DNA of 64,000 bases from Paludibacterium sp. (lineage in GTDB: Bacteria; Pseudomonadota; Gammaproteobacteria; Burkholderiales; Chromobacteriaceae), in contig NZ_JAFAND010000117.1 of assembly GCF_019232825.1 (NCBI RefSeq), positions 1 through 64,000 of the forward strand, read 5' to 3'. This document shows, in pieces, positions 1 through 64,000 of the stretch. The notes under the pieces are model-generated. The model worked only from the letters and a program-made list of their open reading frames with translations, ran no database searches and had not been told where the DNA came from. Each line of letters opens with the position of its first letter. Within the stretch, counting starts at the first letter, position 1. The position numbers and the translations under genes are program-made.

Positions 1-88
1 TGCGGCATCCGCCGCAAACAGGCGCGGGCCTTGAGGTGACCAGACCCCAAGACCCGCTAACCAAACCAACTACCCAGGAGTAGTCGAT

Positions 89-346
89 ATGGCTGTTGTC
101 CATGGTAATGCAGTTTCCGCCCCCTATTCAAACCAGCGTCTCCGCCAGCAGCAGTTACTTTCCTTGATCGCGGTGTTGTGCGAACCGCGCCAAAACCGTT
201 CCAGCACAGACATGCGCCGGCTGATCGTCGACAGCCGTCTGAACTGGTCGGTGGCGCCGGTCGACGCCACCACGTCATGGCTCTATCTGCCGCAAGCGGT
301 GCGGGCGAGAGAGATTGCGGGCTGCTTAGTGCTCACCGCCGATTAA
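89..346 (+). CDS. Small hypothetical protein
   Basis: An 85-residue ORF that I do not recognise. An AGGAG ribosome-binding site stands about 8 bases before the ATG, which is the main reason to think it is translated. The protein has no signal peptide or membrane segment. It is basic in the middle (around MRRLIVDSRLNW) and contains one Cys near the end. It stands alone, and its nearest neighbour is the opposite-strand membrane protein. A GC-rich stem-loop (CGGGGCC/GGCCCCG, 362-379) follows the stop but lacks a T-tract. The alternative is a chance ORF. Confidence 0.45.
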   Translation: MAVVHGNAVSAPYSNQRLRQQQLLSLIAVLCEPRQNRSSTDMRRLIVDSRLNWSVAPVDATTSWLYLPQAVRAREIAGCLVLTAD

Positions 347-629
347 GGCGATAACCGGAGGCGGGGCCGTAGGGCCCCGGACCTGGTCTGCGTCGTTGCC
401 CGAATGAATGTAACGATCTGGGTTTGTATTACTGATAGACAGACACGCGCCAAACCACTGAGCCAAGAGTGCCGCCGCAGACGGTACGTTGGACGATTGT
501 TCCACTTGGCTCACCCCTCTCTGGCAGTTCGTAGCGTCGCGGCATCCATGCATTTGGGCTGGAATCACTGAGCCCGGCCTTTACTTTTTGCAGAATGCTA
601 TCTGGGAGTAAATTACCCCCCGTTTCCCC

Positions 630-1289
630 CTACCCCGTCGTCAATACATCAGGGTCAAGCAATGCGCCCAGGAAAGGACGCGCAGCTTGCTTGTCACCCT
701 GCGACTCGGCGGGTAAATAAGCGCAGACAACGGATGCGCTCTGTTCACCCATGATGGCGGCGCCCACTTGCCATTGCTGCCGATCGGCCATTCGCCACAG
801 TTGGAAATACGCCCTGCAGCGCCAGAGGTAAAAACCCGCCAGCAACAGTTCAAGAATGATCATGGCCGTGTCGTTGGTGTTTGACCATGCCAGGGCATTC
901 TTACTGATATCCACGACAGCCAAAACAAAACCGATCATGTACAACACGCCGCGCACCATCGCCTGCCGTGACATCCATTGGCGCATCAGATCGGCCGAAA
1001 AGAAGTAGACATTACGCAAAGTAGACGCTTGGTATGGAACAGCAACGCCGAGGAGGTAGGCTTTGTCCAGATTGGGTGTGCTGTCGTAAAGCAGTTTGTT
1101 TTGCCCGCTCAAGGAGCTTAAGGACATGGACAGCAGCATGGGTTGCATGCCAATGACCAACAACCAAAGCATGGAGATGTACGAAGCCGTCTGACCAACC
1201 GCCATCGCCAACACAAACCCTGCGACAAACACGATTGTTTTGAGCGGCCGTTCCAGGAAGTAGCTGATGAAAGGTGGGGTGTAGTTCAT
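630..1289 (-). CDS. Hypothetical multi-pass membrane protein
   Basis: A 219-residue protein with clear hydrophobic stretches at roughly residues 17-55 (long enough for two spans), 110-130 and 140-158, and a soluble C-terminal tail of about 60 residues. I do not recognise the family, and its function is unknown. No strong ribosome-binding site is visible before the ATG, although the hydrophobicity pattern and length argue for a real gene. It stands alone between an unrecognised small gene and the promoter region of the ABC importer. Its base composition is less GC-rich than the conserved genes to the right. Confidence 0.55.
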   Translation of the reverse strand: MNYTPPFISYFLERPLKTIVFVAGFVLAMAVGQTASYISMLWLLVIGMQPMLLSMSLSSLSGQNKLLYDSTPNLDKAYLLGVAVPYQASTLRNVYFFSADLMRQWMSRQAMVRGVLYMIGFVLAVVDISKNALAWSNTNDTAMIILELLLAGFYLWRCRAYFQLWRMADRQQWQVGAAIMGEQSASVVCAYLPAESQGDKQAARPFLGALLDPDVLTTG

Positions 1290-1632
1290 CGCGATGACAC
1301 TCGTTAAGGTTTCTCGTCACGCCAGAGGCGCTTCTGGATGTTGACATAATATTACGCCTACAGCCATCAAAACAGCATAAAAAGAGGGGACCTATGAGTG
1401 CCGCCGGGATGCCAACGCCGAAGGGGATAGGTCGATGCATAATGATATTGTTGAGCCCCGCTCGACGCCATACAGGGGGAGCGTCGCCTATGTACAAAAC
1501 GCCACACAGACCATTTAATGCAAATTAGATATAACAACTTAGAATATATTAATCGAATAGTAATATTGGATGATTGCGCACCACAAAGTTAGCATGTTGA
1601 CTTTATAACTAATAACTTTATTTGGTGCGACA
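1290..1632. promoter_or_regulatory. AT-rich intergenic promoter region upstream of the ABC importer
   Basis: About 340 bases without a convincing gene; the minus-strand ORF track entry here (1012-1497) overlaps the membrane protein and looks like a shadow. From about 1500 to 1632 the DNA is very AT-rich compared with the rest of the window. It contains a TTGACT hexamer (1597-1602) and an inverted repeat AAAGTTA/TAACTTT (1585-1591 and 1613-1619) just before the ATG of the binding protein. This is probably the importer promoter with a regulator site. The exact -10 and the regulator cannot be assigned. Confidence 0.4.
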
Positions 1633-2439
1633 ATGAGAACTGCAGGATATATTACAGCATTGGCCCTGACGCTGGGCGTTGCGGGCCTGGCCCATGCCGA
1701 TCAGCTCGATGACATCCAGCGCGATGGCAAAATCACGATTGGTGTTTTTGACAGCAATCCTCCCTTTGGCTTCGTGGACAGACACAGCAATGCGCTGACT
1801 GGTTACGACATCGACTTTGCCCGTGAAATTGCCCGCAAGCTGGGCGTGAAGCTGGAATTACAGCCGACTAACCCGGCAAACCGTATCCCGCTGCTGGTCT
1901 CGAACAAGGTCAATGTGATCGTGGCCGACTTCACCATTACGCCGGAGCGTGCCCAGCAAGTTGATTTCAGCACACCTTACTTTGTCGGTGGCCAGCAGTT
2001 CCTCGCGCCCAAGGGCAAGTTCCCTCACAAGGAAGACCTGGCCAATGCCCGCATCGGTGCGGTAAAGGGCACCACCGAAGAACAAGCTTTGCGCAAGGAG
2101 TTCCCGGGCGCCAATGTGCTTTCCTACGATGAGATCTCCCTGGCCCTGGTCGCGCTGCGCAATGGCAATGTCCAGGCCATCACCCAGGATGGCGCCCTGC
2201 TGGCCGGCCTGCTGGCCAAGGCGCCGGACAAGTCGCGCTACGCCATCCTGCCGTACACCTTGTCGGTGGAAAACATCGGTATCGCGGTCAACAAAGGGGA
2301 GTCCCGCTTACTGGGCAAGATCAACCAGACTCTGGTCGAACTGGAAAAGAACGGCACGGCCGTCAAGATTTACAACAAGTGGTTCGGCAAGGGCAGTGAA
2401 ACCCCGCTGCCGCGTACCTTCAAGATTGCCATTCAGTAA
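1633..2439 (+). CDS. Polar amino-acid ABC transporter, periplasmic substrate-binding protein
   Basis: A 268-residue solute-binding protein of family 3 (polar amino-acid uptake type). It starts with a signal peptide (hydrophobic residues 5-20, likely cut after AHA), so it should be periplasmic. The fold is shown by TIGVFDSNPPFGFVD near the start, LTGYDIDFAREIA, and the VNVIVADFTITPERAQQVDFS block typical of the glutamate/glutamine/cystine-binding group. It is the first gene of a four-gene importer operon. The substrate cannot be read from sequence. Convergence with a cysteine-using encapsulin operon makes a sulfur-containing amino acid attractive, but that is only inference. Confidence 0.9.
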   Translation: MRTAGYITALALTLGVAGLAHADQLDDIQRDGKITIGVFDSNPPFGFVDRHSNALTGYDIDFAREIARKLGVKLELQPTNPANRIPLLVSNKVNVIVADFTITPERAQQVDFSTPYFVGGQQFLAPKGKFPHKEDLANARIGAVKGTTEEQALRKEFPGANVLSYDEISLALVALRNGNVQAITQDGALLAGLLAKAPDKSRYAILPYTLSVENIGIAVNKGESRLLGKINQTLVELEKNGTAVKIYNKWFGKGSETPLPRTFKIAIQ

Positions 2440-2445
2440 CAAAAC

Positions 2446-2468
2446 AGCCCCGCCTCTCTGGCGGGGCT
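2446..2468 (+). terminator. Intra-operon hairpin between binding protein and ATPase genes
   Basis: A perfect 9-bp stem AGCCCCGCC/GGCGGGGCT with a 5-base loop directly after the binding-protein stop. It has no real T-tract. It therefore more likely acts as a partial terminator or an RNA-stabilising structure that raises binding-protein expression over the membrane components, as is common in such operons (inference). Confidence 0.6.
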
Positions 2469-2480
2469 TCTGGTATCCCC

Positions 2481-3233
2481 ATGATTCAGTTCAAAAAAGT
2501 CAGCAAGCAATTTGGCACTGTGCCCGTCCTGCAGGACATTGACCTGCACATTGCCACGGGTGAAGTGGTGGTGATCTGTGGCCCGTCCGGCTCGGGCAAA
2601 TCGACGCTGATCCGCTCGATCAACCGCCTGGAGGAAATTGACGCCGGCGAGATCCTAGTCGACGGCTTGTCGGTGCACGACCCCTCGCGCAGCCTGAATG
2701 CCCTGCGTCGTGAAATCGGCTTTCTGTTCCAGCAGTTCAATCTTTATCCGCATTTGAATGTGCTGGACAACATCACGCTGGCACCGCGACGCCTGGCCGG
2801 GCAGTCCCGCGCCGCGGCGGAGGCGCGGGCCGTGGCTTTGCTGGAGCAAGTCGGCCTGAGCGAGAAACAGGCGGCGTTTCCGGCCAATCTGTCGGGAGGA
2901 CAACAGCAACGCGTGGCCATCGCGCGGGCGCTGGCGCTGTCTCCGCGCATCCTACTGTTTGATGAACCCACTTCGGCGCTTGACCCGGAGATGGTCGGCG
3001 AGGTTCTGACCGTGATTCGGCAGCTGGCGCATCAAGGCATCACCCTGGTGGTGGTCACGCATGAAATGGGCTTTGCCCGCGAGGTGGCAGACCGTATCGT
3101 TTTCGTCGACAAAGGCCGCATCCTCGAACAAGCGACCCCGGCGGCTTTTTTCCGCCAACCCTCTCATCCGCGCGCCCGTCAGTTCCTGCAGCAACTAACC
3201 AGTCCCCTGCACCTGAGCGAGGCCAGCACATGA
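2481..3233 (+). CDS. Polar amino-acid ABC transporter, ATP-binding subunit
   Basis: A 250-residue ABC ATPase of the GlnQ type, at the usual length. It has Walker A GPSGSGKST (residues 34-42), a Q-loop at 84-85, signature LSGGQ (137-141), Walker B ILLFDEP (157-163) and the switch His in TLVVVTHEMGFAREVAD. It hydrolyses ATP at the inner face of the membrane to drive import through the two permeases encoded next. Its stop overlaps the first permease start by 4 bases (ATGA), so the genes are translationally coupled. Confidence 0.93.
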   Translation: MIQFKKVSKQFGTVPVLQDIDLHIATGEVVVICGPSGSGKSTLIRSINRLEEIDAGEILVDGLSVHDPSRSLNALRREIGFLFQQFNLYPHLNVLDNITLAPRRLAGQSRAAAEARAVALLEQVGLSEKQAAFPANLSGGQQQRVAIARALALSPRILLFDEPTSALDPEMVGEVLTVIRQLAHQGITLVVVTHEMGFAREVADRIVFVDKGRILEQATPAAFFRQPSHPRARQFLQQLTSPLHLSEAST

Positions 3234-3973
3234 AGCATTACCACTTCGACTGGTCCGCGGTATGGAGCGGCCAGCCACTGACCTGGCTGCTGCATGGCGT
3301 GGGCGTCACCATGTTGCTGACCGTGCTGTCCTGCCTGCTGGCCAGCTTGCTGGCCGTGATATTGCTGGCGCTGCGCTTTGTGCCGTGGCGACCCGCAGGC
3401 TGGCTGGCCGCCGGCTGGATTCAGCTGTTCCGCAATACCCCGCTGACCGTGCAGATGTTGTTCTGGTATTTCGGCGCCCTCCCTCTGCTGCCAGAAGGAC
3501 TGCGCAATGCGCTTGCCAACGGGCCCATCTTGTTGGGCCTGCCCCTGCCCAGCAGCGAGATGCTGACGGCGATATGGAGCCTGGGTCTATTCAGTGCGGC
3601 GTTTCTGGCCGAGGATCTGCGTGCGGGCGTCAGGGCCGTGCCCTTTGGCCAATGGGAGACCGTCCGCAGTCAGGGGTTTTCCACTTGGCCGGCCTTGCGG
3701 TATGTGATTTTGCCCCAGGCGCTGGCTCATGCCTGGCCACCTATGGTGAATCAGTACCTGAACGTGCTGAAGAACTCTCCGCTGGCGATGTCCATCGCCG
3801 TCGCAGAACTCATGTATCAGACCAATCAGATCGAGAGTTTCAACTTCCACGGCATCGAGGCTTATGCCAGTGCCTCGGTCCTGTATCTGCTGATCGGGCT
3901 GGCACTCAGTCAGTTGCTGCAACGACTTGGGCCCGCACCGCTTCATGACAAAGGGGTACCCCATGGCCGTTGA
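3230..3973 (+). CDS. Polar amino-acid ABC transporter, permease subunit 1
   Basis: A 247-residue inner-membrane permease of the HisM/GlnP type with about five hydrophobic segments. The N-terminal QLFRNTPLTVQMLFWYF block, with RNTPL before the second half of the membrane domain, is typical of this family. An EAA-like coupling loop follows at ETVRSQGFSTWPALRYVILP, which contacts the ATPase. It overlaps the ATPase gene by 4 bases and the second permease by 11 bases. Two permeases per operon is the normal arrangement for this transporter family. Confidence 0.92.
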   Translation: MKHYHFDWSAVWSGQPLTWLLHGVGVTMLLTVLSCLLASLLAVILLALRFVPWRPAGWLAAGWIQLFRNTPLTVQMLFWYFGALPLLPEGLRNALANGPILLGLPLPSSEMLTAIWSLGLFSAAFLAEDLRAGVRAVPFGQWETVRSQGFSTWPALRYVILPQALAHAWPPMVNQYLNVLKNSPLAMSIAVAELMYQTNQIESFNFHGIEAYASASVLYLLIGLALSQLLQRLGPAPLHDKGVPHGR

Positions 3974-4673
3974 GCGGTTTCATTTTCAGGTCATCATCGA
4001 TAACGCCCACTACCTGCTGGTCGGCAATCTGGCCCAGGGGCAGATCGGCGGGGTATTGCTGACCCTGTTGATCGCGCTGTCTTCCGGTCTGCTGGCGCTG
4101 ATCATCGGCTTTGTACTGGCCCTGCTCTGCCGGTTTTTCCCGCGCCGTCTGGCGCCCGCACTGGGCACGCTGGGGGAACTCGTGCGTGGCATCCCTTTGC
4201 TACTGCTGATTTTCTGGCTCTATTTCCTTCTGCCCATGCTGCTCGGCCGCGGAGCACCGGATACGATCTCGGTCATTGCCGCGCTGGCACTGTTCAATGC
4301 CTTTAGTGTCATGCTGACGATCCTGTCGGGCCTGGCTGCCTTGCCCCCGGGCCAAAATGAAGCCGCCATGGCCAGTGGTTTCACGCATTGGCAGCGTCTG
4401 CGCTGGGTCCTGCTGCCACAGGCACTGAGTCATATCCTGCCTTCACTGGTCAATCTGTTCGTTGCCCTGATCAAGGATACTTCGCTGGCCTTTGTGGTCA
4501 GCGTACCCGAGCTGACCCTGGTCAGTAGCCAGATCAACAACCGCGAGCAGATCTATCCACTGGAAATCTTTCTCACTGCCGGGGCGATTTATTTTGCGTT
4601 GTGCAGCAGCCTAACCTGGGCAGCACACCAGTTGGAGAATCGGTTGGCCAGACGTCAGCTATCCATTGTCTGA
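3963..4673 (+). CDS. Polar amino-acid ABC transporter, permease subunit 2
   Basis: A 236-residue inner-membrane permease, partner of the preceding subunit. It has the LVRGIPLLLLIFWLYF motif and an EAA loop, EAAMASGFTHWQRLRWVLLP. The ORF track starts at 3927, but I prefer the ATG at 3963. It follows an AAAGGGG ribosome-binding site and gives only an 11-base overlap with the upstream gene, while the longer version adds a non-family N-terminus. It is the last gene of the importer operon, and two hairpins lie between it and the convergent encapsulin operon. Confidence 0.9.
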   Translation: MAVERFHFQVIIDNAHYLLVGNLAQGQIGGVLLTLLIALSSGLLALIIGFVLALLCRFFPRRLAPALGTLGELVRGIPLLLLIFWLYFLLPMLLGRGAPDTISVIAALALFNAFSVMLTILSGLAALPPGQNEAAMASGFTHWQRLRWVLLPQALSHILPSLVNLFVALIKDTSLAFVVSVPELTLVSSQINNREQIYPLEIFLTAGAIYFALCSSLTWAAHQLENRLARRQLSIV

Positions 4674-4705
4674 ACGGATACCTTCCTCAGGCAGCGCCAA
4701 ATAAA

Positions 4706-4730
4706 AAGCCGGCACATGGTGTGCCGGCTT
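4706..4730. terminator. Hairpin terminator after the ABC importer operon
   Basis: A perfect 10-bp stem AAGCCGGCAC/GTGCCGGCTT with loop ATGGT, preceded by an A-run. It lies 33 bases after the last permease stop. The A-run also makes it usable for minus-strand transcripts. A near-identical hairpin lies 190 bases further right. Confidence 0.65.
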
Positions 4731-4895
4731 TCAGCTTGCTGACAACCCCATCTCCGCGAAGCGGAGGCCCCCTTGCAGGGCAAGGGCGGGGGGATGGGGA
4801 TTCGATGGACAGGCTGCGAAATCAGCAAGCTGCCTCCGAGGACCGGCTTTGCCGGGCCCTCCGGAACCACCGCAAACCACTAAGTCAACAGCCTG

Positions 4896-4922
4896 AAAGC
4901 CGGCACATGGCGTGCCGGCTTT
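4896..4922. terminator. Hairpin terminator after the encapsulin operon
   Basis: An 11-bp stem AAAGCCGGCAC/GTGCCGGCTTT with loop ATGGC, located 16 bases downstream of the minus-strand cysteine desulfurase stop. It differs from the hairpin at 4706-4730 mainly by one loop base. The two sit as a pair between convergent operons. The DNA between them (4731-4895) has further short GC-rich inverted repeats (CTCCGCGAAGCGGAG; CCCTTGCAGGGCAAGGG) and no credible gene. Confidence 0.65.
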
Positions 4923-4937
4923 GTCTCTTCATCAACG

Positions 4938-6602
4938 TTATCGTCTTGCCGAAGCCAGACGACCCACCACCTCGACCAGCTTGTCGACCTCTTCGCAGGT
5001 GTTGTAGAACGCCAGCGAAGGCCGTACGGTGGCCTCCAGACCGAAACGACGCAAAATCGGCTGAGCGCAGTGGTGACCGGAACGCACGGCGATTCCCTCC
5101 TGGTTGAGTGCCTGGCCGACCTGCTCCGGGGCATACCCTTCCAGCACAAAGGACAGCACGCTGGTCTTTTCCCGCGCCGTGCCGATCAGCCTCAGACCGC
5201 GAATGGACTGCAGCCCGGCCGTGGCATACTCCAGCAAGCCATGCTCATAGGCAGCAATCGCTTCCAGACCGAGACCACTGACATAGTCCAGAGCCGCACC
5301 CAATCCAATGGCATCGGCAATATTACCGGTTCCCGCCTCGAAACGATTGGGAGGCGGCTGAAACAGCGTCCGCTCGAAGGTGACGTCGGCGATCATATTT
5401 CCCCCGCCCTGCCAGGGCGGCATCTCGTCCAGCAGGGCCTTCTTGCCGTACACCACCCCGATGCCGGTCGGGGCAAACACCTTGTGCCCGGAAAAGACGA
5501 AGAAGTCGGCATCCAGCACTGCCACATTGACCCGCAGGTGTGACACCGATTGCGCGCCATCGATCAGCACGCGCGCCCCGGCGGCATGCGCCATGGCGAT
5601 GACCTCGGCAACCGGGGTCACCGTTCCCAGTGCATTGGATACCTGTGTCAATGCCACCAGACGAGTACGCTCGTTCAGCAACTGCCGCAGACCATCCAGC
5701 CGGATCTGGCCATCGTCATCGACTGGAATCACCTTCAGACTCGCCCCGACCTGCTGGGCAAGCTGCTGCCAGGGGACGATGTTGGCGTGATGTTCCAGGT
5801 GTGACACAACAATCTCGTCACCGGCGCGAATGTTCTGCCGCCCCCAGGTCGACGCCACCAGATTGATCGCCTCTGTCGCGCCCCGCACGAAAATGATCTC
5901 CTCCGCACTGGCAGCGCCAATAAAATGCGCCACCTTGTCCCGTGCAGCCTCGTAAGCCTCGGTCGCACGCGCTGCCATTTCATGCGCAGCCCGGTGGATA
6001 TTCGAGTTTTCGTGTTGGTAGAAATACGCCAGACGATCAATCACCGCCTGCGGTTTCTGGGTGGTTGCCGCGTTATCCAGCCACACCAGCGGCTTGCCGT
6101 TGACCCGTTCGGCCAACAGCGGGAAATCACGCCGAATGGCGTGGATATCCAGCCCGTGCTTAGGCGCAGAGGCCAACTGCGGCGTCAGACCCTCGCGTCC
6201 CGGATGCGACCAGTCCTCGACAAAATAATAGCCGCCTGGCGCTGTCGGTTCGGGCGGAGCTAGCACCGCCGGACGTGCGGGTTCCAGCAGCAGTTCACGC
6301 AATGCGGCCTCTCCCGGCAAACCGAAAGACTCGGCCGTTACCCGATCATCGACCACGATGCCACGCTCCTGACGCTCAGCGAGGAAGTAATAGTCGGAAG
6401 GGGAACGGGGCGTCGCCTGACTGACGGAGGGAGAAAGGTGCTCTCCCGCGCGCGGCGCGTCCGGGCTGGCGCGCGCGGCCGCGTCGGCAGTGGCAGTCTC
6501 TCCGGGTAGCGCCGAGAAAAACTGGTTGGCCAGTCGGGCTAGCTCAGCCAGGTCCGGCAGCCCCGTCGGAGAGGACTCACTTGTAAGTGTCTGGATAGTC
6601 AT
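4938..6602 (-). CDS. Family 2A encapsulin cargo: SufS-type cysteine desulfurase with cargo-loading N-terminus
   Basis: A 554-residue PLP enzyme that converts cysteine to alanine and enzyme-bound persulfide. Residues from about 150 onward are a complete group II (SufS/CsdA) desulfurase, with PLP Lys374 in VFSGHKVFAPTG and catalytic Cys512 in VRSGHHCAQP. The first 150 residues are Pro/Ala/Ser-rich, probably disordered, and absent from ordinary SufS. They contain LARLANQFF (residues 21-29) and two spaced YYF motifs (SDYYFLAE at 69-76, GGYYFVEDW at 123-131). This matches family 2A encapsulin cargo enzymes, in which this extension directs loading into the shell. It is the last gene of the operon and overlaps the shell gene by 26 bases. 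Length and both active-site residues suggest an intact enzyme. Confidence 0.95.
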   Translation of the reverse strand: MTIQTLTSESSPTGLPDLAELARLANQFFSALPGETATADAAARASPDAPRAGEHLSPSVSQATPRSPSDYYFLAERQERGIVVDDRVTAESFGLPGEAALRELLLEPARPAVLAPPEPTAPGGYYFVEDWSHPGREGLTPQLASAPKHGLDIHAIRRDFPLLAERVNGKPLVWLDNAATTQKPQAVIDRLAYFYQHENSNIHRAAHEMAARATEAYEAARDKVAHFIGAASAEEIIFVRGATEAINLVASTWGRQNIRAGDEIVVSHLEHHANIVPWQQLAQQVGASLKVIPVDDDGQIRLDGLRQLLNERTRLVALTQVSNALGTVTPVAEVIAMAHAAGARVLIDGAQSVSHLRVNVAVLDADFFVFSGHKVFAPTGIGVVYGKKALLDEMPPWQGGGNMIADVTFERTLFQPPPNRFEAGTGNIADAIGLGAALDYVSGLGLEAIAAYEHGLLEYATAGLQSIRGLRLIGTAREKTSVLSFVLEGYAPEQVGQALNQEGIAVRSGHHCAQPILRRFGLEATVRPSLAFYNTCEEVDKLVEVVGRLASARR

Positions 6603-7506
6603 GGTATTTGCCTATCTCGACGTCTTCGAGCACCGCCAGGGAATCTTCTGTCAGCACCGCCAGCGAGCAATACAGCGAGATCAGATAGGAGGCGATGGCA
6701 TTGCGATTGATACCCATGAATCGGACAGACAGCCCCGGGCTTTGCTCGCCGGCCACGCCCGGTTGATACAAGCCGATCACACCCTGGCGTTTCTGCCCCA
6801 CCCGCAACAGCAGAATGCTGGTCTTGCCATCGTTGATCGGCACTTTGTCGGACGGAATCAGCGGTACGCCGCGCCAGGTGATGAATTGCGAGCCAAACAG
6901 GCTGACGGTGGGTGGCGGCACGCCGCGGCGGGTGCACTCACGACCGAAGGCAGCGATGGCCAGCGGGTGGGCAAGGAAAAAGCCCGGTTCTTTCCAGACC
7001 TTGACCAACAGTTCGTCCAGGTCATCAGGCGTTGGCGCGCCAGTCAACGTCGAGATACGCTGCGCGTCGTCCACATTGGCCAGCAAGCCGTATTCCGGAT
7101 TATTGATCAGTTCGTTTTCCTGGCGCTCCTTGATGATCTCGATGGTCAGACGCAGCTGCTCTTTGATCTGGTCGTGCGGGCTGCTGTAGAGATCGGAAAC
7201 GCGGGTATGAACATCCAACACCGTCGTGACCGCGTTAAGGAACAACTCGCGTGGCTGATCCTCATAATCGACGAAGGTTTGCGGCAGTTCTGCTTCGTCG
7301 CGATGCGAGCATGCCACCTGGATTTCAGAAGCATTCTTCACCCGGTTGAGGCGGAAGATACCCGCTTCTACCGGCACCCACTGCAACAAAAGTGTCAGCC
7401 AGCGCGGGCTAATGCGCGACAGCTGGGGAACCGTTTTGGTGGTATTGGCAAGCTGCCTCGCGGCGTTATCACTGAGGGCCTGCTGAGCTTCCTGATACTG
7501 ACTCAT
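6577..7506 (-). CDS. Family 2A encapsulin shell protein (SrpI type)
   Basis: A 309-residue HK97-fold shell protein of the SrpI-like family 2A, recognised from its overall sequence (SRISPRWLTLLLQWVPVEAG early; ending in LYCSLAVLTEDSLAVLEDVE). Members self-assemble into icosahedral compartments that enclose a cysteine desulfurase, which is exactly the gene downstream. There is no cyclic-nucleotide-binding insertion, so it is 2A and not 2B. The track starts at a GTG at 7521, but an AGGAG site sits six bases before the ATG at 7506, which I use. A 73-base gap separates it from the acetyltransferase gene, enough for an extra regulatory element. The T number and cargo load cannot be inferred. Confidence 0.94.
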   Translation of the reverse strand: MSQYQEAQQALSDNAARQLANTTKTVPQLSRISPRWLTLLLQWVPVEAGIFRLNRVKNASEIQVACSHRDEAELPQTFVDYEDQPRELFLNAVTTVLDVHTRVSDLYSSPHDQIKEQLRLTIEIIKERQENELINNPEYGLLANVDDAQRISTLTGAPTPDDLDELLVKVWKEPGFFLAHPLAIAAFGRECTRRGVPPPTVSLFGSQFITWRGVPLIPSDKVPINDGKTSILLLRVGQKRQGVIGLYQPGVAGEQSPGLSVRFMGINRNAIASYLISLYCSLAVLTEDSLAVLEDVEIGKYHDYPDTYK

Positions 7507-7579
7507 AATTGACTCCTGCACTTGTGATAATCATGGTGATCATGGCCAGTCTGTGCATGATCTGAAAACAGCAGAACGA

Positions 7580-8524
7580 CTACTCCCTGGGTAAATGGGG
7601 ACTGGCTCCTTCGATATCGTGGTCAGACCGGATGATATGGCTGCCCGGCGCCACACTGTGCGTCAGACGGACATTGCTGCCGATACTGGACCCCTGACCG
7701 ATGGTGATGCGGCCAAGCACCGTCGCGCCGGCGTAAATCACCACCCCGTCTTCTACCACCGGATGGCGAGGCAACCCCTTGACCAGCTCTCCGGTTTCAT
7801 TCACTGAGAAGCGCTTGGTACCGAGAATCACGCCCTGGTACATGCGCACATTGCGACCAATGATGGCGGTCTCACCAATCACCACACCGGTGCCATGATC
7901 AATAAAAAAACCGGGGCCGATGGTGGCCCCGGGATGGATATCGATACCGGTCAGACTATGAGCAATTTCGGTGATGATGCGGGCAACCAGCGGCGCACCC
8001 AGCCGATATAGCTGGTGGGCCAGCCGGTGATGAATGATGGCCAGAAACCCCGGATAGCACAGCAACACTTCATCAATGCTGTGCGCCGCAGGGTCCCCCT
8101 GATAAGCCGCCAGCGCATCTGCATCCAGCAGGGCCTTGAGCGCGGGAATCTGGCGGGCAAACTGGCCTACCAGTTGCCTGGCCGTCGGGTCTGGCTGACC
8201 CGCAGCCCCGGCAGTCAGGCGCCCGGCCAGCTCTCGGCCAACCTGCTCGCTTAAGCGATCCAGCACACTCGGCAAGGTCAGCGCCACATGCAGGTCCACC
8301 TCGTCCGCCGACAGTCCGGCCGGCCCCAGCCAGAGCGGAAACATCACGCCGGCCAGATCGCGCACCAGTGTCTGCAATACCTCTCGGGACGGATAAACCC
8401 GCGGTGCCTGTTGCGCAGAATGGGCGGCACACCAGGCCTGACGGGAAGTGCGCAACTCAGCCAGGACCTCATCCAGAGGCCAATGATCCTGAACCGGAAA
8501 CTGACTCTGAATGATCCCTTGCAT
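7580..8524 (-). CDS. epsC: Serine O-acetyltransferase, EpsC type, encapsulin-associated
   Basis: A 314-residue enzyme that acetylates L-serine from acetyl-CoA to O-acetylserine, the direct precursor of cysteine. An alpha-helical N-terminal part (about residues 15-190) is followed by a left-handed beta-helix of hexapeptide repeats. The beta-helix carries the FFIDHGTGVVIGE active-site stretch (His210) and a VVEDGVVIYAGATVLGRITIG run. It starts 9 bases after the rhodanese stop, so it belongs to the encapsulin operon. Serine acetyltransferases of this type recur beside family 2A encapsulins (family knowledge). It has no YYF cargo motif, so I expect it outside the shell. Confidence 0.92.
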   Translation of the reverse strand: MQGIIQSQFPVQDHWPLDEVLAELRTSRQAWCAAHSAQQAPRVYPSREVLQTLVRDLAGVMFPLWLGPAGLSADEVDLHVALTLPSVLDRLSEQVGRELAGRLTAGAAGQPDPTARQLVGQFARQIPALKALLDADALAAYQGDPAAHSIDEVLLCYPGFLAIIHHRLAHQLYRLGAPLVARIITEIAHSLTGIDIHPGATIGPGFFIDHGTGVVIGETAIIGRNVRMYQGVILGTKRFSVNETGELVKGLPRHPVVEDGVVIYAGATVLGRITIGQGSSIGSNVRLTHSVAPGSHIIRSDHDIEGASPHLPRE

Positions 8525-8533
8525 TGATCGCCC

Positions 8534-9064
8534 TCAGTCTTGAATCCAGGGTAAATGCCAGTGGCGCCAGCCACCCAGCGCACCGCGTTGCTGGTGCTCG
8601 TCCAGATCGCCCTCGAAGCCTTCGGTCACGTTGTAGACCTGGCCAAACCCGGCCTTGGTCGCAGCGGCAGCCGCGGCATGTGAACGTTTGCCACTGCGGC
8701 ACAGCAGCACCAGCGGTTCATTTTTACTACCGGCCTTGCTTTCCAGCTCACGCAAAAAGCGCGGGTTGGTCGACAGACTGCTGCCAATTTGCCATGGCAC
8801 ATTGCTCACGCCCGGAACCCGGCCGACATAACGCAACTCTTCAGGCGTTCGCACATCAATCAGCACGACGGCCCCCTGTTCGAACAACGACCAGGCCTCC
8901 TGTGGCGTCAAACTGCCGGCATAGGGCAGCCCATCCGCCTGCCCGCGTTGTCGGGCCTGCTGCAAAAGTTGTACTGCTTCGCTCACGATATCGGTCTCGC
9001 CCGGATCGATGGGCAAGTCGGGGGAAACCCGCGAAGGGTTTCCGGAAAGAGAGATCTGGGCCAT
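8534..9064 (-). CDS. Rhodanese-domain sulfurtransferase of the encapsulin operon
   Basis: A 176-residue single-domain rhodanese, first gene of the encapsulin operon. An N-terminal extension of about 45 residues precedes the rhodanese domain (about 50-165). The domain has VVLIDVRTPEEL and the active-site loop LLCRSGKRS with Cys122, which would carry sulfane sulfur. The longer ORF in the track begins at 9094, but a GGAG site stands 6 bases before the ATG at 9064, which I chose. The extension has no YYF motif like the desulfurase. The likely role is moving or accepting sulfur from the desulfurase; its acceptor is unknown. Confidence 0.9.
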   Translation of the reverse strand: MAQISLSGNPSRVSPDLPIDPGETDIVSEAVQLLQQARQRGQADGLPYAGSLTPQEAWSLFEQGAVVLIDVRTPEELRYVGRVPGVSNVPWQIGSSLSTNPRFLRELESKAGSKNEPLVLLCRSGKRSHAAAAAATKAGFGQVYNVTEGFEGDLDEHQQRGALGGWRHWHLPWIQD

Positions 9065-9373
9065 GTCTGCTCCTGTGCTTATCCACGTTGGCAAGAAGAC
9101 TATAGCCGAGGCCTAATAGACCGTGAACGAATCAAAAATGCATTACTTAGCACCAATAGAGATATAAAACCTTGAAGAAGCAACCAATAATATGCCAAAT
9201 ATATATCGCACACAACGCTAGACTGAGATGGATTAGTGTTGAACTGAATCACCCCTTTTTCCTAAGCACAGGTCGTGTCTGGATTTCTGTGTAAACCCGC
9301 CGTGCAAGAGCCATGTCTCGATCGGCAGCTCTGGCCGAATAACAGACCCTCGCTCCAGCCCAAAATCACGCGA
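9065..9373 (-). promoter_or_regulatory. Promoter region of the encapsulin operon
   Basis: About 309 bases without a gene. The stretch 9110-9245 is markedly AT-rich (TAATATGCCAAATATATAT on the plus strand) within a GC-rich genome. It lies directly upstream of the rhodanese gene, so it should hold the operon promoter. I could not find a convincing -35/-10 pair with normal spacing. AT-rich DNA of this kind is compatible with a CysB-like activator, but this is only a suggestion. Bases 9250-9373 carry the 3' flank of the cupin gene with nothing recognisable. Confidence 0.4.
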
Positions 9374-9685
9374 TCAAACACTCCCCTCACGCTCAATCAC
9401 CAAAATCCGCGCTTCGCCGCGCGGATGCGCGACATGCTCGCAACCCACCCCGGCGTAAAACACATCACCCACTTCCAGCGTCACGACTTGCTCGATACCA
9501 GACTCGCGATAATGCATGTCGACCGTGCCGTCGAGCACCGCAAACACCTCGTCGCCATCGTTGACGTGCCATTTGTACGGTTGGTCGGTCCAGTGCAGGC
9601 GGGTCGTGGTCCCGTTCATGTTGGCGATATCGACAGCGCCCCAGGCGCGCGCGGCGGTGAAATCCTTGCTGCGAATAACCTTCAT
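9374..9685 (-). CDS. Small cupin-domain protein
   Basis: A 103-residue single-domain cupin. A conserved beta-barrel pattern is visible: KWHVNDGDEVFAVLDGTVDM, with motif 1 His and Glu, then LEVGDVFYAGVGCEHVAHP, with the motif 2 His. It probably binds a metal ion through these His/Glu residues. The substrate is unknown, since small cupins range from isomerases to binding proteins. It lies alone upstream of the encapsulin operon on the same strand, separated by more than 300 bases, so co-regulation is not implied. Confidence 0.8.
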   Translation of the reverse strand: MKVIRSKDFTAARAWGAVDIANMNGTTTRLHWTDQPYKWHVNDGDEVFAVLDGTVDMHYRESGIEQVVTLEVGDVFYAGVGCEHVAHPRGEARILVIEREGSV

Positions 9686-9756
9686 GGATGGTCGCTCGTG
9701 AAGTGGTGGTGGATTCAGCGATGTTTGGCAGCCCTTCGCGTCGTCAACGTCAGGCT

Positions 9757-9880
9757 AAGAACCTCTAACAGAACACATTTCGCGGTTGGGTAGCGTGCGT
9801 TCGCGAAGCAACGCACGGCCTGTGGGCTCGCGCAAGACGTGCATTGCCTGCGGCGAATGCACACTACAAAACCTGAGCGG
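9757..9880. repeat. Dispersed two-palindrome intergenic repeat, copy 1
   Basis: About 120 bases made of two adjacent palindromes: GTGCGTT/AACGCAC (9795-9801, 9810-9816) and GTGCATT/AATGCAC (9839-9845, 9856-9862). It is flanked by AACCTCTAACAGAACACAT and ACTACAAAACCT. It matches, in reverse complement, the copy at 20421-20540 almost base for base over long stretches. It carries no ORF. The rest of the 9686-10084 gap holds a further hairpin and nothing coding. Confidence 0.85.
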
Positions 9881-9967
9881 ATGCCGGTCAGGCGCATGGT
9901 ATGCATGAGGCGCTGCTGTTGGGATGGCTAACGAAGCGCCCCACCATCAATCTTCTTGGCGAGGGAT

Positions 9968-9997
9968 GGCGGGTTGTCGCTTCGCGCCGAACCCGCC
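9968..9997. repeat. Short intergenic inverted repeat
   Basis: GGCGGGTT and AACCCGCC arms flank GTCGCTTCGCGCCG and are followed by CTACAAAAC. The layout (palindrome with a TTCGCG-type loop next to CTAC) resembles half of the dispersed two-palindrome repeats in this window, so it is probably a related single unit. Confidence 0.55.
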
Positions 9998-10084
9998 CTA
10001 CAAAACTGGCATCCCCCACGTTGCCAAGCCGAGAAATCGTCACCGGTTCCTCGGCGCCGGCCAGGGAGGATGTCAGTCAATGCA

Positions 10085-10819
10085 TTACAGCGAAGGCATC
10101 GTGTAGCCTTCGATTTTGGCGGCATTAACCAGGCTGCTCAGGTACTGATGCATCATTTTGCTGCCCGCCATCTTGGTCAGGTATTGCTGCAACTGTTCCT
10201 TGACGTCATCAAAACTGATCTGTTCGCCCGCGTGGCGCTCGTTGACCTGGATGATGTGGAACCCGAACTGGGTCTGAACGAGCTGCGGGTTGATCTGGCC
10301 GGCATCGGTGCTGAAAACGGCCTGTTCAAATTCCGGAACCATTTGGCCACGGCCAAAGCGGCCAAGGTTGCCGCCCTGTTTGCCCGACGGGCAGGAGGAA
10401 TGCTGTTCAGCCAGCGAGGCGAACAGCGACGGTCGGGCTTGGACTTCGCTCAGCACGCCTTCGGCCTTGGACTTGGTCAGCATGTTGGACAGCTCGTCGC
10501 CGCCGGTCAGCGGGAACAGGATGTGGCTGGCCACGGCGGATTCGCCGCTGTTGAACCGTTCCGGATATTGCTCGTAAAACGCGCGGCAGGTGGCTTCATC
10601 CACCGGCTCGACTTGAATTTCCTTTTCCATCAGCGCGCCAATGGCTTCGCTGACATTGCTGGTGTCTAGACCTTCGGCACGGGCCTTTTGCAGCAACAGT
10701 TCACGCAGGATCAGTTCCTGGATGATGGCCTCGCGCGGCTCGGGGGCCTCGGCATTGTGGTTCTGCTCAGCCTGGATCATCTCTTCGGTGATTTCGACGC
10801 CGTTAACGAGAATGGACAT
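10085..10819 (-). CDS. Parvulin-type (PpiC) peptidylprolyl isomerase
   Basis: A 244-residue protein with an N-terminal helical region (about 1-85, SurA/PpiC-like, with LRELLLQKARAEGLD) and a parvulin domain (about 93-205). Recognisable parvulin blocks are VASHILFP, GGNLGRFGRGQMVPEFEQAVF and FGFHIIQVNER. It would catalyse cis-trans isomerisation of prolyl bonds and may act as a chaperone. There is no signal peptide or membrane anchor, so a cytoplasmic location is likely, unlike SurA or PpiD. It is a single gene with its own upstream region of about 190 bases. Confidence 0.88.
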   Translation of the reverse strand: MSILVNGVEITEEMIQAEQNHNAEAPEPREAIIQELILRELLLQKARAEGLDTSNVSEAIGALMEKEIQVEPVDEATCRAFYEQYPERFNSGESAVASHILFPLTGGDELSNMLTKSKAEGVLSEVQARPSLFASLAEQHSSCPSGKQGGNLGRFGRGQMVPEFEQAVFSTDAGQINPQLVQTQFGFHIIQVNERHAGEQISFDDVKEQLQQYLTKMAGSKMMHQYLSSLVNAAKIEGYTMPSL

Positions 10820-11010
10820 GTGATTTTCCTGAATGAAAGGTTGGTACGCTGCAAGGGTACACGGCGTGTTGAATGAACGGAATAAATGAAGCCAATGCGG
10901 CGAATGTCAAGAGGGCGGGGGCGATGCAGCACAAGGTTTCATTTATGCAAGAATCCAGATCACGGTGTGGATCTGCGCTTAACCCACACCTCAAAACCCT
11001 CGCCCTACCC

Positions 11011-11418
11011 TTACGCCCCGCCCTGCTTTTTGGGGAGTTCGGGGTTCATCACGTCCCATGTCGCGGCGCTGGCGACGTGAAAATCCAGCATGGGCACGTA
11101 GCGCGCGCTGTCGTTGAGCGTGCCGGCCTTGATGCCCAGCAGGCCGGGAAGGTGGCTGAATTTGGCGAACAACTGCGAGCCGCAATGTGGGCAGAAACCT
11201 CTGCTGTGGGTATTGCCGCTATCGGCCGTTGAGGCGAAATACTTGGCCTCGCCGGAAATCACCACGTCTTTTTCCGGGAAAACCATGGCGGGCACAAACG
11301 CGCTGCCCGACGTTCTTTGGCAGTCTTTGCAGTGGCAATTCCCCGCAAAGACCGGGTCGACATCGACCGAATAGTGGATGCCGCCACAAAGGCACTGGCC
11401 AGCGTATTTTGAACGCAC
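11011..11418 (-). CDS. GFA/CENP-V-family zinc-binding protein
   Basis: A 135-residue member of the glutathione-dependent formaldehyde-activating (GFA) family. Zinc-ligand clusters are CLCGGIHY, CHCKDCQRTSG and CPHCGSQLF. Members bind zinc, and some use glutathione adducts; the specific substrate is unknown. The track begins at 11493 with a non-family N-terminus. A GTG at 11418 follows a GGAG site at good spacing, gives the normal family length and avoids overlap with the next gene, so I use it. It sits in tandem with the DUF2789 gene. Confidence 0.85.
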   Translation of the reverse strand: MRSKYAGQCLCGGIHYSVDVDPVFAGNCHCKDCQRTSGSAFVPAMVFPEKDVVISGEAKYFASTADSGNTHSRGFCPHCGSQLFAKFSHLPGLLGIKAGTLNDSARYVPMLDFHVASAATWDVMNPELPKKQGGA

Positions 11419-11447
11419 AGATTGCTCCGCGAGGGATGATGACGGCG

Positions 11448-11678
11448 TCAGCCTGCCAGCAAATTGGCCAATTCGTCCACCGCTTCCGCCCATTCGGCGT
11501 CGTCATCCAGCGCCTGTTTCAAGAAGGCGGACTGGGCGGCGGTCCAAAATGGCGCGTCGTGGATGCGCGTTTCGCGCGGCAGTGGGTGGCTGACGATGAA
11601 GGCGCGGATGGCGCCGATTTCAGCAGGCAGGCCCAGTTGGCTGAACAGGCTGGGCAGATCGTGGCGGCTGGTATCCAT
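11448..11678 (-). CDS. DUF2789 family small protein
   Basis: A 76-residue protein matching the DUF2789 family: it starts MDTSRHDLPSLFSQLGLP and contains the conserved FWTAAQSAFLKQALDDDAEWAE block. It is acidic, probably helical and cytoplasmic. No function is established for the family. It is followed 29 bases later by the GFA-family gene on the same strand, so the two may be co-transcribed. Confidence 0.8.
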   Translation of the reverse strand: MDTSRHDLPSLFSQLGLPAEIGAIRAFIVSHPLPRETRIHDAPFWTAAQSAFLKQALDDDAEWAEAVDELANLLAG

Positions 11679-11739
11679 GGATCACACTCCGAGGGTATCC
11701 AGTCCAGCATAGACCGCGTCGCGCCCAGCCTACAAACCG

Positions 11740-12174
11740 TCAGGCGTAGGTGTCCACCCCAGTGGTGCCGGTGGTGCCGCCCGTGTCCGACGTGGCGGCC
11801 GTGCTGGTGGCGGTGCCGGCGTCGTTTTGATTATTGGCATTGGCGGTGGCATGAGTGCCCGTTTTGCCGCTTTGTGTCCGTTGGGTTTTCTTGCGTTGGC
11901 TTTGTTGTGCCTTTTGTTGCTGCAATTGGCTCAATTGCTTGTTCAACGCTTCGATCTGCTTTTTGATTTGCTGCAGCTGTTTCTCCAGCGTGGTTTTATC
12001 CGTCGCGCTGCTGCTGCTCGTGCTGCTACTACTGGAGGCGTTGATCTCTTGCGTCAGCGTGATTTCCGACGACTGCAACGTGCTGATCTGGCTTTGTATC
12101 GCCTGAATTTGCGCGTCGAGCGCGCTGCTGTTGTTGCTGCTGCCAGTCGATGCGCTCACGGTTTGGATATTCAT
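11740..12174 (-). CDS. FlxA-like coiled-coil protein
   Basis: A 144-residue low-complexity protein. Ser/Asn-rich stretches flank a heptad-like coiled coil (LEKQLQQIKKQIEALNKQLSQLQQQ) followed by a Thr/Gly/Ala-rich tail. This fits the FlxA-like family, a flagellum-regulated protein of unclear function in enterics. The ORF track begins at 12210, but an AAGGAG site stands 6 bases before the ATG at 12174. It is remote from the flagellar cluster at 39-52 kb. Composition bias makes the family assignment moderate. Confidence 0.7.
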   Translation of the reverse strand: MNIQTVSASTGSSNNSSALDAQIQAIQSQISTLQSSEITLTQEINASSSSSTSSSSATDKTTLEKQLQQIKKQIEALNKQLSQLQQQKAQQSQRKKTQRTQSGKTGTHATANANNQNDAGTATSTAATSDTGGTTGTTGVDTYA

Positions 12175-12313
12175 GACCTGCTCCTTTTTGATCGATGACT
12201 CTCCTTTCATCGGCGGTGCAAATCATTTCTATGGTGACTTTACCTATTTTTACCATGAGAACAGCCGAAGAAAGGCCTGACATCTCCTAGGCATCGCTGT
12301 CAGCCAGAATTTG

Positions 12314-12349
12314 TTTCGTTTATTTCGCTTGTTTCGCTTATTTCGTTTA
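12314..12349. repeat. Four tandem 9-bp repeats
   Basis: Four consecutive 9-base units: TTTCGTTTA, TTTCGCTTG, TTTCGCTTA, TTTCGTTTA. Read on the minus strand they would encode Asn-Lys-Arg repeats, but no supported gene covers them. They lie about 120 bases upstream of the antitoxin gene in its likely promoter region. Their number could vary by slippage. Confidence 0.85.
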
Positions 12350-12467
12350 TCTATACTCGCAACGTAATGAAGAAATGCCATACATGGCACCGCACCAGCA
12401 CCACGAAAGGCTAGCCCCAATGAACGGATGCGGGACAACGCAATCGAAGACACACCGAGACGAGATA

Positions 12468-12926
12468 ATGAACATGACAGTCAAACCCGACCTGCCGACA
12501 GAGGCCGAAGTAACCCTAGCCAAGGAAAGTAGCCGCCTACTTTCTCTGTATCTCAGCAGCCAGGAAGAAGCTCAGTCAATTCGGGTCATCGATCAAGCAG
12601 GAGAGCATGAAGCAGTACAAGTGCCGACAGCCGCCTATCGCCTGCTGATCGATATCCTGGCACAGATGGCTCAAGGTAATGCGGTAAGCCTTATCCCCGT
12701 TCATGCTGAGCTGACAACCCAAGAGGCGGCCGACATGCTCAATGTTTCACGTCCGTATCTGGTCAAATTGCTGGATGGTGGGGACATTCCCTTTCACAAG
12801 GTGGGAACGCACCGGCGCGTGTGTTACCAAGATCTAGCGCAGTACAAAAACCGGATCGATACGGAGCGATTGAAAGCCTTAGAGGAGCTGTCGGCCCAAG
12901 CACAAGAATTGAATATGGGCTATTAA
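12468..12926 (+). CDS. Antitoxin with excisionase/MerR-type helix-turn-helix
   Basis: A 152-residue protein with a C-terminal excisionase-family helix-turn-helix (LTTQEAADMLNVSRPYLVKLLDGGDIPFHKVGTHRRV). The N-terminal helical part probably serves dimerisation. Such proteins pair with PIN-domain toxins, and the next gene begins with the matching toxin N-terminus one base after this stop. The track start at 12375 lies too far upstream; the ATG at 12468 after GACGAGAT is preferred. As an antitoxin it would repress its own promoter. It appears intact although the toxin is not. Confidence 0.82.
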   Translation: MNMTVKPDLPTEAEVTLAKESSRLLSLYLSSQEEAQSIRVIDQAGEHEAVQVPTAAYRLLIDILAQMAQGNAVSLIPVHAELTTQEAADMLNVSRPYLVKLLDGGDIPFHKVGTHRRVCYQDLAQYKNRIDTERLKALEELSAQAQELNMGY

Positions 12927-13151
12927 ATGACCAGTTTCTCGGCGGTGTACGACGCATGTGTCCTTTACCCTGCGCCCTTACGCGACCTGTTGATGCATCT
13001 GGCAATGACAGATTTATACCGAGCAAAGTGGACCGAACGGATACACGATGTGTGGATCAGGAATGTACTACTACACCGCCAAGATCTGACCACTGCGCAA
13101 TTGCAACGCACTCGCACACTCACTCAGTCTGAATGGGCAAGAGCCTTCTAA
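12927..13151 (+). pseudogene. Truncated PIN-domain toxin
   Basis: A 74-residue ORF whose first 60 or so residues match the start of PIN-domain ribonuclease toxins (FSAVYDACVLYPAPLRDLLM, then TDLYRAKWTERIHD). The first conserved acidic residue is present (VYDACV), but full-length toxins are about 180 residues. The protein ends in an unrelated tail (LTQSEWARAF), so the remaining active-site acids are missing. It should not be a working nuclease. It directly follows the intact antitoxin, leaving that as an orphan. A 3' deletion is the simplest explanation. Confidence 0.8.
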
Positions 13152-13223
13152 TGACACAAACACGAGTGTGGTATCGCTTTGCATTCTGTTGCACCCATTC
13201 CCACTTTTGCTATTCCAATAAAC

Positions 13224-13257
13224 AAAACCCCAAACCCAGCCAAGGGTTTGGGGTTTT
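13224..13257. terminator. Bidirectional terminator
   Basis: A strong stem AAAACCCCAAACCC/GGGTTTGGGGTTTT with loop AGCCAA, A-rich on one side and T-rich on the other. It can terminate the antitoxin/toxin-remnant transcript (+) and the RND efflux operon (-), which converge here. Confidence 0.85.
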
Positions 13258-13277
13258 GCTTTACCAGGCAAAACGGC

Positions 13278-14678
13278 TCAGGACCCGCCGCCGCCCAGCA
13301 CCTTGAACAAGGTGACGCGATTGCTCTCCTGCGACAGCTTCAGCGTAATCAGCTTCTGTTGCGCAGCATAGAGCGAGCGTTGCGAATCCAGCAGCGACAG
13401 GTAGCCGTCGATGCCCGCTTGGTAGCGCGCGTTCGACAGTTTGTAGCTGTTGGCGTTGGCGTCGGTCAGCCGTTGTTGCGCCGACAATTGCTCGCCCATG
13501 TTGGCGCGCACCGCCATGGCGTCGGCCGCTTCGCGGAACGCGGTCTGGATATCCTTCTGGTACTGCGCCACGTTGATGTCGCGCGTTACCTTGGCCGCGT
13601 CCAACGACGCCATCAGCGCGCCGCCGTTGAAGATCGGCAAGCTGATCTGCGGCACGAAGCTCCAAGTGCCGTTGCCGCCCTTGAACAACCGTCCCATGTC
13701 GTTGCTGGCGGAGCCGGCATTGGCGGTCAGCGTGATGCTGGGGAAGAACGCGGCGCGGGCGGCGCCGATATCGGCGTTGGCGGCCTTGAGCGCGTGCTCG
13801 TCGGCGCGCAGGTCGGGCCGCGCCAGCAGCACGTCGGACGACAGTCCGGACGGCAGCTCGGACAGCACCGCCGGGCCGTCGAACAGACCGCTTTGCGGCA
13901 GCAGGTTGTCGGCCAGCGGCGCGCCGACCAACAGCGTCAGTGCGTTTTGGTCTTGCGCCACCTGGCTGCGATAGCTGGCGGCGTCGACGCGGGCGCTATC
14001 GACCGTGGTTTGCGCCTGGCTCACGTCCAGTTGCGAGCCGATGCCGAACTGGAAGCGGCGCGCGATCAGTGCGTACGAGGTCTGCTGGCTGCCCAGGGTG
14101 TCCTCGGCCAGCTTCAGCTGTTCCTGGTCGGCGGCCAGCGTCAGCCAGGCGTTGACCACCTCGGCCACCAGGCTGATCTGGGTGGCGTTACGCGTTTCGG
14201 CACTCTGCAGGAAGGTCTCCCAAGCGGCGTCCTTCTGGTTCTGCAGTTTGCCGAACAAGTCGATTTCCCAGCTGCTGAAGCCGACGCCGGCGCTATAGCT
14301 GTGCGTCACGCGCGGCGTGCCGCCCGAGGTCAGGTCCTGTGCGGTCTGGGCATGCGTGCCGGCCGCGGTGGCGTTGATCGACGGCAGCAGGTCGGCGCGG
14401 GTAATGCCGTACTGGGCGCGCGCCTTGTCGATATTGAGCGCGGCGATGCGCAGGTCGCGGTTGTTGGCCAGCGCGGTCTCAACCACTTGCCGCAGGCGGG
14501 CGTCGTGGATGAAGGTGCGCCAGTCCAGCGCCAGCCGCTGGGCATCGGTCTGATGGCCATAGTCCGGCAAGGCGGCCGGCACCGGCGCCGCGGGGCGCTG
14601 GTAGTCCGGCGCCAACAGCGAGCTGCAGCCGGTCAGCAGGATGGCGGCAAGCGCCAAGGGCAGGATGCGCGGCATCAT
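13278..14678 (-). CDS. RND efflux outer-membrane lipoprotein (OprM/NodT family)
   Basis: A 466-residue outer-membrane channel of the TolC-like NodT family. It starts with a lipoprotein signal ([18 protein letters not shown], lipobox LTGC), and [10 protein letters not shown] is the usual mature N-terminus. Two repeats of the outer-membrane efflux domain follow. The ORF track runs on upstream to 15074 inside the pump gene; the true start is the ATGATG that overlaps the pump stop (TGA at 14675-14677), behind AAGGAG. It forms the exit duct of the tripartite pump and is the last gene of the operon. Confidence 0.93.
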
Positions 14679-17600
14679 GCGGTCTCCTTCTCGACGGCCG
14701 GGGCCGCCTGTTGGGTCGATTTGCTGAAGAAGCGGCGGATCTGCACGAAGAACAGCGGGATCAAGAAAATCCCCAGCACGGTCGAGGCGAACATGCCGCC
14801 CAGCACGCCGGTGCCGATCGCGTGCTGACTGCCCGAGCCGGCGCCGTTGGAGATCGCCAGCGGCAGCACCCCCAGGCCGAAGGCGAGCGAGGTCATCAGG
14901 ATCGGCCGCAAGCGCATGCGCGCGGCTTCCAGCGTGGCCTCGATCAGGCCGCGGCCCTGCTCTTGCAGCGACTTGGCAAACTCGACGATCAAAATGGCGT
15001 TCTTGGTCGATAGGCCGATGGTGGTCAGCAAGCCGACCTGGAAGTACACGTCGTTGGACAGGCCGCGCAGCCACGTGGCCATCAACGCGCCCACCACGCC
15101 GAGCGGCACCACCAGCATCACCGAGAACGGCACCGACCAGCTTTCATACAGCGCCGCCAGGCACAAGAACACCACCAGCATCGACAGCGCGTACAGCGAG
15201 GTCGCCTGCGAGCCGGCCAGCCGTTCTTGATACGACAGCCCGGTCCACGAGTAGCCGATGCCGGTCGGCAGCTGCGCCGCCAGTTTCTCCATCGTCTGCA
15301 TCGCCACGCCCGAGCTCAGGCCCGGCGCCGGCTGGCCCATGATCTCGACCGACGGCACGCCGTTGTAGCGCTCCAATCGCGGCGAGGCATAAGTCCAATA
15401 AGCGCGCGAGAAGGCGGAGAACGGCACCATGTCGCCATTGCTGTTCTTGACGTACCAGCGCTTCAGGTCGTCCGGCTGCATGCGGAACGGCGCGTCGGCT
15501 TGCACGTACACCTTCTTGGTGCGGCCCTTGTCGAGGAAGTCGTTGACGTACGAGCTGCCCCAGGCGGTGGCCAGCACGCTGTTGACGCTGTCCATCGACA
15601 AACCTTGCGCGCCGGCGCGTTCCTTGTCGACGTCGAGCTTGTACTGCGGCGTGTCGTCCATGCCGTTGGGGCGCACCGCCATCAAGCCGGGCTCCTTGGC
15701 CGCCATCATCAACAGCTGGTTACGCGCCGCCATCAGTTTCTGGTGGCCGAGGCCGCCCTGATCTTGCAACTGGAAGTCGAAACCGGTGGCGTTGCCCAGA
15801 TCCATCACCGCCGGCGGGGCGAAGGCGAACACCATTGCCTCGCGAATCTGCGAGAACGCCGCCATGGCGCGCCCGGCGATGGCGTCCACCTTCTGGCTGG
15901 CCGCCTTACGCTGGTCCCAATCCTTCAGGCTGACGAAGGCGATACCGGTGTTCTGGCCATTACCGGCGAAGCTGAAGCCGGCCACGGTGAAGATCGAGTT
16001 GACGTTGGCCTTCTCATCCACCAGGAAGTGGTGTTCCACCTTCTTCAACACGTTGACCGTGCTCTCCTGGGTCGCGCCAGGCGGCAGCGTCACCATGGAA
16101 AACAGCACCCCCTGGTCCTCATCCGGCAGGAACGAGGTCGGCAGGCGCACGAACAACAGCGCCATGATGCCGACGATGGCCAGGTAGATCAGCGAGTAGC
16201 GCGTGGCGCGCGCCAGCACGCGGCCGACCACGCTCTGGTAGCGCTCGGTGTTGCGCTCGAACATGCGGTTGAACCAGCCGAAGAAACCCTTGTGGTGCTT
16301 CTCGTGATCCTTCTCCACCGGCTTGAGCAGCGTCGCGCACAAGGCCGGGGTCAGCACCAGCGCCACCAGCACCGACAGCGCCATGGCCGACACGATGGTG
16401 ATGGAAAACTGCCGGTAGATCACGCCGGTCGAGCCGCCGAAGAACGCCATCGGCACGAACACCGCCGACAACACCAGGCCAATGCCCACCAGGGCGCTGG
16501 TGATCTGCTGCATCGACTTCTTGGTGGCTTCCTTGGGCGGCAGCCCCTCCTCGCTCATCACCCGCTCGACGTTCTCCACCACCACGATGGCGTCGTCGAC
16601 CAACAGGCCGATCGCCAGCACCATGCCGAACATGGTGAGCGTGTTGATCGAGAAGCCGGCGACCGACAGCACGCCGAAGGTGCCGAGCAGCACCACCGGC
16701 ACGGCGATGGTCGGAATCAAGGTGGCGCGGAAGTTCTGCAGGAACAGATACATCACCAGGAACACCAGCACGATGGCCTCGGCCAGCGTCTTGACCACTT
16801 CGCGGATCGAGATCTTGACGAACGGCGTGGTATCGAACGGATACACGGTCTTCATGCCGCGCGGGTAGAACTTCGCCAGCTCGTCGATGCGGGCTTCCAC
16901 GCCCTTGGCGGTGGCCAGCGCGTTGGCGCCGGTGGCCAGGGTGATGGCGATACCGGTGGCCGGCTTGCCGTTGAAGCGCGTGGTGTAGTCGTAGCTTTCC
17001 GCGCCGCGTTCGATGCGCGCCACGTCCTTCAGGCGCACCGACGAGCCGTCGGTGTTGGTGCGCAGCAGGATGTTGCCGAACTGTTCCGGCGTTTGCAGCA
17101 GCGTTTGCGAGGTGACGGTGACGTTGAGCTTCTGGCCCTTCACCGACGGCGTGCCGCCCAGCTGGCCGGCCGACACTTCGGCGTTTTGCGCGGTGATCGC
17201 GCTCGAGATATCGGACGGGTTGAGCTTATAGGTGTAGAGCTTGTTCGGGTCGAGCCAAACGCGCATCGCGTACGGCGCGCCGAACAGCTGCACGCTGCCA
17301 ACGCCGTTGACGCGGCTGATCGGGTCGAGCACGTTGGTCGACACGTAGTCGGCCAGGTCGGTGGCGTTCATCGAGCCGTCTTCCGACACGAAGCCCAGCA
17401 CCATCAAGAAGCTGGCGTTGGCCTTGTTGACGGTAATGCCCTGTTGCTGCACCACCTGCGGCAGACGCGGCGTGGCCAGCGACAGCTTGTTTTGCACCTG
17501 CACCTGGGCGATGTCCGGGTTGGTGCCGGCGTCGAAGGTCAGGTTGATGCTGACGCCGCCGGAGGAATCGCTGGTCGACGACATGTACAGCAGGCCGTCG

Positions 17601-17815
17601 AGCCCCTTCATGTTTTGCTCGATCACCTGGGTGACGGTGTTTTCAATGGTGCCGGCCGAAGCGCCCGGGTAGGTGGCGCGAATCGACACCTCCGGCGGCG
17701 CAATGTTCGGGTACTGCGATACCGGCAAGCCGGTAATCGCCAGCACGCCGGCCAGCATGATGATGATGGCGATCACCCAGGCAAAGATCGGGCGATCAAT
17801 AAAGAAACGCGCCAT
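14675..17815 (-). CDS. RND multidrug efflux pump, AcrB/MexB type (HAE-1)
   Basis: A 1046-residue inner-membrane proton/drug antiporter at the standard length. It starts with the canonical [20 protein letters not shown]. The paired proton-relay aspartates lie in [18 protein letters not shown] (about residues 404-420), and the second half repeats the layout with [18 protein letters not shown]. It captures hydrophobic drugs, bile salts or solvents from the periplasm and passes them to the outer-membrane channel. It lies 3 bases after the adaptor gene and overlaps the channel gene by 4 bases. Substrate range cannot be told from sequence. Confidence 0.95.
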
Positions 17816-17818
17816 GGC

Positions 17819-18937
17819 TTATTCCCCCGCCTCGGCGCCCTGCGCCGGCACGGCCTTGACCGGCATGCCCGGGCGGATGTACTGCAGCCCGGTGACGATC
17901 AAGCGGTCGCCAGCCTTCAGGCCCTCGCTCACCAGCCAGCGGTTGCCGACCGCGCGCGGCGTTTGCACCACGCGCGCTTCGACCTTGTCGCCGGCGCCCA
18001 CCACCATGGCCACCGCGTCACCCTTCTCGTTGTGGCTGATCGCGTCTTGCGGCACCAGGATCGCCTGTTCGTTCACGCCTTCGATCAGCTTGGCGCGCAC
18101 GAACATGCCCGGCAGCAGCGCATGTTTCGGATTGGGGAATTCGGCGCGCAGCGTCACCGCGCCCGTGCTCGGGTCGACGGTCACGTCGGTGAACTGCAGC
18201 TTGCCTTCCAGCGGATAGGCGCTGCCGTCTTCCAGCACCAGGCGCACGCGCGCGGCGTCTTCGCCGGCGCTCTTGAGCGCGCCGCTGGCCAGCTGCTGCT
18301 TCAATTGCAGCAGTTCGCCGCTGGAGCGCGTCACGTCGACGTAGATCGGGTCGAGCGCCTGGATGGTGGTCAGCGCCGTGGTTTGATCGGCGGTCACCAA
18401 CGCGCCCTCGGTCACCGTCGACTTGCCGATGCGGCCGGAGACCGGCGCCAGCACGCGAGTGTAGCCGAGGTTGATGCGCGCGGTGTCCACCGCCGCCTGG
18501 GCTTGCTTATACGCCGACATGGCGTCGTCGTAGTCTTGCTGGCCGACGGCGTTGATGGCGATCAGCTGCTGATAGCGCTCCGCTTTGAGCTTGAGCGAAG
18601 CCAGGCTGGCGTCGGCGCTTTGCAGGCTGGCGCGGTAGGTCGCCGGATCGATCTGATACAGCGGCTGGCCGGCCTTGACGTCGGCGCCTTCGGTAAACAG
18701 CCGCTTGAGCACGATGCCGCTGACCTGCGGCCGCACTTCGGCCAGGGTGTAGGCGGCCGTGCGGCCGGGTAATTCGGTATCCAGCGACACGCGCTGCGGC
18801 GCGATGGTCATCACGCCGACGTTGGCCGCCGCGGCGGCATGCTGTTGGCTCGCCGCTCCTTGGCCGCAGGCGCTTAAGCCGGCGGCCACGAGCAGCGCCA
18901 ACGCGGCGCCGCGGAATAACGGGAGAGTTCTTTGCAT
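17819..18937 (-). CDS. RND efflux periplasmic adaptor lipoprotein (AcrA/MexA type)
   Basis: A 372-residue membrane-fusion protein, first gene of the efflux operon. The ATG at 18937 gives a lipoprotein signal (LALLVAAGLSACGQ); the track start at 19036 lies inside the operator and is rejected. The lipoyl-like and coiled-coil parts are visible in PQVSGIVLKRLFTEGADVKAG and LKLKAERYQQLIAINAVGQQDYDDA, followed by the beta-barrel region. It bridges the pump and the outer-membrane channel. The palindromic operator for the divergent TetR gene lies about 65-105 bases upstream. Confidence 0.93.
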   Translation of the reverse strand: MQRTLPLFRGAALALLVAAGLSACGQGAASQQHAAAAANVGVMTIAPQRVSLDTELPGRTAAYTLAEVRPQVSGIVLKRLFTEGADVKAGQPLYQIDPATYRASLQSADASLASLKLKAERYQQLIAINAVGQQDYDDAMSAYKQAQAAVDTARINLGYTRVLAPVSGRIGKSTVTEGALVTADQTTALTTIQALDPIYVDVTRSSGELLQLKQQLASGALKSAGEDAARVRLVLEDGSAYPLEGKLQFTDVTVDPSTGAVTLRAEFPNPKHALLPGMFVRAKLIEGVNEQAILVPQDAISHNEKGDAVAMVVGAGDKVEARVVQTPRAVGNRWLVSEGLKAGDRLIVTGLQYIRPGMPVKAVPAQGAEAGE

Positions 18938-19002
18938 ACGAGATCTGATCCAGTGAGTGCTCCACCTGACCAAGGGGGCAGTGCGGCGGAACGTTTTAGT
19001 TT

Positions 19003-19040
19003 TAGAATGAACGCTCAATCTAGTTCGAGCGTTCATTCTA
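19003..19040. promoter_or_regulatory. Palindromic operator between efflux operon and TetR gene
   Basis: A perfect inverted repeat with 14-base arms, TAGAATGAACGCTC and GAGCGTTCATTCTA, separated by 10 bases. It lies in the divergent promoter region of the adaptor gene and the TetR-family gene. Its size and placement are typical of a TetR/AcrR operator controlling both genes. Confidence 0.85.
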
Positions 19041-19114
19041 TGCTAAAGTCGAACCATTCAGCAACCGGTAAAGTTTGAACAACAGTTTAGCTGTTTACTT
19101 TCAGGAAATTCTTA

Positions 19115-19714
19115 ATGGCGCCTAAACCCATCGCGGTAGAACAAGAACGCGCGAGCAAACGCCGCAATCAAGTGCTGGAAGCCGCCGCGCGCTGCTTCCG
19201 CCTCTACGGCTTTCACGGCAGCAGTATGGCGCAGCTGGCCAAGGAAGCCGGCATGAGCGTCGGCCACATTTACCATTACTTCGAAAACAAAGAAGCCATC
19301 ATCGACGCCATCGTGCAGAAGGACTTGGACGAATGGCTGGCGTCGATCCAGCATCTGCTCAACAGCAGCAATATTTTCGAGGACATGCTGGCGCAATTGG
19401 ACGATCCGATCCGGGACTGGCTCGACCCCGACTACGCCGCGCTGCAAATCGAGATCCTGGCCGAAGCGGCGCGCAACGCCAAGGTGGTCGCCATCGTGCG
19501 CGCCTCGCACGACAAGATCCGCGATACGGTAGGCGAGCTGCTGCGCAAAGGCAGCTCCCGGCCGCTGACGCAAACCGAGATCGACAGCAAATTCGACCTG
19601 ATCGGCGCCCTGTGCGATGGGCTGATGGTGCGCGCCATCCATTCGGGTACGCTGGATCGCGACAATTTGTTGGCGCTGCTGCGCCCAACGATCCGTTTCA
19701 TCCTGGAGTACTGA
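19115..19714 (+). CDS. TetR/AcrR-family repressor of the RND efflux operon
   Basis: A 199-residue regulator. The N-terminal TetR helix-turn-helix covers about residues 18-65 (VLEAAARCFRLYGFHGSSM, then GMSVGHIYHYFENKEAII), followed by a helical ligand-binding domain. It is divergent from the adaptor-pump-channel operon with the palindromic operator between them, so it most likely represses the pump until an effector binds. The acetyltransferase gene follows 10 bases later, suggesting co-transcription. Confidence 0.93.
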   Translation: MAPKPIAVEQERASKRRNQVLEAAARCFRLYGFHGSSMAQLAKEAGMSVGHIYHYFENKEAIIDAIVQKDLDEWLASIQHLLNSSNIFEDMLAQLDDPIRDWLDPDYAALQIEILAEAARNAKVVAIVRASHDKIRDTVGELLRKGSSRPLTQTEIDSKFDLIGALCDGLMVRAIHSGTLDRDNLLALLRPTIRFILEY

Positions 19715-19724
19715 GGAGTCAAAC

Positions 19725-20288
19725 ATGCAAGGCGATTGGGACCGGCTGCTGGCCGGCGGCATCTTGACCGAGGACATGACCGAGATTCACCGCGACCGCA
19801 CGCGCGGTCAACGGCTGTTGGCGCGCTTCAATGCCGTGGCCGACGAAGACCGCGACGCGCGCCACGCCGCGGCGGCCGAATTGTTCGCCGCCTGCCCGCC
19901 CTCCTGCGTGATCAAGTCGCCGTTTCTGTGCGAGTTCGGCCGCAACATCCGCTTCGGCGAAAACACCTTCGTCAACTTCAACGTCACCATCATCGATCTG
20001 GGCGAGGTGGAAATCGGCAGTCATGTGTTGATCGCGCCCAACGTGCAGATCTACACCGCCACCCACCCGCTGGATTTTGCGCCGCGGCGCGACTGGCAGA
20101 CCACCTGCCGCAAGGTGACGATCGAGGACGACTGCTGGATCGGCGGCGGCGCCATCCTGCTGCCGGGCGTCACCATCGGCGCGCGCAGCATCGTCGGCGC
20201 CGGCGCGGTGGTCACCCGCGACGTGCCGCCCGATTCGCTGGCGGTGGGCAATCCCGCACGCGTGTCACGGCGATTGAATCCGGACTAA
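19725..20288 (+). CDS. Sugar O-acetyltransferase (maltose/galactoside acetyltransferase family)
   Basis: A 187-residue left-handed beta-helix acetyltransferase of the Maa/LacA group, at normal family length. It has the N-terminal mac domain (GILTEDMTEIHRDRTRGQ), hexapeptide repeats, the active-site stretch IYTATHPLD with the catalytic His, and the closing DDCWIGGGAILLPGVTIG and VGNPARV blocks. It would transfer acetyl from acetyl-CoA to a sugar. A GAGGAG site precedes the ATG, and the gene is 10 bases after the TetR gene, so the efflux operator may also influence it. Two repeat copies follow the stop. Confidence 0.88.
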   Translation: MQGDWDRLLAGGILTEDMTEIHRDRTRGQRLLARFNAVADEDRDARHAAAAELFAACPPSCVIKSPFLCEFGRNIRFGENTFVNFNVTIIDLGEVEIGSHVLIAPNVQIYTATHPLDFAPRRDWQTTCRKVTIEDDCWIGGGAILLPGVTIGARSIVGAGAVVTRDVPPDSLAVGNPARVSRRLNPD

Positions 20289-20310
20289 GAATCTCTAACA
20301 AAAGCACCGG

Positions 20311-20407
20311 CCAGGTTTTGTAGCGTGCATTCGCCGCAGGTAATGCACGTCTTGAGCGGGTCCTAAGGCCGTGCGTTGCTTCGCGAACGCACGCTACCCA
20401 ACTGCGA
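20311..20407. repeat. Dispersed two-palindrome intergenic repeat, copy 2
   Basis: Two adjacent palindromes: GTGCATT/AATGCAC (20325-20331, 20342-20348) and GTGCGTT/AACGCAC (20371-20377, 20386-20392). They are bounded by AGGTTTTGTAGC on the left and GCTACCCAA on the right. Tandem with copy 3 in the same orientation and inverted relative to copy 1. Confidence 0.85.
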
Positions 20408-20420
20408 AAGGCATCCGCCC

Positions 20421-20540
20421 AGGTTTTGTAGCGTGCATTCGCCGCAGGCAATGCACGGCTTGCGCGGGCATTGGGGCCGTGCGTTGCTTCGCGAACGCAC
20501 GCTACCCAACCACGGTATGTGTTCTGTGAGAGGTTCTAAC
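20421..20540. repeat. Dispersed two-palindrome intergenic repeat, copy 3
   Basis: Same layout as copy 2: GTGCATT/AATGCAC (20433-20439, 20450-20456) then GTGCGTT/AACGCAC (20479-20485, 20494-20500). The right flank, GTGTTCTGTGAGAGGTTCT, closely matches the flank of copy 1. Its last bases overlap the stop codon of the minus-strand phosphoesterase gene. Confidence 0.85.
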
Positions 20541-21276
20541 GCGCCCTGCCCGTCTCCAGCCAGCGCGCCCACTCGTCGCTGCCATTGGCGCGCGCGCAGG
20601 CGGCGGCCGCGGCGTGATCGTACGTCACCGCGCGCAAGCCCACATCCCAGCGGCCGTCGCGCAGTTCGCACAGCGCATAGCGCGCATGCGGGCTGCCGTT
20701 CTCGATCTCATGGAAATGGGGATGATTGTCGTTGTAGGCCTGCAGGCCGACACTGCCCGGATTGACCACCAGGCGGCCATCGCAGAGCGCGTACACGCGC
20801 GGCTTGTGCGAATGGCCGCACAAGATCAGCCCGGCGCGAATGCCGGCCGCGCGCAATTCCACCGACTCGGTCGCGGCGGTGCGCGCGCCGCTAGGCGTCA
20901 CCTCTTCCAGAAAATACGTCAGATCATCCCCTGGCACGCCATGGCAGACGTAAATACCCGGGTCGTCGAACGTCAGCTCGGCCGGCAGCGACGCCAGCCA
21001 GTCATGCTGCGCCGGCGTGGTGTGTTCGAAGGCGAATTGGTCGGACGGCCCGCCGGCGATTTTGGCGCAGGCGAGCAATTGGCGTTCGTGGTTGCCGCGA
21101 ATGGTCGGCCAATCGAGCGCCATCAAGCGCTCGGCGGTAGCGGCGGGGTCGAGCGGACCGGAGAGAATATCGCCGACATTGATCACCACATCGGCCTCTT
21201 GACGCGCGATGTCGGCGATCACCGCCTCCAGCGCCCAGATATTGCCGTGAATGTCGGAAACCACTGCAACCTTCAT
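20536..21276 (-). CDS. Metallophosphoesterase (YfcE/MJ0936-like)
   Basis: A 246-residue calcineurin-like phosphoesterase. The metal-binding motifs appear in order: SDIHGN near the N-terminus, VGDILSGP, RGNHERQ, then CHGVPGD and CGHSHKPRV. These ligate two metal ions that hydrolyse phosphodiesters or phosphomonoesters. The substrate is unknown. It is cytoplasmic, with no signal peptide, and is a single gene. Its stop codon lies at the edge of a dispersed repeat, so that repeat abuts the 3' end. Confidence 0.88.
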   Translation of the reverse strand: MKVAVVSDIHGNIWALEAVIADIARQEADVVINVGDILSGPLDPAATAERLMALDWPTIRGNHERQLLACAKIAGGPSDQFAFEHTTPAQHDWLASLPAELTFDDPGIYVCHGVPGDDLTYFLEEVTPSGARTAATESVELRAAGIRAGLILCGHSHKPRVYALCDGRLVVNPGSVGLQAYNDNHPHFHEIENGSPHARYALCELRDGRWDVGLRAVTYDHAAAAACARANGSDEWARWLETGRAR

Positions 21277-21381
21277 GAGGAAACCTTCAATAGGCGATAG
21301 CGATACTTGCAGTATGGACCATCGCCGCCCCCGCTAGCAGCCTTCATGTAGTGCGCGTTCGCACAGCCAACGCACGGGCGA

Positions 21382-22290
21382 TCAGCGCGGCCAGTCCAAC
21401 GTCCGCGCGCTGCGGAAGCTGCGCGTGCCGCCGTCGAAGGGATCGACAAAGGTGATGGCCCGCGCCAGCAGCAGCAAGGGTGCGGAAAAATCGTCGATGG
21501 GTTTGGCCGGCAACAGCGAGGGATACCAGGGGTCGCCGTGGATGCCGATGCCCAAGGCCGCCATGTGCGCGCGCAGCTGGTGTTTCTTGCCGGTCAGCGG
21601 GGTGAGCCGATAGCGCGCCAACGCGCCTTGCCGCTCGATCAGTTCGATACGCGTCTCGCTGTTCGGCTCGCCGGCCACCTCGGTCATGAGAAAGCTGTCC
21701 GCCCCTTCCCTGAGCCGACTGCGCCGTACCGCCGGCAAGGGAAGCGCCGGGCTAAAACCGGCGATGGCCTCATACTCTTTCTGCACCTGGTGCTGTTGGA
21801 ACAGGGTTTGATAGGCGCCGCGGTCATCTCGCCGGGTACAAAACAGCATCACGCCCGCTGTCTCGCGATCGAGCCGGTGGATGGGCGTCAGTTCAGGCAG
21901 GTCCAGCGCGACACGCAAGCGCGTCAACAAGGTTTCGTGAACATGGCGCCCAGCCGGCATGCAGGCCAGAAAATGCGGCTTGTCGGCCACCACCAATCGC
22001 TCGTCGCGATAGAGCACCGTCGAGGCAAACGGCACCAGGACTTCCTCCGCCACCTCCCGGTAGTACCAGATGCGCTGATTGGCCGGGTAGGCGCTGTCCA
22101 GCCGCAACGGCAGGCCCGTGTTGTCGCACACCAGCCCGCCGGCCAGGCGCGCGCGCCAGGCCGCCTCGCTGATGTGGGGGAAACGGTGCAGCAGAAAAGC
22201 CAGCAGCGAGGGCCACGAGCCGGGAGGCAGATGTAGATGGCTGGGAGAGATCCCATTGCGGCTGGGTACCGGCGCGTTCACATGATTCAT
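21382..22290 (-). CDS. RluA-family RNA pseudouridine synthase
   Basis: A 302-residue pseudouridine synthase. The catalytic Asp is in the conserved HRLDRETAGVMLF motif, and the KKHQLRAHMAALGIGIHGDPWY block is typical of the RluA/TruC group. An RNA-binding S4-like N-terminal region (HISEAAWRARLAGGLV) precedes it. It isomerises a uridine in rRNA or tRNA; which site cannot be told. The track start at 22362 adds a non-family leader. The ATG at 22290 (MNHVNAP) is preferred, though no strong ribosome-binding site is seen. It is divergent from hflX. Confidence 0.85.
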   Translation of the reverse strand: MNHVNAPVPSRNGISPSHLHLPPGSWPSLLAFLLHRFPHISEAAWRARLAGGLVCDNTGLPLRLDSAYPANQRIWYYREVAEEVLVPFASTVLYRDERLVVADKPHFLACMPAGRHVHETLLTRLRVALDLPELTPIHRLDRETAGVMLFCTRRDDRGAYQTLFQQHQVQKEYEAIAGFSPALPLPAVRRSRLREGADSFLMTEVAGEPNSETRIELIERQGALARYRLTPLTGKKHQLRAHMAALGIGIHGDPWYPSLLPAKPIDDFSAPLLLLARAITFVDPFDGGTRSFRSARTLDWPR

Positions 22291-22409
22291 GGCGAGGATG
22301 ATACGGCTACCGCGGAAGTCGGACCAGCGCGGCCATCGTTTCTGGCCAGCGTAAATCATCATTTACGAGTAATATCCTGGCTCGCCCCCCCTTATAAAGC
22401 ACTCCGTAC

Positions 22410-23792
22410 ATGCACACAGAAGTCAAAGAGAAGCCCCGTTACGCCCTTGTGGCCTCGGTCCAATTACCGGACGTCAGCGACGTCGAGTTCGAGGCCTCGC
22501 TCACCGAGCTCGCCGAATTGGCCAAAACGCTGGGTTTCCAGGTCGTAGAGACCTTTGTGCAAAAGCGTAGCAGCTTCGACCGCACCGCCTATCTCGGCGT
22601 GGGCAAACGGGAAGAAATCGGCCAATACGTTCAGCGCGCCGGCAACGGCGACGAACAGGACGAGATGCCGCCGGCGCGGGCCTCAAGCGCGGTCGAGATC
22701 GACGTGCTGCTGGTGGATCATGAAATTTCCCCTTCGCAAGCGCGCAACTTGGAGCTGGCCGTCGGTTGCGAGGTGATGGACCGCACCATGGTCATTCTGG
22801 AAATTTTCCATCGCAATGCCCGCTCGCGCGCGGCGCGTGCCCAAGTGGAGATCGCCCGTCTCGGTTACATGGCGCCGCGCCTGCGAGAGGCGGCCAAACT
22901 GGCCGGCCCGCAAGGCCGGCAACGCAGCGGCACGGGAGGACGCGGCGCCGGCGAATCGCATACCGAGCTCGACCGTCGCAAGGTGCGCGACCGCATCGCC
23001 GAACTGCAATGCGAGATCGTCGCCATGGAACAGGAGCGCAAGACTCAGCGCGCGCGCCGCCTGGAGCGTCAGGGCTTGGGCGGTGTGTCGCTGGTGGGTT
23101 ATACCAATGCGGGCAAGTCCACACTGATGCGGGCGCTCACCGGCAGCGAGGTGCTGGTGGCCAACAAGCTCTTCGCCACGCTGGACACTACGGTGCGCGC
23201 CCTTTATCCGGAAAGCGTGCCGCGCGTGTTGGTCAGCGACACGGTCGGTTTCATCAAGAACCTGCCTCACGGACTGGTGGCTTCGTTCAAATCCACGCTG
23301 GAAGAAGCGTTGGATGCGGCGCTGCTGCTCCATGTGATCGATGCCAGCGACCCCGGCTTCGAACGCCAGCTGGAAGTGACGGACACGGTGCTACGGGAAA
23401 TCGGCGCGGATGACGTGCCGCGCCTGCGCGTATTCAACAAGATCGACCATGTCGGCGATGAAGCCGAACAGGCGGCCTGGACCGCCGAATTGCAGCAGCG
23501 CTATCCGGGCTGCGTGGTGATGAGCGCGCGTCGTCCGGAAGAAGTGGCTAGCTTGCATGCCCGCATTGTCGCCTTCTTCCGACAGGATCTGATGGAAGAC
23601 GAGCTGCTGCTGCCGTGGTCGGAACAGCAGCTGCGCGGCGAGATCTACCGTCACTGTCAGGTGTTGGAAGAGCGTACGGAGGAAGACGGCAGTTGGTTCC
23701 GCGTCCGCGGGGAACCGGACAAACTACGCAGTCTGCGCGCGCAGATCTACCCCGGCTCGCAAGGCCGGGAAAAGGAATACTGGGAAGTGTGA
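22410..23792 (+). CDS. hflX: GTPase HflX
   Basis: A 460-residue ribosome-associated GTPase that splits or rescues stalled 70S ribosomes under stress. It has the HflX N-terminal domain (with VDHEISPSQARNLE), then a Gly/Arg-rich linker, then the G domain. The G domain shows Walker A GYTNAGKST at about residues 229-237, DTVGFIKNLP (G3) and NKID (G4). A C-terminal extension of about 70 residues contains LPWSEQQLRGEIYRHCQV. It is usually linked to hfq and the hflKC genes but stands alone here. It ends 5 bases before the stop of the convergent MFS gene. Confidence 0.93.
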   Translation: MHTEVKEKPRYALVASVQLPDVSDVEFEASLTELAELAKTLGFQVVETFVQKRSSFDRTAYLGVGKREEIGQYVQRAGNGDEQDEMPPARASSAVEIDVLLVDHEISPSQARNLELAVGCEVMDRTMVILEIFHRNARSRAARAQVEIARLGYMAPRLREAAKLAGPQGRQRSGTGGRGAGESHTELDRRKVRDRIAELQCEIVAMEQERKTQRARRLERQGLGGVSLVGYTNAGKSTLMRALTGSEVLVANKLFATLDTTVRALYPESVPRVLVSDTVGFIKNLPHGLVASFKSTLEEALDAALLLHVIDASDPGFERQLEVTDTVLREIGADDVPRLRVFNKIDHVGDEAEQAAWTAELQQRYPGCVVMSARRPEEVASLHARIVAFFRQDLMEDELLLPWSEQQLRGEIYRHCQVLEERTEEDGSWFRVRGEPDKLRSLRAQIYPGSQGREKEYWEV

Positions 23793-23797
23793 CGCGC

Positions 23798-25309
23798 TCA
23801 GCGGAAAGACTTCTGCATGAGTAGGATCAGCGCCATGCCGAGCCCAACCCACATTTCCAAGCGGTAAAACTCCAGGCAGGACAGCATCAGCGTCTGCCGC
23901 GACAGCTCGGCGCCAAGAAGGCCCACGGCGCTTTGCGGGTCGATGGCCGGCAAAGCCGTGCGCAGCTGTCTCACCGCGTCGGCCAGCCACGGGCCGCCGG
24001 CATCGAAGCGCTCGATCAGGCGGTTGTAGTGCAAGGCGTTGCGCCCCTGGATGAATACCGTGCTCACCGACACGGCGCTGGACAAGGCAAGCTGGCGAAT
24101 GATGTTCTTGGTCTGGTAGGCATGCGAGAACGCGCCCGGCTCGACCGCGCCGAACGTGCCCTGCGCCACCGCCATGATGAACACCGTCATGAAAGCGCCG
24201 TTGCACAGCAGGATGGCGGCGATGCGCCCCATGGTCGCCTCGCCGTTCAGTCCGCTCATCAGCAAGCCATAGCCCGCCAAAAACATCATGCCCAGCACCA
24301 TCACCGGCTTGAGCGTGCTCACGTGGCCGCGCGCCAACAGCAACGCATAGATCGATGCGCACACCAGGCCGGCCAGAAAGCTGATCGACAGCAACACGCC
24401 CGTGGTCGGCACGGTGAAGCCCAACCCCTGCTGCACCAGCAGCGGCATGATGTAGCTGTTGGCCGCCACCATGGTGTAGCAGACGAAGTAATAGACAAGT
24501 CCAAGCAAATAACGCCGCCGGGCCAATTGGCGCCACATGTCGCCAACGCCGGCCGGGCGAGCCCGGCGCAGCCAGACGATGACCGCGAGCGTGAGGCCGG
24601 CCAGCAGGCCAAGCAGAATATCGGGCCGGCCGAAATAGTTGTACGGCGTCTGTTGAATCAGGAATTGCAGCAGCAACACCGCCACGGCAAACCACCATAG
24701 CGCGCGCGGCGTGGCGTGTCCCGCCTGGTAGGCGGTTTCGTCACGCTCGGCGAAACGGCCGGCGGCAACCCAGCCCATCAGCGTCCACGGCAGAATGCCC
24801 CAGCACAGCCAATGCCAGTCGGCGACCGACAGCAGCCAGCCGCCCAACAGCGGCCCCATCGCCGAGCCCAACAGCAATGCCTGGCCGAAACCGACCAGCG
24901 CCAGTGTGCGCTGCGGCCCCGCGATGCGGTTGACCTCGACCCGCGCGCCGGTGAAAAACGCCGCCGCGCCAAAACCTTGCCATGCGCGTCCAAGGATAAA
25001 GTCCGCCGGGCCGTGGGATTGCGCGCAGAGCACGGCGCCGGCGGCAAAGCTTAGCATCGATAAACGCAACAATCGACGCGGCCCCAGCGCCAGGGTCAGC
25101 CGTCGTTGCTGGCTCAAAGCCAGCACCGCGCAACTGGCGTACGCCATGGCGGCATAACTAAATTCCTCCGGACCGGCGCCGATGCCGCCCATGACATAGC
25201 TGGCGGCAAAATTCAGCATGCCGTTCTGGAGAAACTCAATCATGGCCACGGCCATAATGCACACAATGTGCCATGGCAAGGCGCGCGCGTTCGATGTGGG
25301 GTGCGTCAT
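23798..25309 (-). CDS. MFS drug-resistance-type transporter (DHA2-like, 14 TM)
   Basis: A 503-residue inner-membrane transporter with about 14 hydrophobic segments, fitting the EmrB/DHA2 branch. Family-like parts include GRAWQGFGAAAFFTGARVEVN, which occupies the position of the motif C region, and an export-like central loop. The start at ATG 25309 (MTHPTSN) is preferred over the track start, which runs into the palindrome-rich promoter. It is transcribed divergently from a LysR-type regulator that probably controls it. Its substrate is unknown. Confidence 0.88.
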   Translation of the reverse strand: MTHPTSNARALPWHIVCIMAVAMIEFLQNGMLNFAASYVMGGIGAGPEEFSYAAMAYASCAVLALSQQRRLTLALGPRRLLRLSMLSFAAGAVLCAQSHGPADFILGRAWQGFGAAAFFTGARVEVNRIAGPQRTLALVGFGQALLLGSAMGPLLGGWLLSVADWHWLCWGILPWTLMGWVAAGRFAERDETAYQAGHATPRALWWFAVAVLLLQFLIQQTPYNYFGRPDILLGLLAGLTLAVIVWLRRARPAGVGDMWRQLARRRYLLGLVYYFVCYTMVAANSYIMPLLVQQGLGFTVPTTGVLLSISFLAGLVCASIYALLLARGHVSTLKPVMVLGMMFLAGYGLLMSGLNGEATMGRIAAILLCNGAFMTVFIMAVAQGTFGAVEPGAFSHAYQTKNIIRQLALSSAVSVSTVFIQGRNALHYNRLIERFDAGGPWLADAVRQLRTALPAIDPQSAVGLLGAELSRQTLMLSCLEFYRLEMWVGLGMALILLMQKSFR

Positions 25310-25319
25310 AACAAAACAA

Positions 25320-25391
25320 CTCAAGCAATAACGGCTTGAGTATAATGACGTCATTAATATTCCAAAAATCGATATATTTAATACGGAATAT
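25320..25391. promoter_or_regulatory. Palindrome-rich divergent promoter of the MFS/LysR pair
   Basis: Three inverted repeats are packed in 72 bases: CTCAAGC/GCTTGAG (25320-25340), the perfect palindrome AATGACGTCATT (25344-25355), and ATATTCC/GGAATAT (25357-25363, 25385-25391) with a 21-base spacer. A TATAAT hexamer (25341-25346) lies among them. One or more are probably LysR-type sites; which is used is unknown. Confidence 0.65.
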
Positions 25392-25395
25392 CGAA

Positions 25396-26331
25396 ATGGA
25401 TAATGTGAATGGCGTACGCCTGCGCCGGCTGGATTTGAACGCGCTGGTGGTACTGCACACGCTGTTGCAAACCGGCAGCGTCAGTCAAAGCGCCGAGCGG
25501 CTTTGCCTGGGGCAGCCGGCCATCAGCCACGTACTCAAGCATCTGCGCGCCGAGTTCGGCGACGAGCTGTTGTACCGCAGCGGGCGCGGCATGGCCTTGA
25601 CGCCGCTGGCGCAGTCGCTGCGCCAGCCCCTGCTCGACTGGCTGAACGAGGCGCAGCGCCTGTTCGTCTCCCATGCCGGTTTCGATCCGTCGGCGGCCCA
25701 AGGTACCTTGCATCTGGCGATGCCGGACTTGCTGGAGGCGGTGCTGCTGCCCAGCGTGCTGGTCGCGCTCTACCAACAGGCCCCAGGCTTGAATCTGTCG
25801 ATCGAGGCCATGCCTTCGCGCCAAGTCGCCACGGCGCTGGAAGAAGGCCACGTCAGCGGCGCCCTGGGTTATTTCCCAGAACTCAACCCGCGCCTGTCAC
25901 GCCTGCCGTTGTTCAACAGCCGCTTTATCGCGCTCTATCACCCCTCGCTGCTCGACCTGCCCGCGCGGCTCGGCCTGGCCGATCTGACGCCCGTGCCGCA
26001 CTTGCACACCTCCTACGTCGGCGACGGCGCTGGCTTGATCGAGCGCTGCCTGAGCGCGCGCGGCCTCACGCGCCGCGTGGTGGCGCATGGCGCCAGCCTG
26101 CTGGCGCTGCCGATGCTGTTGGAATCGATGGCGGCGGTGGCCGTGTTGCCGGAGGCCATGTCCGGCTACCTGCGCGAGCGCCACCCCGCGTTGAGCCAAG
26201 TGGCGATCGACGATCCGGATTTGACGATCGACATCGAGATGGTCTGGCACCCGCGGCTCAGCAGCGACCCGCTCTGGGGTTTCGTGCGCGGGGTGATCGC
26301 CGCCGAAGCGGCACGGTTGTTCGGCGCCTGA
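25396..26331 (+). CDS. LysR-type transcriptional regulator (divergent to MFS gene)
   Basis: A 311-residue LysR regulator. The N-terminal winged helix-turn-helix is at LDLNALVVLHTLLQTGSVSQSAERL and LGQPAISHVLKHL; a periplasmic-binding-like effector domain follows from about residue 95. The ATG at 25396 gives the normal N-terminus; the longer track ORF starts inside the promoter palindromes. By position it is the regulator of the divergent MFS transporter. The terminator of aspA lies just downstream. Confidence 0.9.
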   Translation: MDNVNGVRLRRLDLNALVVLHTLLQTGSVSQSAERLCLGQPAISHVLKHLRAEFGDELLYRSGRGMALTPLAQSLRQPLLDWLNEAQRLFVSHAGFDPSAAQGTLHLAMPDLLEAVLLPSVLVALYQQAPGLNLSIEAMPSRQVATALEEGHVSGALGYFPELNPRLSRLPLFNSRFIALYHPSLLDLPARLGLADLTPVPHLHTSYVGDGAGLIERCLSARGLTRRVVAHGASLLALPMLLESMAAVAVLPEAMSGYLRERHPALSQVAIDDPDLTIDIEMVWHPRLSSDPLWGFVRGVIAAEAARLFGA

Positions 26332-26337
26332 ATAGAC

Positions 26338-26369
26338 AAAAAAAACGGCAGACCCTTTCGAGTCTGCCG
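26338..26369 (-). terminator. Rho-independent terminator of aspA
   Basis: On the minus strand, CGGCAGAC/GTCTGCCG forms an 8-bp stem followed by eight T residues (the A-run at 26338-26345 of the given strand). It lies about 50 bases after the aspA stop. Confidence 0.85.
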
Positions 26370-26420
26370 AAGAAAAGTGTCCGGCGCCAGGACAGAACCG
26401 CCGGACAAGGGTGAATACTA

Positions 26421-27824
<1,404 letters not shown>

Positions 27825-27912
27825 GATGTTTCCTTGTCCACAACGAGAGGTTGATGGAAGCACTCTAAGCCGCGTGACCGGGCGCTGGCCAATCCCGATT
27901 ATCGATTCATCG

Positions 27913-27927
27913 ATGCATTTAATGCAT
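27913..27927 (-). promoter_or_regulatory. LysR-type box upstream of aspA
   Basis: ATGCATT/AATGCAT around a single base, giving TGCATTAAATGCA on the transcribed strand: a T-N11-A interrupted palindrome as in LysR-type sites. It lies about 90 bases before the aspA ATG. Two ATCGAT hexamers sit beside it. Confidence 0.5.
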
Positions 27928-27939
27928 AGATTGACGGCA

Positions 27940-28851
27940 TCATACCGTCGGGTATTGCGTCTGCAGATAACGCCAGAAAGCGTCCAACGCAGGCCGGCTG
28001 CGCTTCAGGTCGCGATAGAGCCGAATCTCCATATCCACGCCCCAACGTTCGTCGGCCGCCAGCGCCAATTGACCGGAAGTCAACTCGCGCTCGACGGTAC
28101 TGTCTGGCAAAAACGCCACACCGTGTCCCTCGAGCACCATGTTCTTCAGCCCCTCGGCCATATCGGTTTCGTAGCGCTGGTGCAGATGGCACGGTTCCGG
28201 CGCGTTTTCCATGATCAGTTCGGTCATCAGCCGGAAATAGGCATTGGCGGCGTAGCCGAGGAAAGGCAGCGGCGACTTGGCGTCGCCGGGCAGCCGGTAG
28301 GCCGGCTGCCCCTGGGCATCGCTGCGGGCGTAGGGCCGCAACCGCTCGACGCCGAGGTTGAGCCCGGCGTAGCGGTCGTTGGACAACTCCACCGGCTGCT
28401 TGGGATGGTGGTAGCACATCAGCAGGTCGCAGCCGCCTTCGACGAAGGCCAACAGCGCGTCGTGCACGTTGCTCGCCTGCAGCCGGCAGGACAGATCGCC
28501 GAAACCGTCGCGCACGCGCGTCAGCCATTTGGGGAAAAACGAGAACGACAGCGTGTGCGGCACCGCGAACTCCATCGTGTCCTCGGGCAGCGGGCGCATG
28601 CCCTGCATCAGCGCGCGCGTGGCGTGAATCTGGTTGAGCATCGTCACCGCCTGCTCTTTGAACACCTCCCCCGCCGGCGTGAGCCGGGTCGGGTAGCTGC
28701 TGCGGTCGATCAGGTCGCAGCCCACCCAGCTCTCCAGCGCCTTGATGCGGCGCGAGAAAGCCGGCTGGGTCAGATGGCGCGCCTGCGCCGATCGGGTAAA
28801 GCTGCCGCTTTCGGCCAGCACGATGAAGTCTTCCAGCCAACGAGTTTCCAT
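27940..28851 (-). CDS. LysR-type transcriptional regulator upstream of aspA
   Basis: A 303-residue LysR regulator. The N-terminal helix-turn-helix is at WLEDFIVLAESGSFTRSAQ and LTQPAFSRRIKALE, followed by an effector-binding domain. It lies on the same strand as aspA and 115 bases upstream of it, with a LysR-type palindrome between. Control of aspA and of dicarboxylate or amino-acid use is therefore likely, but its effector is unknown. LysR genes are more often divergent from their targets, so the same-strand order leaves some doubt. Confidence 0.88.
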   Translation of the reverse strand: METRWLEDFIVLAESGSFTRSAQARHLTQPAFSRRIKALESWVGCDLIDRSSYPTRLTPAGEVFKEQAVTMLNQIHATRALMQGMRPLPEDTMEFAVPHTLSFSFFPKWLTRVRDGFGDLSCRLQASNVHDALLAFVEGGCDLLMCYHHPKQPVELSNDRYAGLNLGVERLRPYARSDAQGQPAYRLPGDAKSPLPFLGYAANAYFRLMTELIMENAPEPCHLHQRYETDMAEGLKNMVLEGHGVAFLPDSTVERELTSGQLALAADERWGVDMEIRLYRDLKRSRPALDAFWRYLQTQYPTV

Positions 28852-28870
28852 GTCGTGTCGTTTCTTTCGT

Positions 28871-29959
28871 TTACAGGGAAGCGGCCGCGTCCGGCGCGGC
28901 CCAAGCGGCCGGCAAGCGCGTGAGCGCCGGACCGCCGCGGACGTTGAGGGTAAAGCCGTCGGCGCCGGCGATCAGCTCGCCCTGGCCGCCGATCGGCAGC
29001 GGCACGATGTCGCGCACGTGGCCGATGGGCAGGCCGGTCAGCACCGGCACGCCGCTTTGGCGGGAAACGGTCTGCGCCAGCGCCGCCATGGTATAGCCGT
29101 CGGGATCGAAACCATCCTTGCGCTGCTCGGAGAATTGGCCGAGCAAAACAGCGCTTTGCCGGCCCAGAATGCCGGCCTGGCGCAGCTGCGTCAGCATGCG
29201 GTCGACCTTGTAGACGTCCTCGCCGACATCCTCGAGAAACAGAATGCCGCCGGGCACGTCCGGCATCCACGGCGTGCCGACCAGCGTCATCAGCACCGAC
29301 AGATTGCCGCCCCACAGCGTGCCGGAAGTCTTGAACGGCGCGGCGGCTTGCGGCGCGTCGACCCGCAGCGCGTATTCGCCCGTTCGCAGCGCCTGTTGCA
29401 GCCAGGTCATGGTAAAGGCCGACAGCGGCTCGGCGGCGAAGTCGCCATACAGCATCGGGCCGGACACGGTCGCCACCTGGCCCTTGGCCCACAGCGCCAA
29501 CTGCACGGCGGTATTGTCGCTGTAGCCCATCAGCACCGTGCCGCTCTGTCTCAGGCGCGGGCATAGATGGTCGAAATCGAGGTGCGCCAGCAACTGCGCG
29601 GCGCCGAAGCCGCCACGGGCGGCGATGATCAGTGCCGGCATCGGCGTGGCCGGGTCGGCCAGCGCGTTGAGGTCTTGCGCGCGCTCGGCGATGCTGCCGG
29701 CAAAGCGCGACTGGCGGCGCGTCAGCACCGCCAGGTTGTCGACGTGGAAGCCCTGCGCCTGCAACGCCGCCACGCCGCGCTCGGCGCGCGGCAGATCGAT
29801 CATCGGCCCGCCCAGCGCCATCAGCCGCGCCACCGGCGCATCGCCGGCAACGGCCGGGGTGCCGGGACTGCCGCAGGCGGATAACAAAGTGTTCATGGAA
29901 ATGACGGCCCCCCATTTCAGGACCAGCCGACGCTCTTGTTGCGCAGGACTCATCGGCAT
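28871..29959 (-). CDS. LD-carboxypeptidase (S66 family), likely lipoprotein
   Basis: A 362-residue murein-recycling peptidase of the LdcA type that removes the terminal D-Ala from tetrapeptides. The catalytic Ser is in LMGYSDNTAVQLAL, with later Glu and His in ILFLEDVGED and PIGHVRD. The N-terminus (RRLVLKWGAVISMNTLLSAC) looks like a lipoprotein or twin-arginine-like signal, so it may be exported, unlike cytoplasmic E. coli LdcA. Start choice is uncertain: ATGs at 29992, 29959 and 29953 all lack a strong ribosome-binding site. Confidence 0.85.
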   Translation of the reverse strand: MPMSPAQQERRLVLKWGAVISMNTLLSACGSPGTPAVAGDAPVARLMALGGPMIDLPRAERGVAALQAQGFHVDNLAVLTRRQSRFAGSIAERAQDLNALADPATPMPALIIAARGGFGAAQLLAHLDFDHLCPRLRQSGTVLMGYSDNTAVQLALWAKGQVATVSGPMLYGDFAAEPLSAFTMTWLQQALRTGEYALRVDAPQAAAPFKTSGTLWGGNLSVLMTLVGTPWMPDVPGGILFLEDVGEDVYKVDRMLTQLRQAGILGRQSAVLLGQFSEQRKDGFDPDGYTMAALAQTVSRQSGVPVLTGLPIGHVRDIVPLPIGGQGELIAGADGFTLNVRGGPALTRLPAAWAAPDAAASL

Positions 29960-30046
29960 GTCGCACCAGGCTGGTGAAAAAATTTCCGCCATTACAACAT
30001 GGAAGCCCCCGGCGGTGGCAAATTTACGTGGTTTTTCTGCGCCATG

Positions 30047-31474
30047 TCAGCCCGGCGAGGATTCGCCGGCAGACGTCAGCGCCACCTTGCGCAGCCCGGA
30101 CAATGACCGCAGCAGAGCTTCGTCGTGGCTGATCAATAATAGCGCGCCCGGATAGGCTTGCAGGATATCGGCCACATGCTGGCGCGAGCGCGCGTCCAGA
30201 TTGTTGCTGACTTCATCGAGGATCAATAGCCGCGGCGCGCGCGCCGCGATGCAGGCGAGCGACAGCCGCGCGCGTTCGCCGCCGGACAGCGCCTCGATCG
30301 GCATGTCGAGCTGCGCGTCGTGGCGAAACAGAAAACGGCTCAGGTGATGGCGCACGGCGCTGGCCGGCCAATCGGACGCGCAGGCCAACAGCGCCTGCAG
30401 CACGCTATGCCGTGGCGGCAGATTGGCGTAATGCTGATCGAGATAGCCGATGTCGGCCGCGGCGGGCGTCAGCCAATCGCCCCCAAGCCTCAGCCGCGTC
30501 TCCCCCGCCAGCGCGCGCGCCAGCGTCGATTTGCCGCTGCCGTTGGCCCCCGCCAGCCAGACCCGCTCGCCTGGCTCGACAGTCAGATGGAGCGGCGCTG
30601 TCAACGCCCCCCGGTGGCCGAACAGGGCGCCGCTGACCTGGACCACCGGGCCGCGTGTGCGCTTGGCGCCGGCCGGCAAGAAGAACGCCGGCTCAACCGT
30701 CTCGCCCGGCGCGCTTTGCGCCAACGCCGTCTGAATCTCCTCGCGCCAGGCGCGCAGCTCGGCCTTGTTGTCGCCGGCGGTGGTATTGCCGCGGCTGAGC
30801 TTGGCCGCCGATTTCACCGTGGCCCAGCGCCGTTCGCGAATGGCTTTCTCGCCGCGCTGGCGGGCATGGCTCGCGCGCTCCTGCTCCTTCATCAGCCGCT
30901 CGTGGGTCGCCCGGCGGTCTTGCTGGAGCATGGCACGCTCGTGTAGCAGCGCGGCATGGCGCGTGGCGCGTTCGTCCAGGTAATCCTGATAACGGCCGGC
31001 GAACGCCGCGATGCGACCGTCCTCGACGATCCACAGCGTGTCGCACAATTGCGCCATCCATGCCTCGTCATGCGTCACCAGCACCAGCGTGCCGGCGAAA
31101 TGGCGCAGCATGCGCAACATGGCGCGGCGATTGTCGCCGTCCAGATGATTGCTCGGTTCGTCGAGCAGCAGCAGGTCGGGGCTGCTGGCCAGCGCCCGGC
31201 TCAGCGCCTGGTTGACGCGCTGGCCGCCGGAGAGCGCCGCGTCGCCGGACAGCACCTGCGCCACGTAACCGACCGTCAGATCCGGCGCGCGGACGATACG
31301 CCCCTCGCTCGGCGCGAGTTCGCCGGCAAGCAGGCGCAATAGCGAGGATTTACCGCTGCCGTTATCGCCGACGATGGCAATGCGTTCGCCCCAGGTCAGG
31401 GAGCCGGAAAAATCGGAAAAACAGGTTTTATGGGGAAAGGCCAGGCCCAAGCCTTGCCATTGGATCATCGACAT
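30047..31474 (-). CDS. ABC-F family ATPase
   Basis: A 475-residue protein with two ABC domains and no membrane part, the ABC-F layout of ribosome-acting factors (EttA/Uup/antibiotic-resistance types). Domain 1 has GDNGSGKSS, ALSGGQR and LLLLDEPSNHLD; domain 2 has GANGSGKST, LSGGERARLSL and LLILDEVSNNLD. A charged linker of about 80 residues joins them. The second Walker B region reads EVSNN in place of the usual EPTNH, a change near the catalytic Glu and next to the D-loop. The ATG at 31474 behind AGAGG is preferred; the track start adds 50 non-family residues. Confidence 0.88.
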   Translation of the reverse strand: MSMIQWQGLGLAFPHKTCFSDFSGSLTWGERIAIVGDNGSGKSSLLRLLAGELAPSEGRIVRAPDLTVGYVAQVLSGDAALSGGQRVNQALSRALASSPDLLLLDEPSNHLDGDNRRAMLRMLRHFAGTLVLVTHDEAWMAQLCDTLWIVEDGRIAAFAGRYQDYLDERATRHAALLHERAMLQQDRRATHERLMKEQERASHARQRGEKAIRERRWATVKSAAKLSRGNTTAGDNKAELRAWREEIQTALAQSAPGETVEPAFFLPAGAKRTRGPVVQVSGALFGHRGALTAPLHLTVEPGERVWLAGANGSGKSTLARALAGETRLRLGGDWLTPAAADIGYLDQHYANLPPRHSVLQALLACASDWPASAVRHHLSRFLFRHDAQLDMPIEALSGGERARLSLACIAARAPRLLILDEVSNNLDARSRQHVADILQAYPGALLLISHDEALLRSLSGLRKVALTSAGESSPG

Positions 31475-31630
31475 GCAACACCTCTCACGCGTGGGCAACG
31501 AAACGAATCGCGATTTGCCCGAAAACGGGCGATTAGGCGTTGAAGCGCATGTCGGCATCCTTGAGGAAAAAACGGAAAGAGCGGCTATGATAAGGCAAAC
31601 GGGGCGGCCGAGCCACCCCGTCATCGGTCA

Positions 31631-31891
31631 TCAGGCCTCCAGGAGCGCCTTGACCACGTCGACGTAGCCCTGCATGGCGTCGTCGGCCGACGTGCCCTTG
31701 AGCTTCTCCCATGCGTCGAACTTAGCGCGGTTGATGAAGTCCATCGCGCCCGGGCGATCGCCATGCGCGTCGCCGTCGGTGGCTTGCTTATACAGCGCGT
31801 ACAGCTTCAGCAGCGTTTGGTTGTCCGGGCGCTCGGCCAGGGTTTTGACGTCGGCTTGCGCCTTGGTGAATTGTGCTTGCAGATCGGACAT
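31631..31891 (-). CDS. Acyl-CoA-binding protein
   Basis: An 86-residue four-helix acyl-CoA-binding protein that buffers long-chain acyl-CoA in the cytoplasm. It carries the family signature LLKLYALYKQATDGDAHGDRPG and the AKFDAWEKLKG helix. An AAAGGAG site precedes the ATG. Such proteins are common in eukaryotes and scattered in proteobacteria. It lies upstream of the ABC-F gene with a 156-base gap, so no functional link is implied. Confidence 0.9.
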   Translation of the reverse strand: MSDLQAQFTKAQADVKTLAERPDNQTLLKLYALYKQATDGDAHGDRPGAMDFINRAKFDAWEKLKGTSADDAMQGYVDVVKALLEA

Positions 31892-31902
31892 GCCTACTCC
31901 TT

Positions 31903-31939
31903 TGTGTTATGTGTTAGCCCATGTGTTATGTGTTAGCCC
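31903..31939. repeat. 19-base tandem duplication
   Basis: TGTGTTATGTGTTAGCCC occurs twice in a row with a single A between (31903-31920 and 31922-31939). It sits immediately upstream of the acyl-CoA-binding protein gene, so a slippage duplication in its leader or promoter is likely. Confidence 0.85.
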
Positions 31940-31970
31940 AACGCGCGTTAGGGTCCGTCGTCAGGTGTTC

Positions 31971-32058
31971 GGCGCAATGCCGCGCGTTGCGCGCCGATTG
32001 CGCCCTACGCAACGGCACCCCCCTTCGCGTAGGGTGCACTCGCCGAAGGCAGTGCACC
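31971..32058. repeat. Dispersed two-palindrome intergenic repeat, diverged copy
   Basis: Two adjacent palindromes, GGCGCAAT/ATTGCGCC (31971-31978, 31997-32004) and GGTGCACT/AGTGCACC (32033-32040, 32051-32058), the second with loop CGCCGAAGGC. The architecture and loop resemble the copies near 9.8 and 20.4 kb, though the arms differ. Confidence 0.65.
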
Positions 32059-32106
32059 GCCAAAAGATTGACAGACAGGCCCTAATATACACGAAATATG
32101 CACATT

Positions 32107-32877
32107 TCATCTTGCGGACGGCGCATCGCCCTCCGCCTGCCAAGCCCTTAACACACCGGGCAAAAACGGCCGCGCGGCGGCGGGCAAACCCGCGAGGCTC
32201 AGCACCCGGCCGTCCGGCGTCAGTAGCGCCGGCAACTGCCCCGCCGCCAGGATATCGGCACCAGGCAGCACATACAGCCGCAGGTCCCGCCGCCGCAGCA
32301 ATACCTGCCGCAACGGCTCGGCCGCGTTCGGATCATCTCCGGTCAACAACGCCGCGGCGAATCGTCCCTCTCCATGCACATCGGCCGGCGTGGCGTCGCG
32401 CATCAGCCGCTGCCAGCGCGCGCGCGCGAACTCATCCGCATGCGCCTGGGTCAGATCGCGCCCGTCGCTCACGTCGAGTAAGCGCCCCCAATACACGCCG
32501 CGCCGCGCCGGATCGGCGTACACGATCTGGCCATGCGGCAAGAACACCTCCTCCAGCCCGTCGAGCGACGCGTGCCGATGGCCGGCCGCCGCCATGCCGG
32601 CGGCGAATAGCGACGGGCTGGCGGCGCGCCGGCATTCGCCGTCGCACACGATCAGGTAGCGGCCGCGGGCCGACAAGTAACCGATCCGCCGGTTGGGCAA
32701 CGTCAAGCGCCGCAGCCCGCCATCGACCGGCGCCGGCGTTTGCGCGGCCTCACGCGCGCGCGCCAACATGGCGCTCTCCCCTGTCGAGGGCGCGGCATCC
32801 GGGGGGTGAAGCGAGCAGGCGCCAAGCAGCCAGGGCACTAGCCCCATGCTGGCGATGAACAGGTCAAGTCTAGCCAT
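32107..32877 (-). CDS. DsbC-like lipoprotein lacking the catalytic CXXC
   Basis: A 256-residue predicted lipoprotein (lipobox LLGAC, Cys21). Residues 111-157 align by eye with the DsbC dimerisation domain of the neighbouring gene: HGQIVYADPARRGVYWGRLL corresponds to GNQIVYADQKLDYLFVGDLI. Further on, LLTGDDPNAAEPLRQVL takes the place of FTDPDCPFCHQL, so CPFC is replaced by PNAA, and LPALLTPDGRVL matches the cis-Pro region TPALVFGNGRLV. It therefore looks like a redox-dead DsbC paralogue. An extra N-terminal segment (GYLSARGRYLIVCDGECRR) may be another dimerisation-domain-like unit. Its role is unknown; a chaperone or regulator of DsbC is possible. Confidence 0.7.
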   Translation of the reverse strand: MARLDLFIASMGLVPWLLGACSLHPPDAAPSTGESAMLARAREAAQTPAPVDGGLRRLTLPNRRIGYLSARGRYLIVCDGECRRAASPSLFAAGMAAAGHRHASLDGLEEVFLPHGQIVYADPARRGVYWGRLLDVSDGRDLTQAHADEFARARWQRLMRDATPADVHGEGRFAAALLTGDDPNAAEPLRQVLLRRRDLRLYVLPGADILAAGQLPALLTPDGRVLSLAGLPAAARPFLPGVLRAWQAEGDAPSAR

Positions 32878-32974
32878 GGTGCGCGGATTCTAGACCGGCG
32901 CGCGCGGGCATTCCTGAGGAACAATTAGGCGAGAATCGCCAGCCATGGGTGCATGGCTGGCGAACGGGCGGGAA

Positions 32975-33715
32975 TTACTTGGCGTCGAGCAGCTGTTCCA
33001 GCTGCGCTTTGGGGATGGCGCCCGCCACAAGGCGGCCGTTGCCGAACACCAGCGCCGGCGTGCCGTTGACGCCGAGCTTGTCGCCCAGCGCCAGGTTGCG
33101 GTCGATCGGTGTGTCGCACGCGTCGTCGCCGGACGGCTTGACGCCGTTATCCATCCAATCGCGCCACGCCTTGAGGCGGTCGGGGGCGCACCAAACCTGC
33201 TTGGCCTTGTGCATCGCATCCGGATGCAGTTGGGTCAGCGGGAACAGGAAGGTGTAGATGGTGACGTTATCCACACCGGCCAAACCCTCTTTCTCCAGCT
33301 GATGACAGAACGGGCAGTCCGGATCGGTGAAAATCGCCAGCTTGCGCGCGCCGTTGCCGCGCACTTCCTTGATGGCGTCGGTCAGCGGCAAGACATTCCA
33401 TGCCACGCGGTTGAGCTCGGCCTGGCGCGCCTCGGTCAGGCTTTGGCCGCTTTTCACGTCGATCAGGTCGCCGACGAACAGATAATCGAGCTTCTGATCG
33501 GCGTAGACGATCTGGTTACCCTGAACGTCGATCTCATAGATGCCCTTGAGCGGCGTCACGCGCACCGCCAGCACTTGGCGGTCGGTGAAACGCTGCTCGA
33601 AAGCTTTTTTCACCGCGGCAAGCTGGGCGTTGCCGTTGTTGTCGGCGTTGGCGCCGCAAGACAACAGCGCCGGCAAAATCCCGGCCACTGCCAGGCGAAT
33701 CAGGGTTTTGTTCAT
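32975..33715 (-). CDS. dsbC: Thiol:disulfide interchange protein DsbC
   Basis: A 246-residue periplasmic disulfide isomerase. After a signal (the track start at 33922 lies inside the upstream gene; ATG 33715 is used), an N-terminal dimerisation domain (about 45-105) is followed by a thioredoxin-like domain. The active site is DCPFC (Cys134, Cys137), the cis-Pro is in NGTPALVFGNG, and a second Cys pair in VWCAPDR and DACDTP matches the structural disulfide. It rearranges wrong disulfides in exported proteins. The signal contains LLSCG, so a lipoprotein form is conceivable, although cleavage after ANA is also possible. Confidence 0.93.
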   Translation of the reverse strand: MNKTLIRLAVAGILPALLSCGANADNNGNAQLAAVKKAFEQRFTDRQVLAVRVTPLKGIYEIDVQGNQIVYADQKLDYLFVGDLIDVKSGQSLTEARQAELNRVAWNVLPLTDAIKEVRGNGARKLAIFTDPDCPFCHQLEKEGLAGVDNVTIYTFLFPLTQLHPDAMHKAKQVWCAPDRLKAWRDWMDNGVKPSGDDACDTPIDRNLALGDKLGVNGTPALVFGNGRLVAGAIPKAQLEQLLDAK

Positions 33716-33726
33716 GTCGTTCCTTG

Positions 33727-34875
33727 TTAAAAGCCCACGGCAAAGCGAGCCAGCAGCCGCTTGAGCGGCCCAAGATGATTGACCAGCGATAAACCGGTAT
33801 TGCGCAAATGCGCGAGCCCTGGCGCCGTCTGGTGAAACAAGCGGAACAGACCGTCGCAGGTCATCTGCATGGTCAGCACCGCCTCCTTGCGGCTGCGCTC
33901 GTAACGGCGCAGCAACGCCCATTCGCCCGGATCGCCTTGGCGGCCGATCAGCTCGGCCAGCCGGGCCGCATCCTGAAAGCCCAGGTTGACCCCTTGCCCG
34001 GCCAGCGGGTGCACGGTATGCGCCGCATCGCCCAACAGCGCCAGCCGCTGGCCGATGACGCTATCGGGGCGGATGAGCCGCAGCGGAAACGCGGCGGCGG
34101 GCGTAATCGCGGTCAAGGCGCCCAGCGCGCCGCCGCCAGCGCGCGCGACCGTTTCGGCCAAGGTCGCGGCATCCAGCGCCAGTAAACGCTCGGAATCGGA
34201 TGTCGACCACACCATGGAAAAATAGTTCCCCGGCAACGGCAGCCAAGCCAGCACGCCATCGCCCAGAAACCACTGCCGCGCACAGTCGCCATGCGGCAAC
34301 GCGCAGGCGAAATTGGCCACCACGCCGGATTGGCCGTAAGGCCGCACCGAGGCGGCAATGCCGGCCTCGCGCCGCAGCCAGGAGTTGGCGCCATCGGCGC
34401 CGGCCAACAGCGACGCCGATAGCACGGCGCCACCGTCCATGGTCAAACGGGCCGCGCGCGGATCGGTATCGAAACGCTGCGCCCGCCCCTCGACCACGGT
34501 GATGCCGCTCGCGCGGATGGCGCGCCACAACGCGGCCAGCATCCAGCGGTTCTCGGCAATGGCGGCGAGCTCGACTTGACCGATCTCGGCGGCGCTGAAG
34601 GAGAGCCGGCCATCGCGGTCGCCGCGCACGTCCATGCTGGCGACGCGACCGATACGGCGCGCATCGGGCCAAGCGCCAAGCCCGGCCAGAAAATCGCGGT
34701 TTTGCGGACTGACGGCGTAGATACGCGTATCCCAGCCCGCCTCCAGACCATCGGTTTCGGGCGGGCGCGGCTCCACCAGCGCCACAGCGCGCCCTTGACG
34801 CGACAGCGCCAAGGCCAGGCTCGCGCCGACCAGACCGCCGCCGACGACGATGACGTCGAAAACCGGTTCGCTCAT
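33727..34875 (-). CDS. UbiH/UbiF-family FAD monooxygenase (UbiI-like)
   Basis: A 382-residue aromatic-ring hydroxylase for ubiquinone synthesis. It has an N-terminal FAD-binding GGGLVGASLALALSRQG motif and the family-specific LLGDAAHTVHPLAGQGVNLG block. It follows ubiH with a 4-base overlap, and pepP lies upstream, reproducing the pepP-ubiH-ubiI order of enterobacteria. That points to UbiI (C5 hydroxylation), although in betaproteobacteria the position specificity of these paralogues varies and cannot be settled here. dsbC follows 11 bases downstream and is probably co-transcribed. Confidence 0.87.
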   Translation of the reverse strand: MSEPVFDVIVVGGGLVGASLALALSRQGRAVALVEPRPPETDGLEAGWDTRIYAVSPQNRDFLAGLGAWPDARRIGRVASMDVRGDRDGRLSFSAAEIGQVELAAIAENRWMLAALWRAIRASGITVVEGRAQRFDTDPRAARLTMDGGAVLSASLLAGADGANSWLRREAGIAASVRPYGQSGVVANFACALPHGDCARQWFLGDGVLAWLPLPGNYFSMVWSTSDSERLLALDAATLAETVARAGGGALGALTAITPAAAFPLRLIRPDSVIGQRLALLGDAAHTVHPLAGQGVNLGFQDAARLAELIGRQGDPGEWALLRRYERSRKEAVLTMQMTCDGLFRLFHQTAPGLAHLRNTGLSLVNHLGPLKRLLARFAVGF

Positions 34876-36044
34876 ACGTCGCCCCCGAGGCCAAAGACCA
34901 GATGGCCGGCGAAACGGCGCCGCAGCGGCGGCAAGGCGTCCAGCAGGTTCATGCCGACGGCGCGCGCCACGCCGACGAGCGGGTCGCGCGATTCGAACAC
35001 GCGCATCAAGCCATGGGTAAAGCCGATCACCGCCCGGGTATCCGGTTTGCGCGCGGCGGCATAGCGCGCCAGCAGCGCGGGCTCTCCCGGATCGGCCGCG
35101 CCGGCGGTCAACCTCGCCAGCGTCACCGCGTCGCGGATGCCCAGATTCAACCCTTGCGCCGCCACCGGATGCACGGTCTGAGCGGCGTTGCCGATCAGCG
35201 CCACGCGCCGGCCGGTCACGCGGCTCGCGCGGCGCAACCGCAGCGGGAACGTCGCCGGCCGTTCGACCGAACGCACCGCGCCCAGCCGTTCGCCGAAAGC
35301 CTTTTGCAGCGCCGCGGCCAGGACCTCGGGCGGTCCGTCGCGCAGCGCCTCGGCATCGGCCGGGCTGCGGGTCCAGACCAGCATGCAGCCGTCGCCGTAC
35401 GGCAACAGCGCCAGCGGCCCATCCTGGCTAAAGCGCTCGTAGGCCACCCCGCGGTGCGGCGCATCGAAGCGCACTTGCGCCAGCAAGGCCGTCTGATGGT
35501 AGTCGTGCTCATCGCGGTGAATGCCGGCCAGCGTGTCGATCAAGGCGCCCCCCTCGGCCAGCACCGCCAGCCGTGCCGTGGCCGCCCCCGCGCCTTGCGC
35601 GCCGTGATAGCGCACGCGCGCGAAGCCGGCGAGCGTATCGAGCGCCTCGGCGCGACAACCCCACAGCACGTCGACGCCCGCCGCGGCGAGTTCGGCGTCC
35701 AACGCGGCGGTCAACGCCGCGTAGTCGACCACTTGCCCCAGGTGCGGCAAACCGACGTCGGCGGCGCGAATCAGCGTGCGCCCCCAACAGCCCTGCTGCG
35801 ACACGTGCACGGTATCGATGGCCGTGGCCGGCAAGCCGGCGGGCCAGCCGCCGGCCTCGGCCAGATGCCGTTGGCTTTCGGCCGACAGCGCCAAGGCGCG
35901 CGCGTCGCGAATCACTTCACCCTCCGCGCGCGCCTCGAACAGCAGCACATGCCGCCCCTGGCGGGCAAACAGCAGCGCGGCCAGCGCTCCCGCCGGCCCG
36001 CCGCCGATCACGGCGACGTCGCCGTGCAAAACGTCTCTATTCAT
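34872..36044 (-). CDS. ubiH: Ubiquinone biosynthesis hydroxylase UbiH
   Basis: A 390-residue FAD-dependent monooxygenase. It has GGGPAGALAALLFARQG at the N-terminus, the RALALSAESQRHL segment, YHQTALLAQVRFD and AYERFSQDGPLALLP in the middle, and IGNAAQTVHPVAAQGLNLG near the C-terminus. It would hydroxylate a 2-octaprenylphenol intermediate at the membrane. It lies 17 bases after pepP and overlaps the next hydroxylase by 4 bases. In the last motif, GDAAH is replaced by GNAAQ, a change also known in some UbiH proteins. Confidence 0.87.
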   Translation of the reverse strand: MNRDVLHGDVAVIGGGPAGALAALLFARQGRHVLLFEARAEGEVIRDARALALSAESQRHLAEAGGWPAGLPATAIDTVHVSQQGCWGRTLIRAADVGLPHLGQVVDYAALTAALDAELAAAGVDVLWGCRAEALDTLAGFARVRYHGAQGAGAATARLAVLAEGGALIDTLAGIHRDEHDYHQTALLAQVRFDAPHRGVAYERFSQDGPLALLPYGDGCMLVWTRSPADAEALRDGPPEVLAAALQKAFGERLGAVRSVERPATFPLRLRRASRVTGRRVALIGNAAQTVHPVAAQGLNLGIRDAVTLARLTAGAADPGEPALLARYAAARKPDTRAVIGFTHGLMRVFESRDPLVGVARAVGMNLLDALPPLRRRFAGHLVFGLGGDV

Positions 36045-36061
36045 CGGTTGCCGGTCCGGGA

Positions 36062-37351
36062 TCAGGCCATCAGCGCTTCGATGTCGTCGATGCGCTTGGG
36101 CACTTCGGCGGTATAGATTTCACGGCCATCGCGCGTGATCAGCACGTCATCCTCGATGCGGATGCCGATGTTGGCGAGTGCCGGCGGCACGTTGTCGGCC
36201 GGACGGATATACAGCCCCGGCTCGATGGTGGTGCACATGCCGGGCTTGAACTCGCGCCACTCGCCGTCCACCTTGCGCTTGCCGACGTCGTGCACGTCCA
36301 GGCCGATCATGTGGCCGACGCCGTGCATGTAGAACTGGCGATAGGCTTCCGATTCGATGATGCCGTCGACGGTGCCGGTCAACAGCTTCAGATCGACCAT
36401 GCCTTGCGCCAGCACGCGCAGCGCGGCGTCGCCCGGCTCGTTCAGCCGCGCGCCCGGGCGCAGCGTCTCGATGGCGGCGAGTTCGGCCGCCAACACGATT
36501 TCGTAGACGTCGCGTTGCGCGGCGCTGAATTTGCCGCTAATGGGGAAGGTGCGGGTAATGTCGCCGGCATAGCCGTTGAGCTCGCAACCGGCGTCGATCA
36601 ACAGCAGCTCGCCCTCGTTCAGACGGTGGTTGTTGCCGACGTAATGCAGCGTGCAGGCGTTGGCGCCGCCGGCCACGATGCTTTCGTACGACGGGAAGCG
36701 CGCGCCCTGACGGATGAAGGTATGCAGGATCTCGGCTTCGATTTGGTATTCGTTCATGCCTGGATGGGTGGCTTGCATCGCGCGGACGTGCGCTTCGGCC
36801 GAAATTTTGCCGGCGCGGCGCAGGATGCCGATTTCGTATTCGTCCTTGACGATGCGCATCTCGTCCAGTTGCGCCAACACGTCGACAAAGCGCGTCGGCA
36901 CCTCGACGCCGGTACGGAAGCGCGCGCGCAGCGCGTCGAGCCAACCGGACACCCGCACGTCGAACGCCGCGTTGCGTCCGACCGGCCAGTGCACTTCGGG
37001 CTGCCCTGCCAGAATGTCGGGCATGCGTTGGTCCAGCTCGTCGATCAGATACGCCTCGTCAAAGCCGAATTCCTGCTTGGCGCCTTCCGGGCCATAGCGG
37101 AAACCGTCCCACACCTCGCGCTCCGGGTCTTTGGCGCGGCAGAACAGGATGCTCTTGTTATTGGTCGCATCGAGCACCAGCACAGCGCCGGGTTCGCCGA
37201 AGCCGGTCAGGTACCAGAAATAGCTGTCGGAACGGTAGGGATAGTGGGTGTCGGCATTGCGAATCGCTTCGGGCGCGGTGGCCAACACCGCCACACCCGA
37301 ACCGATGTGCGCCATCAAACGGGCGCGGCGGTCTTCGTGCATCTGTTTCAT
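36062..37351 (-). CDS. pepP: Xaa-Pro aminopeptidase (PepP)
   Basis: A 429-residue metallopeptidase that releases the N-terminal residue before proline. The creatinase-like N-terminal domain is followed by the pita-bread fold with metal ligands in LLIDAGCELNGYAGDITRTF (two Asp), HGVGHMIGLDVHDVG (His), TTIEPGLYI (Glu) and IRIEDDVLIT (Glu). The ATG at 37351 gives the usual E. coli-like length; the track start adds 34 unrelated residues. It is first in a row with ubiH, the UbiI-like gene and dsbC. Confidence 0.93.
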   Translation of the reverse strand: MKQMHEDRRARLMAHIGSGVAVLATAPEAIRNADTHYPYRSDSYFWYLTGFGEPGAVLVLDATNNKSILFCRAKDPEREVWDGFRYGPEGAKQEFGFDEAYLIDELDQRMPDILAGQPEVHWPVGRNAAFDVRVSGWLDALRARFRTGVEVPTRFVDVLAQLDEMRIVKDEYEIGILRRAGKISAEAHVRAMQATHPGMNEYQIEAEILHTFIRQGARFPSYESIVAGGANACTLHYVGNNHRLNEGELLLIDAGCELNGYAGDITRTFPISGKFSAAQRDVYEIVLAAELAAIETLRPGARLNEPGDAALRVLAQGMVDLKLLTGTVDGIIESEAYRQFYMHGVGHMIGLDVHDVGKRKVDGEWREFKPGMCTTIEPGLYIRPADNVPPALANIGIRIEDDVLITRDGREIYTAEVPKRIDDIEALMA

Positions 37352-37451
37352 GGTATGGGTTCTTTCGAGCTTGAGACGTAGAGCAGTGTACACCCGTATG
37401 CAGTTGGCGTGGACTCCTGCCCCGCATGGCCGGGAAGGCATGACGGCAAAC

Positions 37452-37481
37452 AAAAACGGCAGGCGCGCGCCTGCCGTTTTT
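37452..37481. terminator. Terminator between yebC and pepP
   Basis: A perfect inverted repeat AAAAACGGCAGGCG/CGCCTGCCGTTTTT around two bases. It lies 24 bases after the minus-strand yebC stop, with a T-run in that direction, and separates yebC from the pepP promoter. Confidence 0.88.
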
Positions 37482-37504
37482 GCCCACGACGCGCGAGGCG
37501 CCGA

Positions 37505-38233
37505 TCACTCCTCGTCGAATTCGGCCGAGGTATACACTTCCTGCACGTCGTCCAGATCTTCCAGCGCGTCGAGCAACTTCTGCATGCGCGCGGCGTCTTC
37601 GCCCGCGAGCTCGGTCACGTTTTGCGGACGCATCGTCACCTCGCCCATCTCCGCCTTGAAGCCGGCGGCTTCGAGCTTGGCCTTGATGTCGGTGAATTCG
37701 TACGGAGCGGTAATGACCTCGATCGAGCCGTCTTCATTGGTCACCACGTCGTCGGCGCCGGCCTCGAGCGCGGCTTCCATGATCGCGTCCTCATCCACGC
37801 CCGGCGCGAACACCATGTAGCCGCAGTGCGTGAACTGGAACGCCACGCAGCCGTCGGTACCCATGTTGCCGCCATACTTGGAGAAGGCGTGGCGCACGTC
37901 GGCCACGGTGCGGGTCTTGTTGTCGGTCAGACAATCGACCATCACCGCCGCGCCGCCGATGCCATAACCTTCGTAACGGATTTCGGCATAGTCGACGCCT
38001 TCCAGGCTGCCCGTGCCACGGTCGATGGCGCGCTGGATGTTGTCCTTCGGCATATTGGCGTCAAGCGCCTTGTCCACCGCCAGGCGCAGACGCGGGTTGA
38101 TGTCGGCGTCGCCGCCGCCCATGCGAGCCGCCACGGTGATTTCCTTGATCAGGCGCGTGAAGATCTTGCCGCGCTTAGCGTCGGCGCGTTCCTTCTTGTG
38201 CTTGATGTTCGCCCACTTGCTATGTCCTGCCAT
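37505..38233 (-). CDS. yebC: YebC/PmpR family regulatory protein
   Basis: A 242-residue member of the YebC/TACO1 family. The N-terminus [18 protein letters not shown] is diagnostic, and [18 protein letters not shown] and [14 protein letters not shown] are also family-specific. Members are described as DNA-binding regulators and, more recently, as ribosome-associated factors aiding translation of proline stretches. Cytoplasmic, single gene with its own terminator. Length and sequence are typical. The 38234-38386 gap upstream holds GC-rich inverted repeats and no gene. Confidence 0.93.
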
Positions 38234-38386
38234 AGTCGCCTCAATACATGAAGGGCCGCCGCCCTAACGGGCGCGGCCCGGTTTGAATCCGGAACGAGAC
38301 GGCGCGAGGCTTTGACCGCGCGTCGCGCAACGTGCAGGCATTCTAGCAGCCCGGCGACGTTTACGCATTACCCTGACCGAGGGACG

Positions 38387-39346
38387 TCATTTGCGCTTAA
38401 GCCAAGGCGTTTCCGGCGTCCAGAACAGAATATTCGCACCGAGATAATCGGTGGCGAACGACACGATTTCGTCCTTGGAGAACGGCTTTTTCGTTTTCGG
38501 GTTGGTGTAGGTCAGCGTCGGCTCCTGGATCGCCATGGCCACCATCGGCAACTTGCCTTTGTAGCGGTTGAAGAACGGATAGGCGTTCTTCATCTGGCTC
38601 TTGCGGTACGGCACGACGTCCGGCCCGCCAAGTCCGATATGGTTGTTGGCGGCGAAAGCGAACAGGCGCGACATGTAGCGGTGGTCGTTCTCCCATTCGC
38701 ACGGCCAGAAATTGACGTACTGCACCACCTGGGATTTTTGAAAGGCGCTCTTGGCCACCTGCATGTTCTGCACCTCGGCCTGAAAGTAACGCTCGCAGCT
38801 AAAGCCGGTGGCGTCGCGCTTCTGGTCGATGTCGATGGCGGTTTCCGGCAGATTGACGCCGTAGACCCGGCCGTCGAATTTGGCCGCCAGCGCCTTGAGC
38901 AGCGCCTGATAGCGTCGCTGCACCGCCGGGTTCCACTGCTGGGCCACCCAGCCCATGGCCGGCAGCTTGCCCTGCCCCGGGTTGTCCACCTGCGGCACGA
39001 TGCCGCCCTTGTAGGCCGGCTCGGCCATCAGGTAGTCCGGCACGTTGCGGGCTTTGGGGTCGAAAAACCGATCCTGGATCTGGATGAACAGTTTCTTGTT
39101 CAGCTTCCGGGTGTAGGCCAGGTCTTCCTCGATGGCGGAGAAGTCGTACTGCCCCTTGCCTTTCTCCAGATTTTTCCAGGTGTACACCACTTGTGCCCCA
39201 TCGACGTCGGGTCGGGAAAGCAAGTCGGCGAGCTGCGGCAAATCGCCCGAGCTCGCGAAGAGAAAGTTAACCGGCGCCGCCATAGCCGGCAGAGCGAGCA
39301 GAGACAGGCACAAGGCTGCCGCCGGCGCTGCGAAGCGGTAACGCAT
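38387..39346 (-). CDS. Secreted TIM-barrel-like protein, glycoside-hydrolase resemblance
   Basis: A 319-residue exported protein with a clear signal peptide (RFAAPAAALCLSLLALPAMA). The mature part resembles a TIM-barrel glycoside hydrolase: VVYTWKNLEKGKGQYDFSAI followed by DLAYTRKLNKKLFIQIQDRFF is the GH42/GH5-like pattern of strand and long helix, and GVNLPETAID carries a Glu where an acid catalyst could sit. I do not recognise a specific family. The track start at 39355 is a TTG; the ATG at 39346 is used. It lies just downstream of fliR but is not flagellar by sequence. Confidence 0.7.
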   Translation of the reverse strand: MRYRFAAPAAALCLSLLALPAMAAPVNFLFASSGDLPQLADLLSRPDVDGAQVVYTWKNLEKGKGQYDFSAIEEDLAYTRKLNKKLFIQIQDRFFDPKARNVPDYLMAEPAYKGGIVPQVDNPGQGKLPAMGWVAQQWNPAVQRRYQALLKALAAKFDGRVYGVNLPETAIDIDQKRDATGFSCERYFQAEVQNMQVAKSAFQKSQVVQYVNFWPCEWENDHRYMSRLFAFAANNHIGLGGPDVVPYRKSQMKNAYPFFNRYKGKLPMVAMAIQEPTLTYTNPKTKKPFSKDEIVSFATDYLGANILFWTPETPWLKRK

Positions 39347-39411
39347 GATAATCAACCCGCGAAAATAATGAGTTATGGTTGACTACACATAGTAGAAAAA
39401 AGTTCGGCGCG

Positions 39412-40194
39412 CTATTTGGCGGTCACGCGGAACATTTCCAGCGCGAAGGAGAACGCCGCGCGATACATCTGCTCGACGATCGGCACCATCATCGGCAGGG
39501 AGATGTACAGGGCCACGAAGCCGATGGTCAGCGTCAGCGGAAAACCGAAAGACATGATGTTGAACTGCGGCGAGGCGCGAGTCATGACGCCGATGGCCAA
39601 GTTGGTCATCAACAGCGCGGCGATCACCGGCAGCGCGAGCCACAACCCCCAGAAGAACAGGTGCGACCCCCACTCGGCCAACACGCGCCAAGTCTGCCAC
39701 GGCACCGTCTTGCCGATCGGCATCACCTGAAAGCTGTCGATCAGCGTCGCCAGCACCACCTGGTGGCCGTTGAACGCCAGAAACAGCAGCGTGACGAACA
39801 GCGTCAGCATGGTGGCGATGGTCGGCACCTGCGAGGCGTTCTGCGGATCGAACATAGTGGCGAAGCCGAGGCCCATCTGGTTGGCGATGATCAGACCGGC
39901 GAGTTCCACCGCGCCCATCACCAGCCGCATGACGAAGCCGATGGACAGCCCGATCAACAACTGCTGAATCAGCATCGCCACGCCTTCGGCCGACACGAGC
40001 GGAATCACCGGAAACTTGGGCAGCACCGGCGTCACGAGCAAAGTGAGAAACAACGCGAAGCCGGCCTTATAGGTGCGCGGCGTGCTGCCCGACGAATAGA
40101 ACGGATCCGCCATCATAATGCCGCTGATGCGCGTGAACGGCCAGATGAACAGGCCGAGCAAGGCGTTGATCTGGGTATCGCTGATGGTGACCAT
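39412..40194 (-). CDS. fliR: Flagellar export apparatus protein FliR
   Basis: A 260-residue polytopic membrane protein of the type III export gate (FliP5Q4R1 core). Family features are FTRISGIMMADPFYSS at the N-terminus, the LLIGLSIGFVMRLVMGAVELAGLIIANQMGLGFATMFDPQ block and FNIMSFGFPLTL near the end. The ATG at 40194 is used; the track start extends into fliQ. It is the last gene of the fliLMNOPQR run, and flhB/flhA are not in this window. Confidence 0.93.
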   Translation of the reverse strand: MVTISDTQINALLGLFIWPFTRISGIMMADPFYSSGSTPRTYKAGFALFLTLLVTPVLPKFPVIPLVSAEGVAMLIQQLLIGLSIGFVMRLVMGAVELAGLIIANQMGLGFATMFDPQNASQVPTIATMLTLFVTLLFLAFNGHQVVLATLIDSFQVMPIGKTVPWQTWRVLAEWGSHLFFWGLWLALPVIAALLMTNLAIGVMTRASPQFNIMSFGFPLTLTIGFVALYISLPMMVPIVEQMYRAAFSFALEMFRVTAK

Positions 40195-40205
40195 GCTGCG
40201 GCGTC

Positions 40206-40475
40206 CTAGCCGATGACGTTGGGAATGCTCTTGAACAACCGCACCGTGTAATCGATCAGCGTGTTGAGCATCCACGGGCCGGCCAGCACCAAAGTGAGAA
40301 ACAGCGCCAGCAGTTTGGGAATGAAGGTCAGGGTCATTTCGTTGATCTGCGTCGCCGCCTGCATGATGCTGACGAACAGGCCGACGACCAGCGATACCAG
40401 CAACACCGGCGCGCTGATCAGGATCAGCACGTAGAGCGCGTTTTGAACGATGTTGATGACCAGTTCCGGGGTCAT
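40206..40475 (-). CDS. fliQ: Flagellar export apparatus protein FliQ
   Basis: An 89-residue protein with two membrane hairpin helices, the usual size for FliQ. It has the family motif VVGLFVSIMQAATQINEMTLTFIPK between them. Four copies wrap around the FliP/FliR core of the export gate. It lies between fliP and fliR, with 18 and 11 bases of spacing. Confidence 0.93.
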   Translation of the reverse strand: MTPELVINIVQNALYVLILISAPVLLVSLVVGLFVSIMQAATQINEMTLTFIPKLLALFLTLVLAGPWMLNTLIDYTVRLFKSIPNVIG

Positions 40476-40493
40476 GGCAGGCTCCCTATGCGC

Positions 40494-41237
40494 TTAGCCG
40501 GTGTAAAAGCTTTGGACCAGCGAACCCATCAGCAGCGTCCAGCCGTCCACCAGCACGAACAGCATCAGCTTGAAAGGCAGCGAAATCATCGCCGGCGACA
40601 CCATCATCATCCCCATGGCCATCAGGATACTGGCGACGACCAGGTCGATGATCATGAAGGGAATGTAGACCATGAAGCCGATCTGGAAAGCCGTCTTCAA
40701 CTCGCTGATGACATAAGCCGGAATCAGCGTTTTCATCGTCACGTCGTTGCGCGTCGCCGGGCGCGGCGACTGCGACACTTCGATGAAAAACTGCAGATCC
40801 TTCTCGCGCGTCTGCCGCAGCATGAAGGTCTTCATGGGCTTGCTGGCGGCGTCGAGCGCCTGATCGAAATTGATCTTGTCGGCGGAGAACGGCTGCCAGG
40901 CGGTGGCGTAGACCTGGTCCAGCGTCGGTCCCATGATGAACAGCGTCAGAAACAGCGCAAGCCCCACCAGCACCTGGTTAGGCGGCGTGGTGGTGGTGCC
41001 CATGGCCTGGCGCAACAGCGACAGCACGATGATGATGCGCGTGAACGAAGTCATCATCAGCAACATGGCCGGGATGAAGGTCAGCCCGGTCATGAACAGC
41101 AGCATCTGGATGCTCAGCGAGTAATTCTGCCCGCCGCCCGCCGCGGGGGTGCTGGTCATCATCGGCAAACCGGCCGCGTGGCTTGCCAGCGGCGCCAGGG
41201 CCAAAAACAGCCCAAAAATCGGAATCAAGCGTTTCAT
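40494..41237 (-). CDS. fliP: Flagellar export apparatus protein FliP
   Basis: A 247-residue export-gate subunit. A cleavable signal (LIPIFGLFLALAPLASHA) is followed by the conserved MTSFTRIIIVLSLLRQAMGT, PNQVLVGLALFLTLFIMGP and IPFMIIDLVVASILMAMGM blocks. Five copies build the channel through which flagellar proteins leave the cell. Its start overlaps the fliO stop by 4 bases (ATGA). Confidence 0.95.
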   Translation of the reverse strand: MKRLIPIFGLFLALAPLASHAAGLPMMTSTPAAGGGQNYSLSIQMLLFMTGLTFIPAMLLMMTSFTRIIIVLSLLRQAMGTTTTPPNQVLVGLALFLTLFIMGPTLDQVYATAWQPFSADKINFDQALDAASKPMKTFMLRQTREKDLQFFIEVSQSPRPATRNDVTMKTLIPAYVISELKTAFQIGFMVYIPFMIIDLVVASILMAMGMMMVSPAMISLPFKLMLFVLVDGWTLLMGSLVQSFYTG

Positions 41238-41662
41238 TGATTGTTATCGTCTTTCGCGGGCCGCTGGCGTTGCAGAGCGGCCTTGAACCAGCGGGCGAAC
41301 GGATCCGCCGCGGTGTCCGACTGCGTCTCGCCGCCGGCCGGCCGCTGCCGGCGCTCAAGCAGGTTGACCGAGTGCGCGGTCACCCCCAGCACCAGCCATT
41401 GATCGTCGAGTTCGACGATGACCACCCGTTCGCGCTGGCCGACCATGACCGCGCTCACCACGCGCAGATGGCGCGGGATGCCGATCGCGCCGCTCGACAC
41501 GCGACGGAATAGCCAAGCGCAGCCGACGATCGCGGCCAGCACCACCGCCAGTCCCAGCAGCACCTGCACAAGCCCAGCCAAACCGGACGGCACCGCGGGC
41601 GCGGCATCCGCCGCCCAGGCGAATCCCGGCAAACCGGCAAGCCACGCCGCCCGCCACCTCAT
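41234..41662 (-). CDS. fliO: Flagellar biosynthesis protein FliO
   Basis: A 142-residue protein with a short signal-like N-terminus, one strong membrane helix (LVQVLLGLAVVLAAIVGCAWLF) and a cytoplasmic domain with LRVVSAVMVGQRERVVIVEL, the FliO pattern. It assists assembly of the FliP ring. It overlaps fliN upstream by 4 bases and fliP downstream by 4 bases, so the three are translationally coupled. Confidence 0.9.
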   Translation of the reverse strand: MRWRAAWLAGLPGFAWAADAAPAVPSGLAGLVQVLLGLAVVLAAIVGCAWLFRRVSSGAIGIPRHLRVVSAVMVGQRERVVIVELDDQWLVLGVTAHSVNLLERRQRPAGGETQSDTAADPFARWFKAALQRQRPAKDDNNQ

Positions 41663-42105
41663 TTCTGCAGTCGGCGAATACGCTCCGCCGGCGTAATGAT
41701 GTCCGTTAGGCGGATACCGAATTTATCGTTGACCACCACCACTTCGCCCTGGGCGATCAGACAGCCGTTGACCAGGACGTCCATCGGCTCGCCGGCCTGC
41801 CCGTCCAACTCCACCACCGAGCCTTGCGCCAATTGCAGCAAGTTGCGAATGGCGATCTTGGTGCGGCCCAGTTCCACGGTCAGTTGCACCGGGATGTCCA
41901 GGATCATGTCGAGATTGGCCGGCACGTTGCCGCTGGAATCGGTGCCGGCGCCCAGGTCCTGGAACAGGTTGCTGGCCGGCAGGGCCTCCGCCACAACCGA
42001 CTCGGGGGCGGCGTCGACCACCTCCTGCTCGGCCATCGCGGCAGCCCAGTCGTCCATGGACACTTCTTCTTCGGCGGCTGCGCCGGCGTTTTGCTCTTCA
42101 CTCAT
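41659..42105 (-). CDS. fliN: Flagellar motor switch protein FliN
   Basis: A 148-residue switch protein of the C-ring. The N-terminal acidic tail (MSEEQNAGAAAEEEVSMDDW) is followed by the SpoA domain with IPVQLTVELGRTKIAIRNLL, VVELDGQAGEPMDVLVNGCL and the C-terminal ERIRRLQ. The ATG at 42105 after GAGGAAG is used; the track start extends into fliM. It overlaps fliM by 8 bases and fliO by 4 bases. Confidence 0.95.
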   Translation of the reverse strand: MSEEQNAGAAAEEEVSMDDWAAAMAEQEVVDAAPESVVAEALPASNLFQDLGAGTDSSGNVPANLDMILDIPVQLTVELGRTKIAIRNLLQLAQGSVVELDGQAGEPMDVLVNGCLIAQGEVVVVNDKFGIRLTDIITPAERIRRLQK

Positions 42106-43111
42106 CGTGTTCGCTTCCTCCCCCCGGCTGATCGGCAAACTCATTGGTGCCGGCCAGCACGGTTTCGACACGCAACGCATAGTGGCCTTGCAGCGTGCCG
42201 TACTTGCAATCGAATACCGGAATGCCGGACACGTCGGCCACGATCTTGTCCTGGATATCCATCATGATCACGTCGCCCTGCTTCAGATTGAGAATCTGTC
42301 CCAGCGTCACTTGGGTCGCGCCCAGCGTCGCCACCAGATCGACCTCGGCCGACTGTACTTGGCGCGACATCAGGCTGATCCAGCGATTGTCGACCTCGGT
42401 GCGGTCGGCCTGCATGGTGCTCGACAAAATATCGCGGATCGGCTCGACCATCGAATACGGCAGACAGATGTGGAAATCGCCGCCGCCCGCGCCCAATTCG
42501 ATATGGAACGTCACCGCCACCACCACTTCGGTCGGCGTGGCGATGTTGGCGAACTGGGTGTTCATCTCCGAGCGCAAGTAAACGAACTCGATCGGATAAA
42601 CCGGCTCCCACGCCTTCTGGCATTCGTTGAACACCACTTCCAGCAGACGGCGGATAATGCGTTGTTCGGTCGGGGTAAAGTCGCGCCCCTCGACCCGCAC
42701 GTGGTAACGGCCGTCGCTACCGAACAGGTTGTCGACCACCAAAAACACCAAATCGGGATCGAAAATCAACAGGCCCGTGCCACGCAGCGGCTTGACGTGC
42801 ACCAGATTCAGGTTGGTCGGGACGACCAGATTGCGGATGAACTCGCTGTACTTCTGCACCCGCACCGGTCCCACGGAAATTTCGGCATTGCGGCGGATGA
42901 AATTGAACAGGCCGATGCGCAAATTACGCGCGAAACGCTCGTTGATGATTTCGAGCGTCGGCATGCGGCCGCGGACAATACGCTCCTGCCGGCCGATGTC
43001 GTAATTATGGACACCTTCCGAATCGCCGCCGCCGTTGTCCTCGTCATTCTCGCCGGTGACGCCCCGTAATAGGGCATCAACCTCTTCCTGGGACAGGATT
43101 TCGTCGCCCAT
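42098..43111 (-). CDS. fliM: Flagellar motor switch protein FliM
   Basis: A 337-residue C-ring protein that binds phospho-CheY. The N-terminal CheY-binding segment (DEILSQEEVDALLRGV) is intact. The middle CheC-like domain shows RFARNLRIGLFNFIRR and LLEVVFNECQKAWEPVYPI, and the C-terminal SpoA domain mediates FliN contact. It lies 3 bases after fliL. Length is typical. Confidence 0.95.
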   Translation of the reverse strand: MGDEILSQEEVDALLRGVTGENDEDNGGGDSEGVHNYDIGRQERIVRGRMPTLEIINERFARNLRIGLFNFIRRNAEISVGPVRVQKYSEFIRNLVVPTNLNLVHVKPLRGTGLLIFDPDLVFLVVDNLFGSDGRYHVRVEGRDFTPTEQRIIRRLLEVVFNECQKAWEPVYPIEFVYLRSEMNTQFANIATPTEVVVAVTFHIELGAGGGDFHICLPYSMVEPIRDILSSTMQADRTEVDNRWISLMSRQVQSAEVDLVATLGATQVTLGQILNLKQGDVIMMDIQDKIVADVSGIPVFDCKYGTLQGHYALRVETVLAGTNEFADQPGGGSEHDE

Positions 43112-43114
43112 AGC

Positions 43115-43633
43115 CTACGAATTCTGAATGATGAAAGAGGTAAACAAAACGCTCTTCACAGGCTCGTCGCCACCACTATCCATGGCGCCGTTGATCACCT
43201 GCTTGACCTGATTCTTCAGCTTCAGCTTGCCCTCGGGCGTGCCGAGCTCCTCCACGGTTTTGGCCGACAGCAGCAGAATCACCGCGCTGCGCACCTTAGG
43301 CATATAGTCGGTCAGACGCTTTTGCGCATCGGCGTCTGACAGTTCGCACTGCATGTCCACCTGCAACAACGCGCCGGTCTGGCCGGACAGATTGACGACA
43401 AAGGTATCAAGTTTGGAGAAGACCGGCGGCACATCGGATTTCTTCGGTTGCGCGGCAGCCTGCGATTGGCCGCCACCAAAAAGGTGGCCCGATATGAACA
43501 GGTAGCCGACGCCGCCGACGCCGCCGATTAACACGACCAGCAGCAGGACGACGACCATCATCATCTTATTGCCGCCACCACGTGGTTTTTCTTCGGGAGG
43601 TGCACCCTTATCCAACTTTTTATCTTCTGCCAT
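43115..43633 (-). CDS. fliL: Flagellar basal body-associated protein FliL
   Basis: A 172-residue inner-membrane protein that supports stator function. A basic Gly-rich cytoplasmic tail is followed by a single membrane helix (MMMVVVLLLVVLIGGVGGVG) and a periplasmic FliL domain with FVVNLSGQTGALLQVDMQ and VEELGTPEGKLKLKNQVKQV. It starts 94 bases after fliK. That gap is AT-rich with a TATAAT hexamer on the minus strand, so an internal promoter for fliLMNOPQR is possible. Confidence 0.92.
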   Translation of the reverse strand: MAEDKKLDKGAPPEEKPRGGGNKMMMVVVLLLVVLIGGVGGVGYLFISGHLFGGGQSQAAAQPKKSDVPPVFSKLDTFVVNLSGQTGALLQVDMQCELSDADAQKRLTDYMPKVRSAVILLLSAKTVEELGTPEGKLKLKNQVKQVINGAMDSGGDEPVKSVLFTSFIIQNS

Positions 43634-43727
43634 TGCCTGTCAGCCTGTAATGTTGGTATTCCGAGATTCTAAACTAATTTTTTATTATATCTTCCAGAAT
43701 CCAACATGTGCTGAACAAAGGTCAAGA

Positions 43728-44981
43728 TCAAGCGAAGATACTGAGCACTCCTCGCGCCGCTTTAATCGTCGCCAGCGTATCGAGTTCCTCACCTTCGGCC
43801 GGCTGATTTTGCATGGCGTTGCGTCCATTGCGGGCATTTTGCTGCTGTTGTTGCGATTGGCCGCTGGAAACCTGGGCATCGCCCAGCTGGATGCCGCTGG
43901 CAGACATCATGGCGTGCAGACGCGGCAGGCTGTCTTGCAGCGCGGCGCGCGTGGCGGCTGAATCGGCGGTAAAGGTGACTTGCGCCGTATTGGTGTGCGG
44001 GTCCATCTTCAGGGTCACGTCAATCGGCCCCAATTCGGGCGGATTCACCTGGATGTGCGCAGTATCCGCCTTGAGCGTCACCATGCCCATCACCTGGTCG
44101 CCGAGCGATTTGGTCCATGCCGGCGTGCCGACTTGCTGCGCAATGGTGAAGGTCGGCTTGGCGGTTTGCTGCGATGGCTGCGCCAGGTTCGCTTGTTGCG
44201 CGGCAAGCGCCTGCGGCAAATTTGTCGGCTGCTGCTGCGCGGTTTGCGGCAATTTTTGCAGGGTGCCGCCGTCGCTGCCGGTCAGCGGCTGAAACACATC
44301 GTTCAGATTGGCGGCGTCTTGCGCGTCCTTACCGGCGCCTGCCGCCGCGCCCTGAGGCAACGGCGTGGCCGTCGCGGCGGCCACGCCGGCGGCGCCTTGC
44401 GGCGCACCGTGCGCGCCATCGCCATCATCGGCTTGATTGGCCGCCGTCTGCGCGGGCACGGCCGGCACGGTCTGCGCGACCAGCAGCAGCGCGGGATTGG
44501 GCAGCGGATTGGCATTGGCGGCCGTGCCGCCGGTGGCGGTCTTGGCGGGCTTGACGGGCTTGCCGCTGTCTTGCGCCGCCGTGCCGGACAAGGTGCCGGT
44601 CGTGCTCTGCGTCTCTTCCAGCGTGCCTAGCTGGGCATCGAGCATGCGCGCGAACACGTTCTGTCCGGCTTGATCCGGCGTCTGGTTGGCTTGGGTGTTT
44701 TGCGCGTTCTGGGTGCTTTGCGCCCCTTGCGTATTTTGGGTGTTTTGCGCGGATTGATCGCTCTGCGCGCCCTGTCCGCTCTTGGCGGACTGGTTGCCTT
44801 GCGCGGCCTGGCCGCCTTGAGCCGCTTGTCCGGCCGACGAGGCGGCATTGCCGCCAGAGGCGCCTGCTCCACTGCCGGCGCTGCCTTGGGCGGAGACCGG
44901 CTGCGCGCTAAAAGCCGCCGCAGGCGATGTCGCCGCGGACGCTACCGGCACAGCGGGTGAAATAGACAGAGCAATGGCCAT
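43728..44981 (-). CDS. fliK: Flagellar hook-length control protein FliK
   Basis: A 417-residue exported ruler protein. The long N-terminal and middle parts are low-complexity, rich in Ala, Gln, Gly and Thr (for example QGAQSTQNAQNTQ), as is typical. The C-terminal switch domain is recognisable: GMVTLKADTAHIQVNPPELGPIDVTLKM, then VTFTADSAATRAALQDSLPRL. The ATG at 44981 behind GGGGAGG is used. It terminates hook growth and switches export specificity. The Gln-Asn-Thr repeats may vary in number between strains. Confidence 0.92.
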   Translation of the reverse strand: MAIALSISPAVPVASAATSPAAAFSAQPVSAQGSAGSGAGASGGNAASSAGQAAQGGQAAQGNQSAKSGQGAQSDQSAQNTQNTQGAQSTQNAQNTQANQTPDQAGQNVFARMLDAQLGTLEETQSTTGTLSGTAAQDSGKPVKPAKTATGGTAANANPLPNPALLLVAQTVPAVPAQTAANQADDGDGAHGAPQGAAGVAAATATPLPQGAAAGAGKDAQDAANLNDVFQPLTGSDGGTLQKLPQTAQQQPTNLPQALAAQQANLAQPSQQTAKPTFTIAQQVGTPAWTKSLGDQVMGMVTLKADTAHIQVNPPELGPIDVTLKMDPHTNTAQVTFTADSAATRAALQDSLPRLHAMMSASGIQLGDAQVSSGQSQQQQQNARNGRNAMQNQPAEGEELDTLATIKAARGVLSIFA

Positions 44982-45030
44982 CGTGCAAACCTCCCCTAAG
45001 TTGCCCAACAACGAGCAATTAGCGTGCCAG

Positions 45031-45480
45031 TTACTCTTCCGAATGCGTCTGATCCCAGAAACGACGCGAGGCGAACTCGTCGGTGCTCTTCTGCTGGCGG
45101 CGGTTTTCCGCCCGCTGCAGGCGCACCGCCTCGCGCGCCATCAGCTTCTCGTAGGCTTTGAGCTTCTTGCGCTCGTTATGCCAGGCCTGGCGCTCCAGCA
45201 TGAATCGCTGCATGCAGCGATCCACCTCGCCCTGCTGAATCTCCACCGCCTCGTCCAGCCGGCGCAGGAAGCGCTGAAAATCCTGCCACTGACCGATACC
45301 CATGCCGCGGATGCCGCCATCGGTCAACCGCTGGCGGTATTCCTGCAAAAAGGTCTTGAGCTGCGCGAGTTTGCCCTGGGCGGCCACTTGGCTTGCCTGC
45401 GCCTTGCGCATGCGCTCGGCGGCCGCATCGACTTTTTCCTGGGCCAGGTTCAACAGCAGGGCGTATTTGCTGTGTGCCAT
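45031..45480 (-). CDS. fliJ: Flagellar export chaperone FliJ
   Basis: A 149-residue alpha-helical coiled-coil protein of the export ATPase complex, corresponding to the stalk-like FliJ. It is highly charged and lacks membrane segments or a signal peptide. The N-terminal LLLNLAQEKVDAAAERMRKAQ and the QEYRQRL region fit the family. It lies 14 bases after fliI and before fliK, the standard position, which strengthens the call for this poorly conserved protein. Confidence 0.88.
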   Translation of the reverse strand: MAHSKYALLLNLAQEKVDAAAERMRKAQASQVAAQGKLAQLKTFLQEYRQRLTDGGIRGMGIGQWQDFQRFLRRLDEAVEIQQGEVDRCMQRFMLERQAWHNERKKLKAYEKLMAREAVRLQRAENRRQQKSTDEFASRRFWDQTHSEE

Positions 45481-45494
45481 GCGCGGCTATCCGG

Positions 45495-46910
45495 TCAGCG
45501 CAGCACGTTACGCAGCTGCTCGACGGTGGAAGGGAAATTGTGCGCGTCGTGCATCGGCTGCATCAGAAACGCCGCCATCTGCGCCTCACGGCGAATGGCC
45601 TCGTCGAGCAACGGGTCGGAGCCCGGCACGTAAGCGCCCACGCTGATCAGGTCCTTGTTGCGCTGATAGCGCGAATACAACTGCTTGAAGCGGCGCGCCA
45701 AGTCGAGGTGTTCGCGCTCGACCACATCCACCATCACCCGGCTGATCGATTGTTCGATGTCGATGGCCGGATAGTGCCCCGATTCGGCCAGTTCGCGGCT
45801 CAGCACGAAGTGGCCGTCGAGAATGGCGCGCGACGCGTCCGCCACCGGATCTTGCTGGTCGTCGCCCTCCGACAGCACGGTATAGAACGCCGTGATCGAA
45901 CCGCCGCCCTCGGCGGCATTGCCGGCGCGCTCGATCAGCTGCGGCAAGCGGGCGAACACCGATGGCGGATACCCCTTGGTCACCGGCGGCTCGCCGATCG
46001 CCAACGCGATCTCGCGTTGCGCCATGGCGTAACGCGTTACCGAATCCATCAAGAGCAGCACGTCGCGCCCCTGGTCGCGAAAATACTCCGCCAAAGCGGT
46101 GGCGTAGGCGGCGCCATGCAGGCGCATCAACGGCGGCATATCGGCCGGCGCGGCCACCACCACGGCGCGGCGGCGCCCCTCCTCGCCCAGGATGTTCTCG
46201 ATGAAGTCCTTCACCTCGCGGCCACGCTCGCCGATCAGGCCGACCACCACCACGTCGGCACGGGTGAAGCGCGCCATCATCCCCAACAGCACGCTCTTGC
46301 CCACCCCGGAGCCGGCGAACAAGCCAAGACGCTGGCCGCGGCCCACGGTTAACAAACCGTTGATCGCGCGTACGCCGACGTCGAGCACGTCCTTGACCAG
46401 CGAACGGCCCAGCGGATTGATCGGCTGACTATGCAACGGGAAGAAGGCTTCGGGATGGATCGGCCCCTGGCCGTCGAGCGGACGACCGAGCGAGTCCAGC
46501 ACCCGGCCAAGCAAACTATCGCCGACCGGCACGAGCCGCCCCCCCGGGCCATTGACCCGGGAGGCCACGGCGGCCTTGCCATAGTGCGGCGGGTGATGCG
46601 GCGTCATCGGCATGATCATCGTGCCGGGCTGCAGACCATGCACGTTGGTCAACGGCATGAGAAACAACTTGTCGCCGGAGAAGCCCACCACTTCGGCCTC
46701 GACCCGGTGCCCCTCGGACAGCACCACTTGGCAGGCACTGCCGACCGGCAGTTTGAGACCCACGGCCTCCATCACCATGCCGGTCACGCGCACCAGGCGG
46801 CCACTGGCGGGCGACAGCACCGCCTCTTGCGCCACTTGCCCGCATTCGTTCAAAAACTGGCGCTGGCGCGCAGCCAGCGCGTCAAACGGTGTCGTCGCCG
46901 TCGTCGTCAT
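45495..46910 (-). CDS. fliI: Flagellum-specific ATPase FliI
   Basis: A 471-residue F1-beta-like ATPase that powers unfolding and entry of export substrates. Walker A is [17 protein letters not shown], Walker B is [18 protein letters not shown], and the family-specific [15 protein letters not shown] is present. It overlaps fliH by 29 bases, so expression is coupled. Length and motifs indicate an intact enzyme. Confidence 0.95.
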
Positions 46911-47727
46911 CGCCAGCCTCCTCCGCCAAGCCCAACGCGCGCGCCATGGCGGCGAGCCGAACCGGTTGCGTGAGCGCCTGGCTCAGGGACGGCGTCTCCA
47001 ACAGACAGCCGCCGCGCGGCACCGACGGATCGTCGACCCATTGCCACAGCGTCTCGGGGCGTTCCTGCTGCAAAAAGGCGCGCGCCACTTCCAGGTCTTG
47101 CGGGTTCACGCGCAGCCGCCCCTGCGTCAACGTGGACGGCAGCGCGGCCAGCGCCTCGCGCAGCAGCGGTTCGATAGCACGGGGATCAACGGCCAGATGC
47201 GCGGCAACCAAACGCTCGGCGAGCTTCACCGCCAACGCCAGCAGATCCTCGGCCAGCTCGCTCTCCAGCGAGCCGAGCGCGCCGGAAAAACTAGCAGCCA
47301 GGTTGGCCAGCGGCGCCCAGGCATCGGCAAAACGCTGCTGCGCTTCGGCCAACCCTTCGGCACGCCCTTGCGCCAAGCCCCGCTCGCGCCCTTCGGCCTC
47401 GCCGGCGGCCAAGCCGGCATCGTGGCCGGTTTGCCAGGCTTCTTGATGGATGGATTCCAATTCGGCGGCCGTCGGGTACCCCAATTGCGGGGCCGGCGGC
47501 GCCTGTTCGATATCGTCAGGCTCGGGCAGCGGCTCGACCGGCGCACGCGCCTCACCCGGCGCCAAGCTCTCGGTCAACGCCCGCACCTGCTCGGGGGTCA
47601 AGCCTTCGAACGGCCGCTCTTCGGGTGGCGGCGGCTTGGGTCCGGTCTGCAATTCGCCCGGCGACCAGCTTTGCCAATCGGACAGTCTGTCGGCCGGGAT
47701 AATGCCCTTATTCGACAAGTCCTTCAT
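46882..47727 (-). CDS. fliH: Flagellar assembly protein FliH
   Basis: A 281-residue regulator of the FliI ATPase. An acidic Pro-rich N-terminal part is followed by [20 protein letters not shown] and a run of GxxxG-like repeats ([20 protein letters not shown]), a known FliH feature, and a C-terminal V-ATPase E-like domain with [16 protein letters not shown]. The track start at 47733 is GTG; the ATG at 47727 is preferred. It overlaps fliG upstream by 20 bases and fliI downstream by 29. Confidence 0.9.
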
Positions 47728-48706
47728 CACCACCCTTGCTGCCTAGCACGATCTGGCCATCGTCGGCGAGTTTGCGCACGACCTTGAGAATTTCCTTCTG
47801 CTCGGCCTCGACCTCGGACAGTTTGACCGGTCCCTTGGCTTCCAAGTCGTCGCGCAACATTTCCGCCGCACGCTGCGACATGTTGCGGAAGATCTTTTCC
47901 TTGAGTTCGGTGCTGGTCCCTTTGAGCGCCACCACCAGCGAGTCGGTCTGAACCTCGCGCAGGATGGTCTGAATGGAGCGGTCGTCGACTTCGAGCAAGT
48001 TTTCGAACACGAACATCTTGTCCTGAATACGCTGCGCGAGTTCGGGATCGTATTCGCGGATATAGTTGAGCGCCGACGCCTCGACCGTGTTGCCCATGAA
48101 GTTGAGGATCTCGGCAGTCATGCCCACGCCACCGGCCGCGCTCTTCTTGAGGCGGTCGGAGCCCGACAGCAACTGCGTCAGTACGTCGTTGAGCTCGCGC
48201 AACGCCTGCGGCTGCACGCCTTCCAGCGTGGCGGTACGAATCAGCACCTCGTTGCGCAGCCGCTCGGGGAAATACGCCAGGATGGAGCTCGCCAAATCGG
48301 GGTCGAGGTGCACCAGGATGGTGGCGATGATCTGCGGGTGCTCGTTGCGGATCAGATCGGAGGCGGAGCTCGGGTCCATCCACTTCAGGCTCTCGATACC
48401 GCTGTGATCGTTGCCCTGCATGATGCGGTCGAGCAGGTTGGCGGCCTTGTCCGGACCCAGCGCCTCGACCAGCACGTTGCGCAGGTATTCGTCGGACGCG
48501 CCGATACTGGCGCGCGCCTGGCACTCCTCGCGAAACTGCGAGATGACCTTGTCGATCTCCTCATGGCTGAGATTGTTGATCGCCGCCATGGCGAGCGAGA
48601 TCTTTTGCACTTCCTTCGGGCCGAGATACTTGAACACCTCGACGGCGTGGGCCTGGCCAAGGCTGAACAGCAGCACGGCGCTGCGGTGAACTCCGGCGTC
48701 ACTCAT
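47708..48706 (-). CDS. fliG: Flagellar motor switch protein FliG
   Basis: A 332-residue C-ring protein that links FliF to the stator. It has SAVLLFSLGQAHAVEVFKYL at the N-terminus, the EHPQIIATILVHLDPDLAS segment with the EHPQ motif, and a C-terminal torque-generating domain with IQTILREVQTDSLVVALKG followed by MSQRAAEMLRDDLEAKGPVK. It overlaps fliF by 8 bases. Length is standard. Confidence 0.96.
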   Translation of the reverse strand: MSDAGVHRSAVLLFSLGQAHAVEVFKYLGPKEVQKISLAMAAINNLSHEEIDKVISQFREECQARASIGASDEYLRNVLVEALGPDKAANLLDRIMQGNDHSGIESLKWMDPSSASDLIRNEHPQIIATILVHLDPDLASSILAYFPERLRNEVLIRTATLEGVQPQALRELNDVLTQLLSGSDRLKKSAAGGVGMTAEILNFMGNTVEASALNYIREYDPELAQRIQDKMFVFENLLEVDDRSIQTILREVQTDSLVVALKGTSTELKEKIFRNMSQRAAEMLRDDLEAKGPVKLSEVEAEQKEILKVVRKLADDGQIVLGSKGGDEGLVE

Positions 48707-50444
48707 CGGAACTGATCCATTCCTTGATGATCTGAGCAGCCATGCGCGGATCGGACTTCACGATCTCGCGAGCCTGCTCGATATTGTCAGCATAGTGCTT
48801 GCGCTGCAGGTAGCGCGGGTCTTTGTTGCGCTCTTCCTCGGAGAGCGGCTCGCCGTTCTCGTCCACCAGCTCCTCGTCGCCGGCCACGGCCAGCAGGCGC
48901 CCGCCCTCGACGGCGAACCCCGGCTCCCCTCCCGGCTCCGGCGCCGGCGGACGCGGCGGACGCATCACCTCGCGCACCACCGGACGCACCACGCCCAACA
49001 GCAGATACAGCGCGGCAATGGCCACCAGCACGTACTTGAGGATGGTGACGGCATTGTCGCCGACGAAGGTAATGGCCTTATCCTTGAAGGTCACCGGCGC
49101 CAGCGCGTCGGCGAAAGCGGCGTTGACCACGTTGACGCTGTCGCCGCGCTGCGGGTTGAAGCCGACCGCCTCGCGCACCAGGTTGTTGACCTGCGCCATC
49201 TCCTGCGCGGTCAGCGGCGTCGGCTTCAGATCGCCGTTGCGGTCGGGCAAATTGCGATAGTTGACCACCACGGCGGCGGTCAGCCGCTTGAGAATGCCCT
49301 GCGGCAGGGTGGTATGCGAGATGGTCTTGTCCACCTCGTAATTGGTGGTGATGTCGCGCTCGACGGCGCCATTCTGCCCCACCGCCTGGCCGGACAGCGT
49401 CTGCGTGCCCGGCAACGCGCCCGGCGGCAGCGTGATCGGCGCCGAGGCGGCGGACGGCGGCTGGTTCGACAACGAACCCGGCACGCCGGTCGGCTGGGTG
49501 CTTTGATTATTCAGCTTTTCAACGATCTGCTGGCTGCGGGTCGACGACGGATTGGGGCTGGAGTTCGGCCGGTAGGTTTCCGAGGTCTGCTCGACCTGAG
49601 AGAAGTCCAGCGTGGCGCTGACTTGAGCGTGGGCGTTGCCCTTGCCGAAAATCGGCTCCAGGATCGCTTCGATGCGCTTGGCGTAGTCGTCCTCGACCGA
49701 GCGCACGTATTTGAGCTGACGGGAGTCGAGGCCGTTGCCGGAGGCATCCAGATCGGGCGACTGCGACAACAGGTTGCCGTCCTGATCGACGATGGTGACG
49801 TCCTTGACCGCGAGGCCGGGCACGGCGCTCGACACCAGGTGCAGAATGCCGGCGATCTGGCCCGGGTCAAGCACGCGCCCGGGATACAAATTCAACATTA
49901 CCGACGACGTGGTCGGCTCCTGCTCGCGCACGAACACGCTTTGCTTGGGCGTGGCGATATGCACCCGCGCGGTCTGCACGGCTTCGATCGACTCGATGGT
50001 GCGCGCGAGCTCGCCCTCGATGGCGCGCTGGTAATTGACCTGCTCGGCGAATTGGCTGATGCCGAACTTCTGATTGTCCATCAGCTCAAAGCCTACACCG
50101 CTTGCCTTGGGCAGCCCTTGGGCGGCCAGCTTGAGGCGCACGTCGTACACCTGGTCGGATGGCACGGAAATCACGCCGCCGGCGCCAAGCTGATAGGGAA
50201 TGTTCATCTGCTGCAACGCCGCGGTTACCTGGCCGCCGTCACGGTCGGCCAGATTGGCGAACAGAATTTTGTAGGCAGGCTCGCGATTGAGCAGGGCGAG
50301 GCCGATGACAACGGCAAACAACGCCGCCACGGCGCCGTAGAAGAGAAACTTCTTATTGGGCGGCAGTGCCTTGAAGCGCTCGAGCACTTCATTGACGCGC
50401 ACCCGCCACGCGGGAAGATTTTCGTTTTCTGCCAGATCTGCCAT
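48699..50444 (-). CDS. fliF: Flagellar MS-ring protein FliF
   Basis: A 581-residue MS-ring protein with two membrane helices, at about residues 28-48 (FLFYGAVAALFAVVIGLALL) and about 465-485 (ILKYVLVAIAALYLLLGVV). The periplasmic ring-building domains lie between them (YKILFANLADRDGGQVTAAL, VQTARVHIATPKQSVF). The C-terminal FliG-binding end is DPRMAAQIIKEWISSDE. The gene follows fliE by 54 bases and overlaps fliG by 8. It is the first structural ring of the basal body. Confidence 0.95.
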   Translation of the reverse strand: MADLAENENLPAWRVRVNEVLERFKALPPNKKFLFYGAVAALFAVVIGLALLNREPAYKILFANLADRDGGQVTAALQQMNIPYQLGAGGVISVPSDQVYDVRLKLAAQGLPKASGVGFELMDNQKFGISQFAEQVNYQRAIEGELARTIESIEAVQTARVHIATPKQSVFVREQEPTTSSVMLNLYPGRVLDPGQIAGILHLVSSAVPGLAVKDVTIVDQDGNLLSQSPDLDASGNGLDSRQLKYVRSVEDDYAKRIEAILEPIFGKGNAHAQVSATLDFSQVEQTSETYRPNSSPNPSSTRSQQIVEKLNNQSTQPTGVPGSLSNQPPSAASAPITLPPGALPGTQTLSGQAVGQNGAVERDITTNYEVDKTISHTTLPQGILKRLTAAVVVNYRNLPDRNGDLKPTPLTAQEMAQVNNLVREAVGFNPQRGDSVNVVNAAFADALAPVTFKDKAITFVGDNAVTILKYVLVAIAALYLLLGVVRPVVREVMRPPRPPAPEPGGEPGFAVEGGRLLAVAGDEELVDENGEPLSEEERNKDPRYLQRKHYADNIEQAREIVKSDPRMAAQIIKEWISSDE

Positions 50445-50498
50445 ACAGTGGTTTTAGCTTTCGGTTCTAACCGCTGCCGGCAAGCTGACAGGACAGCG

Positions 50499-50825
50499 CT
50501 AGACCTGGGTATTCATAATATCCTGATAGGCGGTCACCAGTTTATTGCGCGCCTGGACCATGGTCTGGAACGACAAACTGGCTTTCTGCAAAGATACCAT
50601 AACATCTTGCAGATTGACGCCCTCGTCCCCCAGCTCGAACTGCTTCTGCATTTCCTGTGATGTTTGCTGCGCAGAGTTCACCTGATCGATGGTGGACTTC
50701 AGCACATCGGCAAAATCAACCTGAGGGGTTCCATCTTGCTGTTGTGCGGCGGCCGGCTTGCCCGCGGCCAAGGCGGAAGCCGATCTAAGCTCGCTTAACA
50801 GCTGATCGATTCCTTGCGTCGACAT
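50499..50825 (-). CDS. fliE: Flagellar hook-basal body protein FliE
   Basis: A 108-residue protein that joins the MS-ring to the proximal rod. The C-terminal half (VNLQDVMVSLQKASLSFQTM, then RNKLVTAYQDIMN) is diagnostic. The track start is a TTG at 50831; the ATG at 50825 has GGGAG at good spacing and is preferred. It follows the sigma-54 regulator gene fleR by 18 bases, so it is probably in the same transcript. Confidence 0.94.
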   Translation of the reverse strand: MSTQGIDQLLSELRSASALAAGKPAAAQQQDGTPQVDFADVLKSTIDQVNSAQQTSQEMQKQFELGDEGVNLQDVMVSLQKASLSFQTMVQARNKLVTAYQDIMNTQV

Positions 50826-50843
50826 GGTCAACTCCCAAACTCG

Positions 50844-52196
50844 TTACGATGGTGGCGCCGCCGCTCCGCCGTCTTCCTCGCGGTAGCGTTGCAGCTTGTA
50901 GCGCAGCGTGCGTTCGCTGATGCCGAGCTTCTCGGCTGCCAGCTTCTTCACGCCGCCCACGGCCGCCAGGGTTTCCAGAATATGGCGCTTCTCCAACGAC
51001 CGCATATCGGCATCCGCCTCATCGGTCAGGGGTTCGGCGCGCAGGGTAACCTGTTGCGCAAGCCCGGAATGCGAATCCAGCATCAGATCGGCGGCAAGAA
51101 TTGCCGGTCCGGCGGCAAGAATGACCGCCCGCTGCATCACGTTTTCCAGTTCGCGGATGTTACCCTCCCACTCATAGGCCGTCAATTGACGTTCCGCCTC
51201 GGCGGACAGCGTCAGATGCGCTCTGTCCGCCGCCTGTCCGTACTTATGAAGCATACGCCGTGCCAGGGGCAGAATATCTTCGCGTCGCGCGGCGAGCGAC
51301 GGGATCTTCAGCGGGAACACGTTCAGGCGGAAATACAGATCCTCGCGGAAGCGTCCGTCGTCGACAAACGACTGGATGTCGCGGTTGGTGGTGGCCACCA
51401 CGCGGATATCCAGACGGATGGTTTTCGCGCCGCCGACCCGCTCGAGCTCGCGCTCCTGCAGCACACGCAGCAACTTCGCTTGCAGCGCCAGCGGCATCTC
51501 GGTCACTTCGTCCAACAGCAGCGTGCCGCCCTGCGCCTGCTCGAACTTGCCGGGCATCGCATGGCTCGCGCCGGTGAACGCGCCCTTCTCGTGACCGAAC
51601 AAGGTCGACTCCAGCAGCGTGTCGGGAATGGCGGCGCAATTGACCGCCACGAACGGCCCGCCGCTACGCTTCGAATGACGGTGGATATAGCGCGCCAGCA
51701 CTTCCTTGCCGCTGCCGCTCGGTCCGGAGAGCAGCACCGTGGCATCGCTTTGCGCCACGCGGCTCGCCAGCGAGAACAATTGACGCATTGCCGCCGATTC
51801 GGCCACCACGTCGTCGCCGTCCCCCTCCGGCATGCGCAACAGATGCTTTTCCACCTCGGCGATCAATTGCTGCGGCTCGAACGGCTTCAACAGATAGTGC
51901 GTGGCGCCGGCCCGCAGCAGGTCGATGGCGCGCTCGATCACGCCATAGGCGGTCATCAGGATGAACGGCAACCCGGGATGGCGCCGCTTGACCTCGTCGA
52001 ACAGCGCGTAACCGTCCATGGGCGCCATCTGCGCGTCGGAGATGATCAGTCCGACCGGCTTGGACTGCAGACACGTCAGCGCGCTCGAGCCGTCCTGCGC
52101 CTCCAGCGCCTGATACCCGGCAAGCGTCAAGGTATCGACGATCGCCTCGCGCAAATCGTCGTCGTCCTCAACCACCAGAACAGGAAGAAAATTCAT
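50844..52196 (-). CDS. fleR: Sigma-54-dependent flagellar response regulator (FleR/FlrC type)
   Basis: A 450-residue NtrC-family activator. The receiver domain has phospho-acceptor Asp54 (IISDAQMAPMDG), the AAA+ domain has GPSGSGKEVL and the sigma-54-contacting GAFTGA loop, and a Fis-type helix-turn-helix lies at the C-terminus (LAAEKLGISERTLRYKL). In polar-flagellated bacteria this protein switches on basal-body and hook genes from RpoN promoters. Its usual histidine kinase partner FleS is not in this window; the gene upstream is a CheB-type methylesterase. The downstream gene is fliE. Confidence 0.93.
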   Translation of the reverse strand: MNFLPVLVVEDDDDLREAIVDTLTLAGYQALEAQDGSSALTCLQSKPVGLIISDAQMAPMDGYALFDEVKRRHPGLPFILMTAYGVIERAIDLLRAGATHYLLKPFEPQQLIAEVEKHLLRMPEGDGDDVVAESAAMRQLFSLASRVAQSDATVLLSGPSGSGKEVLARYIHRHSKRSGGPFVAVNCAAIPDTLLESTLFGHEKGAFTGASHAMPGKFEQAQGGTLLLDEVTEMPLALQAKLLRVLQERELERVGGAKTIRLDIRVVATTNRDIQSFVDDGRFREDLYFRLNVFPLKIPSLAARREDILPLARRMLHKYGQAADRAHLTLSAEAERQLTAYEWEGNIRELENVMQRAVILAAGPAILAADLMLDSHSGLAQQVTLRAEPLTDEADADMRSLEKRHILETLAAVGGVKKLAAEKLGISERTLRYKLQRYREEDGGAAAPPS

Positions 52197-52208
52197 CGGA
52201 TCAGAATG

Positions 52209-52892
52209 TCAGTTAGTCGGTTGTCTTTGTTTGGCCAGCGCCATCAACCGGTTGGCGATGGCGTTGAGCGGCAGTATCTCGTGGGTCGAGCCGTTGGCGA
52301 TCGCCTCCTTGGGCATGCCGAACACCACACAGCTCGCCTCGTCCTGGGCGATATTGTATGAGCCTGCTTGCTTCAGCTCCAGCATGCCGTTGGCGCCGTC
52401 GCGTCCCATGCCGGTCAAGATCACCGCCAGGCAGTTGCGGCCGACCACATTGGCCGCCGAGCGGAACAGCACGTCCACCGAGGGCCGGTGGCGGTTCACC
52501 GGATCGCCGCTGGAAAGCGCCGTGGCGTAGCCGATGGTCGGCGCCGCCTTGACCATCAGATGCGAGTGGCCCGGCGCGATATACACCGTGCCCTCGGCCA
52601 GCCGTTCGCCGTCGCGCGCCTCGCGCACCTCCAGCTTGCACAGACTGTTGAGCCGCTCGGCGAACGAGTGGGTAAACATTTCCGGCATATGCTGGGTGAT
52701 CAGAATCGGCGGCATTTCCTTGGGCAAAGCCGTGAGCAGCACGCGCAGCGCCTCGGTGCCGCCCGTCGACGAGCCGATGACGATGACCGTCTGGCGCGCC
52801 AGCGGCATGCGTCCGGGCGTGAGGGGCAAAATGACGTCTGCGCTGAGGCTGGGCAGCACTTGTAACGGCTGGTCCGAACGCACGCGTTCCAT
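52209..52892 (-). CDS. Stand-alone CheB-type methylesterase domain protein
   Basis: A 227-residue protein with only the C-terminal catalytic domain of chemotaxis methylesterase CheB. The catalytic triad is visible: Ser42 in GSSTGG, His68 in ITQHMP and Asp165 in GMGRDGA. There is no receiver domain; a 33-residue unrelated N-terminus replaces it. It would demethylate or deamidate chemoreceptors without phosphorylation control, or act on another target. It is the first gene of the flagellar cluster, 12 bases before fleR, behind a sigma-54-like promoter and an AAGGGGAG ribosome-binding site. Confidence 0.88.
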   Translation of the reverse strand: MERVRSDQPLQVLPSLSADVILPLTPGRMPLARQTVIVIGSSTGGTEALRVLLTALPKEMPPILITQHMPEMFTHSFAERLNSLCKLEVREARDGERLAEGTVYIAPGHSHLMVKAAPTIGYATALSSGDPVNRHRPSVDVLFRSAANVVGRNCLAVILTGMGRDGANGMLELKQAGSYNIAQDEASCVVFGMPKEAIANGSTHEILPLNAIANRLMALAKQRQPTN

Positions 52893-52927
52893 TACATGCT
52901 CCCCTTGTTATTTGGACACATGGCTCT

Positions 52928-52944
52928 AGCTTAGCAGTTGCCAA
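52928..52944 (-). promoter_or_regulatory. Candidate sigma-54 promoter of the flagellar cluster
   Basis: On the minus strand TTGGCAACTGCTAAGCT has the invariant GG and GC exactly ten bases apart, as in -24/-12 promoters (consensus TGGCAC-N5-TTGC). The first five bases (TGGCA) match; the -12 element is weaker (AAGC for TTGC). It lies about 36 bases upstream of the cheB-like ATG. Confidence 0.45.
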
Positions 52945-52971
52945 CACCATTCACTACTTGTAACGCATAGC

Positions 52972-53457
52972 CTACATAGCGCGGATTTTTTCGATCCAGC
53001 CGTCGCATGCCGCCTCGAGCAAATCGAGTACGCGATCAAAACCCGACGGCCCGCCGAAATAAGGATCAGGCACCTCGCGCTGCCCGCCGTCGGGCAAGAC
53101 GTCCAGCATCAGCGCCAGCTTGTGCCGCAACGGCTCGGGGCAACGGCGGCGCAGGCTGGCCAAATTCTGCCGGTCGGCCGCCAAAATCAAATCGAAACGC
53201 TCGAAATCGTCGTCGGCCACCTGCCGCGCCACGAGCGCCGACAGGTCATAGCCGCGCTGTCCGGCGGCGCGTTGCGAGCGCCGGTCCGGCGCCTCGCCGA
53301 CATGGCAGTCGCTGGTGCCGGCCGAGTCGACCCTTAGCACCGCGCCAAGCCCCGCCCGGGCGGCACGGCGCCTCATCACCGCCTCGGCCGTCGGCGAACG
53401 GCAGATGTTGCCATGACAGACGAACAGCACCGCATAGCCTCGAGTGGCATCGATCAT
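52972..53457 (-). CDS. Low-molecular-weight protein-tyrosine phosphatase
   Basis: A 161-residue cytoplasmic phosphatase. The P-loop VCHGNICRSP places the nucleophile Cys14 and Arg20 at the N-terminus, and the general-acid Asp is in VPDPYFGGPSGFDRVLDLLE. It removes phosphate from tyrosine residues or small phosphates. There is no bacterial tyrosine kinase or polysaccharide gene nearby, so it is probably the housekeeping LMW-PTP rather than a Wzb-type partner. It follows uvrB by 12 bases on the same strand. Confidence 0.9.
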   Translation of the reverse strand: MIDATRGYAVLFVCHGNICRSPTAEAVMRRRAARAGLGAVLRVDSAGTSDCHVGEAPDRRSQRAAGQRGYDLSALVARQVADDDFERFDLILAADRQNLASLRRRCPEPLRHKLALMLDVLPDGGQREVPDPYFGGPSGFDRVLDLLEAACDGWIEKIRAM

Positions 53458-53469
53458 CGCGTGGCCTTC

Positions 53470-55485
53470 CTATTCCCCATTGATAAAGGCGGCTTCCTTG
53501 AGCGCCTTCAGCTCGTCGCGCAGTTGCGCCGCGCGCTCGAAATCCAGGTCGCGCGCCGCCGTCATCATTTCCTTCTCCAGACGCTTGATCTCGCGCGCCA
53601 GCTCCTTCTCGTCCATGCGCGCCACGCGCCGGTCGAGCGAACGCTTGCGGCCTTCCGCGTCGCCGCCATGGTAGACGCCGTCGATCAGGTCCTTGATTTC
53701 CTTCTTCACCCCGGCCGGCACGATACCATGCTCGGCGTTGAAACTCAGCTGCTTCTGACGCCGGCGCTCGGTCTCATCCATCGCGCGCTTCATCGAGTCA
53801 GTAATGCGATCAGCATATAAAATTGCCTGGCCATGCAAATGGCGCGCGGCACGGCCGATGGTTTGAATCAGAGAACGCTCGGAGCGCAGGAACCCCTCCT
53901 TGTCCGCGTCCAGGATCGCCACCAGCGACACTTCGGGAATGTCGAGCCCCTCGCGCAGCAGGTTGATGCCGATGAGCACGTCGAACATGCCGAGCCTCAG
54001 ATCGCGGATGATTTCCACCCGCTCCACCGTGTCGATGTCCGAATGCAGATAGCGTACCTTGATGCCGTGTTCGGTGTAGTAGTCGGCCAGCTGCTCGGCC
54101 ATGCGCTTGGTCAGCGTGGTCACCAGCACGCGCTGGCTGGCGTCGATGCGCAGGCGGATCTCCGACAGCAGATCGTCCACTTGGGTCGTCACCGGACGCA
54201 CGATCACCTCCGGGTCGACAAGGCCCGTCGGGCGCACCACCTGCTCCACCACCTGGCCGGCATGCGTCGCCTCGTAATTGGACGGCGTGGCCGACACGAA
54301 AATCGCCTGCGGCATCAGCCGCTCGAACTCCTCGAAGGTCAACGGACGGTTGTCCACCGCCGAAGGCAGGCGGAAACCGTAATCGACCAGGTTGACCTTG
54401 CGCGCGCGGTCGCCGCGGTACATGCCGCCGACCTGCGGAATGGTCACATGCGATTCATCGATGAACATCAGCGCGTTTTTCGGCAGGTAGTCGATCAGGG
54501 TCGGCGGCGGATCGCCCGCTTGGCGGCCGGAGAAATGGCGGGAATAATTTTCGATGCCCTTGCAGAAGCCCATTTCGTACAGCATTTCCAAGTCGAAGCG
54601 CGTGCGCTGCTCGATGCGCTGCGCCTCGACCAGCTTGCCTTCGCGCTGGAAGAATTCCACCCGCTGGTTGAGCTCCAGCTTGATCTGTTCGCATGCCTTG
54701 AGCACCGTGTCGCGCGGCGTGACGTAATGGCTGCCCGGGAACACGGTGAAGCGGCCGACCCGCTGACGGGTGACGCCGGTGAGCGGGTCGAACAGCGTCA
54801 GCGTCTCGATCTCGTCGTCGAACATCGTCATGCGTAGCGCAAGCTCGGCGCTTTCCGCCGGGAAGATGTCGATCACGTCGCCGCGCACCCGGAAGGTGCC
54901 GCGGCGGAAATCCACCTCGGCGCGCTCGTACTGCATGCCGACCAGGCGGGCGATGATCTGCCGCTGCTCCAGCCGCTCGCCTTCCTTCAGATGCAGGATC
55001 ATTTGGTGGTAGTCGGATGGGTCGCCAATACCATATATTGCGGAAACTGTTGCAACAATGACGCAGTCCGGCCGTTCCAGAATGGACTTGGTCGCCGACA
55101 GCCGCATTTGCTCGATGTGCTCGTTGATGCTCGAATCTTTTTCGATAAAAAGATCGCGGCTCGGCACATAGGCTTCCGGCTGATAGTAGTCGTAATACGA
55201 GACGAAATACTCGACCGCGTTGTTGGGAAAGAACTCGCGCATCTCGGCATAAAGTTGCGCGGCCAAGGTTTTATTGTGCGCCATAATGATCGCCGGGCGG
55301 CCTGTTCGCGCAATAACATTCGCCATGGTGAAGGTTTTCCCGGAGCCGGTCACCCCGAGCAAAGTCTGGTAGGCCAGCCCATCGGACAGCCCTTCGACCA
55401 GGTGATCGATCGCCTCCGGCTGGTCGCCGGCGGGCGGAAACGGTTGATTCAACAAAAACGGACTGTCAGGAAAGCTGACTTGCAT
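53470..55485 (-). CDS. uvrB: Excinuclease ABC subunit B
   Basis: A 671-residue helicase-like damage-verification subunit of nucleotide excision repair. It has Walker [15 protein letters not shown], the beta-hairpin region [20 protein letters not shown], helicase motifs including [14 protein letters not shown], and the C-terminal UVR domain ([19 protein letters not shown]) that contacts UvrC. The track start is a TTG at 55503; the ATG at 55485 ([10 protein letters not shown]) is used, although no strong ribosome-binding site is seen. It is divergent from pbpG. Confidence 0.96.
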
Positions 55486-55649
55486 GGCGGCGATATCCGG
55501 CAAAGAAACGATCTAGTATTTTAGCGCAGTTGCTCAAACCCGCATTCTCCGCGGTAATTTTCCCAAAATTTTATGAATTAATACCCACACAAAAACTGGG
55601 CTTGATTAGAATAGGGTTAAGAACATTTATCCCTCACGGCGGACCTCCT

Positions 55650-55688
55650 CAAAAACCCCTGTCGACGCAGTATCGGCGGGGTTTTTTG
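55650..55688 (+). terminator. Terminator-like hairpin in the pbpG leader
   Basis: CAAAAACCCC (55650-55659) pairs with GGGGTTTTTTG (55678-55688), inside an outer GGCGGA/TCCGCC stem (55638-55643, 55695-55700). A T-run in the plus direction makes it look like a Rho-independent terminator. It stands 30 bases before the pbpG ATG, so it could attenuate that gene or end a short leader transcript. Confidence 0.5.
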
Positions 55689-55718
55689 AAGGGTTCCGCC
55701 AGGCAAAGGAAAGTACTG

Positions 55719-56612
55719 ATGTTGAAGCATTTCGCTGGCTGGCTGGCCATGTCCCTGGCTGCCGCGGCGCTCCCTCTTGGCGCCTCGGCCACCCCTCTTC
55801 ACACTGCAGAAACCGTACGCGTGGCGGAACAAATGGCGTATTACACCGCCCCGCGCCTGTCGGCTCAGTCGGTGCTGGTGCTCAACGGCACCACCGGCGA
55901 GCCGATTTATGAAAAACGCGTCGACCAGCGCCAGCCCATCGCCTCGATCACCAAGCTGATGACCGCCATGGTGCTGATCGATTCCGGCGTCGCGCTCGAC
56001 GATGACATTTCCGTCACCGACGCCGAAATCGACCGCGTCAAGCATACGCGCTCGCGTCTGGCCGTCGGCACCACGCTGCCGCGCAAGGAAATGCTGCTGT
56101 TGGCGCTGATGTCGTCGGAAAACCGCGCCGCCGCCGCGCTGGCGCGCACCGCGCTGCCCGGCGGCACCCGCGCCTTCGTCGCGCGCATGAACGACAAGGC
56201 GCGCCAACTCGGCATGAGCGACACGGTGTTCTATGACCCGACCGGGCTCGACATGCGCAATACCTCCACCGCGCGCGACCTGGCGCGCATGGTCAAGGCG
56301 GCGCAAAACTACCCGCTGATCCGCGAATTCACCACCACGTCGGAACATGAGATCACCTCGGTCTCCAACCGCATGCTGCAGTACCGCAACAGCAACGCGC
56401 TGGTGCGCGAGGGCAATTGGGACATCGCGCTGCAAAAAACCGGCTACATCAACGAAGCCGGCCACTGCATGGTGATGGAAGCCACGGTCGGCAGCCAACC
56501 GCTGATCATCGTCATCCTGTCCGCCGGCGGCGGCCAGCGCCGCGTGCAAGACGCCCGCGCCATCAAGAGCTGGCTGGAAAGCCATCCGCAGAGCTGGCTC
56601 GCGACGAGCTGA
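55719..56612 (+). CDS. pbpG: D-alanyl-D-alanine endopeptidase (PBP7)
   Basis: A 297-residue low-mass penicillin-binding protein. The signal peptide is at residues 1-25 (MSLAAAALPLGASA). The serine-peptidase motifs are SITK (Ser76, Lys79), SEN (133-135) and KTG (240-242). It cleaves D-Ala-meso-DAP cross-bridges in periplasmic murein. The ATG at 55719 follows AAAGGAAA at good spacing; the track ORF at 55530 includes the leader hairpin. A good terminator follows. Confidence 0.93.
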   Translation: MLKHFAGWLAMSLAAAALPLGASATPLHTAETVRVAEQMAYYTAPRLSAQSVLVLNGTTGEPIYEKRVDQRQPIASITKLMTAMVLIDSGVALDDDISVTDAEIDRVKHTRSRLAVGTTLPRKEMLLLALMSSENRAAAALARTALPGGTRAFVARMNDKARQLGMSDTVFYDPTGLDMRNTSTARDLARMVKAAQNYPLIREFTTTSEHEITSVSNRMLQYRNSNALVREGNWDIALQKTGYINEAGHCMVMEATVGSQPLIIVILSAGGGQRRVQDARAIKSWLESHPQSWLATS

Positions 56613-56630
56613 ACGCGGATCGTGGACATG

Positions 56631-56656
56631 AAAAAGCGCGGGCAACCGCGCTTTTT
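56631..56656 (+). terminator. Rho-independent terminator of pbpG
   Basis: An 11-bp stem AAAAAGCGCGG/CCGCGCTTTTT with a GCAA tetraloop and a T-run, 18 bases after the pbpG stop. Confidence 0.88.
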
Positions 56657-56756
56657 TGTTCCCGCCTTATCCTCGTCCTTGTGCCAGCCCCCACTTTCAG
56701 ACCGCTTCGCCGCCGCAGCGGGTTGGCTATAGTGCCGACAGTTCCTCTCCATACGG

Positions 56757-56778
56757 CCGCCGCAAGGCGGTTTTTTTT
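56757..56778 (+). terminator. Orphan Rho-independent terminator
   Basis: The short stem CCGCC/GGCGG with a GCAA loop is followed by eight T residues. It lies 100 bases beyond the pbpG terminator, and no plus-strand gene separates the two. It may end a small RNA, back up the pbpG terminator, or stand upstream of the secreted-protein gene as an attenuator. Confidence 0.7.
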
Positions 56779-56869
56779 CGTTCGCGCGTTCCTCACCAAA
56801 GCCGCTGCCACTTCGTCATTGGCATGTGCACGCCGTGCACGCGATCAATCCGATAACGAGGAAACGACG

Positions 56870-57205
56870 ATGAAGCGCCAACTTGCTCTCGCTGTACTGG
56901 CCCTGGCGGCCAGTCAATACGCTCTGGCCAATTGCAAGATCGATCCGGATGCCGTCCATAAAAACTTCACCCACGCCCAAGCCGCCGTCAACTACTCCGA
57001 GGACGCCAACTTGGCCGCTGCCGCCGCTGCCGGCCCCAGCCATTGCACCATCCTGGAAGGATGGCACAACGGCGGATACGTCCCGCCCAACTTACCCAAC
57101 TTCGCCAAACACATCAAGGTGCGTAACCTCAATACCGGCGAGACCTGCCATGTGTTCGAGTACCCCAAACCCAATGGACACGACTTCCCAACCACTTGCT
57201 GGTAG
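56870..57205 (+). CDS. Small secreted four-cysteine protein, unknown family
   Basis: A 111-residue exported protein. A signal peptide ends at about ALA (residue 20). The mature part has exactly four Cys (22, 59, 93, 110), probably two disulfides, plus GWHNGGYVPPNLPNF and FEYPKPNGHDFPTTCW near the end. GAGGAAA precedes the ATG. I do not recognise the family. Even Cys number, small size and secretion suggest a periplasmic or extracellular function that would depend on Dsb proteins. It is a single gene with a bidirectional terminator downstream. Confidence 0.75.
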   Translation: MKRQLALAVLALAASQYALANCKIDPDAVHKNFTHAQAAVNYSEDANLAAAAAAGPSHCTILEGWHNGGYVPPNLPNFAKHIKVRNLNTGETCHVFEYPKPNGHDFPTTCW

Positions 57206-57217
57206 CCGCTGGAAAAG

Positions 57218-57247
57218 CGAAAACCGCCCGGTTCAGGGCGGTTTTCG
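57218..57247. terminator. Bidirectional terminator
   Basis: A 12-bp stem CGAAAACCGCCC/GGGCGGTTTTCG with loop GGTTCA between convergent genes (the small secreted protein on the left, flgT-like on the right). Confidence 0.85.
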
Positions 57248-57269
57248 ATGATGGCGGCAACCGGCGCGA

Positions 57270-58526
57270 TCAGCGCCGCGGCACGAAGCGCAGCAAATCG
57301 CCCGCCTGCACCGCGGCGCGGGCGCCGTGCGCCACCGCCACAGACAGGTTCGGCTGCACCTGGATCAGCGAGACGTCGCCGAGCAGGGTTTCCGGCACGC
57401 CAAGCTCGCGGCCGCTTTGCGGGTCGATCACCGCGTTGGACAACCGCTGGCGGTAGACCAGCAGCTTGTCCCCCACCTGCAGACCATCCAGGCCGCCCGC
57501 GTCGAGGAACAGCTGGTCGCCGGCCACGCGCAGCACGCGCGCCGAGAACGGAATGCAGCTGAGCGTCGACGCCACCTCGTTGGTGACGTTGTCCATCAGC
57601 GTGTTGATCTCCTCGCCGTAGTCGGTCTGCCAGAAGGCTTCCGTGCCGTACACCAGCGGGGTCTTCGGCTGCACGTAGCCGGTGGCGATGGTGGAGAATT
57701 GCTGAGTGCGCAGCAGGCTGCCGGTCAAGCCGTCGTAAATCCACAGCTCCAGCTGAAATTCGCGCGCGGTCGAACGATAGATCAGCCCGGGGCCAAACAG
57801 CGCGGCCGGCGGACCGTTGAAGAACAGGCCTTGTTGGCTGGAGATGGTCGAACCGAAAAACGTCAGGCGCGGCCCGCGGTTGGTCACCGCCGCCGACAAT
57901 ACCCGGCCGGTGACCACGAACTGGCTATTGGTGCTCGCGGCCAACTGGCGCACGGCGCTCGCCGCCAAGTCCGGCTCGGTCAAATGGCTGTCGGGCAGCA
58001 CGCCGATGTTGCCGGCGTCGCGCGCGGCAAATTCATTGCTGCGCTGGGCCAGGCGGCGCGCCACATCGTGCGCCAGGCGCACACCGAGCGCGTCCAGGTC
58101 GCTCGCGTCGGCCTCATGATCGATATAGAAATATGCCGCCACCACGCGGCGGCGCAGCGCGCGACCGACGGGCGAACGGCAGCCGGCCGCCGTATGCGCG
58201 GTAGCCGGATCGGGATCGATGCTGACGCGGACCTGGTAAAGGCCGCCCTCCTCGTGCTCTTCCAGCACGCGCACCTTGCCGGAAATCGGCGCCGCCGACA
58301 GGCTGGTCGATTCGCTCACCTGGCCGGAGTTCATATACTGCGCCGAGTCGACCTGCGCCCCTTGCGACAGCGCCGCTTGACGCAGCGCGTCCTGAATCGC
58401 CATCTCGCGCGCGGCGGTGGCGCCGGCGTCCATGGGCGCCGTGCCGTTAGCCTCGATCGGCGCCGCGGACGCCGCCACACAAAACAAAGCCGCCACGAGG
58501 GCGGCGCAGAATCGGTTCAGGCGCAT
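57270..58526 (-). CDS. flgT: FlgT-like flagellar assembly protein
   Basis: A 418-residue exported protein (signal LNRFCAALVAALFCVAASA) with an N-terminal Ala/Gln-rich domain, a middle domain and a C-terminal SH3-like part containing VGDKLLVYRQRL. The layout matches FlgT, which forms part of the outer H-ring around the LP ring of sodium-driven polar flagella in vibrios. The neighbour upstream is an FlgP/LPP20-type lipoprotein, as in the Vibrio flgOPT locus. It lies 5 kb from the main fli cluster. ATGs at 58532 and 58526 are both possible. Confidence 0.78.
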   Translation of the reverse strand: MRLNRFCAALVAALFCVAASAAPIEANGTAPMDAGATAAREMAIQDALRQAALSQGAQVDSAQYMNSGQVSESTSLSAAPISGKVRVLEEHEEGGLYQVRVSIDPDPATAHTAAGCRSPVGRALRRRVVAAYFYIDHEADASDLDALGVRLAHDVARRLAQRSNEFAARDAGNIGVLPDSHLTEPDLAASAVRQLAASTNSQFVVTGRVLSAAVTNRGPRLTFFGSTISSQQGLFFNGPPAALFGPGLIYRSTAREFQLELWIYDGLTGSLLRTQQFSTIATGYVQPKTPLVYGTEAFWQTDYGEEINTLMDNVTNEVASTLSCIPFSARVLRVAGDQLFLDAGGLDGLQVGDKLLVYRQRLSNAVIDPQSGRELGVPETLLGDVSLIQVQPNLSVAVAHGARAAVQAGDLLRFVPRR

Positions 58527-58538
58527 GGCCATCCTGGA

Positions 58539-59219
58539 TTATTGAGCGTTATAGAAGTTGCTGCCGTAGCGGGCATTGGCGCAGGCGCTGTTGTCCACGC
58601 CGCATTGTACCCCTTGCGCGCCGCTTTGCTGCGCGGCCTTCATCACACTGCCGGTCTGCTGCAGCGCGCTCTTGAATTGCAGGTAGAAATCCTTGTCCAG
58701 CACGATCTCGGCGATCACCTCGCTCGAGCCGTCGGCGTGCATCGAGGTGGAAACGATGTTCACCCCGCGCAGGTAGGCATCGACATAGGTGCGGAAGCTA
58801 TCGCTGACCGACACCATGTTGGCCACCGAGCTGTTGCCCACCAGCTTCATGCCCTGGACTTGTTCGGCGATGGCGCGGAAGGCATCGAGCTTGGCGGCGC
58901 GGATCGACAGCAGCTTGCGTTGCGAGGCGGTCAGCGAGCGCGATACCGGTACCGTGCCTTCGCCGGTGACGCGAACCTTGATCGGTTGATAGGGGTCGAC
59001 TTCCTTGACCACCACCTTCGGGGCTTCCGGCTCGATACCAGCACCGACATAGCCGACGCCGGTACGGGCATCGGTCGATGCGACGTCGGGCGTGCTCATC
59101 GGCGCGGGTACGGTGGCCACCGGCTGGGCGGCGGGCGGGGTCATGACTTGAGGGTTGTCGGCGTGAGCGCAGCCGGCCAACAACAGCAGCAGCGGAATGA
59201 TTTTATAGGTGTTCTTCAT
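58539..59219 (-). CDS. flgP: FlgP-like LPP20 family lipoprotein
   Basis: A 226-residue lipoprotein (lipobox LLLAGC) followed by a Pro/Ala/Val linker, then the LPP20 domain with LLSIRAAKLDAFRAIAEQV and EIVLDKDFYLQFKSALQQ. FlgP proteins of this family form outer-membrane-associated flagellar disks or H-ring parts. It lies 12 bases upstream of the flgT-like gene on the same strand, so the two are one operon. The ATG at 59219 is used because it gives the signal peptide directly. The C-terminus has two extra Cys (VQCGVDNSAC), perhaps one disulfide. Confidence 0.8.
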   Translation of the reverse strand: MKNTYKIIPLLLLLAGCAHADNPQVMTPPAAQPVATVPAPMSTPDVASTDARTGVGYVGAGIEPEAPKVVVKEVDPYQPIKVRVTGEGTVPVSRSLTASQRKLLSIRAAKLDAFRAIAEQVQGMKLVGNSSVANMVSVSDSFRTYVDAYLRGVNIVSTSMHADGSSEVIAEIVLDKDFYLQFKSALQQTGSVMKAAQQSGAQGVQCGVDNSACANARYGSNFYNAQ

Positions 59220-59245
59220 GTCAGACCCCATTTGTAATATTTCGA

Positions 59246-59275
59246 ATGGTATGAACCAATGCCAGCAAACGTCAA
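59246..59275 (-). promoter_or_regulatory. Candidate sigma-70 promoter of the flgP/flgT operon
   Basis: On the minus strand TTGACG and TACCAT are 18 bases apart, 27 bases upstream of the flgP-like ATG. The -10 match is only moderate. No sigma-28 consensus was seen. Confidence 0.3.
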
Positions 59276-59318
59276 CCGCTTCTTCGTCCGTTTAAAGGAA
59301 AACTTGAGAAAAAACAGC

Positions 59319-60215
59319 CTAACGTGCCTGTTTTAATAAGAAATTAGCCACTCGTCCCCCCAGTACGTTGACCACCAGACCGGCGAGCAGCAGCACGCTG
59401 CCCAGCGCCTGCACCGCGGTCAGCTGCTCGCCCAGCAGCAACATCGAGCAGACCAGCGCCACGAGCGGCGCCAACAGCGAGAACGGCGCCACCGAGTTGG
59501 CCGGATAGCGCGACAACAACCGGCTCCAGATGCCGTAGCCGAGCATCGACGCGGCCAAGGCCAGATAGGCCACCGCAGCCAGCGAGCCCCAGGAGAAATG
59601 TGTCAGCGCCTGCCAGTCGCGCGCGCCGCCCTCCAGCCACAGCGACATGGCCAAAAACGGCAGCGGCGGCACCAAGGCGGACCACACCACGAGCCCCAGC
59701 GGTTCGATCTGCATGCCGCGCCGGACCATGACCCGCACCACCACGTTCGACATCGCCCAACTGCTGGCGGCGATGAGTGTCAACACGAAGCCCAGCAGCG
59801 TCATATTGGCGCCATGGGTGGCGCCGATCAGCCCCAGCCCGGCGGCCGCCAACAAAAGCCCGGTGAGCTGGCTCACGCGCCAGTGCTCACGCAGCAGCAG
59901 CGCGGCAAACAGCATGGTGAAGAATGCCTGCGACTGCAGCACCACCGACGCCAGGCCGGCCGGCATACCGAACTTGATGGCGCAGAACAGGCCGGCAAAC
60001 TGGCCGAAGCCGACGGTCAGACCGTAGAGTGCGAGCCAACGCCAGGGCAGGCGCGGCCGCGCCACCCAGAAAAGACCGGCGAACGCCACGGCGCTAAAGC
60101 GAAGGCAGCCCAGCAACAGCGGCGGCACGTCGGCCACGCCCCACTTGATGACCACAAAATTAAAGCCCCACAGCACAATCACCAGCAGGGCTTGGAGAAT
60201 ATCCGGAGTCTGCAT
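59319..60215 (-). CDS. eamA: O-acetylserine/cysteine exporter EamA
   Basis: A 298-residue DMT-superfamily exporter with about ten membrane helices. The sequence follows E. coli EamA (YdeD) closely: LLVIVLWGFNFVVIKWGV at the start, FGMPAGLASVVLQSQAFFT and LVVWSALVPPLPFLAMSL in the middle, and LGYGIWSRLLSRYPANSVAP near the end. EamA exports cysteine and O-acetylserine. The ATG at 60215 (MQTPDIL) gives a normal length. It stands alone after gltX; any link to the encapsulin operon 50 kb away is only through substrate. Confidence 0.88.
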   Translation of the reverse strand: MQTPDILQALLVIVLWGFNFVVIKWGVADVPPLLLGCLRFSAVAFAGLFWVARPRLPWRWLALYGLTVGFGQFAGLFCAIKFGMPAGLASVVLQSQAFFTMLFAALLLREHWRVSQLTGLLLAAAGLGLIGATHGANMTLLGFVLTLIAASSWAMSNVVVRVMVRRGMQIEPLGLVVWSALVPPLPFLAMSLWLEGGARDWQALTHFSWGSLAAVAYLALAASMLGYGIWSRLLSRYPANSVAPFSLLAPLVALVCSMLLLGEQLTAVQALGSVLLLAGLVVNVLGGRVANFLLKQAR

Positions 60216-60257
60216 GCACGGTCCTCGCCGGGGCATGCCGCACCCCGGGGTTGAAAA

Positions 60258-61643
60258 TCAGCCTTTCATGCGCTTGAGCACTTCTTCCTTGCCCATCAGC
60301 GCCAGCACGGCGTCCACCGACGGCGTCTGCGCGGTGCCGCACACCAGCACGCGCAACGGCATGCCGAGCTGGCCCATCTTGATGCCCTCATCCTGGCAGA
60401 ACGGTTTGAACAATTCGTGAATCGCCTCGGCGCTCCAGCTCGGCAACGCCGCCAGCCGCTCGGCGAAACGCGTCATGCGCGCGCGCGCCTCCTCAGGCAG
60501 ATGCTTGGCCACGTCTTCCGCCGACGCTTCGCGTTTGCGGTAGAAGTAGTCGGATTCGCGCGCGAGCGCGTTGACGTCCTGCACGCGTTCGCGCACCAGC
60601 GCCAGGACCTCGGTCAGCGCCGGGCCATCGGCGAGCGCGATGCCCTCGGCCGCGAGGCGCGGGGTCACCAGATCGGCCAGCCGCTGCAGGTCGGCGCACT
60701 TGATATGCTGGGCGTTGAGCCACAGCAGCTTTTCGCCGTCGAAGCGCGACGCCGAGGCGCTGACGTCCTTCAAATCGAACCAGTCGATGAACTGCGGCAT
60801 GTCGAAGAACTCGTCGTCACCATGGCCCCAGCCCAGACGCGCCAGGTAGTTGAGCAGCGCCTCGGGCAGAATGCCGCGGTCGGCATAGTCGACCACGCTG
60901 ACCGCGTCGCGGCGCTTCGACATCTTCTGGCCGTTCTCGTTGAGGATCATCGGCAAGTGGGCGTACACCGGCAGCGGCGCGCCCAGCGCCTGCAGAATGT
61001 TGATCTGGCGCGGGGTATTGTTGACGTGGTCGTCGCCGCGGATCACATGGGTGATCTGCATGTCCCAATCGTCCACCACCACGCAGAAGTTATAGGTCGG
61101 ACTGCCGTCCGGACGGGCGATGATCAAGTCGTCCAGCTCTTGATTGCTGATCTCGATGCGGCCCTTGACCGCGTCGTCCCAAGCCACCACGCCATCCAGC
61201 GGCGTCTTGAAACGCACCACAGGCTCGACGCCGGCAGGCGCCGGCGGCAGCGTCTTGCCCGGCTCCGGGCGCCAGCGACGGTCGTAGCGCGGCTTCTCGC
61301 CACGCGCCTCCTGCTCGGCGCGCATCGCCTCCAGCTCTTCCTTGCTGCAATAGCAGTAGTAGGCGTGGCCGGCGTCCACCAACTGCCGGATCACTTCCTT
61401 ATAACGGTCGAAGCGGTGAGTCTGATAGAACGGGCCTTCATCGTAATCCAGGCCGACCCAATGCATGCCGTCGAGAATCGCCTTCACCGACTCCGGGGTT
61501 GAACGCTCGAGATCGGTGTCTTCGATGCGCAGCACGAACACGCCGTGGTGCTTGCGGGCAAAGGCCCAGGAAAACAGCGCGGTGCGCACGCCGCCGATGT
61601 GCAGAAAACCGGTCGGGCTCGGAGCGAAACGGGTACGGATCAT
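60258..61643 (-). CDS. gltX: Glutamate--tRNA ligase
   Basis: A 461-residue class I aminoacyl-tRNA synthetase. The HIGH-like motif [16 protein letters not shown] sits at the N-terminus, and the KMSKR motif in [13 protein letters not shown] lies near residue 235. A zinc-binding-like segment, [13 protein letters not shown], follows the first domain. It charges tRNA-Glu for translation. No tRNA gene was found next to it in this window, and it is separated from the flanking genes by short gaps. Confidence 0.96.
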
Positions 61644-61710
61644 GAGTCGGGTCCAGCAGGGAAAAATAAACGCTTATTGTACGCTGTCGGCAAAAGCCGC
61701 CGCAAATCGG

Positions 61711-62907
61711 TTACGACCGATGGCGCGCGCCGCGCCAGGCGGAAACCCCGGCCGCGGCGCCCAACACGCACGCCGCCACGCTCCAGCCTGTGCCCTCGGG
61801 CAGCCATAGCGCCAGCATGGCGGCCACACCGGCCAGCATCTGCTGCAGAAAACCGCATAGCGCCATCGCCATGCCGCCCTGGTCGCGCCCGTCGTCCACC
61901 GCCAGCGCCATGCTGTTGGGAAACACCACCGCTTGACTGAACACCGCCCAGCCGTAAAGCAGCACGAACAGCGGCATCCCCAACGCACCCTGCCCGCGCC
62001 ACAGCCCCATCCACAACCAGATTGCCAACCCCGCCAGCACCAGTTGCAGCCCGCCGTGCCGCAGCAGTTGCCGCGCGCCGTGACGCAGCGCCCAGCGGTG
62101 CACGAAGAGCGAGCCCGCCAGGTAACAACCGGCGAACAGCAGCCCCAGCGCGCCAAAGGCGGTCGCGCCCAGCGCGAAATGGCGCCGGAAGACGAATGGG
62201 CTCGCCTGCTGCAGCGTCACCACTACCGCGTAGCCCCAGCCGCCGGCGCTTGCCGCCAGCAGATAGCGCGGCCGGCCAAGCAGCGTCTTGACCGCCCGCC
62301 AGCCGTCGGCTTGCCCCGCCGCGGCCATCGGCGCGATGCGCACCCGCCGCGTGAGCAGCAGCGACGCCAGCGCCGCGACGGCCATCACCGCGAAACCGGC
62401 CGGCCAGCGCGCATAACGCGCGATCAAGCCGCCGACGAACTGCCCGCCGCCCAGCGCACAGATGAACGCCATCGACAACAAGGACAAACGGCGCGCCAGC
62501 TCGTTGCCTTGCCACTGGTCGCGCACCAGAATGCGGCCGATGATGGTCGCGCCGCCGGCGGACGCGCCTTGCACGGCACGCAGTAACAGCAGTTCTCCAT
62601 ACGAGGCGCAAAACGCCAGGCCCAGGCTGCTGGCGAAGAACAGCCACAGCGACGCCATGAGCGGCGCGCGCCGCCCCCAGCGATCGGCGGCCCGGCCCCA
62701 CAACAGCAATGGCGCGGCGGCCGACAAGACAAAGATGGAAATCGACAACTCGACCTGGTTCGGCGTCAGCGCCAAATCGCGCGCCACCTCTGGCAGCGAC
62801 GGCAAGTACACGGTGGTCGCCATCTGCGCCATGAACACCAGCAGGCAAGCCAACGGCACGATGCCGCCGCCGTGTGACGGGTGGGGGTTGGTATTGGGTT
62901 GCGCCAT
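61711..62907 (-). CDS. MFS transporter (DHA1/Bcr-CflA-like)
   Basis: A 398-residue inner-membrane transporter with about 12 membrane segments. The early YLPSLPEVARDLALTPNQVE followed by GRAADRWGRRAPLM (motif A) is typical of the drug:H+ antiporter 1 group, and LRAVQGASAGGATIIGRILV corresponds to the motif B region. The track start at 62910 is a TTG; ATG 62907 is used. The AraC-family gene lies upstream on the same strand and probably controls it. Substrate is unknown. Confidence 0.88.
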   Translation of the reverse strand: MAQPNTNPHPSHGGGIVPLACLLVFMAQMATTVYLPSLPEVARDLALTPNQVELSISIFVLSAAAPLLLWGRAADRWGRRAPLMASLWLFFASSLGLAFCASYGELLLLRAVQGASAGGATIIGRILVRDQWQGNELARRLSLLSMAFICALGGGQFVGGLIARYARWPAGFAVMAVAALASLLLTRRVRIAPMAAAGQADGWRAVKTLLGRPRYLLAASAGGWGYAVVVTLQQASPFVFRRHFALGATAFGALGLLFAGCYLAGSLFVHRWALRHGARQLLRHGGLQLVLAGLAIWLWMGLWRGQGALGMPLFVLLYGWAVFSQAVVFPNSMALAVDDGRDQGGMAMALCGFLQQMLAGVAAMLALWLPEGTGWSVAACVLGAAAGVSAWRGARHRS

Positions 62908-63004
62908 CAATCTTGGTCCGGCAAAAGAGACAATCTCATGCTAACGAGACTCCGCTGGACGCGCCGCTGCCAACGCGCCAATCACGGCGGCGAATCGGAC
63001 AAGT

Positions 63005-63778
63005 TCAGTCTTTGCCCTGCCGGGCATAGTCAGAGGGCGAACGCCGCATCAAGCGGCGAAACATCGCGGCGAAGGCGCCGGGATTGTCGTAGCCCAGATC
63101 GAGCGCCACAGTACTGACCGGCTCGCCGGCCGCTAGGCGCGGCAGCGCGTTCATCACGCTCAGATGCTGCCGCCACAGCTGGTAGGACATGCCCAACTCG
63201 CTGACGAACAAGCGCGACAGCGTCCGGCCCGAAGCGCCGACGGCGCGCGCCAACGTATCCAATCCGCGCGGGTCGGACGGATCGGCGGCCAGCTGCGCGC
63301 ACACCCGCGCCAGCCGCTCGTCGGCATTCACCGGCATCGGCAGGCTCAGGTCGTCCGACCAGGCCAGTTCATCCACCAGCAACTGCATCAGGCGTTGCTC
63401 GCGCTCATCGGAGCATCGCACCCGCTCGGTGCGCACCAGCCGCAGGATCAGCTCGCGCAGCAACGCGGAAACCGTCAGCGCGCGCGGCTCTGCCGGCAAG
63501 CGCGTCATATAGAGCGAGTCCGGCATCACATACAACGTGCGCAACGACACCGCCCCGCGGGCGCGCATGCAGTGCGCCATGCCGGGCGGCATCCACACGC
63601 CGCGCTGCGGCGGCAGCAGCCACATGCGGTCGCCGCATTGCAGCGTCATCACACCGCTGATCGCCACGATCAGTTGCCCCTCGGCGTGCGCATGCGGCCC
63701 GGTGCCGTCACCTGGCGCGTAGTCGCGCGCCAACGTCCAGGCCGACAGATCAGCCGACAGTTGCGTCATGAGCGTCAT
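63005..63778 (-). CDS. AraC-family regulator with N-terminal cupin (NimR-like)
   Basis: A 257-residue regulator. The N-terminal cupin sensor (GPHAHAEGQLIVAISGVMTLQC, then PPQRGVWMPPGMAHCMRARG) is followed by two AraC helix-turn-helix motifs (LDTLARAVGASGRTLSRLF and VSTVALDLGYDNPGAFAAMFRRL). The layout resembles NimR (YeaM), which controls a neighbouring MFS gene. Here too an MFS transporter lies 97 bases downstream on the same strand, so it is the likely target. The ligand is unknown. Confidence 0.9.
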   Translation of the reverse strand: MTLMTQLSADLSAWTLARDYAPGDGTGPHAHAEGQLIVAISGVMTLQCGDRMWLLPPQRGVWMPPGMAHCMRARGAVSLRTLYVMPDSLYMTRLPAEPRALTVSALLRELILRLVRTERVRCSDEREQRLMQLLVDELAWSDDLSLPMPVNADERLARVCAQLAADPSDPRGLDTLARAVGASGRTLSRLFVSELGMSYQLWRQHLSVMNALPRLAAGEPVSTVALDLGYDNPGAFAAMFRRLMRRSPSDYARQGKD

Positions 63779-63828
63779 TGGCCACGAAAGGGAAGGAAAA
63801 CGTCGATTTTAATATGAAATATGGGTAA

Positions 63829-64000
63829 TCAGAGCTGCGATTGTGATTCGCTCGCCGGCGGACGCGGCAGCGACGGCGCCGAACTGTCGCCGGGCAGCGT
63901 ACTGTCCGGCGGGCTCGACAGCCAGCGGAAGACGGTCAGCGACACGACGCGGTAGTCCGGCAAGCTGCCTCGGCAGGTCAGGCACACCGGTTTGCCGTTG
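63829..64000 (-). CDS. Partial gene at the right edge, C-terminus only
   Basis: The minus strand holds an open frame from the window edge to a TGA at 63829-63831. The visible end reads GKPVCLTCRGSLPDYRVVSL, then a Pro/Ser-rich tail ending SESQSQL. The gene's start lies beyond the window. I do not recognise the family from this fragment. A CxxC pair (CLTC) might bind metal. The low-complexity tail suggests a linker or secreted end. Confidence 0.5.
   Translation of the reverse strand, partial: NGKPVCLTCRGSLPDYRVVSLTVFRWLSSPPDSTLPGDSSAPSLPRPPASESQSQL

Follow-up and report, generated by a model that had tools for sequence, protein, structure and literature searches.

Why should a genome that keeps an intact dsbC carry, directly behind it, a second DsbC-like gene whose product has lost the usual active site? 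DsbC is a bifunctional disulfide isomerase/chaperone, and DsbD is its electron donor. We addressed this question in a contig of Paludibacterium sp. (NZ_JAFAND010000117.1, positions 1 to 64,000; this whole stretch of 64,000 nucleotides is called the window below). In the window, dsbC (32975..33715, minus strand) is intact and keeps its CPFC motif. The second gene, which encodes a DsbC-like putative lipoprotein, starts 97 bases downstream of dsbC and lies at 32107..32877 on the same strand. Its ORF is intact from the ATG to the stop codon and is 256 amino acids long. A DsbD gene was also found in this genome, and thus the normal isomerase pathway exists there.

The gap between the two genes contains a perfect inverted repeat (32937..32962, minus strand), which forms a strong RNA hairpin (z = -4.5 for folding stability) and is not followed by a long T tail. 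It may be a weak terminator. No second copy of this repeat was found within the window, and our scan revealed no sigma-70-like promoter for the lipoprotein gene. In G002, another species of the genus, the T run behind a terminator-like hairpin ends right at the start codon. An antisense ORF of 394 amino acids (31674-32858, plus strand) was also considered, but it was taken as a high-GC shadow ORF because the homology sits on the minus strand. As for DsbC of the window itself, its signal peptide (33656-33715) has L-L-S-C at residue 20, which is a possible lipobox, together with an ANA site of the signal peptidase I type. The signal peptide of DsbC in G002 has the same two features.

Relationship with DsbC and the usual active site

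The lipoprotein is homologous to DsbC, as the earlier note had read from an alignment by eye. The Pfam profile DsbC_N (PF10411, gathering cut-off 25 bits) matched it with 36.2 bits (E = 4.6e-9), and the orthologue in G002 scored 42.3 bits. BLASTP against the adjacent DsbC gave 34% over 82 amino acids (E = 9e-11). We also scored both proteins with an HMM of about 46 DsbC proteins from the family and the order, every one of which has CxxC; the lipoprotein obtained 40.0 bits and its G002 orthologue 53.7 bits. When a profile of the orthologue pair (residues 96-205) was compared with DsbC using hhalign, the match covered residues 101-202 with E = 7.8e-17. Among the other searches with the lipoprotein, Pfam gave no thioredoxin domain, a PDB sequence search gave no match, and NCBIfam gave no match at E up to 10, the DsbC equivalog NF008129 included. 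The last result is a weak test of the lipoprotein, since NF008129 gave the genuine DsbC of the same genome 79 bits against a cut-off of 215.

The alignment was expected to extend over both the dimerisation region and the thioredoxin-like core. This held for the dimerisation region and for the first beta-alpha-beta of the core, where the significant match ends at residue ~203, but not for the remainder. Further on, the similarity is weak, and the helical insertion of about 55 residues, which leads from the second core strand of DsbC to its cis-Pro strand, is gone. In the profile, an L-P-A-L strand of the lipoprotein stands opposite T-P-A-L in the cis-Pro loop of DsbC, with weak similarity. The last 50 residues compared with the C-terminal strands of DsbC (PALLTPDGRVLS / PALVFGNGRLVA) also keep the register, and there too the similarity is weak.

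The CXXC of the usual active site is lost. The alignment sets CPFC of DsbC opposite P183-N184-A185-A186 of the lipoprotein (32320..32331, minus strand), exactly the replacement that had been claimed. The G002 orthologue likewise has no CXXC, and no DsbC proper without CxxC was found among the relatives examined. The proposed lipobox could also be recognized. Residues 1-21 (32815..32877, minus strand) have the pattern, judged by eye, of a signal peptide ending in L18-G19-A20-C21, and this motif is kept in both species, as LGAC in the window and LCAC in G002. From this pattern, the protein is predicted to be exported as a lipoprotein, lipidated at C21 and located at a membrane.

Domain layout and the cysteine pair

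All the following segments lie on the minus strand. The dimerisation domain of DsbC is retained in the lipoprotein, according to both the sequence and the single-chain models. It is represented by a DsbC_N dimerisation-type domain at residues 88-144 (32446..32616), which was found by Pfam, the HMM and hhalign. A predicted linker helix (residues 143-161, 32395..32451), which aligns with DsbC, comes next, and a reduced thioredoxin-like core follows at residues 166-250 (32128..32382). The core was recognized by AlphaFold2 and Foldseek, and its later half is weak by sequence. In front of the dimerisation-type domain, an additional DsbC_N-like segment occupies residues 32-84 (32626..32784) according to hhalign and AlphaFold2.

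The AlphaFold2 model, which received two DsbC rows as input and left out the G002 orthologue, had a pLDDT of 70 and a pTM of 0.62. The folding alignment was restricted to the N-terminal part of DsbC because the C-terminal half came out misaligned when MAFFT was run with DsbC of full length. In this model, a helix at 32-46 and three strands to 77 were followed by a helix at 88-97 with four strands to 135, the linker helix at 143-161, and a beta-beta-alpha-beta-beta-beta-alpha arrangement ending at 250. Foldseek matched it below 1e-3 with only two PDB entries, DsbC (1jzd) and a DsbP-type isomerase (4mly). The TM-scores were low (0.37 and 0.23, respectively, by query length), which was attributed to a different domain arrangement. 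DsbP, the second-best fold match, is a plasmid-borne disulfide isomerase, and its PDB entries (4ml1, 4ml6 and 4mly) represent oxidised and reduced isomerase states, whereas the lipoprotein is without the usual active site. In the single-sequence model, both N-terminal units stayed (pLDDT about 70-85 at residues 31-80 and 121-150), but the C-terminal core was not predicted and Foldseek found no significant PDB match. In the structure prediction, which the earlier note had proposed as a check, the order of elements and the match with 1jzd agree with DsbC in the first model, and the C-terminal core is missing from the second.

The lipoprotein probably carries two consecutive DsbC_N-type units. 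Residues 53-79 of the additional segment were aligned with DsbC_N in the right register (hhalign E = 2.7e-4). None of 2000 shuffles reached the score of the window segment; the same control was weaker for the segment of the G002 orthologue alone, where 27 of 2000 did. The pLDDT of this segment was 84-88 in the AlphaFold2 model, which had no alignment depth there, and 72-79 in the single-sequence model.

The mature protein has three cysteines, namely C21 of the lipobox and two in the first unit, C78 and C82. The latter form a CX3C motif (C78-D-G-E-C82, 32632..32646, minus strand), which is also present in the G002 orthologue (CANSC). AlphaFold2, which is confident in this region, placed them just past a strand of the first half-repeat. 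Because of this pair, the term redox-dead, which the earlier note had applied to the whole protein, is established for the usual active site only.

Distribution, constraint and possible decay

The gene was found in two of the six species of the genus that we examined, the window species and G002. Both copies occupy the same slot, between dsbC and an acyl-CoA-binding-protein gene, and so the position beside dsbC, already pointed out from the window, is common to the two species. In G001, G003, G004 and G005, no gene was present in the slot and the two flanking genes were directly adjacent. A profile search of about 830 genomes from the family (61), the order (399) and the class (369) gave no full-length relatives outside the genus. 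A GTDB pattern scan and searches of plasmids, phages and viral contigs gave none either. The distant matches that we examined were DsbC proper and covered about residues 95-203. The gene is a local, fast-changing, lineage-restricted offshoot and not a widespread system. Conserved loss of CXXC among many relatives, for which a survey had been suggested, was thus not observed, as the sole orthologue found has a premature stop.

An ORF resembling the TonB type occupies this slot behind dsbC in other genera of the family (L030, 3300-4020, minus strand; L031, 5030-5730, plus strand; L032, 4730-5500, plus strand). We considered a hidden homologue in the slot of such genera (genomes G006, G015 and G010), but the ORF there was unrelated and TonB-like. 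It seems that the slot behind dsbC accepts different genes.

A fully supported clade unites the window species with G002 and G003. Within this clade, the concatenated tree paired G003 with the window species at 64% and the dsbC tree did so at 96%, and G003 is probably the closest species to it. Therefore, the gene was probably lost in G003. Since one sister species has only a broken copy of the gene and another has none, it is probably dispensable.

The main rival to a functional protein is a decaying dsbC duplicate, that is, a pseudogene in progress without present function, whose ORF happens to be still uninterrupted in the window species. We regard this as possible but somewhat unlikely. 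Such decay would be in line with the single in-frame TAG of the G002 copy, the four empty slots, the loss of the catalytic site, and the long branches, with an identity between the two copies of 39% compared with 68-86% for the neighbouring genes. It would also be in line with the GC3 of the G002 copy, which is 0.65 and below that of its neighbours (0.75-0.78). However, the GC3 of the window copy (0.83) is normal when judged in the same way, by the neighbouring genes. In addition, a frame of about 250 codons has stayed free of frameshifts in two diverged species, and the lipobox, the CX3C pair and the DsbC_N core have been conserved. Between the two copies, codon position 3 differs at 146 of 233 sites and position 2 at 103 of 233 (P = 5e-5). 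The NG86 method gave a dN of 0.63 and a dS of 2.19, the latter being near saturation. This position-3 excess and the dN/dS indicate constraint over a good part of the gene's history. The protein has been under purifying selection for much of that history, more weakly than its neighbours. In the collections searched, no relative carried the gene as an intact ORF, which the earlier note had named as evidence against its own reading; the codon constraint argues, nevertheless, for a once-functional gene.

The lipoprotein may be a paralogue in the strict sense, a copy of the adjacent dsbC. The best tree sets it apart from the resident dsbC on a very long branch, but grouping it with the resident dsbC was not rejected (AU test, P = 0.23). 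The separation in the best tree and the patchy distribution would also suit horizontal transfer, in which a distant DsbC_N lipoprotein was acquired and inserted behind dsbC instead of arising from it. We consider such a transfer highly improbable, because the placement cannot be relied on with such long branches and a skewed composition, the AU test allows the resident grouping, no donor-like relative appeared in the genomes, plasmids, phages and viral contigs, and the location directly beside dsbC suggests tandem duplication.

Possible roles of the lipoprotein

Three fates had been put forward for this protein: a pure chaperone, a modulator of DsbC, and a decayed duplicate. Taken together, the evidence tilts towards a module that once had a function and has become dispensable. 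Our preferred reading, which we hold with roughly even confidence, is a fast-evolving, lineage-restricted, non-isomerase offshoot of DsbC that acts by binding and is dispensable. After export, the protein would be lipidated and stay attached to the periplasmic side of a membrane. It retains the dimerisation-type fold and the linker helix of DsbC, probably with a second DsbC_N-like half added in front, and ends in a shortened thioredoxin core. As this core has no CXXC, the protein can neither isomerise disulfides at the normal site nor receive electrons from DsbD there. Most likely, its role would instead be to hold unfolded envelope proteins, or to pair with DsbC or its clients, near the membrane. 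The C78-C82 pair would then presumably form a structural disulfide.

Compared with DsbC, which consists of DsbC_N and Thioredoxin_2 domains and is exported, the lipoprotein has DsbC_N, the linker helix and the first beta-alpha-beta in the same order and is likewise predicted to be exported. It differs in having no CXXC and no helical insertion, and in its extra N-terminal half-repeat, lipobox and CX3C pair. The chaperone activity of Escherichia coli DsbC is independent of CXXC (Liu and Wang 2001, as cited in PMC4960241), and that of Helicobacter pylori DsbK (HP0231) does not need CXXC either (PMC4960241). The CXXC mutants of DsbK are dimeric Dsb proteins without a working CXXC that are still chaperones. 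Unlike the lipoprotein, however, they were engineered from an oxidase and have a DsbA-type catalytic domain. TraF of the F plasmid has a thioredoxin-like domain without CXXC and accompanies the redox-active TrbB (PMC11315126). TraF and TrbB resemble the lipoprotein and DsbC as a pair of one CXXC-less and one redox-active protein, but TraF belongs to a conjugation system and the likeness is an analogy only. The part of DsbC that is left in the lipoprotein is its binding half. Since CXXC is not needed for the chaperone activity of DsbC and DsbK, and considering the precedent of TraF, the most likely function would be to bind clients or DsbC at the membrane without catalysis. Tandem dsbC pairs are also present in another family of the same order (G100, G144 and G184; loci L075, L076 and L077), as adjacent genes of which one per pair has a lipobox-like signal. 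We did not accept them as parallels because both copies are full length with CPYC/CPFC.

It is rather doubtful that the protein represents a new architecture, with two DsbC_N-type units, a shrunken Cys-free core and a CX3C pair in the added unit, which would serve as an anchored chaperone, an adaptor or an alternative redox partner of DsbC. It is very unlikely that the protein is a redox or metal-binding lipoprotein with C78-C82 in place of the DsbC active site: these are the only non-lipidated cysteines, kept in both copies and lying just past a strand of a confidently predicted half-repeat, but conservation between two sequences is weak evidence, a structural disulfide accounts for the pair equally well, and both residues lie outside the thioredoxin-type core.

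The confinement of the gene to one small clade limits the weight of either a functional or a decaying gene. If it is decaying, the locus would be a snapshot of an isomerase duplicate whose active site disappears before the gene itself does. If the non-catalytic offshoot that we prefer has a function, it would show a disulfide isomerase converted in nature into an envelope protein without catalysis, and the two tasks of DsbC, binding and redox chemistry, could be studied separately within one organism.
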